Virus record (IMG/VR): IMGVR_UViG_3300033150_000139
Span: 1 to 48,707 of that record
Strand: one strand, 5' to 3'
Source of the DNA: a virus
Length of the DNA: 48,707 nucleotides
A program made the translations under genes and the position numbers. Below the pieces are notes generated by a model. That model ran no database searches and was not told where the DNA came from. It worked only from the letters and a program-made list of their open reading frames with translations. This document shows positions 1-48,707 of this stretch, piece by piece (within the stretch, counting starts at the first letter, position 1; the number at the start of each line of letters is the position of its first letter).

Positions 1-372
1 TTTGGTGCTGCTAAAGCATCTGCTAACATTAGCATTGATAAAATAGGTAATGTTGTATTTAATACTCCGGGATATTATATTGTTAATATGGGTGTTAATT
101 TACAAAACTCAGACCTCATAACTCAATATGCAATGTTTACTGCAACCCTTAATGGTAATCCTTATTTACAAACTTGGGTTCATCAATTATCAGATGCACA
201 ACCTTCAGGTTGGGAAGTTAGTTTCCCTGTTAATACTTCAGGTGATACGTTTACTTTAAACTTACTTGCAACAATATCAAATCTTCAAGCAGACACTAAA
301 ACTGTAGTAACCAACGTAGCATCTATGCCTACTGCTCCTGCTTCTTGGATTGCTATTCATAAGTTAGCGTAA
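1..372 (+). CDS. C-terminal part of a tail protein, C1q-like fold (5' end outside window)
   Basis: The frame is open from base 1, so this is the end of a longer gene. An ATG at 88 lies inside it and is probably not the start. The visible 123 residues include TPGYYIVNMGVN, then TATLNG, a GDTFTLNL strand and a closing SWIAIHKLA. This beta-strand order resembles C1q/TNF-like jelly-roll domains found at the tips of phage tail fibres and receptor-binding proteins. That reading comes from pattern only. The stop TAA shares one base with the ATG of the next gene. The likely role is host surface contact. The specific function is inferred. Confidence 0.5.
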   Translation, partial: FGAAKASANISIDKIGNVVFNTPGYYIVNMGVNLQNSDLITQYAMFTATLNGNPYLQTWVHQLSDAQPSGWEVSFPVNTSGDTFTLNLLATISNLQADTKTVVTNVASMPTAPASWIAIHKLA

Positions 373-599
373 TGGATATTAGAAAAATTTCAATAGGTCC
401 TGATTACAAGTCAGGTGCAATGCATTACATTGTAGGACAACCTGTTCTCAATGGTAATTATCATATACATCTTATTAAGTATATAGAAGAAAAAGATTCA
501 ATATTAATTTATATTCAAAATGAAGATGAGATTATGGTATGGAAAGAGTTCACCTCATCTATGCCTGTATCTATTGAATATAACATAAACTTTTTGTAA
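372..599 (+). CDS. Small protein of unknown function downstream of tail gene
   Basis: A 75-residue protein whose ATG overlaps the stop of the preceding tail gene by one base, which suggests translational coupling. It contains a predicted beta-rich pattern (MHYIVGQPVLNG, YHIHLIKYIEE, SILIYIQNED). No signal peptide, membrane segment or known motif is visible. Its position between a tail tip protein and the packaging genes suggests a minor structural or accessory role, but nothing in the sequence proves that. The stop at 597-599 is followed directly by the ATG of the next gene. Confidence 0.6.
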   Translation: MDIRKISIGPDYKSGAMHYIVGQPVLNGNYHIHLIKYIEEKDSILIYIQNEDEIMVWKEFTSSMPVSIEYNINFL

Positions 600-791
600 A
601 TGCTAAGTATACAAGAAAGAGCAGAGTTGGAAGCAGAATTAGCTTTACTTGAAATAGAAAAAAAGAAACCTGAGAATGACACTTGGGAAAAGCAGCTAGA
701 GATTCAAGATGCTGCACATAATATTAAAATGAAATTAAATGGAGTCAAGCCAACTGATTCGCATATAGATTGTATTGGTTGTGGCTCGTAA
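600..791 (+). CDS. Small acidic, helical protein of unknown function
   Basis: A 63-residue protein that starts on the base after the previous stop. The first 50 residues are charged and helical (ERAELEAELALLEIEKKKPE), typical of a short coiled coil. The last residues, HIDCIGCGS, hold a Cys-x2-Cys pair too short to form a metal site alone. I do not recognise the family. Tight packing between two genes on the same strand supports it being real. Confidence 0.55.
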   Translation: MLSIQERAELEAELALLEIEKKKPENDTWEKQLEIQDAAHNIKMKLNGVKPTDSHIDCIGCGS

Positions 792-799
792 ATTAAATT

Positions 800-1363
800 A
801 TGAAATCACCATTTGCTTTTATTGTAAAACCTTTAAAGGGGAAACGATATAACAATACAAAAAACATTTCCGGCTTAGATATAATAATAAGCACATCACA
901 GGAAGATTTTAAATTCTCAAACAGAGAAGCTGAAGTAATTGAACTCCCCCTAGGATATAAAGGTCCAATACAGGTGGGAGATATTTTATTAGTACACCAC
1001 AATGTATTCAAATATTATAATGATATGAAAGGAATGCAACGAAGTGGTAAGAGTTATTTTAAAGATGATTTGTTTTTTGTAGAGGAAGACCAATACTATA
1101 TGTATAAAAGAAATGGTGAGTGGAACTCTTATGGTAGATTCTGTTTTGTAAAACCTGCTCCGGTAGAAGATTCATACATATATAAACCTTTAAGTGAAGA
1201 ACCTTTGGTGGGTATTATGGAATACCCAAATGATTATTTAAAATCAAAAGGTGTCACAAAAGGAGATAAGGTTTGTTACAAGCCTGATAGCGAATATGAG
1301 TTTACTGTGGATGATAGCAAGATGTATAGAATGTTTGACCACCAAATAACTATGGTCTTATGA
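800..1363 (+). CDS. Hypothetical protein, possible GroES-like beta-barrel
   Basis: A 187-residue protein. The segment from about residue 40 to 75 (NREAEVIELP, then GPIQVGDILLVHHNVF) resembles the GroES/gp31 co-chaperonin pattern, in which a strand pair leads to a 'v.vGD.Vl..' turn and then a mobile region before the last strands. Phages often carry a diverged co-chaperonin that helps the host GroEL fold the capsid protein. The match is weak, so this is a suggestion only. The gene overlaps the next one by four bases (ATGA) and belongs to the same co-directional string leading to the terminase. Confidence 0.45.
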   Translation: MKSPFAFIVKPLKGKRYNNTKNISGLDIIISTSQEDFKFSNREAEVIELPLGYKGPIQVGDILLVHHNVFKYYNDMKGMQRSGKSYFKDDLFFVEEDQYYMYKRNGEWNSYGRFCFVKPAPVEDSYIYKPLSEEPLVGIMEYPNDYLKSKGVTKGDKVCYKPDSEYEFTVDDSKMYRMFDHQITMVL

Positions 1364-1836
1364 ATGTTTCTATATACAATGAAGTTATTAAAGATGCAGA
1401 CTCTTATGTAAATCAAATACATTTAGAAGGATTTGAAGATATACAATTAGAGGAAGGACTATTTAAAAATATACAAGTACGTCAAATAGATGAATTAGTT
1501 ATGTTTTTACATAACAAATATCCAATGTATAAAGCAGTTTTAAATTTTGTTAGACGTTCACCTTTAAATCAAGAAGAACCTAATTGGATTCATACTGATG
1601 AAATGATGGGTGACCTTACTGCTATTTTGTATTTAAACAAAGAACATCCTGAAAAGGATGGAACTACCTTATATTACAAAGGAGAAAAAATGTGTATATT
1701 AAGGTCGAGATATAATAGGTTGGTTGTGTTTCCATCACACCTATATCATTCTAGAAATATATTTGAAAATTTTGGACATTCAGATAATGCTAGATTAATT
1801 CAAGTTTGTTTTTTAAAATCAATATCTGATGAATGA
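1360..1836 (+). CDS. 2-oxoglutarate/Fe(II)-dependent oxygenase
   Basis: A 158-residue protein with the iron-binding facial triad of the 2OG-Fe(II) dioxygenase double-stranded beta-helix: H78-x-D80 in NWIHTDEMMGDLTAILYLN, and H130 in FPSHLYHSRN. R145 in NARLIQVCFL is placed to bind 2-oxoglutarate. The family hydroxylates amino acid side chains, nucleic acid bases or small molecules. Here the substrate is unknown. It starts inside the end of the previous gene and overlaps the SET-domain gene that follows by eight bases, so the two are almost certainly made together. Pairing with a protein methyltransferase makes protein modification a reasonable idea, but this is inference. Confidence 0.82.
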   Translation: MNVSIYNEVIKDADSYVNQIHLEGFEDIQLEEGLFKNIQVRQIDELVMFLHNKYPMYKAVLNFVRRSPLNQEEPNWIHTDEMMGDLTAILYLNKEHPEKDGTTLYYKGEKMCILRSRYNRLVVFPSHLYHSRNIFENFGHSDNARLIQVCFLKSISDE

Positions 1837-2221
1837 TTTTTATAAACTATTAGAAGAACAAGGTTTAACTCTTGAGCAAGTAAATAAGTTTATTGACTCT
1901 CAGGAGTTTGAATCAGTGGCAGGTCCTGTAATAGATTTTGGGAACTCCAACTATGAAGTTAAAGATTCATCTATACAAGGTTTAGGTATTTTTGCTAATA
2001 AAGATTTTAAAAAAGGAGAGACAATAGGTTATGGTATGATTGAAGGTAGCAGAACTTTAGCCGGTAGATATACTAATCATTCTAAACAACATAATGCTAA
2101 GTTTTTTTATTTTAGAAAAAACTCTAATATGATTTTATTGGCAGACAAAAAAATCAAAAAGGGAGAAGAAATTGTAACTAACTATAGACATCATACATAT
2201 AATAAAGAGTATTATGAATAG
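1829..2221 (+). CDS. SET-domain protein (putative protein lysine methyltransferase)
   Basis: A 130-residue protein with the ordered signatures of a SET domain: GLGIFANKDFKKGETI at the start of the fold, YTNHSKQHNAKF (the NHS-x-x-x-N cofactor motif), then LLADKKIKKGEEIVTNYR, the usual GEE-x-x-x-NY end that forms the lysine channel. SET enzymes transfer methyl groups from S-adenosylmethionine to lysines on proteins. The N-terminal 45 residues are a short helical leader. The C-terminal post-SET cysteines are absent. It overlaps the oxygenase upstream by eight bases and the next small gene downstream. Its target could be a virion protein or a host protein. The sequence does not say which. Confidence 0.82.
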   Translation: MNDFYKLLEEQGLTLEQVNKFIDSQEFESVAGPVIDFGNSNYEVKDSSIQGLGIFANKDFKKGETIGYGMIEGSRTLAGRYTNHSKQHNAKFFYFRKNSNMILLADKKIKKGEEIVTNYRHHTYNKEYYE

Positions 2222-2405
2222 GAGTAAAGAATGGGATTGGATGTATTTCAATGATGAATGGAATGAACACGATGGTTCACCTATTCCAATAAGAAAATCT
2301 AAAAGAATTAAAAATGAAATCAAAAGAAACAAAATTAAAAATAATAGAGGCAGGTCACAGGGCAGTGGAGCAACTGATAAAGGTGGCGAAGGAAGCGATA
2401 ATTAA
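2214..2405 (+). CDS. Small hypothetical protein overlapping the probable small terminase gene
   Basis: A 63-residue frame beginning at an ATG that overlaps the SET gene stop by eight bases. The first half (EWDWMYFNDEWNEHDGSPIP) looks like real protein, with many aromatic and acidic residues. The basic second half lies over the start of the next gene in another frame. Either it is a genuine overlapping gene or only its upstream part is meaningful. No family recognised. Confidence 0.4.
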   Translation: MNRSKEWDWMYFNDEWNEHDGSPIPIRKSKRIKNEIKRNKIKNNRGRSQGSGATDKGGEGSDN

Positions 2406-2595
2406 GCACGACCCTGAAGATGATTTATCTGCTGATAGATTAAAGAATGCAGCAGCCACAAAGAAGTTAGCAATATTTGATGCATTTGAAATATTAAATA
2501 GAATCGAAGCTGAGAAAGAAGCTATTGAATCTATGGAAAAAGGAGTGAATAAAACTGATACTAAACAAGGATTTGCAGAAAGAAGGTCTAAATAA
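2314..2595 (+). CDS. Probable small terminase subunit
   Basis: A 93-residue, largely helical protein directly before the large terminase, overlapping its start by 23 bases. Small terminase subunits recognise viral DNA and feed it to the motor, and they usually sit in exactly this place. Visible features are a long amphipathic helix (EAGHRAVEQLIKVAKEAI), a DPEDDLSADRLKNAAATKKLAIFDAFEIL segment suited to oligomerisation, and a basic C-terminus. A clear helix-turn-helix is not visible, so the call rests mainly on position, size and helical content. Confidence 0.5.
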   Translation: MKSKETKLKIIEAGHRAVEQLIKVAKEAIIKHDPEDDLSADRLKNAAATKKLAIFDAFEILNRIEAEKEAIESMEKGVNKTDTKQGFAERRSK

Positions 2596-4801
2596 CTTAT
2601 ATAACATAATTGAAGGTGTTGTACCTAAAAATGTTTTAACGTCTAAGAATCGTGCTAAAACGTGGAAATACGGCTATGATTCTAAGTATGACTTTGTTGT
2701 TATATCCAAAAGTGGACAGATAGGTGATGTAATTAATATTAGTGGATTAAGAGTAGCATTACCTCTACCACCCAAAAAGTGTCTTCAAAGACACTCAAAA
2801 ACATCAGAACAATATTGGGAAAGAGAGGAGTTACCAAAAGCATTATCTAAAATACAATCTATATTTCAATGGAATGAAATGTCATCTGATTTTAAAAACA
2901 GATGGGTAGATTATATTGAAGAAGAATTTGATAGAAGGGAACAGGGTGTTTGGTTTATGTCTAATGGTAAACCAACATATATAACCGGTGCTCATTATAT
3001 GTATCTTCAATGGACAAGCATTGATGTAGGGTATCCTGATTTTAGAGAAGCCAATAGAATATTATTTATTTATTGGGAAGCTTGTAAGGCTGACCCAAGA
3101 AGTTTCGGAATGATTTATCTAAAGATTAGACGTTCCGGTTTTTCTTTTATGTCATCTTCTGAATGTGTAAACACAGGAACTTTAGCTAAAGATTCTAGAG
3201 TTGGTATACTGTCTAAGACAGGTTCTGATGCTAAAAAAATGTTTACTGATAAAGTTGTTCCAATCAATAGCAGATTGCCATTCTTTTTTAAACCTATAAT
3301 GGATGGTATGGATAAACCTAAAACTGAATTAGCTTTTAGGATTCCTGCTGCTAAGATTACTAAAAAGAATATGTATGAAACAAATGACGAGGAGTTATTT
3401 GGTTTAGATACTACAATAGATTGGAAGAACACAGATGACAACTCTTATGATGGAGAAAAGCTTTTACTTTTAGTTCACGATGAAAGTGGTAAGTGGATAA
3501 AGCCAAACAATATTTTAAACAATTGGAGAGTAACTAAAACTTGTTTAAGATTAGGTAGTAAGATTATTGGAAAATGTATGATGGGTTCTACCTCAAATGC
3601 ATTAGAAAAAGGTGGGGATAATTTTAAAAAATTATATACCGATTCGGATGTAACAAAAAGAAATGCTAATGGACAAACTAAAAGTGGACTATATAGTTTG
3701 TTTATTCCTATGGAATGGAATATGGAAGGTTTCATTGATAGATATGGTATGCCTGTTTTGAAAACACCAAAACAAGAAGTGTTAGGTATTGATAATGAAA
3801 TGATTTATCAAGGTGCAGTTGACTATTGGGAAAATGAAGTAGACTCTTTAAAAAATGATGCAGATGCATTAAATGAATTTTATAGACAATTCCCAAGAAC
3901 TGAGTCTCACGCATTTAGAGATGAAAGCAAACAATCCATATTTAATCTAACTAAAATATATCAACAAATAGATTACAATGATTCTTTAATTATAGACCAT
4001 CACGTTACAAGAGGTTCTTTAAGTTGGAAGAATGGAATCAAAGATACCGAGGTTATATTCTCCCCAAATAATAGAGGTAGGTTTTTAGTTTCTTGGACTC
4101 CTAACAAACAATTACAAAATAGAGTAGTTGTAAAAAGAGGAGTCAAACATCCCGGTAACGAACACATAGGTGCGTTTGGTTGTGATAGTTATGACATATC
4201 AGGTGTAGTTGGTGGTGGTGGTTCTAACGGAGCACTACACGGAAAAACTATGTTTAGTATGGATGAAGCACCAAACGATGAATTTTTTTTAGAGTATATC
4301 GCTAGACCACAAACTGCAGAAATATTTTTTGAAGATGTTTTGATGGCTTGTGTTTTTTATGGTATGCCAATATTAGTAGAGAATAACAAGCCTAGATTAT
4401 TATATCATTTTAAAAATAGAGGTTATAGAGGTTTCTGTATGAACAGACCTGATAAACATTATACCAAACTTTCAAAAACAGAAAAAGAGTTAGGTGGGAT
4501 TCCTAACTCTAGTGAAGCAGTTAAACAAGCACACGCTGCTGCAATCGAATCTTATATCGAAAATCATATTGGTATGAAAGACGATATGGAGATGGGAGAT
4601 ATGGTTTTTACAAGGACTTTAGAGGATTGGGCAAAGTTCGATATTAGCAACAGAACTAAGTATGATGCCTCTATTAGTTCAGGTTTAGCGATTATGGCTA
4701 CACAAAAACACCTCTATTTACCTGAACAAAAACTTTCAAAAATAAAAGTTAACTTTGCAAGGTATAGTAACAAGGGCAAATATAGTGAAATAATTAGATG
4801 A
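2573..4801 (+). CDS. terL: Terminase large subunit (packaging ATPase and nuclease)
   Basis: A 742-residue packaging motor protein. The ATPase half shows KIRRSGFSF (residues 184-192) at the Walker A position, with the usual GK replaced by GF, and a good Walker B, LLLLVHDESG (297-306), with D303 and E304. The C-terminal RNase H-like nuclease has D538 and D541 in CDSYD, a second acidic strand in the VLMACVFYGMPILVENN region and a final aspartate near the C-terminus. The protein cuts concatemers and pumps DNA through the portal, which is encoded next with a four-base overlap. One copy of the 16-bp palindrome falls at codons 70-75. The degenerate P-loop may use one of the arginines at 186-187 as a substitute. 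Confidence 0.85.
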   Translation: MQKEGLNNLYNIIEGVVPKNVLTSKNRAKTWKYGYDSKYDFVVISKSGQIGDVINISGLRVALPLPPKKCLQRHSKTSEQYWEREELPKALSKIQSIFQWNEMSSDFKNRWVDYIEEEFDRREQGVWFMSNGKPTYITGAHYMYLQWTSIDVGYPDFREANRILFIYWEACKADPRSFGMIYLKIRRSGFSFMSSSECVNTGTLAKDSRVGILSKTGSDAKKMFTDKVVPINSRLPFFFKPIMDGMDKPKTELAFRIPAAKITKKNMYETNDEELFGLDTTIDWKNTDDNSYDGEKLLLLVHDESGKWIKPNNILNNWRVTKTCLRLGSKIIGKCMMGSTSNALEKGGDNFKKLYTDSDVTKRNANGQTKSGLYSLFIPMEWNMEGFIDRYGMPVLKTPKQEVLGIDNEMIYQGAVDYWENEVDSLKNDADALNEFYRQFPRTESHAFRDESKQSIFNLTKIYQQIDYNDSLIIDHHVTRGSLSWKNGIKDTEVIFSPNNRGRFLVSWTPNKQLQNRVVVKRGVKHPGNEHIGAFGCDSYDISGVVGGGGSNGALHGKTMFSMDEAPNDEFFLEYIARPQTAEIFFEDVLMACVFYGMPILVENNKPRLLYHFKNRGYRGFCMNRPDKHYTKLSKTEKELGGIPNSSEAVKQAHAAAIESYIENHIGMKDDMEMGDMVFTRTLEDWAKFDISNRTKYDASISSGLAIMATQKHLYLPEQKLSKIKVNFARYSNKGKYSEIIR
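2779..2794. repeat. 16-bp palindrome copy in the large terminase gene
   Basis: Exact GTGTCTTCAAAGACAC in sense orientation. It is read in a different frame from most others, giving CLQRH near residue 70. Both flanks carry CAAAAA. Confidence 0.9.
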
Positions 4802-7233
4802 AAAAAGTAAACATAAACATATCATCTGCAGGGTTTCCTAGTCAATTTGTATCGGATGCTGAAAAGGCTACTGACGAATTTGGGTTACAAATTGGTCAAG
4901 CAATTCAATATGAATGGTTCAAAAAAGATGGAAATAGTTGCAGGTACTATAGTCAATGGAGAGACTTTCATAGACTAAAATTATACGCAAGAGGAGAACA
5001 GGGTACAGGTAAATATAAAAACGAATTAGCTATTGACGGTGATTTGTCTTATCTAAATTTAGATTGGACACCTGTTCCTATTTTACCAAAGTTTGTTGAC
5101 ATTGTTGTCAATGGAATGCAAGACAGAGAGTTTCACGTTAAAGCTTATGCTCAGGATGCTATGTCTCAATCCAAGAGAAGTAAGTATCAACAAATGATAG
5201 AAGGTCAAATGGTTGCAAAACCAATGCTCGAAACTATACAACAAAAAACAGGAGCAAATCCATTTACTGTAGACCCTGAAGAATTACCCAACTCAGATGA
5301 GGAGTTGAAATTGTATATGCAGCTTAACTATAAACCTGCAATTGAAATTGCTAATGAACAAGCAATTAATACTATGTTTGAGTCAAACAAGTATAATGAT
5401 ATTAGAAAGCAGTTAGATTATGATATGACTGTTTTAGGAATAGCTTGTGCAAAACACGAGTTTTTACCGGGGGATGGAGTTAACATTAAGTATGTTGACC
5501 CTGCTAATATTGTATACAGTTATACAGAAGACCCACATTTTAAAGATTGTTTCTATTGGGGTGAAATTAAAACTGTTCCAATTATTGAATTAAAAAAAAT
5601 AGATACTTCTTTAACTAATGAAGATTTAGAAGAAATTTCAAATTATTCTCAAAGTTGGTTTGATTATTTTAATGTGGCTCAATTTTATGAGAATGATATT
5701 TTCTACAAAGACACGGCAACATTAATGTATTTCAATTATAAGACTACCAAAAAAGTAACTTATAAAAGAAAGGTGAAAGAAAACGGAAACGTAAGTATGA
5801 TTGAAAAGGATGACCAATTCAATCCACCTCTTGAAATGCAAGAAGAAGGAAACTTTGAAAAGGTACAGAAAACTATTGATGTATGGTATGAAGGTGTAAT
5901 GGTTATGGGTACTAACATAATGCTTGAATGGAAGCTTATGGAAAATATGGTTAGACCACAATCAGCTACACAACACGCAATGCCAAACTATGTGGCAGTA
6001 GCACCTAGAATGTATAAAGGTGTTATTGAATCTTTAGTTAGAAGAATGATTCCTTTTGCTGATTTGATTCAGATTACACATTTAAAACTACAACAAGTAA
6101 TATCAAGAGTTGTACCGGATGGTGTATTTATTGATGCCGATGGTTTAAATGAAGTTGATATTGGTACAGGTAATGCATATAATCCTGAAGATGCTTTAAG
6201 ATTGTATTTTCAAACAGGTTCTGTTATTGGTAGAAGTTACACACAAGAGGGTGATTACAACCAAGGCAAGATGCCTATCAAAGAACTTACATCTAATTCA
6301 GGTGCAGCAAAAACACAGATGTTGATTAGTAATTATAATCATTACTTAAATCAAATCAGAACTGTAACAGGATTAAATGAAGCAAGAGATGGAAGTTCAC
6401 CTGACCCTAATTCATTAGTTGGGTTGCAAAAACTTGCTGCTTTAAATTCTAATGTAGCTACTAGACACATACTAGATGGAAGTCTTTATATATACAGAAC
6501 TTTAGCTGAAGCCTTAACTTATAGGGTCGCAGACATTTTGGAATATTCAGACTTTAAAGATGAGTTTATAAATCAAATAGGAAAGTACAACGTCTCTATA
6601 CTTGGAGACATTTCAGATTTGTATATATATGATTTTGGTATTTTTATTGAGTTGTCTCCTGATGAGGAACAAAAACAACAACTAGAAGCTAACATACAAA
6701 TGGCATTATCTAAGAATGATATTAACTTAGAAGATGCTATAGATATTCGTGAGATTAAAAATCTAAAACTTGCTAACCAACTTTTAAAATTAAAAAGAGT
6801 TTCTAAGCAAGATAGAGAGGAAAAGATGCAAATGCAACAACAAGCTATGCAGCAACAATCTCAATTGAAGTCTCAAGAAATGGCTGCACAAGTTGCTATG
6901 CAAAAATTGCAAATGGAAACTCAAGCTAAGATGCAATATAGACAAGCTGATATTGCGTTTGAAATTGAAAAACTAAAAGCCGAAGCTGATTTAAAATCTC
7001 GATTGATGCAGCAAGAGTTTGAACTTAATTTACAGTTAAGGGCAATGGATGCACAACAACTATCTTCTAGAGAAGATAAAAGAGAGAAAGCAAAATCAGA
7101 AAGAATATCTCAACAGAACACAGAACAATCACAGTTAATAAACCAAAGAAAAAATAATCTACCTCCAAAGAACTTTGAATCTAATGAGGATAGTTTAGAT
7201 GGTTTTGATTTAGCTGAGTTTAACCCAAGATAA
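4798..7233 (+). CDS. Portal protein
   Basis: An 811-residue protein directly after the terminase (ATGA overlap), the classical place for the portal ring through which DNA enters and leaves the capsid. The N-terminal third includes the aromatic-rich stretch LYARGEQGTGKYKNELAI, then DLSYLNLDWTPVPILPKFVD, a pattern I associate with portals of short-tailed Bacteroidetes phages. The long stretch from about residue 640 to 770 is a glutamine- and methionine-rich helix or coiled coil that matches the barrel and clip helices of large podovirus portals. The C-terminus is disordered and acidic. The next gene has its own promoter. Confidence 0.8.
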   Translation: MKKVNINISSAGFPSQFVSDAEKATDEFGLQIGQAIQYEWFKKDGNSCRYYSQWRDFHRLKLYARGEQGTGKYKNELAIDGDLSYLNLDWTPVPILPKFVDIVVNGMQDREFHVKAYAQDAMSQSKRSKYQQMIEGQMVAKPMLETIQQKTGANPFTVDPEELPNSDEELKLYMQLNYKPAIEIANEQAINTMFESNKYNDIRKQLDYDMTVLGIACAKHEFLPGDGVNIKYVDPANIVYSYTEDPHFKDCFYWGEIKTVPIIELKKIDTSLTNEDLEEISNYSQSWFDYFNVAQFYENDIFYKDTATLMYFNYKTTKKVTYKRKVKENGNVSMIEKDDQFNPPLEMQEEGNFEKVQKTIDVWYEGVMVMGTNIMLEWKLMENMVRPQSATQHAMPNYVAVAPRMYKGVIESLVRRMIPFADLIQITHLKLQQVISRVVPDGVFIDADGLNEVDIGTGNAYNPEDALRLYFQTGSVIGRSYTQEGDYNQGKMPIKELTSNSGAAKTQMLISNYNHYLNQIRTVTGLNEARDGSSPDPNSLVGLQKLAALNSNVATRHILDGSLYIYRTLAEALTYRVADILEYSDFKDEFINQIGKYNVSILGDISDLYIYDFGIFIELSPDEEQKQQLEANIQMALSKNDINLEDAIDIREIKNLKLANQLLKLKRVSKQDREEKMQMQQQAMQQQSQLKSQEMAAQVAMQKLQMETQAKMQYRQADIAFEIEKLKAEADLKSRLMQQEFELNLQLRAMDAQQLSSREDKREKAKSERISQQNTEQSQLINQRKNNLPPKNFESNEDSLDGFDLAEFNPR

Positions 7234-7261
7234 CTCGTCTAAATGTGTAATAATTTTTGTG

Positions 7262-7269
7262 TAACTTTG
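7262..7269 (+). promoter_or_regulatory. Late promoter, -7 element, upstream of scaffold gene
   Basis: TAACTTTG matches the Bacteroidetes sigma-A -7 consensus TAnnTTTG and is followed by TATAAA. It lies 23 bases before the ATG at 7293, in the only real gap between portal and scaffold genes. No TTTG is found 20 bases upstream. Confidence 0.6.
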
Positions 7270-7292
7270 TATAAAATTAAATTCAATATAAT

Positions 7293-8435
7293 ATGGAAAT
7301 AAAAGTAAGAGCAGTTGGTGCGACTGAAGAAAAGTCTGTACAACAAGTGGAACAAGAATTGCTTGACAAACACGAGCAAAAAGTCGAAGGCACAGAGCCG
7401 GAACAAAAAGAAACTCCTAAAGTACAAGTACAAGAGGAGACAACTATAAAAGAAGAACCAAAGGCTGAAGAACCAAAGGTTGAAAAAGAAGAAATTAAAA
7501 CTCAATCCTCAGAGTTAAAAGAGGAAGACGTTCTTAAATTTATCGGTAATAGATACGGTAGAGAGATTAAATCTCTTGACGAATTACAACAACAGAGAGA
7601 GGAAGAACCTCTACCTGAAGATGTTTCAAAGTATCTACAATATAAAAAAGAAACAGGTCGTGGATTCGATGACTTTGCTAAAATGCAAAGAAACTATGAT
7701 GAAATGGATGGCGACCAACTTTTAAGAGAATATCTAACTGCAACTGAAAAAGGTTTAGATGCAGAAGATATTGAAGACTTAATGGAAGACTTTGCTTACG
7801 ATGAAGACATAGATGATGAAAAGCAAGTAAAGAAAATTAAGTTAAAAAAGAAAAAGACTATTGCTAAAGCAAAAGACTATTTCACTGAACAACAGGAGAA
7901 GTATAGAGTTCCTCTTGAGTCGAGAAGGGATTCATCTCCTAGAGAAGATGAGAAAGAGTACGAAGCTTATAGACAATATATAGCTGAAGCGAAGACAGTT
8001 CAAGAACAAAATGCTCGAAAGAGTGAAGTGTTCTTAAAGAAAACTGACGATGTGTTTAGTGAGTTCAAAGGTTTTGAGTTTACGATTGAAGACAACAAAG
8101 TTTATTTTTCACCCGGTGATGCAGCAGAGTTAAAGAAAACTCAATCAGACCCTACTAACTTTATAAAAAAGTTTTTAGATGAAGATGGTTTAATTAGTGA
8201 TGCAGCAGGATACCATAAGTCACTAGCGATGGCGATGCATCCTGAAAAGTTTGCGAAGTTTTTTTATGAGCAAGGGAAATCTGCAGCAGCAGATGAAACT
8301 ATGAAGAAGTTGAAAAATGTAAATATGTCAACTAGAAATGCTCCTGAAGTTACTAAGTCAAACAGTGGGTTGCAAATTAAGTCTTTAAGTCCTGACTCAG
8401 GTCGAGGTTTAAAGATTAGGAGTAGAAATAAATAA
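7293..8435 (+). CDS. Putative capsid scaffolding protein
   Basis: A 380-residue, highly charged protein between portal and major capsid genes, the standard place for a scaffold. The first 80 residues are a Glu/Lys/Pro-rich low-complexity region (EEPKAEEPKVEKEE). The middle is acidic and helical with a basic patch, KKIKLKKKKTIAKAKDY. The C-terminal 120 residues look folded, and the last residues are basic (GRGLKIRSRNK), as expected for a tail that docks on the shell. Scaffolds guide shell assembly and leave before DNA entry. The gene has its own promoter, which would allow the large amounts needed. The role is assigned from position and composition. Confidence 0.65.
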   Translation: MEIKVRAVGATEEKSVQQVEQELLDKHEQKVEGTEPEQKETPKVQVQEETTIKEEPKAEEPKVEKEEIKTQSSELKEEDVLKFIGNRYGREIKSLDELQQQREEEPLPEDVSKYLQYKKETGRGFDDFAKMQRNYDEMDGDQLLREYLTATEKGLDAEDIEDLMEDFAYDEDIDDEKQVKKIKLKKKKTIAKAKDYFTEQQEKYRVPLESRRDSSPREDEKEYEAYRQYIAEAKTVQEQNARKSEVFLKKTDDVFSEFKGFEFTIEDNKVYFSPGDAAELKKTQSDPTNFIKKFLDEDGLISDAAGYHKSLAMAMHPEKFAKFFYEQGKSAAADETMKKLKNVNMSTRNAPEVTKSNSGLQIKSLSPDSGRGLKIRSRNK

Positions 8436-8463
8436 ATGTTTAAAATTTAAAAAGTAAATTATT

Positions 8464-9903
8464 ATGAGTGTACAAGCCGTACCCGGTTTCGACTTACAAC
8501 CAAGTGCACAGAGAGTGCCGTTGAAGTCAAACTACATAGCTAACTTTGACTTTCTTAATCAGTATCTTCCTGATACTTATGAGAAGGAATTTGAGAGATA
8601 TGGAAATAGAACAATCTCCTCATTCTTAAGAATGGTAGGAGCAGAAATGCCTTCAAACTCTGACCTTATCAAATGGGCAGAACAAGGTAGATTACATACG
8701 AAATATGTTGACTGTACTACTGCAGCAGCTATCAATGACATCGAGTTTACATTAGCAGTAAACGATGCAGGTAACCCTGCTTTCACTGCTAGTAACTCTA
8801 TCGCTATTAGAGTTGGACAAACTGTAATGGTATCTGATAATGCAGGTGGTGGTTCAGTAAAGTGTATCGTAACTGAAGTAGATTATGCAGCTAAAACTTT
8901 CAAAGTTGCAACTTATCCTGATACAGGTATTCCTGTTGCAGGTGCAGGTGCGAAGTTTACTGTTTTCATTTATGGTTCTGAATTTAAAAAAGGAACTGAA
9001 GGAATGAAAAATTCTTTAGAAGCTGATGACTTCATCTTTGAAAATTCACCAATTATCATTAAAGATAAGTATGCAGTATCAGGTTCAGATATGGCTCAAA
9101 TCGGTTGGGTAGAAATTACAACTGAAAACGGAGCAAACGGATACCTATGGTATTTAAAGTCTGAGCACGAAACTAGACTTAGATTCGATGATTACCTAGA
9201 AACTGCAATGATTGAAGCAGTTCCTGCTGCAGCAGCAGGTGGTGTTGCTACTCAAACAGTAGCAGGTGCTGAAGATGTAGGTAACAAAGGTTCTGAAGGT
9301 ATCTTCTACGTTGTAGAAAACAGAGGAAACGTATGGGGTGGTGGTAACCCAACTACTCTAGCTGAGTGGGATACTGTTATTTCAAGACTTGACAAGCAAG
9401 GTGCGATTGAAGAAAACGTAGTTTTTGTTGATAGAGATTTCTCTTTTGACATTGACGATATGTTGGCTAAACAATCAAGCAATGCAGCAGGTGGTGTTTC
9501 TTACGGTCTATTTGACAACGAAAGAGAAATGGCATTGAACTTAGGATTTACAGGATTTAGGAGAGGTTACGACTTCTATAAGTCTGATTGGAAATACTTA
9601 AACGACCCAACAATGAGAGGTGGATTACCTACAGGTGCAGGGTCAGGTAGAGTTAACGGACTTTTAGTTCCTGCAGGTTCTACATCAGTATATGACCAAA
9701 TCTTAGGTAAAAACGCTAAGAGACCTTTCTTACACGTTAGATACCGTGCTTCTGAAACAGAAGATAGAAGATATAAAACTTGGATTACAGGTTCTGCAGG
9801 TGGAGCAGAAACTTCTAGCTTAGATGCTATGGAGGTTCACTTCTTATCTGAAAGAGCAGTATGTACTTTAGGTGCTAATAACTTCTTCTTGTTCCAAGAG
9901 TAA
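8464..9903 (+). CDS. Major capsid protein
   Basis: A 479-residue protein after the scaffold gene, with balanced composition and few cysteines, as expected of an HK97-fold shell protein. The N-terminal region (LNQYLPDTYEKEFERYGNRT, then SSFLRMVGAEMPSNSDLIKW) looks like the N-arm and start of the fold. From about residue 90 to 170 there is a beta-rich insertion (TASNSIAIRVGQTVMVSDN). The gene ends in a strong stem plus T-run terminator (9916-9950), typical for a highly expressed shell gene. No separate protease gene is adjacent. The codons are noticeably richer in GCA and TTA than those of the neighbours. Position is the main evidence. Confidence 0.8.
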   Translation: MSVQAVPGFDLQPSAQRVPLKSNYIANFDFLNQYLPDTYEKEFERYGNRTISSFLRMVGAEMPSNSDLIKWAEQGRLHTKYVDCTTAAAINDIEFTLAVNDAGNPAFTASNSIAIRVGQTVMVSDNAGGGSVKCIVTEVDYAAKTFKVATYPDTGIPVAGAGAKFTVFIYGSEFKKGTEGMKNSLEADDFIFENSPIIIKDKYAVSGSDMAQIGWVEITTENGANGYLWYLKSEHETRLRFDDYLETAMIEAVPAAAAGGVATQTVAGAEDVGNKGSEGIFYVVENRGNVWGGGNPTTLAEWDTVISRLDKQGAIEENVVFVDRDFSFDIDDMLAKQSSNAAGGVSYGLFDNEREMALNLGFTGFRRGYDFYKSDWKYLNDPTMRGGLPTGAGSGRVNGLLVPAGSTSVYDQILGKNAKRPFLHVRYRASETEDRRYKTWITGSAGGAETSSLDAMEVHFLSERAVCTLGANNFFLFQE

Positions 9904-9915
9904 GATGACTATATT

Positions 9916-9950
9916 GGGGGAGTGTCTTCAAAGACACTCCTCCTTTTTTT
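9916..9950 (+). terminator. Rho-independent terminator after the major capsid gene
   Basis: GGGGGA and TCCTCC flank one copy of the 16-bp palindrome, giving a stem of 13 base pairs around a CA centre, followed directly by seven or more T residues (9944-9950). It lies 12 bases after the capsid stop. It is the only palindrome copy that is followed by a T-run. Confidence 0.85.
9922..9937. repeat. 16-bp palindrome copy within the capsid terminator
   Basis: Exact copy in sense orientation, forming the inner part of the terminator stem at 9916-9950. Confidence 0.92.
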
Positions 9951-9974
9951 AACTTTAATTAAATTATAAATAAA

Positions 9975-10727
9975 ATGGCGAAAGCAAAAACAACTCAGTT
10001 TGTATCTAAGAGTTACAAATTGACAAGAGGAGTAGCACCTCTTTCCTTTATGCTACCTGTGAGACACACAAAAAGATTTTCACTATTACACTTTGATGAG
10101 AAAACCGGAACTAACCGAGAGTTACGTTACGCAAGAAACCAAAAATCTTGTTTTGTAGATGAGCAAGATAAAAATGCGTTACTTGAACCAATCATCTTTG
10201 AAGATGGTTTCTTATATGTTCCAAAAGAAAATCAAGTATTGCAAGAGTTTTTACACTATCATCCTTTAAACGGTAAAAAGTTTGTTGAGGTAGATAAAGC
10301 TAAAGATGCAGCAGAAGAAGTACAAGACCTTATGGTTGAAGCTGATGCATTGGTAGAAGCTAAAAAGCTAACTCTTGACCAACTTGAAAATGTATGTAGA
10401 GTATTGTTTGGTAAAGATGTATCAAATATGTCTACTGCAGAACTTAAAAGAGATGTATTAGTGTACGCTAGAAATAATCCTCAAGATTTCTTAGAAGTTA
10501 TTAATGACCCTGAACTAAAACTAATGGGTACTATTCAAAGATTCTTTGAAAACGGATTATTAAAAACTAGAAAGAGTGGAAAAGAAGTTTGGTATAATAC
10601 ACCAACTAATAAAACCAAAATGCTTAATGTACCATTCGGTGCTGAACCTTTAGATATGGTTGCACAATTCCTACAAGATGATGATGGTATTGAGGTTTTA
10701 AAACACTTAGAAACACTATTAGATTAA
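9975..10727 (+). CDS. Virion-associated protein of unknown function
   Basis: A 250-residue protein between the capsid gene terminator and a small gene with its own promoter. The N-terminal 100 residues are beta-rich (APLSFMLPVRHTKRFSLLHFD). A helical linker follows (KDAAEEVQDLMVEADALVEAKK), then a helical C-terminal part that includes GKDVSNMSTAELKRDVLVYARNNP. This middle motif resembles small helical SAP/Rho-N-like modules ('s.l..l......ls...L..dL'), though I would not assign that. Its place suggests a capsid decoration or head-completion protein. I do not recognise the family. Confidence 0.6.
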   Translation: MAKAKTTQFVSKSYKLTRGVAPLSFMLPVRHTKRFSLLHFDEKTGTNRELRYARNQKSCFVDEQDKNALLEPIIFEDGFLYVPKENQVLQEFLHYHPLNGKKFVEVDKAKDAAEEVQDLMVEADALVEAKKLTLDQLENVCRVLFGKDVSNMSTAELKRDVLVYARNNPQDFLEVINDPELKLMGTIQRFFENGLLKTRKSGKEVWYNTPTNKTKMLNVPFGAEPLDMVAQFLQDDDGIEVLKHLETLLD

Positions 10728-10731
10728 TTCT

Positions 10732-10739
10732 TATCTTTG
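10732..10739 (+). promoter_or_regulatory. Late promoter, -7 element
   Basis: TATCTTTG followed by TACTTT, 29 bases before the ATG at 10769. It shares the core TATCTTTGTA with four other late-strand sites. No TTTG at the -33 position. Confidence 0.65.
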
Positions 10740-10768
10740 TACTTTAATAACCATAAATTTTTTGCCTT

Positions 10769-11119
10769 ATGAGTAATATGAAAAAGTATTTAGAGATTCC
10801 TATGGTAGATGCTTCAGGACAAAAGCCTGAACCTGCTCCATCAAAACTAATGTGCATTGATACTTGGATGTATCTAGAGTACGATGCAACTTCACCTACA
10901 GAAAAATTATATGTACACCTTACAGGAGGTACACATAGACTTGTAATTGAAGGTGCTAAGTTTGATGCAGAACAGGGAGTAATTGATTTATTTGAAAAAG
11001 CAATGGTCGAGCACTATACAGAGCCTTGGGTTGATGTATCAAAACCATTAATCATACCTGTTAAGATGTTAGCAGCAGGTACATATATTGATTCAATTTC
11101 AATGCAACTTCTACCATAA
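10769..11119 (+). CDS. Small structural or accessory protein of unknown function
   Basis: A 116-residue protein with its own promoter upstream and a strong terminator downstream, so it is a one-gene transcription unit inside the head genes. Beta-rich segments (KLMCIDTWMYLEYDA, KLYVHLTGGTHRLVIEG, KPLIIPVKMLAAGTYIDSI) suggest a compact beta-sandwich, perhaps a capsid decoration protein. Independent expression at a high level would fit a protein present in many copies per virion. There is no direct evidence for function. The ATG at 10769 and the ATG three codons later are both possible starts. Confidence 0.6.
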   Translation: MSNMKKYLEIPMVDASGQKPEPAPSKLMCIDTWMYLEYDATSPTEKLYVHLTGGTHRLVIEGAKFDAEQGVIDLFEKAMVEHYTEPWVDVSKPLIIPVKMLAAGTYIDSISMQLLP

Positions 11120-11143
11120 ACTAGAATTAAACTAACCATAATT

Positions 11144-11180
11144 AAGAGACTCCTTCAAAAATGAAGGGGTCTTTTTTTTT
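11144..11180 (+). terminator. Rho-independent terminator
   Basis: An inverted repeat AGACTCCTTC / GAAGGGGTCT (one G-T wobble) with a loop of about six bases, extended by A/T pairs and ending in a run of nine or more T residues. It closes the 116-residue gene, and the following promoter starts four bases later. Confidence 0.9.
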
Positions 11181-11183
11181 CAT

Positions 11184-11191
11184 TATCTTTG
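11184..11191 (+). promoter_or_regulatory. Late promoter, -7 element, start of the connector and tail operon
   Basis: TATCTTTG followed by TATAAA lies directly after the T-run of the terminator and 16 bases before the ATG at 11208. The leader would be only about ten bases long. Confidence 0.75.
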
Positions 11192-11207
11192 TATAAAAGA
11201 ATTACAG

Positions 11208-12176
11208 ATGATAAATTCAGTTAGACAAACAGTGATGTCCGTACTGAATAAGAATAATTACGGATACATATCCCCATCTGACTTTAACTTATTTGCTAAA
11301 CAAGCACAGTTAGATTTATTTGAAAATTATTTTTATTCGTACAACTATCAACTTGTAAAAGAAAATGCGAGACAGTCGGGTACTGAGTATGCTGATATAA
11401 GTAAGGGATTAGAGGAAGTAATAAATACGTTTTCAGAAACTAAATTTTTATTTCATCAATATAATAATAGGTTTTTTACACCAAGTATAACAACCACTCA
11501 AGATGATTATTATTTACTTAATAAAGTATTGGTGCATACTAAGCAATTAGCTAGTGGTAATAACACTGCTTTACAAATAGCAAGTTTAATAGATAACACT
11601 GCAACATTTATTGCAGATGGTGTACAGGTTGGTGATATAGTAGTGAACTTATCATCTAACCCACCTGCAGTTGGATATGTAGGTGAGGTTGTTAGTGACA
11701 CTGAACTTGGATTAGTTGACTATAATGGAAATCCATTTGATACTTTTATAAATCCAATGATGCAGTATTTGGTTTATGCTCAAAATCCTGTTAAGGAAGC
11801 AGAGAAGGTAACCAACAGTAAGATTACAATGCTTAACAACTCTTTGTTAACAAGACCTAATCTTATGTTCCCTGCATATAGCCATCAAGAACCAACACTG
11901 TCTTTGTTTCCTGAATCTATTAATAAGTTAGGAGCAGTTGAGTGTCAATATATTAGATTCCCTAAAGAACCTAAATGGACTTATGTAGAACTTGTAAGTG
12001 GTGAGCCTTCGTTTAATCAGAGTGCTTCAGATTACCAAGACTTTGAATTACCTCACGATGATGAGCCAAACTTGGTAAATAAAATTTTACAGTATGCAGG
12101 TATGTCAATTAGAGAAATGTCTGCAGCACAATTTGGTGGAGCAGAGGAAGCTAAGAATATGCAAACAGAGAAATAA
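11208..12176 (+). CDS. Putative head-tail connector protein
   Basis: A 322-residue protein, first in the operon that follows the head genes. The N-terminal helical segment (SVRQTVMSVLNKNNYGYISPSDFNLFAKQAQLDLFENYF) resembles adaptor proteins that bind the portal of short-tailed phages, in which helices pack under the ring. A central beta-rich insertion (about residues 105-190) contains repeated VGDIVVNLSS-type strands. The stop is three bases from the next ATG. The connector role is inferred from order (portal, capsid, connector, tail) and helical N-terminus. There is no diagnostic motif. Confidence 0.5.
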   Translation: MINSVRQTVMSVLNKNNYGYISPSDFNLFAKQAQLDLFENYFYSYNYQLVKENARQSGTEYADISKGLEEVINTFSETKFLFHQYNNRFFTPSITTTQDDYYLLNKVLVHTKQLASGNNTALQIASLIDNTATFIADGVQVGDIVVNLSSNPPAVGYVGEVVSDTELGLVDYNGNPFDTFINPMMQYLVYAQNPVKEAEKVTNSKITMLNNSLLTRPNLMFPAYSHQEPTLSLFPESINKLGAVECQYIRFPKEPKWTYVELVSGEPSFNQSASDYQDFELPHDDEPNLVNKILQYAGMSIREMSAAQFGGAEEAKNMQTEK

Positions 12177-12178
12177 TT

Positions 12179-13102
12179 ATGAGTTATATAAGTCAATATC
12201 AGTATTACGAGAATGCAGGTAACCCACCTGAGAATGCAAATTGGGGTTCATACCAATATGTTTCTTTGGAAGATATAGTTAACAATTTTATGTTAATGTA
12301 TCAGGGTAACCACAGTCTTGTAAATAACGAAGAAAGGTATAAGATTTTATTCCACGCAAAACGTGCAATTCAAGAATTAAATTACGATGCCTTTAAAGAA
12401 ATAAAAATATTAGAACTTAGTGTGTGTGACACATTAAGATATGTGCTACCATCTGACTATGTAAATTGGGTTAGAGTTTCTATGTATAGAGATGGCTTAT
12501 TAATGCCTCTTACAGAAAACATACAGACCAATTGGTCTTCTGCGTACTTACAAGATAATGAATGTAGAATCTTATTTGATTTAGATGGTAATGCTTTATC
12601 ACCTCAATTTTCAGACATTGATTACGATAGAATAAAAGGTCAAAAGCAAAGTATTTATTTAAACCAAAACTCTGAATACTACGGTAGGGCAGGTTGGTGT
12701 ATTGATGGTGCTTGGTACTTTGAATATGGTATTGGAGCACGTTACGGATTGAATACAGAAACTGCCAATGCTAATCCCACTTTCAAAATAAATCCCAAAG
12801 GTGGTGTTATTAATTTTAGTTCAGGAATGGCAGGTGAGTTGTGTATTCTTGAGTATGTCTCAGATGGTATGGAAAATGGTGATGACAGTTTAGTTACTGT
12901 AAATAAACTATTTGAAAAATACATCTATGCTGCAATTGAATTTGAAATATTAAGTTCAAAGGTTGGAGTGCAAGAGTACATAGTTGCGAGGTCTAGAAAG
13001 AAAAGAGCAGCTTTGCTTAGAAACGCAAAAATTAGAATTAGTAATATACATCCCGGTAGACTCTTAATGAATATGAGAGGAAAGGATAAGTGGATTAAAT
13101 AA
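12179..13102 (+). CDS. Putative head-tail adaptor / tail tubular protein A-like
   Basis: A 307-residue protein. The early segment SLEDIVNNFMLMYQGNHSLVNNEERYKILFHAKRAIQELNYDAFKEIK is an all-helical region of the kind seen in P22 gp4-like and T7 gp11-like adaptors. The middle is beta-rich with many tyrosines and tryptophans (RYVLPSDYVNWVRVSM), and the C-terminal helices are basic (RSRKKRAALLRNAKIR). These proteins seal the portal and connect to the tail nozzle. It is followed almost directly by the giant 1555-residue tail gene. The match is by architecture and order. Confidence 0.55.
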   Translation: MSYISQYQYYENAGNPPENANWGSYQYVSLEDIVNNFMLMYQGNHSLVNNEERYKILFHAKRAIQELNYDAFKEIKILELSVCDTLRYVLPSDYVNWVRVSMYRDGLLMPLTENIQTNWSSAYLQDNECRILFDLDGNALSPQFSDIDYDRIKGQKQSIYLNQNSEYYGRAGWCIDGAWYFEYGIGARYGLNTETANANPTFKINPKGGVINFSSGMAGELCILEYVSDGMENGDDSLVTVNKLFEKYIYAAIEFEILSSKVGVQEYIVARSRKKRAALLRNAKIRISNIHPGRLLMNMRGKDKWIK

Positions 13103-13103
13103 T

Positions 13104-16100
13104 ATGGCAAACTTAACAAGGAACTTTACTCAAGGTAAAATGAACAAAATGGTGGATGAACGACTCGTGCCAAATGGCGAGTACGTTGATGCACTTAATG
13201 TTCGTATGGGTTCTACTGAAGGTGCTGAAATAGGAGTAATCGAAAACTCAAAAGGTAATCTTAAAGTAACGACATTACAATATAATGGGGAAGAACTATC
13301 TAGTCAAGCTAGATGTATTGGTGCTTTTGAAGATGGTGCAAATGAAACTATTTATTGGATGGTTCACGACCCAAACTTTACAAGTAGTAATACAGGTAAA
13401 TTAGACCTTGTAGTTTCTTGGAATGCAAACAATAACATTGTAGTATATCATCTTATTAGTATGGATGATGGTGGTGGTGTTAATACCACTCTTAACTTCA
13501 ATGAATTATATCTGCATACAGGTATAGATTTAGTAGATAATAAACTTTTATTTTTTACAGACAACCTAAACGCACCTAGAAAAATAAATGTACAAAAGAA
13601 TTACCCTGACCCTGATGGTAGTGGAGTTGATGGATTCTTAGCTGAAGACATATTGGTTATTAAAAAACCACCTTTATCTCCACCGGGTATACAACTAATA
13701 CAAACAGGGAGTCAAGAAAACTTTTTAGAAGAAAGATTTATATGTTTTGCTTATAGATATAGATATGATGATGACGAATATTCAGCTACATCTATATTTA
13801 CTAGACCTGCGTTTTCACCGGGTACATTTTTATTTTCAGGAGAGAGTTACCTAAATGAAGGTATGACTAACCTATACAACACTGCACTTGTTACTTTCAA
13901 TACAGGTGGTCCTTTAGTTAAAGGTGTTGACTTGTTATTTAAAGAGGCAAACAGTCCTGTAATTAAAGTTATTGAAAAGCTTAATAAAAGTGAGCAAGGT
14001 TATACTGATTTTCAAAATGTAACTTACTCATTTACTAATAGTAAAATATTTACAATTTTATCTGAAGCTGAGATTCTCAGATTGTATGATAATGTTCCAA
14101 GGTTTGCTCAAGCACAAACCTTAATGGGTAACCGTTTGATGTACGGTAACTATGTTGAGGGTTACGATTTAATAAATTATTTAGGTAATCCTGTAAGATT
14201 AGACTTCACCACTGAAAAAGTAACAGAGTCTTTTGAGGCTATTAATATAGAAAGTGATTTACAAACAACTGAGTATACAATTCAAGGAGTTGTCAATGTA
14301 GCTGAGTCTAAAGCAGAATTTGATTTTGGAGCAATAGATTTAGTAGAAGGTGCAACAGTTACTTTAATTGTAGATTTTGAACACGACCAATTTTCAGGTG
14401 CAAACCCACCGACAGAGACTAACGAAGAACAGTCTTTACAATTTACATTTACCATTCTTCAAAATTACAATACTGTTTTTGAATGGATTAACGATGCTGC
14501 AACAGTAGCACAAATAGGTACTTCACTTCCCGGTGGTAATATACAACCTATGGTGGATAGGGAAGAAGGCTCTACAATGTCTGATGCTTACAACAGAATA
14601 TGGAAAGCTGACTTAGATGGAACTGCACTTATATATCAGAGTGGTATATCTGCAATCGAACAAGCTATTCAAGTTGATAGCACTGCAGGTTCAAGTGTAG
14701 TTACTTTTACATTTCCTGCAGTACAGTATGCTGATAATATAACTACACCAACTCAAATAAACACAGAGTATTTTAAGATAGCATCTGCAGAAGCTGACTA
14801 TAGTAAGTTGGGTTCAGGTGAAAGTTTACATAGCAATAGAGGCTATGAGATTGGTATGATATATATGGATGAGTTTGGTCGTTCTACTCCTGCATTGGTT
14901 AGTGAGTTTAACGCACAACAATTTATATGTGATGATTCAGATACTGCTAATAGTATATATGTAAATATTCCTGAGTCACAATTAGCACCTGAGTGGGCAA
15001 CACGATACAAGTTTGCAATAAAACCTGACAGAGAATCTTACGATACTATATTTTCAAGTATATTTTTTAATGACCCTGAAACACAAGAGACTTACTTTTT
15101 ATTAGAAGGAGAAAACTCTCAAAAGATTACAGACGGTCAAAGGCTAATTGTAAAAAGAGATGCAGATGGTCCTACATCAGGATGTGTCTTTGCAACGGTT
15201 TTACAAAAAGAAGCAAAAGAAAAAGATTTTTTAGATATACCATCTGAAGCAGACCCTTCGGAAAACTTACCAATTCCTTCAGGAACATATATGAAGATTA
15301 GACCAAATTCATTTAGTACCGAACAAGGAGAAAATGCTATTGTAGATTTTGGGTGTAAGCAAACCACAGAAAAAGATTCAGGTGATTATCCTTTAGTTAC
15401 ATACCCTGTAAATTTAAACGTAGCAGACCCTAACATAGCAGGTTCGTCTTACACAGATTACACAATACCTGCTAACTCAAGAATTGTTTTTGATATTAAA
15501 GTTGAAAGAAAAGGGTCAGGTAATAAGTGTGAGGGAAGAAGATGGGATTTTGAAAGAACACTTACTGCATCTCAAGACTATGATAATTTTATGGATTGGT
15601 TTGAAGGGGATAATGTAGATGATGCAATAGAAACTTTAGGTGTGAGTTCTATTGGTAATCCCGGTTCAGGTTGTGACTTTACTGTTGAGTATTTAGGTGA
15701 ACAAGTTAATCAAACCTTACCCGGTAATCTTTGTATTATATACTTTGGCTTTTATAGAAACCCTACTACTAACCAATTAAAGTTTATGGGTAGAGGTACT
15801 AGAGCCTGTGGTAGTAGTAAAAAGAGAAGGTCTGTAATTCGTATGTGTATTACTGTATTTAGAGCAGACAATACTTGTATTTTTGAAAGTGAGCCATTAG
15901 ATGCTTCACCTGACGTATGGTATGAAGGTGAGGAGTCATTCCAAATCAACAAAGGAACTAACAACTGTTTATATACTATTGAAAATGATGATATAAACGA
16001 TGTAGTGTTTAACTATATAGACATAGATGGACAACCACAAGAAATACTTATTTTGGGTAGAGGAACTGCAGGTTCAGGAACTACAGTAACTTTTGTAGCC

Positions 16101-17771
16101 GAATGTGGTAGTGCACAACTAAACCCAACTACACCACCTGTTGACCCTTCAGATATAAATGTTGGTCAACAAACTTTAACACCGGGTCTGCACTTGGGTA
16201 ACATCCAAAACCAAACAGATAGCCAACCTGCTATATGTGATACCAAGTTTTTTAATTGTTATGCATTTGGTAATGGTGTAGAGAGTTACAGGATTCGTGA
16301 TAGTATTTTAGGAAAAGACTTTCAATTAGGAAACAGAGTTACATCAACTCAAGCAATTGATTACAAAGAAATAAGAAGATTTGCAGATATAACATACAGT
16401 GGTGTATTTAATGATGAATCAAACGTAAATAAATTAAATGAGTTCAACTTTGGCTTACTTAATTTTAAAGCCTTAGAAGAATCATTTGGACCAATACAAA
16501 AGTTATTTGCTAGAGAGACAGACGTACTTACTTTACAAGAAGATAAAATATCTTATGTATTAGCAGGTAAGAACTTGTTATCGGATGCAGGTACAGGAAA
16601 CTTATTACAATCAGTACCTGAAGTATTAGGAACACAAATCGCAAGAATTGAGGAGTTTGGTATTAGCCACAATCCTGAAAGCTTTGCACAGTGGGGTCCG
16701 GATAAATATTTCACAGATGCAAAAAGAGGTTCGGTATTAAAACTAAGTGGTACAAGTTATCAAAACGATAGCCTTGAAACTATTTCAGGTTACGGTATGA
16801 GAACTTGGTTTAGAGATTTATTTAATGTAGAGTTTGAAACTCAAAAGCTAGGAGGGTTTGACCCTTATATGAATGAGTTTGTATTAACCTCTAACCAACA
16901 ATTAGTTCCTATAGAAATACCTTGTACGGCTTGTGGTATTACACAAGAAATAACTATTACACCAAATCAAAGTTTTGATGTGTGTTTTGAAATGGGTACA
17001 TCAATTGGACCTTTAGATGTTTCTTGGAGTTCTGTTACAACATCAGGTATGTTTGATGTTGAGGTTACCTACGCAGGTACTACGCAAAATGCTGACAACC
17101 AAACAGGACCGGGTAGTATTACTGTAAATAAAAATAGTCAAAGTATAACAGAGGTTTCAGTTAAGATAACTCCTGTTGGAAGTTCTATAACTACCTTAAC
17201 ATTATCTGTTGAATGTCCTGATGCTAAAACATTAACTGTTGTTGATGTGGTATTGACAGGTGCTAACGAAGCATTTGAAACCATACATACACAGAAAAGA
17301 TTTTATGCTCCACCTTTCCCCGGTGGCTATCAATCACCACTTACAACTACGTTTGTACAGTTTGATGATGGTGCAGGTAACCCAATACTTAGTTACTATG
17401 CAAGTCAAACAGGTGAGCAGGGTCAGGGAGCAATACCAAGTACAGGAGACCAACAAGATTTAGTTTGGGCAAAATGGCAGGGTGATACGGCAACTTGGGA
17501 TAATAACTCTAATAGATTTAGATACCTAAGAACAAGTGTAAATTATGCTCAAACATCTCCTGCAATGCAGCAGCTTGTAAGTGCATCTACTCCTATGGCA
17601 ACGGTAGAGGTTACACCGGGTGAGTATTACAAAGGTAACTTTACAGTTCCTTCAGGAAATGATGGAGACTATTTGTATTTAATATGGGATTTGAGAAAAC
17701 CAACAACAATAGATTTATGTTCAGGACAAGATATATTAACTGCTTGTTGTTGTATACAAACACCGGAATAA
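13104..17771 (+). CDS. Large tail protein, tail tubular protein B / nozzle-like
   Basis: A 1555-residue protein. The beginning, GKMNKMVDERLVPNGEYVDALNVRMGST, matches the start of many podovirus tail nozzle or stabilisation proteins ('..DerL.p.geY.da.Nv......'), which form a beta-propeller tube below the adaptor. The rest is almost all beta, with a Gly/Asp/Asn-rich composition. The C-terminal 600 residues carry additional beta-sandwich-like repeats (TITPNQSFDVCFEMG, SVKITPVGSSITTLTLSVEC). The last residues contain a cysteine cluster, ILTACCCIQTPE, unusual for a virion protein. It is about twice the length of T7 gp12, so extra domains may serve as host contact modules. Confidence 0.6.
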   Translation: MANLTRNFTQGKMNKMVDERLVPNGEYVDALNVRMGSTEGAEIGVIENSKGNLKVTTLQYNGEELSSQARCIGAFEDGANETIYWMVHDPNFTSSNTGKLDLVVSWNANNNIVVYHLISMDDGGGVNTTLNFNELYLHTGIDLVDNKLLFFTDNLNAPRKINVQKNYPDPDGSGVDGFLAEDILVIKKPPLSPPGIQLIQTGSQENFLEERFICFAYRYRYDDDEYSATSIFTRPAFSPGTFLFSGESYLNEGMTNLYNTALVTFNTGGPLVKGVDLLFKEANSPVIKVIEKLNKSEQGYTDFQNVTYSFTNSKIFTILSEAEILRLYDNVPRFAQAQTLMGNRLMYGNYVEGYDLINYLGNPVRLDFTTEKVTESFEAINIESDLQTTEYTIQGVVNVAESKAEFDFGAIDLVEGATVTLIVDFEHDQFSGANPPTETNEEQSLQFTFTILQNYNTVFEWINDAATVAQIGTSLPGGNIQPMVDREEGSTMSDAYNRIWKADLDGTALIYQSGISAIEQAIQVDSTAGSSVVTFTFPAVQYADNITTPTQINTEYFKIASAEADYSKLGSGESLHSNRGYEIGMIYMDEFGRSTPALVSEFNAQQFICDDSDTANSIYVNIPESQLAPEWATRYKFAIKPDRESYDTIFSSIFFNDPETQETYFLLEGENSQKITDGQRLIVKRDADGPTSGCVFATVLQKEAKEKDFLDIPSEADPSENLPIPSGTYMKIRPNSFSTEQGENAIVDFGCKQTTEKDSGDYPLVTYPVNLNVADPNIAGSSYTDYTIPANSRIVFDIKVERKGSGNKCEGRRWDFERTLTASQDYDNFMDWFEGDNVDDAIETLGVSSIGNPGSGCDFTVEYLGEQVNQTLPGNLCIIYFGFYRNPTTNQLKFMGRGTRACGSSKKRRSVIRMCITVFRADNTCIFESEPLDASPDVWYEGEESFQINKGTNNCLYTIENDDINDVVFNYIDIDGQPQEILILGRGTAGSGTTVTFVAECGSAQLNPTTPPVDPSDINVGQQTLTPGLHLGNIQNQTDSQPAICDTKFFNCYAFGNGVESYRIRDSILGKDFQLGNRVTSTQAIDYKEIRRFADITYSGVFNDESNVNKLNEFNFGLLNFKALEESFGPIQKLFARETDVLTLQEDKISYVLAGKNLLSDAGTGNLLQSVPEVLGTQIARIEEFGISHNPESFAQWGPDKYFTDAKRGSVLKLSGTSYQNDSLETISGYGMRTWFRDLFNVEFETQKLGGFDPYMNEFVLTSNQQLVPIEIPCTACGITQEITITPNQSFDVCFEMGTSIGPLDVSWSSVTTSGMFDVEVTYAGTTQNADNQTGPGSITVNKNSQSITEVSVKITPVGSSITTLTLSVECPDAKTLTVVDVVLTGANEAFETIHTQKRFYAPPFPGGYQSPLTTTFVQFDDGAGNPILSYYASQTGEQGQGAIPSTGDQQDLVWAKWQGDTATWDNNSNRFRYLRTSVNYAQTSPAMQQLVSASTPMATVEVTPGEYYKGNFTVPSGNDGDYLYLIWDLRKPTTIDLCSGQDILTACCCIQTPE

Positions 17772-17781
17772 AAATTTAATT

Positions 17782-18972
17782 ATGGCAATATTTTATATAG
17801 ACGGAACAACACTTTCAAACTCAAACGGAGTTTGGATGGATGCAGCTTTAACACAATACGCTAATCCGGGATATTATTCGGATGGTGTTATTGCTAGACA
17901 ATTAGTATGCAATGGTAACACTTGTGTTTTATATCCTGTTCAACCCTGTCCTGAATGTGCAGAGCCTTGTGGAAATCAATTAAATGCAAGTGAACAAGAT
18001 GGAATATTTAGACTAAACATTGAACTTGGTGGCACTGCTAGTGATACAGGAGCAGTAATTATAAAGTTTGACCCTGTGGGTGTTCCTGACGGAATAAGTG
18101 TACAATATAATGGTACTACTTATAACAAGTTAAGTTCACCACAGTTCGGTTGGTTACAAGCACAAAACAATGCAGGAACACCGGTTCAAGGAGCAAGAAC
18201 TTATGTAGGAGCAACAGGTTCTCAAGGTGGATGTGGAAGTAATAATCAAATAGAAGGTACATACAACCTAAGTGAATATGAGTATGTAGGTGGAAGTTTT
18301 AATCCTACAGGTAACACTGTAACAGAAGTTATAACAAGTGATAATAACCAACTTACTGCAGGTCAACCGGGTGATTGTATTATGGTAATACCAAAACCTA
18401 CTGCACAACCATCTTTAATGGAAATGACAATTGTTGGTCCGTGTGGTGGAACTGTTTGGAGTACTGAAATAAATTGTCCTTCACCAATACATCCTATGTT
18501 GGGTGTAATGAAGACAACTCAAACAGGTGCGTGTATAGGACTATTTTCAGATACTGAACTATATTATCACGTTCCGGTAAATGGTCAATCAACTCAAGGT
18601 AATGTAAACTTACACGACTATCTTTTTACTGATGAAAATGGTCAAACTGCAGTATTTGATAACTACTATTTATGTCCGGGTGGTTTTGTGGTTCACACAA
18701 CAAATGGTATAGTAGACCAAAAGTTTGACACTTGTAGTACAATTACTGTACAAGATTGTACCAACGGTCAGTTGTATACAATGAACGATAGATTTAGTCA
18801 AAACAGTGTAGGTGATGTAATACAATATAAGAGAGTAAACTTTACTACTAATACAGTAGACCCATTAATTTATTGTGGTACTATAACTGCATTAGGAACA
18901 GGAACAGATGTTAACGCACAACAACACGGAGCAATAAGCTACTCTTGTGGTGATACAACACACTGTCCATAA
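17782..18972 (+). CDS. Cysteine-rich putative tail protein
   Basis: A 396-residue, Gly/Thr/Asn-rich, beta-strand protein with about 16 cysteines, several in short pairs (VCNGNTC, PCPECAEPCGN). No transmembrane segment or signal peptide is visible. It lies between two tail proteins in the same operon, 10 bases after the nozzle gene. The cysteine pattern suggests metal sites or disulphides formed after release, which would stabilise an exposed receptor-binding protein. I do not recognise the family. Confidence 0.55.
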   Translation: MAIFYIDGTTLSNSNGVWMDAALTQYANPGYYSDGVIARQLVCNGNTCVLYPVQPCPECAEPCGNQLNASEQDGIFRLNIELGGTASDTGAVIIKFDPVGVPDGISVQYNGTTYNKLSSPQFGWLQAQNNAGTPVQGARTYVGATGSQGGCGSNNQIEGTYNLSEYEYVGGSFNPTGNTVTEVITSDNNQLTAGQPGDCIMVIPKPTAQPSLMEMTIVGPCGGTVWSTEINCPSPIHPMLGVMKTTQTGACIGLFSDTELYYHVPVNGQSTQGNVNLHDYLFTDENGQTAVFDNYYLCPGGFVVHTTNGIVDQKFDTCSTITVQDCTNGQLYTMNDRFSQNSVGDVIQYKRVNFTTNTVDPLIYCGTITALGTGTDVNAQQHGAISYSCGDTTHCP

Positions 18973-18982
18973 AATATAAAAT

Positions 18983-19840
18983 ATGAGCAACGAAGTAACA
19001 CAAGGACAAAACTATACATTAAGTTATGACGATGGAGTCAAAGGATTTCCATCTTTTTATTCATACTATGCTGATTGGATGATTGGTATGAATAATTACT
19101 TTTTTACTTTTAATGGAGGTAATATTTACCGTCATAATACAAACCCAATAAGAAACAGATATTATGGTGTGGATTATCCATCTAAGATTCAATCTGTATT
19201 TAACGACCAACCTTTAGAAAATAAGTTATTCAAAACCATAAACTTAGAAGGTGACGATAGTTGGGATACTTTAATTGTAAGTGACCAACAAGATTCAGGA
19301 TTTATTTGGGGTGGACAAAATACCGTAGCAAGTTGGTATGAAGAAAAAGAAGGTGCATATTTTGCATTTATTAGAAATGCAGGAAGTGTTCCTGCACAAC
19401 TAGACGAATATGCTTTACGTTCTTTAAATGGTATAGCAAACAGTCTTAATAGTATTCAGGTTGATTTTCCTGTACCGGGTCAGAGCCAAGTAAACTTCTC
19501 TATAGATGTGGAAATAGGTAGCATAATATCTACAGGCTCACCACTTAATGATGATGGCGATATGGTATACTTTGGTGCACCTACACCTTCATTGCTTGGT
19601 CAGGTGTTGTCAGTAAACGTAAATAAACCTGCAGGAATCAACAATATTATAGTAGATAATACTATTGCAGGAGCAGTAACACCACCTGCCGGAACTCATT
19701 ATATTCTATTTATAAAGAACTCAGTTGCTGAATCTCACGGCATACTAGGTCATTATGGTGTATTCAGTTTAGAGAACCGTAATACAGAGAAGGTTGAATT
19801 GTTTGCAGTAGAAACTGAAGCAATGAAATCATTTCCTTAA
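18983..19840 (+). CDS. Putative tail protein with nozzle-like N-terminus
   Basis: A 285-residue protein. Its start, YTLSYDDGVKGFPSFYSYYADWMIGMNNYFFTFNGG, resembles the blade motif ('...gWvSfySf.p.....n.f.tf..G.iY.hn') common in tail nozzle or propeller proteins of Bacteroidetes podophages. The neighbouring 1555-residue protein is probably its partner. The C-terminal half is beta-rich with PPAGTHYILFIKNS. It may be a second propeller subunit or a detached domain of the nozzle. It ends just before a promoter. Confidence 0.55.
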   Translation: MSNEVTQGQNYTLSYDDGVKGFPSFYSYYADWMIGMNNYFFTFNGGNIYRHNTNPIRNRYYGVDYPSKIQSVFNDQPLENKLFKTINLEGDDSWDTLIVSDQQDSGFIWGGQNTVASWYEEKEGAYFAFIRNAGSVPAQLDEYALRSLNGIANSLNSIQVDFPVPGQSQVNFSIDVEIGSIISTGSPLNDDGDMVYFGAPTPSLLGQVLSVNVNKPAGINNIIVDNTIAGAVTPPAGTHYILFIKNSVAESHGILGHYGVFSLENRNTEKVELFAVETEAMKSFP

Positions 19841-19846
19841 TTTTAG

Positions 19847-19854
19847 TATCTTTG
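19847..19854 (+). promoter_or_regulatory. Late promoter, -7 element, nearly leaderless
   Basis: TATCTTTG followed by TAGTTGA. The ATG of the acetyltransferase gene starts at 19862, only seven bases after the element, so the transcript would begin at or next to the start codon. Confidence 0.65.
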
Positions 19855-19861
19855 TAGTTGA

Positions 19862-20272
19862 ATGATATTTAATATTAGACCACTTGAATTAGACGATTAT
19901 GACACCATTCTTGTAGATTGGTGGAAAGATTGGGGATGGACTCCACCTCCAAAAGATTTTTTACCTGATAATGGTAAGGGTGGAATGATGATTTTAGATG
20001 GAGATACCCCTATATGTGCAGGGTATGTTTATTTAACTAATTCAAAAGTGGCTCTGATAGAATTTATTGTATCAAACAAAAAATATACAAAAAGACTTGA
20101 ACGTAAAAATGCTCTAGGACTTTTGATTGAAACATTAACAAACTTAAGTGAAAGAAATGGTGCAAAGTATTGTTACTCACTACTTAAAAACCAATCACTT
20201 GTAAGAACATTTAAACAATTAGGTTATGTTCCGGGTGATTCTAACACTTTAGAAATGATAAAAAATTTATAA
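19862..20272 (+). CDS. GNAT-family N-acetyltransferase
   Basis: A 136-residue protein with the size and order of a GNAT domain: N-terminal IRPLELDDYDTILVDWW, a central VALIEFIVSNKKYTKRLERKNALGLLIETL region that corresponds to the acetyl-CoA-binding strand, pyrophosphate loop and helix, and a C-terminal YSLLKNQSLVRTFKQLGYV segment typical of the last helix and strand (an 'N..l...f..lGF' pattern). The usual Q/R-x-x-G-x-G/A loop is diverged. Similar genes occur in the structural module of many phages, where the substrate is unknown. It starts the ejection-protein unit from its own promoter, two bases before the next ATG. Confidence 0.72.
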   Translation: MIFNIRPLELDDYDTILVDWWKDWGWTPPPKDFLPDNGKGGMMILDGDTPICAGYVYLTNSKVALIEFIVSNKKYTKRLERKNALGLLIETLTNLSERNGAKYCYSLLKNQSLVRTFKQLGYVPGDSNTLEMIKNL

Positions 20273-20274
20273 TT

Positions 20275-21099
20275 ATGGCAGCAGCAACGGCAGTAGCAGC
20301 AGCAGGACTAGCAGTTTCAATAGGTACAACTGCTCATTCCTTCTCTCAAGCAAGTAAACAAAAAAAAATTCAGCAACAAGCTGAACTCGATGCAGAAAAA
20401 GCATTAGCTGAAGCACGAGGTAGACTTGATGTAAATTTTGCAGAACAAATGTCTATTAAAAAAGAAGCATACGATGCTGAAAGAGAAGCATTGTTAGTTC
20501 AAGGTGCAATGGCTACACAGGCAGGTGTTGAAAGTGAAAGAGGTTCAGCAGCTTCTGCAGGTAGAGTATATGCTGCACAACAAGCAGGTCAAGCAGGTGT
20601 AAGAGCAGCACAAGCTGATGAAATGACAAACATTGAAAATGCAATCATTGAAGAAGATTCAAGATTAAGAGACTTAAATGTTGCGTTAGATATGGAAGAA
20701 CTTGCAGGTCAACAACAAAAAGCTGCCGATGCACAAAGAGCATCTGAAATGTATAAGCAACAAGGTATTCAAGGTGTTATGGATGTTGCAGGTCAAGCAG
20801 CATCTTTTGTTCCTCTTTATTCTCAAAACATTGGTGCACAAAAAGCAGCAGTGGGTGCTAGTGTAGGTGATAAGTCGTTGGGAGACACTATGATGGGAAC
20901 AGTTGGAGGAGGTAGATTTGAAGGACAAACTCTTGGTATGATTGACTTTGAAAATATAAGCAACAGAGATTTTAGAAATATAAAAAGAAACTTATCTCCA
21001 CAACAAAAGCAAGGCATATTCCAAAGCCAAGCTTATGTTCAGAATTATCAGAACCCATTTAATGTGTACCTTCCTTCAGCTACAGGTACAACTAACTAA
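20275..21099 (+). CDS. Putative internal virion protein (T7 gp14-like)
   Basis: A 274-residue protein with an Ala-rich hydrophobic N-terminus (AAATAVAAAGLAVSIGTTAHSF) followed by a long Ala/Gln/Glu coiled coil (QKKIQQQAELDAEKALAEARG). This layout is typical of the smallest ejection protein of T7-like phages, which inserts in the outer membrane as DNA is delivered. The C-terminal part is polar and ends FNVYLPSATGTTN. It precedes two much larger internal proteins, the same order as gp14-gp15-gp16. Function is inferred from order and composition. Confidence 0.6.
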   Translation: MAAATAVAAAGLAVSIGTTAHSFSQASKQKKIQQQAELDAEKALAEARGRLDVNFAEQMSIKKEAYDAEREALLVQGAMATQAGVESERGSAASAGRVYAAQQAGQAGVRAAQADEMTNIENAIIEEDSRLRDLNVALDMEELAGQQQKAADAQRASEMYKQQGIQGVMDVAGQAASFVPLYSQNIGAQKAAVGASVGDKSLGDTMMGTVGGGRFEGQTLGMIDFENISNRDFRNIKRNLSPQQKQGIFQSQAYVQNYQNPFNVYLPSATGTTN

Positions 21100-21109
21100 A
21101 AAATAAAAG

Positions 21110-23122
21110 ATGGCAACAGCAATAGGATACGTTGAAAGAAAAGCAGAGGACAATATTAATTGGGCAGAAGTTGGAAAGAATTTTTCCAATATGCTCAATG
21201 AGGAAATGCGTGTCCGTGAAGAAAAAAAGGCTGCCATTGACAAAGCTACACAAGACTATCAAAAAGTATTAAACAACGTACCTCAAGGAGAAAACACAGA
21301 CTTAAATGGTTTTGCTTTAGGTTTTGCAGACGACCTGCAAAAACAAATGTTAATGCAAGAAACACTTTTAAAGTCAGGACAGTTAGACCCAAGGCAATAT
21401 AATATTATGAGACAAAATCTTGTAGACGGTACAGACCAAGGCTTTGGTTTGCTTCAAGACTACAATGATGAGTATAGCAAAAAAATGGAACTAAATGAAG
21501 CAGGTGAATTGTCTGCAGTAGATTTAGAAATTATGGCAAACGTAGAAGGGTTTGCTAATTTTAATGAGGGTAAGCTAGTTATAAATCCACAGACAGGTAT
21601 TGTCTCTATGGCTAAAATGATTAAAGACCCTAACAATCCTGATGGTGCTTTAATCCCTGACCCTGACCCTAACAATTTAGTGTCTGTACAAAATCTAAAA
21701 AACAGAATTAAGACCACTATTACTAAGTTTGATGTGGAGGGTGCAGCACAAGCTTGGACTGCTACATTAGGAGAAGAAGTAATTCAGACTGTAGAAAGTA
21801 TGGGTTCTACTTATACTGCAGGGGTAATGAAAAAGGTTACAGATATTACTTCTAGAGAAGGTGGTATCAAAGATATGTCTCCTGCAGAGTTAGCAAAACT
21901 TGCGACAGAACTTGGTGTTAAACCAAACGAATTAAAAGCTTATAGCTTGTTCCAAGAAGCACAAAATAATTGGGCAGATGGTCAAGTTAGTGATGAAGAT
22001 TTTTCAGGTGCATCTATATTGATGGACTTTGCTTCATTTACTCCTGATGGTAAACAATATAAAACTACATTCAATCCTGCTGACGTTTATAAAAATGGTA
22101 AAGACGGAGATAGAATCCCCGGCACAGAAAATATTATTCTGCTAAAAACCGAAAATGGTAGAACAAAAACTGACCTTAGTGAAGAACAAAGAAATGTAGC
22201 AAAGAGAGTTCTTAAATCTCAAACAGGTGTTCAGGTTGATAAGAAAGTTGAGAGAGAAACTGAAAGAATGAAGTTTGAGAAAAGTGCATCTAAAGACAAG
22301 GCAGACAGAGATAGAGCCAAGGGAGAAAAAGATTTAGATAGTCAAGTAAGTATGATTGGTAATTTATACTACGGTGAAAATGATGATATAAAAGCAGCAA
22401 CAGAATACTTTAGAGACCAAAATCCTGACATTCAAAAAGTAGTTCGTAATGCTGACGGTATCAGTGTTAGCTTTAAGAATGAGGCAGGAGAAATTGAAAC
22501 AAGAGACATTAGTTTCTATACTGATGTTGAGAATCCTGATTTTGATTCTAGCCTACCTGAAAGCGATACTAACCCAAAAACAATTAAGAAGCGTAAGAGT
22601 CAATCAGAGTTTATTAAGTCTGCAGGTCCTTTATTGACGGGAGAAAGCAACATTGATGAGGCACTTGAAAGAGGTAACTACAATGAAGAAGGTGAGTTTA
22701 ATGAAACCGACCTTTCAGTAGAGTCAGGTATAGATGTGAAAGACGATGCTGAGAAATCATACAAAGTAGCTACAGATAGCTTCTTGAGAGAAAAGACATC
22801 AAGCATAGACTTTGGTAAAAAGCAAGATAAACTTGCTGAAGAAATTACAAATGCATTTGCAAACGACCCGTTAATTGGCGACCTCCTCTCAGCAACACCT
22901 GTGGGTGGTGCATCTAATATAGTAGAAATAACTATTGATGGTAGTGGCTTAGACCCAATTAAATTAGATGGTAACAACTATACTAAAGACGGTAAAAACA
23001 CCGAAATGAAAAAGCTTATAAAGTATATAAGACAATCTATTAAAAATATTGAAGGTCTAAACGAAAAATTAGCAGAGAAAAACAATTGGTCTGCTGACGA
23101 AACAGATGAAAATGGGTTATAA
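21110..23122 (+). CDS. Putative internal virion (ejection) protein, T7 gp15-like position
   Basis: A 670-residue, hydrophilic, helix-rich protein between the smaller alanine-rich protein and the giant 2681-residue protein. It has no membrane segment. The region around residues 375-410 is highly charged (KKVERETERMKFEKSASKDK). The position matches gp15 of T7, part of the channel that crosses the periplasm during DNA ejection. The stop is two bases before the next ATG. No diagnostic motif was found, so the assignment rests on gene order and size. Confidence 0.55.
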   Translation: MATAIGYVERKAEDNINWAEVGKNFSNMLNEEMRVREEKKAAIDKATQDYQKVLNNVPQGENTDLNGFALGFADDLQKQMLMQETLLKSGQLDPRQYNIMRQNLVDGTDQGFGLLQDYNDEYSKKMELNEAGELSAVDLEIMANVEGFANFNEGKLVINPQTGIVSMAKMIKDPNNPDGALIPDPDPNNLVSVQNLKNRIKTTITKFDVEGAAQAWTATLGEEVIQTVESMGSTYTAGVMKKVTDITSREGGIKDMSPAELAKLATELGVKPNELKAYSLFQEAQNNWADGQVSDEDFSGASILMDFASFTPDGKQYKTTFNPADVYKNGKDGDRIPGTENIILLKTENGRTKTDLSEEQRNVAKRVLKSQTGVQVDKKVERETERMKFEKSASKDKADRDRAKGEKDLDSQVSMIGNLYYGENDDIKAATEYFRDQNPDIQKVVRNADGISVSFKNEAGEIETRDISFYTDVENPDFDSSLPESDTNPKTIKKRKSQSEFIKSAGPLLTGESNIDEALERGNYNEEGEFNETDLSVESGIDVKDDAEKSYKVATDSFLREKTSSIDFGKKQDKLAEEITNAFANDPLIGDLLSATPVGGASNIVEITIDGSGLDPIKLDGNNYTKDGKNTEMKKLIKYIRQSIKNIEGLNEKLAEKNNWSADETDENGL

Positions 23123-23124
23123 AT

Positions 23125-26100
23125 ATGAACAAGTATAGAACTCCCAACGGAAATATATTAACGGAAGAACAACTTCTTAGTAAATATGGTGCAGAAAAAT
23201 TTCAGGAATTTTTAAATCAAGGTAAATTAACCTTGATTGGAGATGAAGATGTTTCTGCATCAGGAGAAATAGTTAACGATATATTTGTTACTCCAAATGG
23301 AAATGAACTAACTCAAGAAGAATTAATAAATCAGTATGGTGAGCAAAAGTTTAACACCTTTGTTTCAGACGGTAGATTAAAAAAAAAATCGTTACAAAAC
23401 CAAGCTGGTTCTACCTCAGAATTGGGCGATTTAGAATTGGAAACAATTGATATTCGACCTGAACCAACAGAAGAAGATTACTTTACAGGAACATTCGGAG
23501 ATATACTAAGAGGATTTGATGATTTTACCCACACAGGATTGGGTGATTTTATTGACGATATGGCTCGTAGTGTAGCAAGTGGATACTATCAAGGTGTCGC
23601 TGCAGAAAATGCCTCAGACCTTTTATTAAGGGGTTCGTTAGCTTCACCTGAAGATATATATAGCTATATAGAAGCCAACAAGAATACACAAAAATACGGA
23701 CCATCTGCAGAGATGCAGGAATACCAACAGACTTACGAAGATAATGGCAGTGGTTTTATGGGTGTTGTTATGGGGTTGTCTAAATCAGGACTCACCATAT
23801 TGCCTGAATTAATTGTTAGTTCACTTACGTCTATGGCATCCAACACAGATGCACTTGGTGCGTTTGGTGCAGGTATTGGAACAGGTGCAACATACGGTGC
23901 AGTTACAGGTGCAGCAGCCGGTGGGGTTGGAGCAATTCCGGGTGCAGTTGCCGGTGCAGCTTCGGCATTGCCATACGCTTTTGCAGCAGCCGGTTCAGCA
24001 CTAGAAATGGGTGCTACATTCTCTGAGTTATTACAAGAAGAAGTTGGTGGTAAAGAATTAACACCTGATTTAATTGAATCTGTATTAAATGATGAAGAAG
24101 CTTTTACTAGAATTAGAAATAAAGCAATCGCAAGAGGTATTACCATTGGAGCAATTGATGCATATACAGGTAAACTAGGTGGAAAAATTGCAGGTAAGAT
24201 ATTAACTAAAGGAGGAACTCAAACGGCTAAACAAGCAACAAGAGGACAGGTGTTAAAATCTATTGCAGGAGCATCAGGAGTAGAAGCAGTAGGTGGTTCT
24301 GTGGGCGAGGCAACTGCTAGAGGTGTTATTGGTCAAGAGATGGATGTTTCTGAAATTGCTCTTGAAGGTTTAGCAGAAACTCCCGGTGGTGTAAAAGATT
24401 TAGTCTCAGCTAGATTTAGTGCACCTAAATATAAAGTCAATGGTGAAAGAGTAAACGCAGAGACTCTTGACAACCTTATTGAAACAATGACTCTTGAAGA
24501 AATTCAAAAGGCAGAGATACAAATTGATAATGATTACGATGGTCGTGCTCAAAAACTCCAAGATAGAATAGAAGAATTAAGCGTAAAGGATGAACTAAAG
24601 AAAGCCAACGCTGATTTATCTGATTCCCAAATAGAAGAAATAGCTATTCTTCAATTAGAATTAAATAAGCTTGAAGGAAATAAAACAGAAGTTGGTAAAA
24701 GGAGAGCAGCAGAGTTAAGAAAAAAAATAAATGAACTTACTGATGCCAATACTCAAGAGGCTACAGATGCTGATGTTCAATCTGCAGAGGTTACAGATGA
24801 AGAAGTTCTTGCAAGATTAAAAGAAATAAGTAACTCTGATGTTTACACACAAGAAGCGTTTGATGCAGTCAAAGCAGAAATGGAACAAGAAAGAGCAGAT
24901 GCTGCAGCAGAAGGGGTGTCATTTGAAGCTGAAAAAGAATTTGACAAGCTAGACAAGTCAGAGCAAGATTTTTATTTAGAGGCAGCAGAAGGAGATAGAC
25001 AACTTGCTATAGATAACTATGAGCAAGATGTACAAAATTTAGAGTTTGGTTCTCAAGATGAAACTAGATTTAGTTTAGGTGATGAGGATGCAAATACCAA
25101 TACACCTAACTCTCTTTTAAACTTTATGCCGGGTCAAGGATTAGAAAGACAAGGTAGAGAAGAAGATGATGTTAGTGCAGATGTTGAGGTAGACAGAATA
25201 GCTGATGAAATGAATCAGTTGGGTGAAGAAGAAATTAATTTTACTACACCTGCAGTGTCTTCAAAGACACAAACAAATACAATAGCCGAAAGTAATTCTA
25301 CTGTAGAGTTTACAGAACAAGATGCAAAAGAACTAGGGTTTGAATCTCTAGATGATATGAATAGAGAAATGTCCTACTATGACGGTATACCTATGGTTAC
25401 CGGTATCTCTGACATACTTGCTTCAGGAACTATAAAAGATTCTAGAGGTAATGATATGGAAGTAAATGGTGGTATTGGATATAACACTAGAGGTAAAAAT
25501 AAAGATGCAGCTTGGGCAGGTGTAGATGTAGCTAAATCAGAGGCACAGTATCGTGGTGCACTTAAGACTTACGAGAAAAACAAAACATTATTTGATAGGC
25601 TTTGGAAAGAAGGTAAGCTTCCTGATGGTCATATACCAATGGCTATTATTCGTATGGGTAATGATGCAGTTAATTCTAATGAAGCAGCATTTAGATGGGC
25701 AGCACCTGAAGTAAAAGCACAGTCACAGGAGAATCAAACCAATGCAATGAATGAAGTCATTAAAGGTTTGGAAGTTCAAAGTACCAAGTCTCCCGGTCTA
25801 GCTAAGAAAGCAAACAATATATTAAAAAGAATAAAAGCTAACGATATAAAAACACTCGGTCAGCTTTTTGATTTTGTACAACAACAATCACAGGAAAGAG
25901 CAAAAGGTAATAAGTCAACTCTTTCTTTAGATGAAAGAGCATTACTGTTTAGTAATATAATGTCTCCTCCAAATAAGAGTGGTGGTAATACAAAACCAAT
26001 TATTAAAGCTTTATATGAGGGTGTAGAAAATCCAAATACATCCATATTTAATATGGAGACTATCCATAATGCTATTGGTGAACCTTCAATGATGAAGACC

Positions 26101-29100
26101 AAGAAGGGGGATGTAGTAGCAGTTGTTGGTATTGATGTAAAGAATGGTGGAGTTATAGATGTTGAACATAGAAACTATGGAACAGGACCAAAGGGTAGAC
26201 TAATATCTTTTATTAAAAATCCTGTCAATGGTTTAGATGTATTCCCTGCTTGGAAAGCAAAAGCAAACAGAGTATTTAAAAAAGATAAGACAGGTAAAGT
26301 GCCTGATAGCAAAAAGGTTGCAGACCAAACGATGGGAACTGCAGCTAACGATAAAGCTTTTCAAGGTGCAGTGGTCGATACCAAGATGACAGACCTTCAA
26401 GTTCTTTCAGCTAAATTAAGATTTGCATTTCCGGGTGTAAGTGTAACTACAACTATACAAGAGTTTAATGAGGTTTTAAACCAACCGGGTGTAAGAACAA
26501 AAGAATCTAAAGGAAAGGTAATATATGGTTTAACTAAAGATGGTAAAGTATTTATTAATCCTGAAGTTGCATCGCTTGGTACACCTATACACGAGTTCGG
26601 TCATATATGGATTGATTATCTAAGAAGCAAAGCAAGTGGTATAAAAGGAACTAAACTTTTAGAAAGAGGCTTGAGATTGGTTGAGGGTACACCTGAACTA
26701 CAGGCAGCTATAGAAAAGTATGGTGATAATAAACTTGCAAGAGAAGAAGCTTTAGTAGAGTTAATGGCTACCAAAGGTGAGACCATAATTAATGCTGCTA
26801 AAAAATCTCGTTTCCAAAATTGGATGAATGCTACATTCAAATACATCAAACAAAAGATGGTGGGAACAAAAGAACTCAAGACAAAATCTATTCAGGATAT
26901 GAGTCTTGATGAGTTTATTAATACGGGTCTTGCAGATTTATTTGGGGGTGTTGAATTGAGTGCAGACTTTAATGCACAAGAAGCTGCTAATAATGTTATG
27001 CCAAGGTTTTCATTGGGCGATGATGTTGGCTCATTTATCAGGAATGCTAGAGCACAAGGTATAGCTGACGGTGCAATTAGAACCGTCTTAAAAAGACGGG
27101 GTGTATCTTCTGATGTTATTGCTGAAGGCTTTAAGAAATCAAAAGGGAAAGCAAATCAAAGAACCAAAGTAAGTGAAGACTTTGCTCCGGGATATAACAG
27201 AGTTAAAAAAGAAATAAAAGGAATAGTTGAGAAGTCTATTAAGCGTGGAAGAAAACAAGCTGAACAACTAAAGAATGCAATCAACTATTTAAAAGGAACT
27301 AAGGTCTACGAAAATGCAACAGACGTTCAACGTGAGATGATGATTAGAGACTTGCGTAAAGAGTTTGGTGTAAAAGAAAAAAGAGTAGACAATAAAAAGA
27401 TTAAAAAATTCTTAGGTATTAAAGACCCTAAGAAGATTACAATGACTGAAAAGCAATTGGTCTATCAGAGAATCAAAGATTTAGCTGACGGAGCAAAGAC
27501 TGCAAAGGCTGCATTTATAAGAGCAAGTCAGATGCTTACCAAAGAAATTACTGAGATGGTAAGAGCAGGTCAAATATCTACTACACAAATGGCTGACATA
27601 ATGAGAAGGTTCAGTAGAGTGGATATGTTTAATCCAATATCTATAGAAAGATTTGTAGATTATATGGGTAAGGTTATGGCTGATGCAGAATATGCAGGTA
27701 AGATTGCACAAGCTAACGCAGGTAGAGGTCGTGCATTAAAAAATGTTGGAAGCAAAATTGGTATAGCAGATGGTTTAGTACCTCAATTACAAAGGTTGTT
27801 TTCTGTAAACCCAAGTCTTATACCTGATAGTGTACTTGATGTTTACCTAGATTTAATTGAGCAGTTCAAACCTAGAAAAACTGTTTTGTCTTTAGAAGAT
27901 ATTCAAACAGTTACAAAAAAAGCAGAGCAGGTATTAAAACAATTAGATGAAGAACAATCTATGGCTATTGAGTTAGCTGATAGATTTGAAGCTTCAGAGA
28001 ATAAAGTATTGAATGATGAGGGCAAAGTGGATTACGCTGCCACGATAAAAGAGATGCTTAAAGAAGGTGAGATTACTGATGCAGAAGCAGAGGTGATGAA
28101 AAAGTATAAGTCTCAAATTATGCCACAACCTAAGTCTGTTCAGAAATCAGATGCTGAAATACAAGCTGAGGTTGATACACTTGTTGATGAGGTTCAGAAA
28201 TCTGAAATAACTTTAGATGAAGACAACAACTTAGGAAGCCAAGAAGAAAGAGACTTAGTTAAAAGATTAAAAAAGCTAATAAAAACAGATGGTATAAAAG
28301 GACTCTCTGCTAGAGACTTGACAAATCTTCTGAGAGTAATTGATAATATAAACAACGGATACCTTCCTCACTTTGCACAATTAATTGTAGAAAAGATTGA
28401 AGCTAATAATGATGGAGCAGTTTTAGGTGATGCTATTGCTGAAGCTAAACCATTACCATTGTCTAAAATTTATTCTAGAATAAAATCTATCATTACAAGA
28501 AAGGGTGCTATACAAGAAATGATAAGAAGAAATCCTTTGTTTAACATTGACCAAATCTTTGGAGATTTTAAAACTCAAAGAATTTTTAATTCTTTATTTG
28601 GTAAAGCAGCAGTAGCAGTAGCTAAGTTTAGAAATGAACTTAAAGGAGTTCAGGGTAAAATAGAAAAGGCAGAACAAGCAGTTCTTAAATCTTTTGGTAG
28701 AGACCCTAATAAATTCACAATGTCTAAGTATAAGCAAATGGCTTATATGATTCAGCAGGAATTTTTAAGTAACCCAAATAACAAACAAGTTAATAGTGTT
28801 GTAGACTTCCTGAAAGAAACAATAAAAAGAATTGATGAAGGAACAACAAGATATACTGATGCTGATGCAGCTATGCTTCAGGAAATATTAGATACTTACA
28901 CTGACGAGAACGGTAACTTCGATAACCAAGCTTTGTTTGATTCTTTTAACGAAGCTGAGAAAAATTCTCTTAAAGTTATGAGAGAGATAAACGATAGCTT
29001 ACAATCTAAAGCAGTGTATACTTCTACAGTAATTAGAGGAGATAGAATTAATCCTCTTAATAATTACGTTCACCTTAATGTAATTGCAGAAACTAATCCA

Positions 29101-31170
29101 AACGAGGTTGGTTCATCTGCATCTGATGTTGAAGCATACAACAACAACTTAAGACCAAGTACAAGAGCCAAGTCTTTAATTGCTCGTACAGGTAAAGTAT
29201 CTCCACTTAACTTTGATATTTATGCATCAGTTCAAAGAGGAGCAAAATATACTTTAATGGATTTCCATTTAACCGAACCTATTAGAACTGCTCGTAGAAC
29301 ATTAAAGGTTGCAGAGAAACAATTAGAGGGTGGCAAGAGAATGCCAAAGAAACAAAGAGAAATATTCAATGCTATCAATATGGCATTTGAAGAATCAGTA
29401 GAAAACCTTTTAACTAATTCATTCCAACAAACATCTATATTAGATGATGTTGCACTGTATTTACAAAGACAAGGTTACCGTTCTATTCTTGCAGGTACAG
29501 GAAGGTTTATTGCAGAACTTACATCTAACATTAGCTTCGCTTTAATAGTAGACCCTAAAGGTTTTATAGCAGGTAGTAAACTTAGAGGTATTATAGGTTC
29601 TCCTAAAGCACCTGCAGCTATGGCTAATCTAGGTAGTAAACAGGTCAACAGAGTTTTCCCTAACGAAGATTTGTCAGGTAAGTTGGTTGACGTTAATATA
29701 CTTAATCAAGCACAAGGTGTCAAAGGTGGTAAGGCTAAAGGAACTGTTTCAAACTTCTTAAGTAAGATGTGGAACAAGTCCGGACAAAGATGGATTAAAG
29801 GAGTTGAGTTTGTAGCCGATGGTCTAATATCTACACCTGATAAATTAGTAATGAGACCAATGTGGTTTGGTGCATTTTCAAATAGGTTTGAAGCTATCAC
29901 AGGTGTTAAACCTGACTTTGATAAAATCGCTGCTAATGACAAAGCCTATATGGAAAAGTATTCAGCAGCACTAAAAGAATCTACAGAAGTAGCAGACAGA
30001 AAGTCTGTTATGGCAGGTGCAACCGACAATGCTTTTATGGGTATGCTTAAGGGAACTCGTAAACCAAATCAATCAGCATCATTACAAGCTTTCAATGCGT
30101 TCAATAACTTTATGACAAGGTTCTTAATCTTTGAATATGTTACTGCTCGTACAGGTATTATGAATATGATTGGTAAGGGTGACCTTAGTAAAAAACAAGG
30201 AGCAGCTTTATTAGCAGGTGTAACATCTCGTATGGTATTATATACTTTGATAGGACAGATGTTAGCAGAGGGTATGACAGAACTGTTTGATGATGATGAT
30301 GAGTTTGAAATAAAAGCAAACACAGGTGCATTTATGGATGATGAACCTGAGTTTAAATCATTTGAAAAAAGATTGGGTCAATCTTTTGCATCAGCATTTA
30401 CATCACTACTCTTTGGTAGAGACTTTGGTAATGCAACTAAGAGTATTATAAATTATGGTATAGAAGAATTTAATGAGGAATACTTACAATTCTTAAGAGA
30501 TGGAGACTATGACCCATACAAAGATGCTATTCAATACAATATAGTACCAAAAGCAAAACAAGGTAGAGGTTCAAGTATAACTGATTTCTTAATGAAGATG
30601 GGTGCAGCTTATGGACCAATCTTAGGCACGGCTGATTTGCTAACTAAAAAATTAACTGAGCCAAATAGAAAAGAACCTGATGCAATTGAAAGACAGAATA
30701 TGGAAAGATATGTAAGACTTCCATTAGAACTTTTAGGAAACACAGGATTCATTCCATTATATAAAGATGTAAGAAAAATAGTTTTATCTCAAATCTATGG
30801 TGACTTATCAAGAGCCGAAAGACAATTGAAAGATGCTAGGTTAAAGAGACAAGAAATGTTGAATGGCTACGACAGTGAGTCAGATATGAAAAGATATGAC
30901 CCACAACTATGGGAGCAAACATTCGGTCCAAAGAGTCAGGGTTATGATGAAAGAGAAGCTTTAAAAGAAATTGAAAGAGCCAAGAGAAAGCTTCGTCAAC
31001 AAATGAAAGACGAACTCTATGATTACAAACCTAGAGTAAAGCGTAAGAGAAGTAGTGGATTTGGTCCAAGAGATAAGAATAGTAGTTCAGGATTTGGTCC
31101 AAGAAAAAGTAACACAAAAGGATTCGGTCCAAGAAAAAGCAAGAAAAAAGGATTCGGTAATAGAAAGTAA
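23125..31170 (+). CDS. Giant internal virion protein with metallopeptidase motif
   Basis: A 2681-residue polyvalent protein, probably injected with the DNA. Visible parts in order: two copies of a short repeat (TPNGNxLT...YG..KF..F...G.L) in the first 90 residues; a Gly/Ala-rich membrane-active region (about 245-300, GAGIGTGATYGAVTGAAAGG); charged coiled coils (about 440-640); RFSLGD at 648; an unassigned domain (about 715-1040); a zinc-peptidase motif, HEFGH, at 1156-1160; RFSLGD again at 1294; long helical regions; a hydrophobic segment near 2360; and a basic C-terminus with four GFGPRK-like repeats. Large polyvalent proteins of this type combine ejection, peptidase and anti-host functions. 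Residue 711 holds a palindrome copy in a linker. Confidence 0.7.
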   Translation: MNKYRTPNGNILTEEQLLSKYGAEKFQEFLNQGKLTLIGDEDVSASGEIVNDIFVTPNGNELTQEELINQYGEQKFNTFVSDGRLKKKSLQNQAGSTSELGDLELETIDIRPEPTEEDYFTGTFGDILRGFDDFTHTGLGDFIDDMARSVASGYYQGVAAENASDLLLRGSLASPEDIYSYIEANKNTQKYGPSAEMQEYQQTYEDNGSGFMGVVMGLSKSGLTILPELIVSSLTSMASNTDALGAFGAGIGTGATYGAVTGAAAGGVGAIPGAVAGAASALPYAFAAAGSALEMGATFSELLQEEVGGKELTPDLIESVLNDEEAFTRIRNKAIARGITIGAIDAYTGKLGGKIAGKILTKGGTQTAKQATRGQVLKSIAGASGVEAVGGSVGEATARGVIGQEMDVSEIALEGLAETPGGVKDLVSARFSAPKYKVNGERVNAETLDNLIETMTLEEIQKAEIQIDNDYDGRAQKLQDRIEELSVKDELKKANADLSDSQIEEIAILQLELNKLEGNKTEVGKRRAAELRKKINELTDANTQEATDADVQSAEVTDEEVLARLKEISNSDVYTQEAFDAVKAEMEQERADAAAEGVSFEAEKEFDKLDKSEQDFYLEAAEGDRQLAIDNYEQDVQNLEFGSQDETRFSLGDEDANTNTPNSLLNFMPGQGLERQGREEDDVSADVEVDRIADEMNQLGEEEINFTTPAVSSKTQTNTIAESNSTVEFTEQDAKELGFESLDDMNREMSYYDGIPMVTGISDILASGTIKDSRGNDMEVNGGIGYNTRGKNKDAAWAGVDVAKSEAQYRGALKTYEKNKTLFDRLWKEGKLPDGHIPMAIIRMGNDAVNSNEAAFRWAAPEVKAQSQENQTNAMNEVIKGLEVQSTKSPGLAKKANNILKRIKANDIKTLGQLFDFVQQQSQERAKGNKSTLSLDERALLFSNIMSPPNKSGGNTKPIIKALYEGVENPNTSIFNMETIHNAIGEPSMMKTKKGDVVAVVGIDVKNGGVIDVEHRNYGTGPKGRLISFIKNPVNGLDVFPAWKAKANRVFKKDKTGKVPDSKKVADQTMGTAANDKAFQGAVVDTKMTDLQVLSAKLRFAFPGVSVTTTIQEFNEVLNQPGVRTKESKGKVIYGLTKDGKVFINPEVASLGTPIHEFGHIWIDYLRSKASGIKGTKLLERGLRLVEGTPELQAAIEKYGDNKLAREEALVELMATKGETIINAAKKSRFQNWMNATFKYIKQKMVGTKELKTKSIQDMSLDEFINTGLADLFGGVELSADFNAQEAANNVMPRFSLGDDVGSFIRNARAQGIADGAIRTVLKRRGVSSDVIAEGFKKSKGKANQRTKVSEDFAPGYNRVKKEIKGIVEKSIKRGRKQAEQLKNAINYLKGTKVYENATDVQREMMIRDLRKEFGVKEKRVDNKKIKKFLGIKDPKKITMTEKQLVYQRIKDLADGAKTAKAAFIRASQMLTKEITEMVRAGQISTTQMADIMRRFSRVDMFNPISIERFVDYMGKVMADAEYAGKIAQANAGRGRALKNVGSKIGIADGLVPQLQRLFSVNPSLIPDSVLDVYLDLIEQFKPRKTVLSLEDIQTVTKKAEQVLKQLDEEQSMAIELADRFEASENKVLNDEGKVDYAATIKEMLKEGEITDAEAEVMKKYKSQIMPQPKSVQKSDAEIQAEVDTLVDEVQKSEITLDEDNNLGSQEERDLVKRLKKLIKTDGIKGLSARDLTNLLRVIDNINNGYLPHFAQLIVEKIEANNDGAVLGDAIAEAKPLPLSKIYSRIKSIITRKGAIQEMIRRNPLFNIDQIFGDFKTQRIFNSLFGKAAVAVAKFRNELKGVQGKIEKAEQAVLKSFGRDPNKFTMSKYKQMAYMIQQEFLSNPNNKQVNSVVDFLKETIKRIDEGTTRYTDADAAMLQEILDTYTDENGNFDNQALFDSFNEAEKNSLKVMREINDSLQSKAVYTSTVIRGDRINPLNNYVHLNVIAETNPNEVGSSASDVEAYNNNLRPSTRAKSLIARTGKVSPLNFDIYASVQRGAKYTLMDFHLTEPIRTARRTLKVAEKQLEGGKRMPKKQREIFNAINMAFEESVENLLTNSFQQTSILDDVALYLQRQGYRSILAGTGRFIAELTSNISFALIVDPKGFIAGSKLRGIIGSPKAPAAMANLGSKQVNRVFPNEDLSGKLVDVNILNQAQGVKGGKAKGTVSNFLSKMWNKSGQRWIKGVEFVADGLISTPDKLVMRPMWFGAFSNRFEAITGVKPDFDKIAANDKAYMEKYSAALKESTEVADRKSVMAGATDNAFMGMLKGTRKPNQSASLQAFNAFNNFMTRFLIFEYVTARTGIMNMIGKGDLSKKQGAALLAGVTSRMVLYTLIGQMLAEGMTELFDDDDEFEIKANTGAFMDDEPEFKSFEKRLGQSFASAFTSLLFGRDFGNATKSIINYGIEEFNEEYLQFLRDGDYDPYKDAIQYNIVPKAKQGRGSSITDFLMKMGAAYGPILGTADLLTKKLTEPNRKEPDAIERQNMERYVRLPLELLGNTGFIPLYKDVRKIVLSQIYGDLSRAERQLKDARLKRQEMLNGYDSESDMKRYDPQLWEQTFGPKSQGYDEREALKEIERAKRKLRQQMKDELYDYKPRVKRKRSSGFGPRDKNSSSGFGPRKSNTKGFGPRKSKKKGFGNRK
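25255..25270. repeat. 16-bp palindrome copy in the giant internal protein gene
   Basis: Exact copy in sense orientation, read as VSSKT at about residue 711, in a Thr/Ser-rich linker between two domains. Confidence 0.9.
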
Positions 31171-31171
31171 T

Positions 31172-31324
31172 ATGCCATTTAAAAAAGTAGGACATAACAA
31201 AAACGTAAGCCCAAGTGGTAAAGTCTTTACAGATAAACAAGTAAAGCTATACTATGCTACAGATGGATTTAAAAAGTCTAAGCTAAATAAATCAAAGAGG
31301 AAAAATAGGAAGAAGCGAAAGTAG
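31172..31324 (+). CDS. Small basic protein at the end of the structural operon
   Basis: A 50-residue, lysine-rich protein (MPFKKVGHNKNVSPSGKVFT, ending KSKRKNRKKRK). The ATG at 31172 follows the stop of the giant gene by one base. The upstream part of the same open frame is only a shadow of that gene. Small proteins with a 'KVG.n...SPSGK.fT.kQVk.YYAtdGF' pattern recur at the ends of structural modules in marine phages, from memory. Function is unknown. DNA binding inside the capsid would fit the charge. The last 33 bases overlap the end of the convergent minus-strand gene. Confidence 0.65.
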   Translation: MPFKKVGHNKNVSPSGKVFTDKQVKLYYATDGFKKSKLNKSKRKNRKKRK

Positions 31325-31741
31325 GTTGATACCCTTTGATGTATCTAAGTATCCTACTTCTTTTGATACTGTTTGTCTATCATTGAAATCTGTTTGTTTA
31401 GGAAGGTCTCTGTGCTCCCACTCCAAGACTTGCTTGTCTAAATAAAAACCCCAAACACCTTTCGGTGTGGAGTTTATATAGACAGGTATTGTACCATAAG
31501 TTGTACCACGCAACATCAACGCATCGTACTTAGACTTTTCAATAATAAGTTTATCGTAGTGTTTCCTCCTGCATTTTAACTCTACATCCATTTCATACTT
31601 AGGAGAGTAACAATCATAACGACTATTAGATAAGGTCGTTGGTTTTAAATCTTTTATAAAATACTTCTTGATGAAATCAAAAAGTTGTTGCTCATTAGCA
31701 AACTGCTCATACTCATATATCATCCTCGATTGATATTGCAA
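31292..31741 (-). CDS. PD-(D/E)XK nuclease-like protein
   Basis: A 149-residue protein. The segment SRYDCYSPKYEMDVELKCRR shows an aspartate followed by the E-x-K of a PD-(D/E)XK nuclease core (YEMDVELKCR), then HYDKLIIEKSKYDAL and later strands (YGTIPVYINSTPKGVWGFYL). The family cuts DNA, often branched or single-stranded. It is the last gene of the early-strand cluster and overlaps the convergent late gene by 33 bases. An internal ATG at 31723 would cut the overlap with the upstream gene and may be the true start. A degradation or resolution role is inferred. Confidence 0.6.
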   Translation of the reverse strand: MQYQSRMIYEYEQFANEQQLFDFIKKYFIKDLKPTTLSNSRYDCYSPKYEMDVELKCRRKHYDKLIIEKSKYDALMLRGTTYGTIPVYINSTPKGVWGFYLDKQVLEWEHRDLPKQTDFNDRQTVSKEVGYLDTSKGINLLSLLPIFPL

Positions 31742-31913
31742 TATCCTTTAGAATGACCTGCAGTTCTTTTATTTCCTGCCTGAGTGTTGTGAAATCTCTA
31801 TCAATGAGTGCTTCATAAATCTCGTTAGTAGAGCCGTGAATTGTGTCCATCAAATGATTGATGTGATTAATTCTTTCTTTATCATACGCTGACGGCTCGA
31901 CTTCTTGAGTCAT
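31713..31913 (-). CDS. Small helical protein of unknown function
   Basis: A 66-residue protein, acidic and almost entirely helical (INHINHLMDTIHGSTNEIYEAL, LRQEIKELQVILKDIAISIEDDI). Two amphipathic helices joined by a short turn would form a hairpin that can dimerise. It sits two bases after the stop of the upstream gene and overlaps the nuclease-like gene. No family recognised. Confidence 0.55.
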   Translation of the reverse strand: MTQEVEPSAYDKERINHINHLMDTIHGSTNEIYEALIDRDFTTLRQEIKELQVILKDIAISIEDDI

Positions 31914-31914
31914 T

Positions 31915-32169
31915 TTACAAGGGTTCTTTGGTTATATTTTTATCCATAGTTTGTAGGAACAAAGTTCCCATATTGAAATTGATTGATTTGATTGCAGTAT
32001 AAATTCTTCGAGAAGCTTTCTTAACATCTTCTCTATCTTTTTTAGTAGAGTCGATTCCAAGATGAGCATACATTGAACAGTCCATTTCTAAAAGCTTGTC
32101 TTGTTTTTTTTTATCAGACCAACTCTTGTATGAAACTACTTTGTCTACTTCTTCTTGATTAAATACCAT
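31915..32169 (-). CDS. Small charged protein of unknown function
   Basis: An 84-residue protein with a helical, Lys/Asp-rich composition (SWSDKKKQDKLLEMDCSMYAHLG, KKDREDVKKASRRIYTAIKS). It overlaps the DnaA-like gene upstream by 11 bases and is followed after one base by the next small gene, so it belongs to the same operon. No signal peptide, membrane helix or catalytic motif is seen. I do not recognise it. Confidence 0.55.
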   Translation of the reverse strand: MVFNQEEVDKVVSYKSWSDKKKQDKLLEMDCSMYAHLGIDSTKKDREDVKKASRRIYTAIKSINFNMGTLFLQTMDKNITKEPL

Positions 32170-32701
32170 TATACAAATGATTTAATTTTTTTAAAACTTC
32201 CTGTTCTTTTCCTTCTTTGGTTCTATCTTCAATCATTTTGAAGATGTCTTTGAAACGATTCTCTTTGTTTCGGTAGTGTTCAAGGGATTCCTTGATGTCT
32301 TCTAATTCCGAAGATAAATCTTTATTTTTAATTCTCAAAGAAAAAACTTCTTTTTTTAGTTCATTTTCTGACAAATAATAAACAGGGTCATATTCTTTAT
32401 TAAACTCAGACTTGATTCTCTCGTAGTTATTACGAAGGATTACATCTGTTTTGATGTACCATTCGTAGTTTTTAAAGTAATGTAGAATAGTTGCGTGATT
32501 CATATTAATAGAACGTGCAATTACACTACACCCATATCCTACTTCTCTAAGTATGTTGGCATAAATAATCTTTGCGTTTACTGTGTGCTGCACACGAGTT
32601 CTATCTCGCTGCACATCAACTCCTAGTAGAGTCTTGATTATTGTTTTTAAGTGTTGGAACTGTTCCTCCTTTAAGTATAAGGTCTCTAACTCTTGATTCA
32701 T
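32159..32701 (-). CDS. DnaA domain IV-like DNA-binding protein with coiled-coil tail
   Basis: A 180-residue protein. Residues about 15-80 (LKTIIKTLLGVDVQRDR, TVNAKIIYANILREVGYGCS, VIARSINMNHATILHYFKN) follow the pattern of the DnaA C-terminal DNA-binding domain: basic helix, an A-x-I/L-Y-A helix, then a helix-turn-helix with NHATILHY in place of the DnaA signature (G)RDHSTVLHA. The rest is a long coiled coil (ENELKKEVFSLRIKNKDLSSELEDIKESL). It lacks the AAA+ ATPase, so it cannot be an initiator alone. It may bind host DnaA sites or act as a regulator. The start overlaps the previous gene by 86 bases. A GTG at 32614 just after that stop is a less likely alternative because it removes the first helix. 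Confidence 0.6.
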   Translation of the reverse strand: MNQELETLYLKEEQFQHLKTIIKTLLGVDVQRDRTRVQHTVNAKIIYANILREVGYGCSVIARSINMNHATILHYFKNYEWYIKTDVILRNNYERIKSEFNKEYDPVYYLSENELKKEVFSLRIKNKDLSSELEDIKESLEHYRNKENRFKDIFKMIEDRTKEGKEQEVLKKLNHLYNGI

Positions 32702-33035
32702 CTATATATGATTTGATTGATTTGTTTTCTAAAATAAAATCTAAATATTCATCCACCTCTATAGGATTGATGTCTATTAAGATAGGTATATCATCTTCTT
32801 GTTTCAAATATTCTATTACAAAAAAGATAGGGTCTTCATCATTATCGGTTATTACTCCGGCTACTTCTTGACTCCATCCATTTTTTATTGGTAGTTCAGA
32901 TAAGACTGCTAATGCCTGTGCTACAATTAGGGATGCATCAGTTAATGAATAGTCACTTAACTGTTGAAAGAACCAATCATCAATTTCATATCTTAATTCA
33001 TCCTCTAAAAACTTCAGTTCTAAATCCATATTCAT
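32616..33035 (-). CDS. Acidic hypothetical protein
   Basis: A 139-residue acidic protein (YEIDDWFFQQLSDYSLTDASL, ITDNDEDPIFFVIEYLKQEDD). It overlaps the VRR-NUC gene upstream by 38 bases and the DnaA-like gene downstream by 86 bases. The last 28 codons look less protein-like than the rest. The pattern of aromatic and acidic residues is found in phage DNA mimics as well as many unrelated small proteins, so I make no functional claim. Confidence 0.5.
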   Translation of the reverse strand: MNMDLELKFLEDELRYEIDDWFFQQLSDYSLTDASLIVAQALAVLSELPIKNGWSQEVAGVITDNDEDPIFFVIEYLKQEDDIPILIDINPIEVDEYLDFILENKSIKSYIDESRVRDLILKGGTVPTLKNNNQDSTRS

Positions 33036-33237
33036 CTAATTCTTTTAGTCTATACTCTTGTAGTGCTGACACCTTTCCCTTCGGTGTTTTGACTTCGCTA
33101 AAGATTACATTTGAATTAGGTGGTATAGCGATTATGTCAGGTATTCCATTCTTATTTGTCTTAATTAATTTTATTACATAGTAACCTTCAGCCTCCAACT
33201 GCTTAATTCTTTTTGCTTGTATTTGTTGTTCGGTCAC
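32998..33237 (-). CDS. VRR-NUC domain nuclease
   Basis: A 79-residue single-domain protein of the VRR-NUC type. The core is GIPDIIAIPPNSNVIFSEVK (catalytic D of PD and E-x-K), then TPKGKVSALQEYRLKELDEYGF, where the Q and the following helix are characteristic ('s..Q...l..l...G'). Stand-alone VRR-NUC proteins occur in many phages and act on branched or nicked DNA during replication and packaging. It is encoded in the replication cluster next to two helicases. Both active-site segments are intact. Confidence 0.82.
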   Translation of the reverse strand: MTEQQIQAKRIKQLEAEGYYVIKLIKTNKNGIPDIIAIPPNSNVIFSEVKTPKGKVSALQEYRLKELDEYGFRTEVFRG

Positions 33238-33409
33238 TTTTATAATCTAAATAAAATCCTATTGCTACAATCACGTTCATTCCTATTGAAGACATAACTT
33301 CTGTTAGGTCGTGAAAGTTATGAATCGACAGGTGTATATGCCCAACCACCCAAAAAGGTATGGCTAAGTTCTGACTAATCCATATCAGCGTGAACTTGAC
33401 AAACCTCAT
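33203..33409 (-). CDS. Small membrane protein, two predicted helices
   Basis: A 68-residue protein with two hydrophobic stretches (KFTLIWISQNLAIPFWVVGH and VMSSIGMNVIVAIGFYL) and a charged C-terminus (DYKSDRTTNTSKKN). The open frame extends further upstream, but that part overlaps the helicase gene. The ATG at 33409 sits directly after the helicase stop and is the better start. A TATCTTTG sequence lies four bases upstream in the last codons of the helicase, which could give separate expression. It could be a holin or a membrane anchor. No proof is visible. Confidence 0.55.
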   Translation of the reverse strand: MRFVKFTLIWISQNLAIPFWVVGHIHLSIHNFHDLTEVMSSIGMNVIVAIGFYLDYKSDRTTNTSKKN

Positions 33410-33410
33410 A

Positions 33411-34853
33411 TCACAAAGATAGCAAATCCTTTTTAAAGTGATTGATGGTATAATCCTTCTTCTTGCTGACTGCTTTGTATATATCCTTTTCGATTCCTCC
33501 TTTCGAGAAAACCCAATAAACATCTGACTCCAATCTTTCTTTAGTTGTCATCCTATCTCTGCTCTGCCAATAAGACGTAGCAGAAAAATCTATATTGTAA
33601 TATACAAGTGCATCTGCTTGTCGTAATGATATGCCTTCACGACCTGATACAATTTGTAATGCTATAGATTTATCAGTGTCTTCAAAGACACTTAGTTCTG
33701 TACAAAGATGGTCTCCATATATTTCCTTCAAAGCATTTAGTTCTTCTTTGAATTTATAAAAGATTCCAATCTTTTGACCCCAAAAATTATCGTATATAAA
33801 TTGTGCTTTACTGTAGTCTATAACCTTAGAGTTACCTGATTCAAACTTAATAGTTCCTGAGTATAGCTGATGAAGTTTCATCATAAGCTTCACCGGTGTA
33901 TCACCAAGTATCACCTCATCTTTACCTTCAACCACTAATGTTTTTTTAAGTTGAGCCGTAAGCTTATAACTAATCGGCTCAAGTTCAACCTCAAGTATGT
34001 GCTCCCTCGTGTCTACTTTGAACCCTGCTTCTTTTTGTGAGTACGAAATAGTGTGTGGCTTCATCTCATCAAGTATAGATTGTAGTCCATTATGATAATC
34101 GTTAATGTATAGACCATTAATTTTTCTTTGCTTCACATTTACATATCGCTTGGAGAACTTATAAAAGTTTACATAGTCCTTGAAAGGATTGTTATGTATA
34201 CCATATACCTGATGATACATCTGACTATATGATTCAGGAGTTGGTGTACCTGAAAGTAAAATAACTTTTGGCTTGTGCTTACTTAGTATTTCTTTTACCT
34301 GCTTGGCTCTCTTGCTTGGTTTAGGAAACGCACCCATACTGTGTGCTTCATCTAAGATAACAGTATCAAAATCTCTGTCTGTTACTTTATGTAGTGATTC
34401 ATAATTGATTATGGTAATATCAAACTCAGCGTTCAATAAATCATAATCGTTTTCAATACTACTGATAGCTTTCTTCTTTGTAACAAACAAAACTTTTTTA
34501 TCACGCAGAAGATTACAAATGCCGAGACTTGTTAGGGTCTTGCCTGTTCTAACCTCCATAGCTAAATAAACAAACCCATCTTTTATTAGGTGCTCTGCAC
34601 CTTTCACAATTATTTTTTTCTGATAATCTCTAAATTTAATTTTAATTGGTAACTCCATTCGCTTCTTATAATATTCAAGACTAACTTTTGCTTTGTGCTC
34701 TACTGATGAATCTGCCTCATACATTCTTCTCTCAACCATCTTGGCATTCTTACCCCTGCCTTGCTTCACTAATTTGGTTTTAAAAATTATGTCGTGTGTT
34801 AGCTTTGCTTGTCGGTACATCATCTCATCTGAGTACCCTGCAACCCTTTCCAT
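33411..34853 (-). CDS. SF2 helicase (SNF2/DEAH-type)
   Basis: A 480-residue helicase with Q-like motif FRDYQKK (74-80), Walker A EVRTGKT (100-106), DEAH (168-171), motif III SGTP (201-204) and a C-terminal half with EGISLRQADALVYYNIDFSATSYWQSRDRMTT that holds motifs V and VI. It would remodel DNA or strip proteins from it in replication or recombination. The start is the ATG at 34853, which overlaps the stop of the upstream gene (TGATG). A longer frame reaching 34898 would overlap that gene more. One palindrome copy is within this gene, at 33676-33691, in the opposite orientation to all others. Confidence 0.87.
   Translation of the reverse strand: MERVAGYSDEMMYRQAKLTHDIIFKTKLVKQGRGKNAKMVERRMYEADSSVEHKAKVSLEYYKKRMELPIKIKFRDYQKKIIVKGAEHLIKDGFVYLAMEVRTGKTLTSLGICNLLRDKKVLFVTKKKAISSIENDYDLLNAEFDITIINYESLHKVTDRDFDTVILDEAHSMGAFPKPSKRAKQVKEILSKHKPKVILLSGTPTPESYSQMYHQVYGIHNNPFKDYVNFYKFSKRYVNVKQRKINGLYINDYHNGLQSILDEMKPHTISYSQKEAGFKVDTREHILEVELEPISYKLTAQLKKTLVVEGKDEVILGDTPVKLMMKLHQLYSGTIKFESGNSKVIDYSKAQFIYDNFWGQKIGIFYKFKEELNALKEIYGDHLCTELSVFEDTDKSIALQIVSGREGISLRQADALVYYNIDFSATSYWQSRDRMTTKERLESDVYWVFSKGGIEKDIYKAVSKKKDYTINHFKKDLLSL
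33414..33421 (-). promoter_or_regulatory. Possible promoter element inside the helicase 3' end
   Basis: On the minus strand TATCTTTG occurs in the last codons of the helicase and ends four bases before the ATG of the small membrane protein. There is no TTTG 20 bases upstream, so the match could be chance in coding sequence. Confidence 0.3.
33676..33691. repeat. 16-bp palindrome copy in the SF2 helicase gene (opposite orientation)
   Basis: Exact copy, but with the asymmetric centre reversed with respect to transcription. Coding strand reads GTGTCTTTGAAGACAC and encodes VFEDT. Confidence 0.9.
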
Positions 34854-35086
34854 CACACCTTCAGGTCTTCCTTCATATATCTTTGTAACGATGCACATCT
34901 TTCGTAGTCTTCTGTTTCAATAAAATACTTTAATAAATTTTCTAATTCTGTTTTACTAGGAATCCTTCTCGCTACATTGTGTGCGAAGTAAGGATTCTTT
35001 CCATCAATAATATCTTCCCAATCATACTCAAGTACAATCACATTGAAAGAATTTATCATTGCTATGTGTAATGTTTCATCGGTCAT
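34853..35086 (-). CDS. Small protein between primase-helicase and SF2 helicase
   Basis: A 77-residue protein (HIAMINSFNVIVLEYDWEDI, then helical KTELENLLKYFIETEDYERCASLQRYMKED). The C-terminal half forms one amphipathic helix pair that resembles UvrB/UvrC-like interaction motifs ('L...M..A....dyE.Aa.lRd.i'), the contact module used by repair nucleases. This is a resemblance in pattern only. It overlaps the primase-helicase gene by four bases and the helicase by one, which shows tight coupling. Confidence 0.55.
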   Translation of the reverse strand: MTDETLHIAMINSFNVIVLEYDWEDIIDGKNPYFAHNVARRIPSKTELENLLKYFIETEDYERCASLQRYMKEDLKV

Positions 35087-37494
35087 ATTTTTAGAGATGT
35101 TTGTTTATCTCTAGGTCGTTCCATCAAGAACCATCTTCCATTCATATCTCTACCTTCCTTCGGTTGCTTGTTTGTAATATATGTTCCGTATGAAATTAAC
35201 CATTTATAAAACCTAGTTCTACTAATAGTCATCTTTGCCTTTGGTCCATAGTCAGGATACTCTCCAATAAAATCAAAGTACAAATCTTGCATTGGAAGTT
35301 TTGTGTCTAGTATTAATCTAGTGTTCTTCTGATGACCTTCGATTAACCCACACCATTCTATGAAGTCGTGTGAAGTCGCAGCAGATAGTTGTCTAATCTT
35401 TAGGTTAACAAACTTGCTTCTCATCAACCCTGTAGACAGGTAATCCTGTAGACAGGATGTCATATAGTTATCAAACAAACACCATTCATCTTCATTCCAA
35501 TCAGCAAAGAAGTGTTTATCAAACTCATCTAGTGGTGTAAAGTTTTTGGTATAGTGCTGATGAAGTTCTACCTCCCACTTTCTACGTTCAAATGAATTAC
35601 CTGAACCCTTGATTGCGTAGTTAGTTGTGATAGCTATTTTCGGAGACTTACTAAATGGTATCTTGATTGCATCCTTGTTCTTCTTCTCTAATGTTAATCC
35701 TTCAGTTACTACACTAAACAATCTTTCAAAATCAAAGTGCTTCTTCACATCATCAAAACAAAGTATCTGTGTATCTGCTGATACTAATTGATATGGAAAT
35801 GATTTCTCAAAAGCAAAAGCTTTACCATCTATGACCACTAACTTTTTCATTTGACTAAGTGCATTCATAAACAAACCTTTACCTGTTCCACCTTCGGGAT
35901 TGTCTGAAATAATCTCATCATTAAGAATGATTGCCGGGCAGTATGATAAATTTTTATATCCGTGCATCATAAACCCAATCGTACTTTCCATTGTCTTGAC
36001 TCTATCTTCTTCGTTACCACAAATGTTTCCAATGAAGACTGAGTAATCACATTGATGGTCATCACAGATTTTAAATTTTCTTGGGATGATATGGTCAGAC
36101 CAAACGTAACCACCTAAGTCTAGGTAGTCTATTGGTTCAATTAAATCCTTTGTGATTTTAACTGCACAGTTTTGGTAGTACAAGTATGCTGAATCTTTTG
36201 TATCAGCAATAAAGTAAATGTCTATTGTACTTAGTAGAGTTAAAAATTCTTCTCTAAAGAATCTTACTTGGTCAGCGAAGTAATTGTAAACACTTAAATC
36301 ATCTATGTCTTGTAGGTAATTTAATACAAAGTCTTTGATTTCTTTTTCAGACGTATGGTCAATCAAGTTGTTTGTTACTTTAACGAAGACATAGTTCTTG
36401 CTTCCTTCAGGGCAATACTTAAAAAACCCATTGTCTTCTAGGAACTTTTTAAAAGAGAAGTGTACAATTTTAATTACACCCTTATCACTCTTTTCCCAAA
36501 ATGTTTTTTTTGCTTGTTCCCTTTCTATTTTATTTACCACTCCATCAATAGCTTCCCCATCCATCCCTGCCTCACTCAGTTGGTTTCGTATTTCTTTTTT
36601 TGAAATACCTCTACGCAATTTGTCTTTGATGCTTTGAAGTTTTTCTTCATCCTCATAATACTTTGTTCCAAACTTTGTGGTATTAACGTATGCTGAATCA
36701 ATCGTTCTATTAATCTCTGCTTGTGTGAAGTCGGAAGTTGCGTAACGATTAAGTATATATCCTGCTAATGATTTGTTTATACCATAATCATTAAATGCCA
36801 TAGCTAGTACATAGCAATTTTGATTACGTTGTCCTTCTATCATAGGATACTTTTTCTCCCACCACTTAACTAAAATTTCAACAATCTTATTCTCATCAGA
36901 GATTGGTATTGTTGGAGGGTCATTGTATTTGTCAACCTCTTTGTATTCAGGTTCAGCTATTGTATCCCAAAGCTGAGAGTTTTTATTTATAAAGATTAGT
37001 GGGTCGTAAGATTCGTAGCATACTCTACTTACATTCTTGCACATCTTATCGAAGTATGGAGAGTCGTAGTATTTCTGTAAGGAGTTGAAATAATTTATAT
37101 GGTTATCTGAATTAGCAGGTATCTTAACTAAGACTTTAAGTCCATTACCTGAAGGAGATATAAATACACTGTATGTGTATTGGTCTTTAGTTAGATTCTC
37201 TTTGTGTTCAAGTAAGAGTTTCTTTTTCTCATACCCATCAAAGTCCAAGCAAATAAAACCTGAATGTTCTTTAAGTGCGTTGTCATTTCTTTTATTAAAC
37301 ACACCTGAAAAACAAATAGCAGGTAACCTTTTCTTAAGTTCGTTTCGTTCTGCCTTGTCCTTTGTAGTCCTGATAGATTTAACTAGGTTCTTAGTTGCTC
37401 CATCCTTTATTCTCTCTAGTACAACACCTATCTCTCTATGAAATGGTGTCTCTGTTTCTTTAATGTTCTTGAAGATTGTGACCTTTTCTGTCAT
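35083..37494 (-). CDS. Primase-helicase (AEP-type primase with SF3-like helicase)
   Basis: An 803-residue fusion. The N-terminal part has the archaeo-eukaryotic primase-like pattern of the BT4734/VirE-N group: a catalytic LDFD at 83-86 and SPSGNGLKVLVKIP further on. A linker with small helical domains follows. From about residue 510 on comes a superfamily 3-type ATPase: Walker A PEGGTGKGLF, Walker B QILCFDDV and sensor KIAITTNYAIKGSGNSFERR, whose arginines suit the finger position. Such proteins make primers and unwind the fork. It is the first gene of the operon that continues into the SF2 helicase. With no polymerase gene in view, it probably recruits the host polymerase. Confidence 0.85.
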   Translation of the reverse strand: MTEKVTIFKNIKETETPFHREIGVVLERIKDGATKNLVKSIRTTKDKAERNELKKRLPAICFSGVFNKRNDNALKEHSGFICLDFDGYEKKKLLLEHKENLTKDQYTYSVFISPSGNGLKVLVKIPANSDNHINYFNSLQKYYDSPYFDKMCKNVSRVCYESYDPLIFINKNSQLWDTIAEPEYKEVDKYNDPPTIPISDENKIVEILVKWWEKKYPMIEGQRNQNCYVLAMAFNDYGINKSLAGYILNRYATSDFTQAEINRTIDSAYVNTTKFGTKYYEDEEKLQSIKDKLRRGISKKEIRNQLSEAGMDGEAIDGVVNKIEREQAKKTFWEKSDKGVIKIVHFSFKKFLEDNGFFKYCPEGSKNYVFVKVTNNLIDHTSEKEIKDFVLNYLQDIDDLSVYNYFADQVRFFREEFLTLLSTIDIYFIADTKDSAYLYYQNCAVKITKDLIEPIDYLDLGGYVWSDHIIPRKFKICDDHQCDYSVFIGNICGNEEDRVKTMESTIGFMMHGYKNLSYCPAIILNDEIISDNPEGGTGKGLFMNALSQMKKLVVIDGKAFAFEKSFPYQLVSADTQILCFDDVKKHFDFERLFSVVTEGLTLEKKNKDAIKIPFSKSPKIAITTNYAIKGSGNSFERRKWEVELHQHYTKNFTPLDEFDKHFFADWNEDEWCLFDNYMTSCLQDYLSTGLMRSKFVNLKIRQLSAATSHDFIEWCGLIEGHQKNTRLILDTKLPMQDLYFDFIGEYPDYGPKAKMTISRTRFYKWLISYGTYITNKQPKEGRDMNGRWFLMERPRDKQTSLKI

Positions 37495-37498
37495 TGTT

Positions 37499-37568
37499 AT
37501 GTTGATTTTATGTTGATTTGATTTTTGTAACTCATTGATAATCAGTACTTATGTTGATTATGTTGATT
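37499..37568. repeat. Iteron-like repeats ATGTTGATT (4 copies)
   Basis: ATGTTGATT occurs at 37499-37507, 37510-37518, 37551-37559 and 37560-37568. Two further exact copies are in the noncoding region near 48.2 kb. Paired, closely spaced copies suggest a protein-binding array for an initiator or regulator. Confidence 0.6.
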
Positions 37569-37660
37569 TTTTCTCTTAAATGTAAAGAAAAGAAAAATAT
37601 ATTATATAAAAAAATTAAAGTGTTAGAAAGATTTATTTTATCATTCCAACATTTTGGCAT

Positions 37661-37686
37661 AAAAAAGAGGGGGTCAATCCCCCTCT
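37661..37686 (-). terminator. Rho-independent terminator of the recombination operon
   Basis: On the minus strand AGAGGGGG, loop ATTGA, CCCCCTCT, followed by six T residues. It lies 36 bases after the stop of the SSB-like gene. This hairpin is much more GC-rich than the surroundings. Confidence 0.9.
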
Positions 37687-37706
37687 CTTTCACACACAAA
37701 CAATCA

Positions 37707-37722
37707 GTGTCTTTGAAGACAC
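37707..37722. repeat. 16-bp palindrome copy (after the SSB-like gene)
   Basis: Exact copy, GTGTCTTCAAAGACAC on the transcribed (minus-sense) strand. It shares one base with the SSB stop codon and precedes the terminator by about 20 bases. Confidence 0.9.
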
Positions 37723-37994
37723 TAGAAAGGTAGGTCATCCCCACCTGAAGTATCAGCTACTGCTTGAGCAGGTGCTTCTGCTTTTGGCTTTGCTTCCCAA
37801 GTATCTAACTCGCAATAGTAGTTGCCTCCTTTTGCTTGTTTAATATCTAGGTTTACCCAACCATTCTTTGCAAACTTTTTTAAGAATGCAATTGCTTCAT
37901 CCACTTTAATGGACTGCTTACCCACCACGAAATCGGGTGCGTTGTCGTTCCTCTTAAAAGAGAAACCATCAGCAAAGATTTTTTCTTCTGCCAT
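37722..37994 (-). CDS. SSB-like single-stranded DNA-binding protein
   Basis: A 90-residue protein with a folded N-terminal 70 residues (FSFKRNDNAPDFVVGKQSIK, GWVNLDIKQAKGGNYYCELD) and a disordered tail ending GGDDLPF. The acidic tip closely resembles the DDIPF-type tip by which bacterial SSB recruits repair and replication proteins, and the strand pattern ('gWvnldi.....G.yy.el') suits an OB-fold. It is next to a RecE-like nuclease and an annealing protein, the usual partners. Short for an SSB, so it may be a reduced OB-fold. It is the last gene before a strong terminator. Confidence 0.62.
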   Translation of the reverse strand: MAEEKIFADGFSFKRNDNAPDFVVGKQSIKVDEAIAFLKKFAKNGWVNLDIKQAKGGNYYCELDTWEAKPKAEAPAQAVADTSGGDDLPF

Positions 37995-37995
37995 A

Positions 37996-38136
37996 TTACT
38001 TGATTTTAATTTGTTGCTCCAATTTATTAATTAAGTCTGAGATTAGGAAATCCTTTTCTCTGCGTGTGCTACAATTCATTGGAACTTGAAACCATAACAC
38101 ATCACGTTTTTTTATTTTAAAGAGTTTCTTCCACAT
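37996..38136 (-). CDS. Very small basic protein between exonuclease and SSB genes
   Basis: A 46-residue protein starting MWKKLFKIKKRDVLWFQVP and ending in a helix (FLISDLINKLEQQIKIK). The ATG lies inside the end of the exonuclease gene (20-base overlap) and the stop is one base before the SSB start, so it fills the gap exactly in the TAATATG pattern seen elsewhere on this strand. It is below the usual length limit of gene finders. Function unknown. Confidence 0.5.
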   Translation of the reverse strand: MWKKLFKIKKRDVLWFQVPMNCSTRREKDFLISDLINKLEQQIKIK

Positions 38137-38839
38137 AATATTCGTTTATATCAAACTGTGGATTCTCTCCGAAAAATTTTCTATGTACCTCAATCGCTTG
38201 TATAACTTTTTGTTCTCCACGTTCTACAAACTCTTGTGATGGTCTAAAGATACCTAGTTGTTTAGTTGTCTTGTCAACCACATAGAATACTAATGGCTTA
38301 CCAAATAGTTGTTGGTATATATAACATTGACTATCATAGTTATACTTTCGTGCTGACCATTTAAAATCTGAAATTGAACTTGTCGTTTTCAAATCAATAA
38401 GTTTATCAGTACAAACAATATCTGCTTTACCTTTCCACTTCATACCCTTGATGTCAGCAATTGCAGGAACTTCATACTCATTACCTGCCTGACGAATGCC
38501 TTCAAAGAATGGTAGGTTTTCCATCATTGCCTGAACACAATCACGAATTTCCTGACCTTCCTTCTCCAACATTACAATACCATTGGTAGCTTGTTCTTTG
38601 TATGCCTTCGTGTTTCTCGATGACACATCAATAAACTTTGTTACCTCTGCCTTTTCAGGTTCAAGTATTAGTTGATGAAAGTATCTTCCTTTATGAAAGT
38701 TTACATTGTCTTCTTGTGGTAACCCAAACTCTTTAGGATTCTTAAGTAGTGTGCCGATGTCTGAATTAGATAAGAACTGCTTACCGAACTCCCCATAGTA
38801 TTGGGTGTCATCTTTTAGTTTTTCAATTACCTCTTTCAT
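38117..38839 (-). CDS. RecE/Exo8-like PD-(D/E)XK exonuclease
   Basis: A 240-residue nuclease of the phage recombination type. The core is WKGKADIVCTDKLIDLKTTSS, with D in GKAD and D-x-K in IDLKTT, then ARKYNYDSQCYIYQQLFG, where the YDxQ motif is characteristic of RecE/Exo8-like proteins. An N-terminal FLSNSDIGTLLKNPKEF segment and FHKGRYFHQLILEP also match. The enzyme chews one strand to make single-stranded DNA for the annealing protein encoded just upstream (four-base overlap). Confidence 0.8.
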   Translation of the reverse strand: MKEVIEKLKDDTQYYGEFGKQFLSNSDIGTLLKNPKEFGLPQEDNVNFHKGRYFHQLILEPEKAEVTKFIDVSSRNTKAYKEQATNGIVMLEKEGQEIRDCVQAMMENLPFFEGIRQAGNEYEVPAIADIKGMKWKGKADIVCTDKLIDLKTTSSISDFKWSARKYNYDSQCYIYQQLFGKPLVFYVVDKTTKQLGIFRPSQEFVERGEQKVIQAIEVHRKFFGENPQFDINEYYVEETL

Positions 38840-39486
38840 TTGATTAGGTTTTTGATTTCGTTCTTAACTCCTGCACTCAATGTGTACTTAGTACCAATCT
38901 TGTCACATAGTTTTTTGTAACCAAGTGATTTGTTTGCTACACAAAAGTTAGCCATAGCTTCCCACTTCTCATCGCCAACCTCTAGCTTTGGTTTACCACT
39001 AGCCGTTGGTGTCTTTGAAGACACAACCTTTTCCTCTGCTTCTTCCATTGGCATATCTTCTCCTGCATAGATATAAATACCTAACCCGAACATAGCCAAG
39101 TTCTTAGTCAAACATCTCATAATAGTTTTGTTGATGTCTGTTGTAGTGGCTTGTGCTACTTCCTTTTCTCCATACCTAGTTGTGTAACTGTACTTGTGCT
39201 TCTTCATTGATTGGTTCTTGCTATCCATAACGGGTAACCACATCCCTAAAGTTTCTCCCTCAATTGTAACTTGTGTGTGACACATAAAACCTAATGCATC
39301 ATCATAAGTTGTTTCAAGGATTTCGTACTTAGCATCAGGACAATGCTTCTTTGTTTCTGCCCAAGCGTATGCCCAAGACAAATACGTTAGACCGTTCTTC
39401 TTCTCAACGTGCTTATTTACGTTGACCGAAGATAGCTTCTCAAATGTTGTCAGCTTCTTCTTCGTTGTTGTTGACTTTGTTGCCAT
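38836..39486 (-). CDS. Single-strand annealing protein (DUF1071/Sak-like)
   Basis: A 216-residue protein. NGLTYLSWAYAWAETKKHCP, followed by a beta-rich middle and NKTIMRCLTKNLAMFGLGIYIYAGEDMP, is the pattern I know for DUF1071 phage annealing proteins, a Rad52-like group. They coat single strands and promote annealing without ATP. The order annealing protein, exonuclease, SSB is a classic phage recombination module. The linker after the domain carries VVSSKT, encoded by a 16-bp palindrome copy (39009-39024), before a short C-terminal helical domain. Confidence 0.75.
   Translation of the reverse strand: MATKSTTTKKKLTTFEKLSSVNVNKHVEKKNGLTYLSWAYAWAETKKHCPDAKYEILETTYDDALGFMCHTQVTIEGETLGMWLPVMDSKNQSMKKHKYSYTTRYGEKEVAQATTTDINKTIMRCLTKNLAMFGLGIYIYAGEDMPMEEAEEKVVSSKTPTASGKPKLEVGDEKWEAMANFCVANKSLGYKKLCDKIGTKYTLSAGVKNEIKNLIK
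39009..39024. repeat. 16-bp palindrome copy in the annealing protein gene
   Basis: Exact copy in sense orientation, read in frame as VSSKT in the linker after the annealing domain. Flanks GTT and C-AAC add three more pairs with one bulge. Confidence 0.9.
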
Positions 39487-39889
39487 AATTTAATTGATTT
39501 AATTTAAAATTGATTTCACTATACTTAGCCAAGATTCTTTCTCGACTAGCTTTTAATTGTAGTATCTGCTTCTCAGACTTTTTATCATTGATAAACTGTT
39601 TGATTCGTTGCTCAATGATGTCAAGCTTTGAACGATAGTTAGACAAAGATAAGACAAAAACTCCATACCTCCAACCTTTTTCTAAAAAATTATTTAGTTG
39701 TTCGGGTGTCAGGTGAGAATAATAATCACCTCCTCTTGCAGTATTTAGAATTTGTATGTCTCCATTAAGATGGTCTTTAATAATCTTAGTACCATAGACC
39801 ATTCGAGAGTCATATCCATCTCCATCTAGAGCCAACGCATAATCATCTTGCAATGCTTGTGCGTATATATCTTTTAAACTATACTTCAT
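39440..39889 (-). CDS. Hypothetical protein with C-terminal coiled coil
   Basis: A 149-residue protein. The first half looks globular (ALALDGDGYDSRMVYGTKII, then HLTPEQLNNFLEKGWRYGVFVLSLSNY). The second half is a long charged helix (IEQRIKQFINDKKSEKQILQLKASRERI). It overlaps the annealing protein by 47 bases and the DnaA-like gene by 11. No family recognised. Its place in the recombination operon suggests a DNA metabolism role. Confidence 0.55.
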   Translation of the reverse strand: MKYSLKDIYAQALQDDYALALDGDGYDSRMVYGTKIIKDHLNGDIQILNTARGGDYYSHLTPEQLNNFLEKGWRYGVFVLSLSNYRSKLDIIEQRIKQFINDKKSEKQILQLKASRERILAKYSEINFKLNQLNYGNKVNNNEEEADNI

Positions 39890-40154
39890 CTACTACTTCG
39901 TTGATTGCATTAACATAATCAACATCACTTTCTAGTTTACTTTTTACTTGTGCTATTCCGTGATGGATTGATGAATGATTAATTACATATCCATTCTCTG
40001 CCATATACTCTTGTATATACACCAACCTCATTGGTCTTTGATGGCAAAGAAAATATAGCAGATGCCTAGCATCTACTACATCTCTGCGTTTTGTTTTAGT
40101 AAACAAAGTCTCCCTATCTATTCCAAATAGAAAGCAAACTCTGTCCACATACAT
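39879..40154 (-). CDS. DnaA domain IV-like DNA-binding protein
   Basis: A 91-residue protein that is almost only a DnaA C-terminal domain: FGIDRETLFTKTKRRDVVDARHLLYFLCHQ (basic loop and helix), then MRLVYIQEYMAENGYVINHSSIHHGIAQVKSKL, where NHSSIHHGI takes the place of the (R)DHSTVLHA signature. It lacks an ATPase domain. The ATG at 40154 follows the upstream stop by one base (TAATATG). The open frame further up is overlap. It could bind DnaA boxes of the host or phage and control initiation. A second such protein is encoded at 32159-32701. Confidence 0.75.
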   Translation of the reverse strand: MYVDRVCFLFGIDRETLFTKTKRRDVVDARHLLYFLCHQRPMRLVYIQEYMAENGYVINHSSIHHGIAQVKSKLESDVDYVNAINEVVDEV

Positions 40155-40155
40155 A

Positions 40156-40362
40156 TTAAAAATTTTTGTCTTCACTTGATTCTGATTTTTTAATCTCCTT
40201 GACTCCGAAGATTTCTCCCCACGATTCAAAGATTTCGTTTAACACTTTGCGTTGTCGGTCATTGACCTCACGCACTCGCTGAAAATACTCCTCATCCAAC
40301 CACTCATCTTGGATTGCACGAGACTCTTGTTCCTCTTGGAACACTTGTTTCATTTTTGACAT
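40156..40362 (-). CDS. Small acidic, helical protein, first gene of the recombination operon
   Basis: A 68-residue, charged, helix-forming protein (QEEQESRAIQDEWLDEEYFQ, RQRKVLNEIFESWGEIFG). It has its own promoter about 35 bases upstream and an AATCAAATCAAA leader. It is followed after one base by the DnaA-like gene. No family recognised. An operon-leading position often marks early regulators, but that is only context. Confidence 0.55.
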   Translation of the reverse strand: MSKMKQVFQEEQESRAIQDEWLDEEYFQRVREVNDRQRKVLNEIFESWGEIFGVKEIKKSESSEDKNF

Positions 40363-40396
40363 TTTGATTTGATTTTGATTTATAAATATTAGACTG

Positions 40397-40428
40397 CTAA
40401 GATAAGAAACTTTTATTTCTTTTCCAAA
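40397..40428 (-). promoter_or_regulatory. Early promoter (TTTG-N20-TATCTTAG)
   Basis: Minus-strand TTTG (40428-40425), a 20-base spacer and TATCTTAG (40404-40397), 34 bases before the ATG at 40362. Spacing equals that of two other early-strand promoters. Confidence 0.7.
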
Positions 40429-40434
40429 TTTCGT

Positions 40435-40728
40435 CTAACTTTTTTGTTGTGTCTTTGAAGACACTTCTTCTTTCTTGCACTGCACTCGATACAGAATTAG
40501 ATAACCAATCAAGTCGAGCAGGGTGTCTTCTGTTTTATCATTGATACCCACAGTTTTTATCCTGCTTAACTTGTCATCTATCCTTGCAAGTATTCCTTCC
40601 TTTGCTGAAAGTTTGCTGAAGATTTTTGGTGGCTGATTAGCAGTGTCGCCATAAGCTTTGTTCTTTTCAAGCAGTAGCATAACTACTTCTCTGCCAACTT
40701 CTTTAATAAGTTCTTCCGTCTTCGCCAT
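40435..40728 (-). CDS. MazG-like / DUF1599 (Nmad1-type) protein
   Basis: A 97-residue helical protein with the pattern KNKAYGDTANQP, then ILARIDDKLSRIKT and KTEDTLLDLIGYLIL, as in DUF1599 and other MazG-like four-helix proteins. The acidic residues in 'D..DtllDL..Y' would bind a metal. Such proteins hydrolyse or bind nucleotides, and DUF1599 is often found with nucleotide or base modification genes. No other modification gene is visible here, so a role in nucleotide pool control is as likely. The last residues (EEVSSKTQQKS) include a palindrome-encoded VSSKT. Confidence 0.62.
   Translation of the reverse strand: MAKTEELIKEVGREVVMLLLEKNKAYGDTANQPPKIFSKLSAKEGILARIDDKLSRIKTVGINDKTEDTLLDLIGYLILYRVQCKKEEVSSKTQQKS
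40449..40464. repeat. 16-bp palindrome copy near the end of the MazG-like gene
   Basis: Exact copy in sense orientation, read as VSSKT in the unstructured C-terminal tail, five codons before the stop. Confidence 0.9.
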
Positions 40729-40960
40729 AGAATAATTTGTAAATGTATTTCTCTACATTGACAAGAACCTTAGACCTCTTGCCTTGACCTTTACCTGATG
40801 GTCGGTATAAAAATTTACCATCACTCAGCATCTCAATGTAATGGTTGTGAGCATAAATAATTACATCTGTTGTTAAATGATGTAGGTTTTCTACGTTCTC
40901 TACTCCTTTTACATCTTGAATCTGACCTGAATTTTGAAATGATTTGAAATTGATTGTCAT
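40703..40960 (-). CDS. Small hypothetical protein
   Basis: An 85-residue protein. The start at 40960 is chosen because the upstream stop is four bases away, as in the usual TAATATTATG layout, and the frame above that is overlap. It contains NLHHLTTDVIIYAHNHYIEML, then a Gly/Lys/Arg loop (RPSGKGQGKRSK) and a final strand. This may be a small nucleic acid-binding protein, judged by the basic loop only. It overlaps the MazG-like gene by 26 bases. Confidence 0.55.
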   Translation of the reverse strand: MTINFKSFQNSGQIQDVKGVENVENLHHLTTDVIIYAHNHYIEMLSDGKFLYRPSGKGQGKRSKVLVNVEKYIYKLFYGEDGRTY

Positions 40961-40964
40961 AATA

Positions 40965-41345
40965 TTAATAAGATTTATCAAAGATTATATCACACATAGC
41001 TTTCTCTACGGTGTCTAGTTTCTTTGCAGTTTTTTGTTTGTCTTCGTTAGTCCAATAGTACTTGTACTCTTTCTTCTCTTTGTTAGGTTGTAACTTCTGA
41101 ATGTAGTTAAGTCCTAAGTAAAGATAGACCTGAACACAATCATCTTCGATACTAGGTGGATTACCCCACAACTCTAGAAACTCTGATGGCTTGTAGGTTT
41201 TCTTGGTCAACTTAAATTCCTTATGACCATACTTACCCGTATCAATTGCTTGTTGTACTTTTTGGATTACTTTTTTATCTCCTCCGTCTAGCTTTAGATT
41301 TAGGAGATGCTCACGCTGAAGGTGAATCATATTTTTATTACCCAT
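40965..41345 (-). CDS. Hypothetical protein
   Basis: A 126-residue, lysine-rich protein (KKVIQKVQQAIDTGKYGHKE, LTKKTYKPSEFLELWGNP) with a helical C-terminal segment. The start is MGNKNMIHLQ. The second Met, five residues later, is an alternative. There is no transmembrane segment. It is second in an operon of small genes. No family recognised. Confidence 0.55.
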   Translation of the reverse strand: MGNKNMIHLQREHLLNLKLDGGDKKVIQKVQQAIDTGKYGHKEFKLTKKTYKPSEFLELWGNPPSIEDDCVQVYLYLGLNYIQKLQPNKEKKEYKYYWTNEDKQKTAKKLDTVEKAMCDIIFDKSY

Positions 41346-41352
41346 AATAAAA

Positions 41353-41595
41353 TTAATTTAGTTCACTGACTCCACATTCAATAACATCACCCACGATTTG
41401 ATGTCCATAGATTTCAGTGGCTTGTTTGTTTGGTGGGAGGTTCATAAGCAGTCCTTCTTCATTAACGATTAGTAGCTTGTCGCCTTTCATATAGACAAAC
41501 TCTACATATCCCTGAACCAAGTCCTGCATTTTTTTTAAGGATGAGATGTCTACATTTGGTAACACCTCTCCACTTGCTTTAATTAATCTTGCCAT
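41353..41595 (-). CDS. DUF3846-like small protein
   Basis: An 80-residue protein with the segment LVQGYVEFVYMKGDKLLIVNEEGLLMNLPPN, then ATEIYGHQIVGDVIECG. The chain NEEGLLMNLPPNxxAT...IVGDV is characteristic of DUF3846 proteins, common in phages and plasmids. Their function is unknown. Leader AAATCAAATCAAATG and a promoter with TTTG-N20-TACTTTAG precede the gene, so it begins a transcription unit. Confidence 0.7.
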   Translation of the reverse strand: MARLIKASGEVLPNVDISSLKKMQDLVQGYVEFVYMKGDKLLIVNEEGLLMNLPPNKQATEIYGHQIVGDVIECGVSELN

Positions 41596-41616
41596 TTGAT
41601 TTGATTTTTATTTGTA

Positions 41617-41648
41617 CTAAAGTACGAATTTATTTAGACTTAAGCAAA
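41617..41648 (-). promoter_or_regulatory. Early promoter (TTTG-N20-TACTTTAG)
   Basis: Minus-strand TTTG (41648-41645), 20-base spacer, TACTTTAG (41624-41617). It overlaps the end of the preceding gene and is 21 bases before the ATG at 41595. The -7 element sits in a short palindrome, GTACTTTAGTAC. Confidence 0.65.
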
Positions 41649-41953
41649 TTTATATCTGCCATTTTTACATACCAATATCCATCCTTGAGAATTTTATCTG
41701 TATCTTTCCAAGTTTGTTTTGGTTTGTACTTGTCTGGTAAGTGTCCAACCTCGATACAAATCCTGCTACCTCTTGCGATAGCAGGTTTGATTAGTTCAGG
41801 GTCTTCGATTAAACTATCCCTTCCTTCTTCTGTAACTTCATAAAGTTCGTGTGTTGCAAAAAGTTCGTCTGCATAATTAAATGCATTCAGTCTTGCATTG
41901 CATTTGTTTGTCACATCTAGCCAAACAAAATGGTCTTCTGTTATATGTATCAT
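41630..41953 (-). CDS. Hypothetical protein
   Basis: A 107-residue protein with HITEDHFVWLDVTNKCNARL, EELYEVTEEGRDSLIEDP-type segments and PDKYKPKQTWKDTDKILKDGYWYVKM at the end. It is globular by composition. It overlaps the upstream gene by four bases. I do not recognise a family or motif. Confidence 0.55.
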   Translation of the reverse strand: MIHITEDHFVWLDVTNKCNARLNAFNYADELFATHELYEVTEEGRDSLIEDPELIKPAIARGSRICIEVGHLPDKYKPKQTWKDTDKILKDGYWYVKMADINLLKSK

Positions 41954-42351
41954 TGGTCTGAGATTTTAGGTGCGAACATTCCACAAGCTACTTCATCTAT
42001 AGTTCCAAATGTCATCTCGGTTAACCATTCGCTTGTCATCACTTTGTCTAGTAACTCTTGTGCATCTTCTGATTCGCAGTCATAAGTCTGCATCACATCA
42101 TCAACGTGCCACAAGTTCTGAGTGTACCAACCTCTTAGTTCTAACTCTTGTCTCAAGTCTTCGCTTGATACTTCTTTAAGAGATGGAATAATTCTTTCGG
42201 GAAAAACCCTAATGATTTCTCCTTTAGAATTTTGTATCTCTACAAAGGTGGTTTCGTTTTCAAACCACCATTGATTAAATGTCATTGGACTCTCTATCTT
42301 CTCGATAGTTTCTTTGTCCAATCCCTCTGTACTAATTACTTCTACTTTCAT
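41950..42351 (-). CDS. Hypothetical acidic protein
   Basis: A 133-residue protein starting MKVEVISTEG. The frame above the ATG overlaps the previous gene and is left out. The C-terminal 70 residues (LRQELELRGWYTQNLWHVDD, ESEDAQELLDKVMTSEWLTE) are helical and look like a small domain seen in other phage proteins, though I cannot name it. The leader has AATCAATCAAAT. It lies in the unit that starts with the amidotransferase-cyclotransferase fusion gene. Confidence 0.55.
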   Translation of the reverse strand: MKVEVISTEGLDKETIEKIESPMTFNQWWFENETTFVEIQNSKGEIIRVFPERIIPSLKEVSSEDLRQELELRGWYTQNLWHVDDVMQTYDCESEDAQELLDKVMTSEWLTEMTFGTIDEVACGMFAPKISDQ

Positions 42352-42376
42352 TTTATTTTTATTTGATTGATTAATA

Positions 42377-42637
42377 CTATAGATGTCCTCCACATCCTTT
42401 TACTTCATACCTCCATTCACAAGGTTGGTCTTCATCTGTCCAACCATCATCTGAATCCATACCGAATCCATATTCATACTCTGCCTCTGACATTTGTTTG
42501 TCAATCTTGTCAACCCACAAATGTTCATTGTCATTTATATAATCCTGAACATCAAATTCATCTATGTCATTTGGTATTTCTATTTCTACTTCTGTTGTTT
42601 TATGGTATACACTACGGTGTAAAATTTTTGCTTTCAT
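42377..42637 (-). CDS. Small acidic protein ending GCGGHL
   Basis: An 86-residue acidic protein (VEIEIPNDIDEFDVQDYIND, YGFGMDSDDGWTDEDQPCEW). The start is MKAKILHRSV at 42637. The upstream in-frame part (from GTG at 42673) is only the palindrome read as SSKT. It follows the amidotransferase fusion gene, so the two may be translated together. The C-terminal glycine-rich end GCGGHL could suit a substrate peptide for amide modification, but this is a guess. Confidence 0.55.
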   Translation of the reverse strand: MKAKILHRSVYHKTTEVEIEIPNDIDEFDVQDYINDNEHLWVDKIDKQMSEAEYEYGFGMDSDDGWTDEDQPCEWRYEVKGCGGHL

Positions 42638-42657
42638 TTGATTTGATTTTGTGAGGA

Positions 42658-42673
42658 GTGTCTTTGAAGACAC
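42658..42673. repeat. 16-bp palindrome copy between fusion gene and small acidic gene
   Basis: Exact copy in sense orientation with flanks GAGGG and TCCTC (minus strand), which pair with one G-T wobble. It is about 20 bases before the ATG at 42637. No T-run follows. Confidence 0.9.
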
Positions 42674-42691
42674 CCCTCTGATTTATAATTA

Positions 42692-43759
42692 TTATTCATT
42701 AAACTTTAATACTTCATCTTCCTTGAACCAACCACCACAAGATGAGCAGTAGTAGTTGTGAAATGCATCGTGTTCCAAGTCATTGAAACAATCTACACAA
42801 GTTGGTGTGATTTCAGTTGGAAAGTCATTGTCATCCCAACCAATGTCGATTGCCTCGTGATACTCTGTGGTATCATAAGTTGGCTCAACATCTGCAAAAG
42901 TAAATTGTTGAGGTCTGATTACTCTTTCAAAAGATTCGTGATACTCTTTACCCTCGATGTCTTTCGGATTGAAATACAACCAACAATTAAGTGTACGATT
43001 CTTTAGCTTGATTGGTATTTGCTTACGCTTGTACCATCGTGGATGCCCTTCAAGTTGGTCAATCTTTTTCAGTTGTGCATCCGATACTTTGAACACATCA
43101 ACAACCACATTGTGACCGACTCCTTTCTTGTCTACCATATAAGGTAAACCCTCAACCAACAAAGGATACTTGTCTTGAGTCTTCCCTCTACCCAAATGCT
43201 TTGCATTGGTTAGGTAAGAGTAATAGTTTCCGAAACCTTTCTTTAGTGTACCATACACTGCAATAAGATTGTCTTGCAACACATTGGCTTTGGAATACCA
43301 AATGCCATCTCGATAAGTGTAGAGGTTTCTGTTATAGATTTGAAATGAACGAGTACGCACATTGATTGAAACAAATCGTGAGTCATACTGCTCCAATTCT
43401 TTTTTCCAATCTCTACGGTTGATGTTACCTAAGTGACAAGCTAACTCTTTGCTATCACAACATTCATCTGTACCCATACCTTTGATAGTACCGTTGTGCA
43501 TTAGGTATTCATCTTTGTTGTTGCCACATACAAATGGATGCGTGTTGGCTCTGTTGATTTTACCCTTTGTTGCATAACGAAAGTGAGCAATGAATGGTCG
43601 CTTAGTTAGTAGCTTACGATAGTCTTTTGATTTGTGATACTCGACTTCAAAAGTATCTAGCCAAATGATTCCCAATCCGTGAGGATTGATTCGTGATGAG
43701 GTCTTGGCTACTTCCTCTGACATCACATTGTTTTTCTGCTTAATAATAATTACGCACAT
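42692..43759 (-). CDS. Class II glutamine amidotransferase fused to GGCT-like domain and zinc ribbon
   Basis: A 355-residue fusion. The N-terminal nucleophile C2 (MCVIII), IAHFRYATKG (57-66), NTHPF (72-76) and MHNGTI (87-92) are class II amidotransferase motifs, which release ammonia from glutamine. From about 164 follows a gamma-glutamylcyclotransferase/AIG2-like domain: VYGTLKKG (168-175), LLVEGLPYMV, VVDVFKVSDAQLKKIDQLEGHPRWYKR, with E237 in the D-x-x-E-G motif. The C-terminus has CVDC and CSSC, a zinc ribbon. Cyclotransferase cleaves gamma-glutamyl amide bonds. With the amidoligase at 45475-46431 this set can make and remove such bonds on peptides. It leads its own unit from a promoter at 43823-43854. 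Confidence 0.83.
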   Translation of the reverse strand: MCVIIIKQKNNVMSEEVAKTSSRINPHGLGIIWLDTFEVEYHKSKDYRKLLTKRPFIAHFRYATKGKINRANTHPFVCGNNKDEYLMHNGTIKGMGTDECCDSKELACHLGNINRRDWKKELEQYDSRFVSINVRTRSFQIYNRNLYTYRDGIWYSKANVLQDNLIAVYGTLKKGFGNYYSYLTNAKHLGRGKTQDKYPLLVEGLPYMVDKKGVGHNVVVDVFKVSDAQLKKIDQLEGHPRWYKRKQIPIKLKNRTLNCWLYFNPKDIEGKEYHESFERVIRPQQFTFADVEPTYDTTEYHEAIDIGWDDNDFPTEITPTCVDCFNDLEHDAFHNYYCSSCGGWFKEDEVLKFNE

Positions 43760-43779
43760 AATTTAATTGATTGTGAGCA

Positions 43780-43795
43780 GTGTCTTTGAAGACAC
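43780..43795. repeat. 16-bp palindrome copy in leader of the fusion gene
   Basis: Exact copy in sense orientation, 20 bases before the ATG at 43759 and about 27 bases after the -7 element. It lies in the 5' leader of that transcript. Confidence 0.9.
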
Positions 43796-43822
43796 AGAAC
43801 TCTGATTAATAATTGATTTGAA

Positions 43823-43854
43823 CAAAGATACGACAAAATTTAGACATATCCAAA
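43823..43854 (-). promoter_or_regulatory. Early promoter (TTTG-N20-TATCTTTG)
   Basis: Minus-strand TTTG (43854-43851), 20-base spacer, TATCTTTG (43830-43823). The full Bacteroidetes consensus. It drives the amidotransferase fusion gene. Confidence 0.8.
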
Positions 43855-43868
43855 TCCTAGATAAGAAT

Positions 43869-44387
43869 TTATTTTTCAAGTATCTCATTTAGATTCTGAA
43901 TTGATAGCTGAACTCTCTGCCAATACACTTCGGTAGATTTTTTTCTATCTCCTCGTCTGCCACCATTCCAACATCTTGCTATGGTTTCATAGTTTGAGTC
44001 TTGGTGATGATAGTCTCGTATGATATTAAACATCTCGACTGACTTCGTTAAACTCCATCTGTCTTCCAATGTATATCTCTGTGGCTTGTCCATCTTCTTT
44101 AATACTCTATTAACTTCTCGTACCATTATTGGTCGGATTTGCAGGACACCTACGGCACTCTCATTTTTTGCGTATGCCGTTGAGTCAAACCTTGATTCAA
44201 CCCACATCATTGCTATGAGTAAAGTGTCAATCGCCAATGGCTTGGGAGGAACTACTTCCTCCCTTACCACTAGAACAGAGTCTGTCTGTTGACTTATCTC
44301 TGTTTGGGTAGCTAGTGTCTTTGAAGACACATCACTACCCACATATCCAACCACAGATAATGCTGATATAATAATTAGTTTTTTCAT
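43869..44387 (-). CDS. Lytic transglycosylase-type endolysin with signal peptide
   Basis: A 172-residue protein. The N-terminus MKKLIIISALSVVGYVGSD is a signal or anchor segment. The mature part has IAMMWVESRFDSTAY with the catalytic glutamate, then SAVGVLQIRPIMVREVN, the SLT-type transglycosylase pattern ('ESrfd..A.s..gA.GlmQi.p'). YETIARCWNGGRRG fits the later conserved N-G region. It cuts peptidoglycan at the end of infection or during entry. A palindrome copy encodes VSSKT right after the signal segment. It overlaps the upstream gene by four bases. Confidence 0.75.
   Translation of the reverse strand: MKKLIIISALSVVGYVGSDVSSKTLATQTEISQQTDSVLVVREEVVPPKPLAIDTLLIAMMWVESRFDSTAYAKNESAVGVLQIRPIMVREVNRVLKKMDKPQRYTLEDRWSLTKSVEMFNIIRDYHHQDSNYETIARCWNGGRRGDRKKSTEVYWQRVQLSIQNLNEILEK
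44315..44330. repeat. 16-bp palindrome copy in the endolysin gene
   Basis: Exact copy in sense orientation, read as VSSKT just after the signal segment. Outer arms GGGTAG and CTACCC flank it at short distance, giving a longer imperfect inverted repeat. Confidence 0.9.
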
Positions 44388-44956
44388 TGCTTAAGATTTA
44401 TGATTGTGACTTCATCACTATCAATCCACTCCATATATTCTTCTGCTCTTTTCTTGGTAGTGAAATATATTTTGTTCGGGTCAAACATTTTTTCTGATTC
44501 CTCATCCCAACAAGAATGAACTACCTCATTGCAATTTCTCAATGGTGTCTCTCCATTTAGTTTGACTTGTTCAATTGTCCAATAGTCATCGCCTTCCTGA
44601 AAAGGATAACCTGATTCATAGAACAACTCATCTAAGGTATAACCTTTCTTGTTCTCTATGTAGTTAATGAAATTGTTGCAGTGTCTTAGGTCATTGAACT
44701 CTTTTCTTACTGACCACTGACCCCTGCTTGAGCCATACGCAATTCTATTGGTATTGAACTGAAGAACTACGATATACTTATCTCTTGGTTCTGTCCAATC
44801 CTTTTTGAACTGCTCTAGTTTTTCTTCGGCTTTCTTGCCGACATACTTTGCGTATGAACATTGTGTGTGTGCTAGTAACTTAGATTCAAAGTTACCTGCA
44901 TAAACTTGATTGAATGCTAAGACAGATTTGTCTGTCCATTTAAAATTGTTTTCCAT
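44384..44956 (-). CDS. Hypothetical protein
   Basis: A 190-residue protein (AYGSSRGQWSVRKEFNDLRH, YPFQEGDDYWTIEQVKLNGE, YFTTKKRAEEYMEWIDSDEV). It is rich in Tyr, Trp and Asn and shows alternating strands and helices. The segment EGDDYWTIE...KIYFTTKKRAEEYMEW resembles a small alpha/beta module seen repeatedly in phage hypothetical proteins. No catalytic motif was recognised. It overlaps the endolysin by four bases. Confidence 0.6.
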   Translation of the reverse strand: MENNFKWTDKSVLAFNQVYAGNFESKLLAHTQCSYAKYVGKKAEEKLEQFKKDWTEPRDKYIVVLQFNTNRIAYGSSRGQWSVRKEFNDLRHCNNFINYIENKKGYTLDELFYESGYPFQEGDDYWTIEQVKLNGETPLRNCNEVVHSCWDEESEKMFDPNKIYFTTKKRAEEYMEWIDSDEVTIINLKQ

Positions 44957-44964
44957 TTTATTTA

Positions 44965-45132
44965 TTATTTAGATTTAACTGCTGTAAATTTTTCTCTTAC
45001 AATCCACTTGTATCTACCAATGTTTTCATTGTAAACTCTGTCGATTGCCTCAAATTTGGTATGTGCAGGGATGACTTTGATTAGTCTCCCTGCATACCTT
45101 ACATTGAAATAGTGTTGTCTCTCTCTATGCAT
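44965..45132 (-). CDS. Very small basic protein
   Basis: A 55-residue protein (MHRERQHYFNVRYAGRLIKV, ending WIVREKFTAVKSK). It fills the gap between the membrane protein and the next gene, starting inside the end of the membrane-protein gene (8-base overlap, ATGCATAG). Codon use and beta pattern (FNVRYAGRLIKVIPA) look like real coding sequence. It is below the length limit of usual gene finding. Confidence 0.5.
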   Translation of the reverse strand: MHRERQHYFNVRYAGRLIKVIPAHTKFEAIDRVYNENIGRYKWIVREKFTAVKSK

Positions 45133-45361
45133 TGTGTCTCTCTTTTATGTCAGCAATGATTAGACTTATTGTTGCCCACATACAGAACAACAAGAATGCT
45201 GATACGATTAACATTGATACTGCACCACTAAACGATTGGAACAATTGTCTAGCATCGTTTAAAATGATGTGAGTAAATAACCTACCCACCATTGAGAACA
45301 CACCTAGTGTTACGATTACATACAGAGTAGACTCTGCATAATTAAGAATTGATTTTTTCAT
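45125..45361 (-). CDS. Two-helix membrane protein, possible holin
   Basis: A 78-residue protein with two hydrophobic segments, TLYVIVTLGVFSMVGRLFTHII and AVSMLIVSAFLLFCMWATISLIIA, and charged ends (MKKS, DIKERHNA). Size and topology fit a class II holin, and the endolysin is 0.7 kb downstream in the same operon. No sequence identifies it for certain. Its leader contains a hammerhead ribozyme that ends 27 bases before the ATG, so the gene is probably translated from a self-cleaved transcript. Confidence 0.6.
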   Translation of the reverse strand: MKKSILNYAESTLYVIVTLGVFSMVGRLFTHIILNDARQLFQSFSGAVSMLIVSAFLLFCMWATISLIIADIKERHNA

Positions 45362-45388
45362 CTTGATTGAATTTAAAATTTAATTGTT

Positions 45389-45439
45389 TCTGTTTCGTTC
45401 TTTTGAACTCATCAGTGAGGACACTCATCCTCAGACAGA
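45389..45439 (-). ncRNA. Type III hammerhead self-cleaving ribozyme
   Basis: Minus strand, 5' to 3'. Stem III: TCTGT (45439-45435) with ACAGA (45393-45389). Cleavage after C at 45434 in GUC. Stem I: TGAGGA (45433-45428) with TCCTCA (45421-45416), six-base loop TGAGTG. Core CTGATGA (45415-45409). Stem II: GTTC (45408-45405) with GAAC (45400-45397), loop AAAA. Core GAA (45396-45394), then the A of stem III. Every core base of the family is present and all three stems pair perfectly. It lies between the amidoligase and the membrane-protein gene, directly after a palindrome hairpin. Self-cleavage would separate the two messages. Confidence 0.9.
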
Positions 45440-45445
45440 GGAGTA

Positions 45446-45461
45446 GTGTCTTTGAAGACAC
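45446..45461. repeat. 16-bp palindrome copy beside the hammerhead ribozyme
   Basis: Exact copy in sense orientation. Flanks AGGGGTA and TACTCCT (minus strand) pair (one G-T wobble), giving a stem of 14 pairs. It lies between the amidoligase stop and the ribozyme. Confidence 0.92.
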
Positions 45462-45474
45462 TACCCCTTTGAGA

Positions 45475-46431
45475 TTAGATTGCTCTGTACCCATTTCTGA
45501 GTAACTCTCTATCGTACCACTTCTGTGCATCGAGTCTTCGCATTGGGTCAACTAGGTCGATGACATTACGATTTACTTTGTTGGTCAGAACCATTTTTCT
45601 GAAATGCTTTGCCAACTCGAACTTCTCTGCAACCTTATCCATATCGCCATTGTACATAGACTTAACGATTGGTGTGATTCGCTTTAGGAACGTATTGAAA
45701 TTGCCATTAGGATTGTTGATGCTAAAGTCAAGCAACTCATAGAACAACTCGTATCTTCTCATCATCTGCTTTACAGATTGGAAACGAGATACAACTCGGA
45801 ACTCGATTACATTCCCTTTGACAAGACAGAATTGGTATCTACTGTACGCATCACCCCACATCATCTGTGGAGCATCTGCAGGTAGCATTGTCATATTACC
45901 TTTGCAGTAGCTATTTCTTAGTCTCTTGTAGAACAGAGAATGCAAGATTGCAACATTCTTGCGAACTGCATTTGCTATCTGTTCGCCACTCATACCCTCA
46001 ACTCCGATAGTAACGTGACCACCACATCTGATGTCACTAGGAGAGTATTGGTCTTCGATTACTTTTCTAGCTTCAAACATCATATTGAAAACTTTGTTTC
46101 TCCACTTACCACTAGGTAGTAATGGTAGAATGTTTGTAATAGCTTCATAGCCACAAGAGGAGTCTCTCTCAAATCCCTTGAACAGAGGATATTCTTTTAC
46201 TGCTCCTCGTGAGAGTCTGTTCTTCTCGATTTCAATACCGATAGTAAACTTAGACTTAGTGTCTCCATTCTCATCTAGGAGAAGATTTCGCTTTTTGCTA
46301 GATTTCAAGTTAGCAATATCGCTAGTCTTAGCACCTTTGTGCATCTCTCTAGGATTTGGACTTCTGTGGTATCCTGACATAGAATTTCTTCCGTAGTCAT
46401 TACTGATTGTGTATGTGATTTCGTTTGACAT
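45475..46431 (-). CDS. Amidoligase (glutamine synthetase-like fold)
   Basis: A 318-residue protein with the amidoligase signatures in order: TIGIEIE (63-69), ERDSSCGYEAITNILPL (88-104; metal-binding D and E), RCGGHVTIG (135-143), the LRNSYC region near 171-176, and VIEFRVVSRF (208-217) with the E-x-R. The family uses ATP to form amide bonds between amino groups and carboxylates, for example adding glutamate or amines to peptides or the cell wall. The ATG at 46431 is chosen because the upstream frame is palindrome sequence. It shares the operon with the possible holin and endolysin, and the amidotransferase-cyclotransferase fusion lies 1.7 kb further on. Confidence 0.8.
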   Translation of the reverse strand: MSNEITYTISNDYGRNSMSGYHRSPNPREMHKGAKTSDIANLKSSKKRNLLLDENGDTKSKFTIGIEIEKNRLSRGAVKEYPLFKGFERDSSCGYEAITNILPLLPSGKWRNKVFNMMFEARKVIEDQYSPSDIRCGGHVTIGVEGMSGEQIANAVRKNVAILHSLFYKRLRNSYCKGNMTMLPADAPQMMWGDAYSRYQFCLVKGNVIEFRVVSRFQSVKQMMRRYELFYELLDFSINNPNGNFNTFLKRITPIVKSMYNGDMDKVAEKFELAKHFRKMVLTNKVNRNVIDLVDPMRRLDAQKWYDRELLRNGYRAI

Positions 46432-46448
46432 AATATCTGTGGTTTTTT

Positions 46449-46464
46449 GTGTCTTTGAAGACAC
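46449..46464. repeat. 16-bp palindrome copy before the amidoligase gene
   Basis: Exact copy in sense orientation in the short gap between the 214-residue gene stop (46468) and the amidoligase start (46431). Confidence 0.9.
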
Positions 46465-46467
46465 TGA

Positions 46468-47112
46468 TTATTGATTGATTGCGTTTTGTAAGAACTGAAT
46501 TGCATTAGCAATTTCTTCTAGGTTATTACCTGAGACATTGTTTTGGTCATCAATTCTGATTGATAAATTACTTCCTTGAGGATTCTTAAAGGTCATCACA
46601 AAGAGATAGTTTGTTCTCTCTTGCTCTACTTCAGTAGACTCGATTACCTCTTGCTCTGCTTGAGCAATTTCTTCTTCTGTTGCATCCTCTGATACTTCGA
46701 TAGCATCAAGGTCAATGTTTCTTGAGAACTCAAGTAACCCTGCAATAGAACGATTTGCATCTGTTCCGATTTCATCACATTTGCTATTGAAAGCATCTAC
46801 TATCCTTTGGTCTAGGTTAGATACCTTGACTAGCTTGTAGAAGAAAGACTTCTGATAACCGAATACTTTTTGACCAAATTCGGCTTTGCTCCACTCGATA
46901 CCCTCCTCTCGTAGTTTCTCTTTTCCATCTTCACTATCGAACCATTTGACTGCATCTCCGATGAGACTAGCCAATTTTGTGGTGTGGTTAAACTTGCTCT
47001 TGTGAGCATTGTTGATACTTCTTTGAACTCGTTTTACTTCGTTCAGTTTGAGAGCATTCTTAATCTCTGTGTTTGAAAGAAATGCTGACTCGATTGCTAA
47101 TAATTCTGACAT
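46468..47112 (-). CDS. Early protein of unknown function (DUF3102-like by pattern)
   Basis: A 214-residue protein, first gene of the early strand after the promoter at 47196-47203. The first 130 residues are helical and basic (NALKLNEVKRVQRSINNAHKSKFNHTTKLASL, EWSKAEFGQKVFGYQKSFFYKLVKVSNL), with a likely helix-turn-helix around the last part ('w.k.eFg.k.fgyqksffYkl.k'), as in DUF3102/KilA-like phage proteins. A highly acidic linker (SEDATEEEIAQAEQEVIEST) leads to a small beta domain. A DNA-binding or regulatory role would fit its leading position, but I cannot name the family firmly. Confidence 0.6.
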   Translation of the reverse strand: MSELLAIESAFLSNTEIKNALKLNEVKRVQRSINNAHKSKFNHTTKLASLIGDAVKWFDSEDGKEKLREEGIEWSKAEFGQKVFGYQKSFFYKLVKVSNLDQRIVDAFNSKCDEIGTDANRSIAGLLEFSRNIDLDAIEVSEDATEEEIAQAEQEVIESTEVEQERTNYLFVMTFKNPQGSNLSIRIDDQNNVSGNNLEEIANAIQFLQNAINQ

Positions 47113-47136
47113 TTTATTTAATTTTAGTTATGTAAC

Positions 47137-47153
47137 TCACTGACTTTCAGTGA
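47137..47153. promoter_or_regulatory. Operator-like inverted repeat in early leader
   Basis: TCACTGA CTT TCAGTGA, a perfect 7-bp inverted repeat with a three-base centre, located between the early promoter (47196) and the ATG at 47112. It could be a regulator site or an RNA hairpin. Confidence 0.45.
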
Positions 47154-47195
47154 CTTAGGGTCGATTTCTCTTGTTTTTATCTCCCCCTTTGAGAA

Positions 47196-47203
47196 CAAAT
47201 ATA
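47196..47203 (-). promoter_or_regulatory. Early promoter -7 element
   Basis: Minus-strand TATATTTG matches TAnnTTTG, 83 bases before the ATG at 47112. The -33 position has TTAGAC instead of TTTG, so it is weaker than the other early promoters. Confidence 0.5.
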
Positions 47204-47368
47204 CAAAATTCTTTCTAATTCTCGTCTAATTCTAAGAAAAGTTTTTGTTTTCTCTGTTATTCGTTTAAATCTCGCATAATTACCCAATTTCGTTTATGGT
47301 CGTAAATCCTCGCACAGACATAACCTTGACTCTCTGAGAGTCTAAAAGGTTTTCTTTGATGTTCTCTT

Positions 47369-47384
47369 GTGTCTTTGAAGACAC
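47369..47384. repeat. 16-bp palindrome copy in the control region
   Basis: Exact copy, orientation as in the minus-strand genes. Flanks TCTCT and (A)AGAGA pair with one bulge, and outer arms GTTCTC/GAGAAC extend the symmetry. Confidence 0.9.
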
Positions 47385-47630
47385 AGAGAGAGGAGAACGC
47401 AGTATATCGGGAGAGAGAATGCTAACGCAGAACGCAGAACAGAGAACGAGCATTGACTCGTTCCTGTTCCTGTACCTGTCGCACAGGTAGTCAGACTAAA
47501 AGCTAAAAAATCGAGATGCGACAAACGAAACGTGACCCCCACCCCTTTCAAAAAAATCGGTTTCGCTGAGGGGTCGGTTGCCGTAGAGTCATATATAACC
47601 TGTTGGTTCTATATATCTAAAATATTTTTG

Positions 47631-47638
47631 TATCTTTG
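47631..47638 (+). promoter_or_regulatory. Promoter, -7 element, for the rightward small gene
   Basis: TATCTTTG followed by TACAAA, 17 bases before the ATG at 47656. It shares the TATCTTTGTA core with the late promoters. Confidence 0.7.
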
Positions 47639-47655
47639 TACAAAACGCATTAGAT

Positions 47656-47850
47656 ATGAAAATGAAATATCAAAGTATGGGAGGTCTAAGAGTCAAAGAC
47701 GGTAGACTTATCAATGATAGACCCAACGGAATATCCGGAATAGAACAAGCAGCTATGCTACGCAAAGCATTTAAACGTGCAAAGAAAGTAGATATGTATG
47801 CTGATGGAATAGAACTTGCCGAAGGCAGAAAGAACTTCTACAGAATGTAG
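47656..47850 (+). CDS. Small basic protein with its own promoter and terminator
   Basis: A 64-residue protein (MKMKYQSMGGLRVKDGRLIN, AAMLRKAFKRAKKVDMYADG), the only plus-strand gene between 31.3 and 48.7 kb. It is bracketed by a TATCTTTG promoter 17 bases upstream and a strong terminator 27 bases downstream, so it is an independent unit. The helix rich in Lys and Arg suggests nucleic acid binding. It may be a very early or a late regulator. No family recognised. Confidence 0.65.
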   Translation: MKMKYQSMGGLRVKDGRLINDRPNGISGIEQAAMLRKAFKRAKKVDMYADGIELAEGRKNFYRM

Positions 47851-47877
47851 TTGATTTTGATTTGATTGATTGGAGAG

Positions 47878-47906
47878 AGAGGAACTTAGTGTTCCTCTTT
47901 TTTTTT
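47878..47906 (+). terminator. Rho-independent terminator of the small rightward gene
   Basis: AGAGGAAC, loop TTAGT, GTTCCTCT, then a run of T residues ending at 47906. It separates the gene from the convergent tRNA cluster. Confidence 0.9.
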
Positions 47907-47907
47907 G

Positions 47908-47993
47908 TATCGGGTATCGGACTCGAACCGATACGAGCATTACTGCTCAACAGATTTTAAGTCTGTCGTGTCTACCACTTTCACCAACCCGAC
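47908..47993 (-). tRNA. tRNA-Leu (anticodon UAA)
   Basis: Minus strand, 86 bases. Acceptor GTCGGGT pairs with ACCCGAT (one G-T). D arm with GGTGAAAGTGGT, anticodon loop CTTAAAA within CAGA/TCTG pairs, long variable arm (TGAGCAGTAATGCTCG) typical of leucine tRNA, T arm TCGG with TTCGAGT. Anticodon TAA. CCA is not encoded. Reads UUA, the most common leucine codon in this DNA by eye. Confidence 0.92.
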
Positions 47994-47996
47994 AAC

Positions 47997-48070
47997 TCCT
48001 CACTGTAGGATTTGAACCTACGACCTTCACCGTATAAGGGTGCTACTCTAACCAACTGAGTTAAGTGAGG
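47997..48070 (-). tRNA. tRNA-Ile (anticodon UAU)
   Basis: Minus strand, 74 bases. Acceptor CCTCACT pairs with AGTGAGG, D arm ACTC...GAGT, anticodon loop CTTATAC with U33 and anticodon TAT, T arm GTAGG/CCTAC with TTCAAAT. The anticodon stem has one G-A mismatch at its far end. Reads AUA directly, not by the usual lysidine-modified CAU form. Confidence 0.88.
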
Positions 48071-48077
48071 TAGTTAG

Positions 48078-48151
48078 TACACCCTATAGGACTCGAACCT
48101 ATAACCTATACATTAGAAGTGTATTGCTCTATCCAATTGAGCTAAGGGTGC
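48078..48151 (-). tRNA. tRNA-Arg (anticodon UCU)
   Basis: Minus strand, 74 bases. Acceptor GCACCCT pairs with AGGGTGT (one G-T), D arm AGCTCAATTGGATAGAGC, anticodon stem ATACA/TGTAT with loop CTTCTAA and anticodon TCT, T arm TATAGG/CCTATA with TTCGAGT. Reads AGA, by far the preferred arginine codon here. Confidence 0.92.
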
Positions 48152-48352
48152 ATTATGTTTTTATTTCAACATAGCTATGTTGTTTTTATGTTGATTTACT
48201 TTTTCCTAACTTATTGATTCTTAGTTATTTATATTCTTTATGTTGATTATGTTAAAAAAAGTCTATCATAGATAGAGTATATAAAAGTTTCAGTACTACT
48301 ACTACTACTATATAGAGAGCAAATTATTACCATATTGTAATTTAGACGAAAG
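48152..48352. other. AT-rich noncoding region with iterons and short repeats
   Basis: No gene found. Contents: perfect palindrome CAACATAGCTATGTTG (48167-48182), ATGTTGATT at 48188-48196 and 48240-48248, an inverted repeat CTATC-ATA-GATAG (48263-48275), and a (TAC)n microsatellite (48294-48310). It separates the tRNA genes from the nuclease-like gene. Confidence 0.55.
48167..48182. repeat. Perfect palindrome CAACATAGCTATGTTG
   Basis: A 16-bp perfect palindrome whose half contains ATGTTG, the start of the iteron motif found here and at 37.5 kb. It may be a dimeric binding site for the same protein. Confidence 0.6.
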
Positions 48353-48697
48353 TTATACAAGTTCGTATACCGGTAACAATATTCCTTTAGATGTATTATT
48401 ATCTCCACCTACTACATCTCTTTTAGTTCCTAAATACTTTCTGCATTTATCTTTTAATGCCTCAGCCTTCATAATGTGAAATGATTCTCCAATAGCAATA
48501 CAATAATAGTCAGCAATACTTGTACTGATACCACTTGCTTTACCTCTGCTTTCATATTCAATAAATACATTGCCTGTTTGCTTTGCTTGTAAATCATACT
48601 TGACTTCAATTTTTTTGTGAGAGAAAATTTGAGATAGTTCTTTCTCTTTTAGTTGACCAACCATTAAGTCGTATGCAAAGTCTGAGTTGAAGTCCAT
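48353..48697 (-). CDS. PD-(D/E)XK nuclease-like protein
   Basis: A 114-residue protein. The first half has FAYDLMVGQLKEKELSQIF, then KKIEVKYDLQAKQTGNVFIEYESRGKASGIS, where E-x-K (IEVKYD) followed by TGN.FIEYE and G.aSGI is a pattern repeated in phage PD-(D/E)XK nuclease-like proteins. ADYYCIAIGESFHIMKAEAL fits the next strand and helix. It probably acts on phage DNA intermediates. It is the first gene visible at the right edge, transcribed toward the tRNA genes. Full length. Confidence 0.7.
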   Translation of the reverse strand: MDFNSDFAYDLMVGQLKEKELSQIFSHKKIEVKYDLQAKQTGNVFIEYESRGKASGISTSIADYYCIAIGESFHIMKAEALKDKCRKYLGTKRDVVGGDNNTSKGILLPVYELV

Positions 48698-48707
48698 TGT
48701 GCTAAGA

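Follow-up and report, generated by a model that had tools for sequence, protein, structure and literature searches.

What does a self-cleaving RNA do between two genes that a phage transcribes in the same direction? The question is raised by a window of 48,707 bases, the whole of a linear virus record that is itself a fragment, in which the plus strand carries structural-type genes as far as about 31 kb and the minus strand replication-type genes over the remainder, from about 31 to 48.7 kb. In the minus-strand series a first-pass annotation had noticed a complete type III hammerhead ribozyme (HHR) on the transcribed strand at 45389-45439, between an "amidoligase" and a "holin-like" gene, placed to split one message in two. 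The ribozyme is borne out by its exact sequence and coordinates, a match to RF00008 and covariation, and its placement by the co-directional minus-strand ORFs on either side. The further description of the site as an early phage leader is not supported, as the HHR is an intergenic element inside the minus-strand gene series. Of the two gene labels, "amidoligase" reflects a weak match to PHROG 2443 (E 0.028; 28 homologues in IMG/VR), and "holin-like", given to a 78-aa protein with no Pfam or PHROG match on its size and two hydrophobic stretches only, is unproven. The elements of the locus are as follows.

45125..45361, minus: downstream gene, 78-aa ORF with two hydrophobic stretches by hydropathy
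45362..45433, minus: predicted 5' UTR that cleavage would give the downstream message, 72 nt by coordinates, stem I first
45389..45439, minus: type III hammerhead ribozyme (RF00008 match; covariation in 15 syntenic copies)
45394-45396, minus: core GAA (G12-A14)
45397-45408, minus: stem II, GUUC-AAAA-GAAC, 4 bp with an AAAA loop
45409..45415, minus: core CUGAUGA (C3-A9), kept in nearly all relatives
45416..45433, minus: stem I hairpin, UGAGGA-UGAGUG-UCCUCA, 6 bp with a 6-nt loop I at 45422-45427
45434/45433, minus: predicted cleavage, between C17 (45434) and U1.1 (45433)
45435..45439, minus: stem III 5' strand, UCUGU, pairing over 5 bp with 45389-45393
45440..45467, minus: 12-bp hairpin, GGGGUAGUGUCU-UCAA-AGACACUACUCC, abutting stem III and holding a palindrome copy at 45446-45461
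45475..46464, minus: amidoligase-like upstream gene, ORF from GTG, likely ATG start at 46431

The ribozyme and its conserved structure

Read on the minus strand from 45439 to 45389, the ribozyme is UCUGU C / UGAGGA UGAGUG UCCUCA CUGAUGA GUUC AAAA GAAC GAA ACAGA, the slash marking the predicted cut. It holds the whole conserved core (C3 U4 G5 A6 N7 G8 A9, G12 A13 A14, A15.1-U16.1 and H17), with a GUC cleavage triplet in which A15.1-U16.1 and C17 are canonical. Stems III, I and II are 5, 6 and 4 bp, and the topology is that of type III, with loops closing stems I and II and stem III open. The RF00008 (Hammerhead_3) model matches end to end over all 54 positions at 47.5 bits (E 9e-10 in a 221-nt stretch, 4.7e-11 in the whole-genome search); topology and full core are shared with the family, whereas the window copy departs from its consensus in a longer loop I and a shorter loop II. 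Although every feature of core and stems is present, the score lies below the curated gathering threshold (47.5 vs 48.5 bits), and a default Rfam scan is silent on this HHR because of that one bit. A structural search of both strands found one HHR in the window and none in 60 Markov-simulated windows, and neither this search nor the RF00008 genome search yielded a second HHR in the window.

We gathered relatives, 28 IMG/VR virus contigs in all, by homology to the amidoligase-like protein, and aligned 15 distinct syntenic copies of the HHR. In this alignment 98.7% of cells pair, and 9 of 15 pairs show compensatory (two-sided) changes, which number 56 cells against 16.8 in shuffles. The covariation score is 0.67, compared with 0.21 in shuffles, and 0 of 500 shuffles reached this value or the fraction of cells paired. 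Stem I has compensatory change at all six pairs and stem II has such changes as well, while the stem III 5' strand is 100% paired in alignment A1, with both sides of its outer pair varying. This pairing and covariation indicate that the HHR structure is under selection. As judged by sequence comparison the evidence for the structure is decisive, and 45389-45439 (minus strand) is on that footing confirmed as a canonical, genuine type III HHR. Folded alone, the HHR has the hammerhead as its minimum-energy fold (-14.3 kcal/mol). With its flanks, however, a rival fold in which the core CUG pairs with a 3' CAG is about 3 kcal/mol better (-35.2 vs -32.0), by nearest-neighbour secondary-structure energies that leave out tertiary contacts and co-transcriptional folding.

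RF00008 matches (E <= 0.1) occur in 23 of the 28 related contigs; seven of these carry three matches each, against one HHR in the window. The weak matches, at 15.9-21.7 bits, include that of L009, which inspection of the sequence shows to be a canonical hammerhead. When the region following the amidoligase stop is read in all 28 contigs, most have a canonical-core hammerhead there. The HHRs of L012 and L015 were missed by Rfam and fit a relaxed structural search; like those of L007, L008 and L016, they have a U10.1-U11.1 mismatch, and that of L005 has a core change, A9U. With the A9U change and several such mismatches, activity may not persist in all relatives. The mismatch is reported as tolerated (PMC3088659). 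The junction is without a hammerhead in five contigs, with a different hairpin motif in L010 and L014 and a tRNA-like sequence in L017, L018 and L021. Judged by primase, the isolates closest to the window are ones that infect Flavobacterium, with some 40% identity across one third of the protein, and among named relatives an amidoligase homologue was found only in MW202828 (40% identity), which is without the palindrome described below.

The window HHR belongs to the already known clustered phage hammerheads (PMC3088659), a precedent missed by the first-pass annotation, along with the 12-bp upstream hairpin and the multi-copy relatives. The reading given in that annotation is partly supported. 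Perreault et al. (2011; PMC3088659) described phage and prophage hammerheads, frequently more than one of them bordering a gene or a short gene block, and proposed that they process long phage transcripts; the tandem arrays that they tested were cleaved both in vitro and within E. coli. The window HHR likewise lies between co-directional phage genes, and our set shares with theirs the position at operon gene junctions, the U10.1-U11.1 mismatch and, in the relatives with three matches, the multiple copies; it differs in being an amidoligase-linked syntenic series with covariation and, in most copies, a hairpin abutting stem III. The HHphage hammerhead of Haloviruses HF1/HF2 (PMC3088659) also lies just before a start codon, but it is a high-salt variant from viruses that infect halophilic archaea, lying 13 nt ahead of a helicase gene, whereas the window HHR has a canonical core and a distance of 72 nt. 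Theta ribozymes of gut phages (PMC10879173) are likewise small, self-cleaving and proposed to process phage RNA; in contrast to the window's hammerhead between protein genes, they have an HDV-like fold and cut at tRNA 3' ends.

The hairpin abutting stem III

The HHR forms a tandem with the hairpin directly before it. We scanned IMG/VR with a DNA pattern of the HHR core alone, hairpin excluded, which gave at least 120 stretches; the matches listed, together with the syntenic set, make up 129 distinct phage HHRs, and since the collection derives from a sequence pattern and one gene family its frequencies are not unbiased for all phages. Hairpins were ranked by a simple score devised for this analysis, and the contrast is large enough not to hinge on it. 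Among these 129 HHRs (matches listed), 81% have a hairpin scoring at least 7 and ending within 8 nt of stem III, whereas shuffling the upstream sequence leaves 2.5% and random positions give 4.7%; the gap to stem III is 0 nt in 75 of 104 and 1 nt in 18 of 104 of those among the matches listed. A stricter control, the intergenic 3' regions of HHR-free genes in the same loci, gave 7.5% when the distance was matched and 34% when any hairpin up to 56 nt from the stop was counted. At a score of at least 8 the figures are 74% of HHRs among the matches listed, against 4.8% and 19%, and the contrast with 3'-region hairpins has a Fisher p of 1e-30, which is too small since the loci are related. When hairpins made by the GTGTC-N6-GACAC repeat are excluded, 37 of 65 HHRs among the matches listed still score at least 8, and about one in five of the 129 is without an adjoining hairpin. 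An independent set of 103 HHRs from GTDB assemblies has the hairpin in 65%, versus 6% at random positions, with sequences unrelated to the phage ones. At the amidoligase junction itself the hairpin sequence varies while its pairing is kept (L009, L011, L012, L020).

An intrinsic terminator at 45440-45467 was ruled out, as the hairpin is without a T run. The text of PMC3088659 contains neither "terminator" nor "stem-loop", has one unrelated "upstream" and leaves an upstream hairpin unmentioned. Among the literature titles and abstracts searched, which mostly exclude subscription full texts, we found no description of a hairpin upstream of an HHR, and we claim no novelty for it.

The two loops that would make the tertiary contact of a type III hammerhead, I (UGAGUG/UGUGUG/UGUGUA) and II (NAAA), show strong conservation across the 129 phage HHRs among the matches listed. 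In the same set the cleavage base and the stem II closing pair are coupled, C17 with G10.1-C11.1 in 70 of 71 and A17 with U10.1-U11.1 in 36 of 37 with A or C (Fisher 6e-19, kinship not corrected). Bacterial assemblies have the same hammerhead form in 74 stretches (GTDB contigs, L195-L274), many of which are labelled Patescibacteria, Saccharibacteria and Parcubacteria among them; a contig often has several HHRs, and a GUUCUUUGAA-like sequence often lies downstream. These stretches may be phage or chromosomal. Among the papers listed, none links hammerheads with Patescibacteria.

The palindrome within the window's hairpin is an exact 16-base near-palindrome, GTGTCTTCAAAGACAC, with 13 copies in and between genes of the window, where chance would give 0.7 even within 3 mismatches.

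2779, 9922, 25255, 33676, plus: copies of GTGTCTTCAAAGACAC
37707, 39009, 40449, 42658, 43780, 44315, 45446, 46449, 47369, minus: copies of GTGTCTTCAAAGACAC

The form GTGTCTTNNAAGACAC has 1-15 copies in 27 of the 28 relatives (reversed-pattern control, zero), and other HHR-bearing phages have a repeated palindrome of their own, such as GAGGGT-N4-ACCCTC, nine times in L120. The palindrome looks like either a protein binding site or an RNA hairpin, its copies changing jointly within each genome.

Gene borders and a proposed role of the tandem

The two sides of the junction differ in their constancy. All of the 25 relatives compared have a gene of one and the same family 5' of amidoligase, whereas their genes behind the HHR junction sort into 12 clusters. 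Among the matches listed, the 127 upstream genes form few large clusters (amidoligase-like, 40; gamma-glutamyl cyclotransferase/amidotransferase-like, 19) and 126 downstream genes form 83 clusters, 26 of them behind the 40 amidoligase-linked HHRs. Window ORF 42692-43759, with matches to Pfam GGACT and GATase_4, has homologues in the cyclotransferase/amidotransferase-like cluster. Because the upstream gene is conserved and the downstream gene is swapped, we conclude that the HHR belongs with the amidoligase 3' end and marks a border to changing small genes. Spacing is stereotyped as well: for phage HHRs among the matches listed a median of 34 nt, which the hairpin fills, separates the upstream stop from stem III, and a median of 68 nt (IQR 63-75) separates the cut from the start codon. 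In the window the latter distance is 72 nt to the ATG, in agreement with the earlier estimate of about 70 bases before the holin-like start.

Other elements occupy such borders. Mini tRNA-like elements of 41-60 nt, with an acceptor stem and T arm and no D or anticodon arm, number 14 against 1 in shuffled sequence, and several lie just before the amidoligase start; they are candidate RNase P / RNase Z processing sites. A second border hairpin motif, CUACCAACC..C-AGAAAC-G..GGGGAUUUGGUGGUAG, stands at the site where relatives have the hammerhead. It has no Rfam match in L010 and L014, where it is a candidate new structured RNA; its pattern matches 14 times in IMG/VR, four matches resembling the junction element and the rest coding or chance sequence.

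L018:11549-11597, L025:5899-5940, L017:5907-5948, L019:5912-5958, L021:5914-5954 and 6916-6975, L079:4851-4891: mini tRNA-like elements
L010:6960-7010, L014:6950-7000, L181, L189: second border hairpin motif

The window also has three tRNA genes at 47907-48151 on the minus strand (Leu-UAA, Ile-UAU, Arg-UCU), upstream of the HHR and in the same direction; tRNA-Arg-UCU is kept in many relatives.

We propose, with a probability of roughly 0.7, that the amidoligase-like gene bears at its 3' end a message-processing element made up of the genuine HHR and the hairpin directly 5' of it. Hammerhead cleavage leaves a 2',3'-cyclic phosphate on the upstream product and a 5'-OH on the downstream one, as the first-pass annotation had rightly stated. 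While the minus-strand series is being transcribed, the RNA would cut itself after C17 (45434), giving two messages. The upstream message would end in the 12-bp hairpin and a tail of about six nucleotides bearing the cyclic phosphate, an end resembling the product of an intrinsic terminator, yet transcription would continue; the downstream message would have its 5'-OH end immediately at stem I. The two structured ends would probably be shielded from exonucleases and end-dependent RNases, and such protection by structure is plausible from general knowledge of bacterial RNA decay. We infer that cleavage takes place in the cell, that the ends are protected and that this matters for expressing a conserved upstream gene beside changing downstream ones. 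The full-length Rfam match, the HHRs in relatives, covariation, stereotyped spacing, the adjoining hairpin in two HHR sets, its pairing-kept variants, the conserved upstream and swapped downstream genes and the tested cleavage of tandem phage arrays (PMC3088659) all support a processing element; the better rival fold with flanks, the hairpin-free HHRs, the A9U change, the U10.1-U11.1 mismatches and the HHR-free junctions speak against it.

Among other roles, the hairpin could be a folding insulator, stacking on stem III and keeping upstream coding RNA off a stem that is short, open and usually only 3-7 bp in HHRs among the matches listed; its task would then be to let the ribozyme fold rather than to protect a 3' end. 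We consider this unlikely, though the strongest competitor: the 0- or 1-nt gaps are as expected for coaxial stacking, but the palindrome also stands alone at HHR-free junctions, which stacking leaves unexplained. Insulation and 3'-end protection may both hold, and a zero gap suits either equally. Distinctly less probable is that the HHR serves the downstream gene, the cut setting a 5'-OH leader that alters stability or translation of the holin-like message. The tight cut-to-start spacing fits this, as do eight HHRs among the matches listed that share the window's downstream family; such spacing may, however, only reflect a compact leader, and the downstream gene is replaced repeatedly while the 5' neighbour stays constant and the HHR stays behind amidoligase. 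The holin-like gene, earlier named as the controlled target, is accordingly rejected as the leading view of what the HHR is for.

It is very improbable that the HHR is a relic, decaying or without function, that travels with the gene: L005 and the HHR-free junctions could be so read, but drift would not maintain a mostly intact core and three stems that covary over 15 copies. Least credible is that the HHR helps to produce small circular RNAs, with adjacent copies being cleaved and ligated to each other. Several relatives do have three copies inside a few kb, and plant-retrozyme hammerheads are reported to act in this way (PMC4918200); the window has a single copy, however, and spliced or circular products of phage arrays were not detectable (Perreault et al., PMC3088659).

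Message ends at phage gene borders

The type III HHRs of phages and of small-genome bacteria might tentatively be seen, at somewhat below even odds, as one half of a general two-part maker of 3' ends, a strong hairpin being the other; in these phages it would be interchangeable at gene borders with further processing elements, tRNA-like minihelices cut by host RNases for instance, and would serve as operon punctuation. Routine Rfam annotation can overlook such ribozymes by about one bit. For phage hammerheads, transcript trimming at gene borders has already been proposed and never settled. With copies in synteny, a conserved hairpin and a place where a conserved gene gives way to a changing one, this proposal becomes a concrete, testable function, protected message ends at gene borders, for which natural test variants exist in large number.
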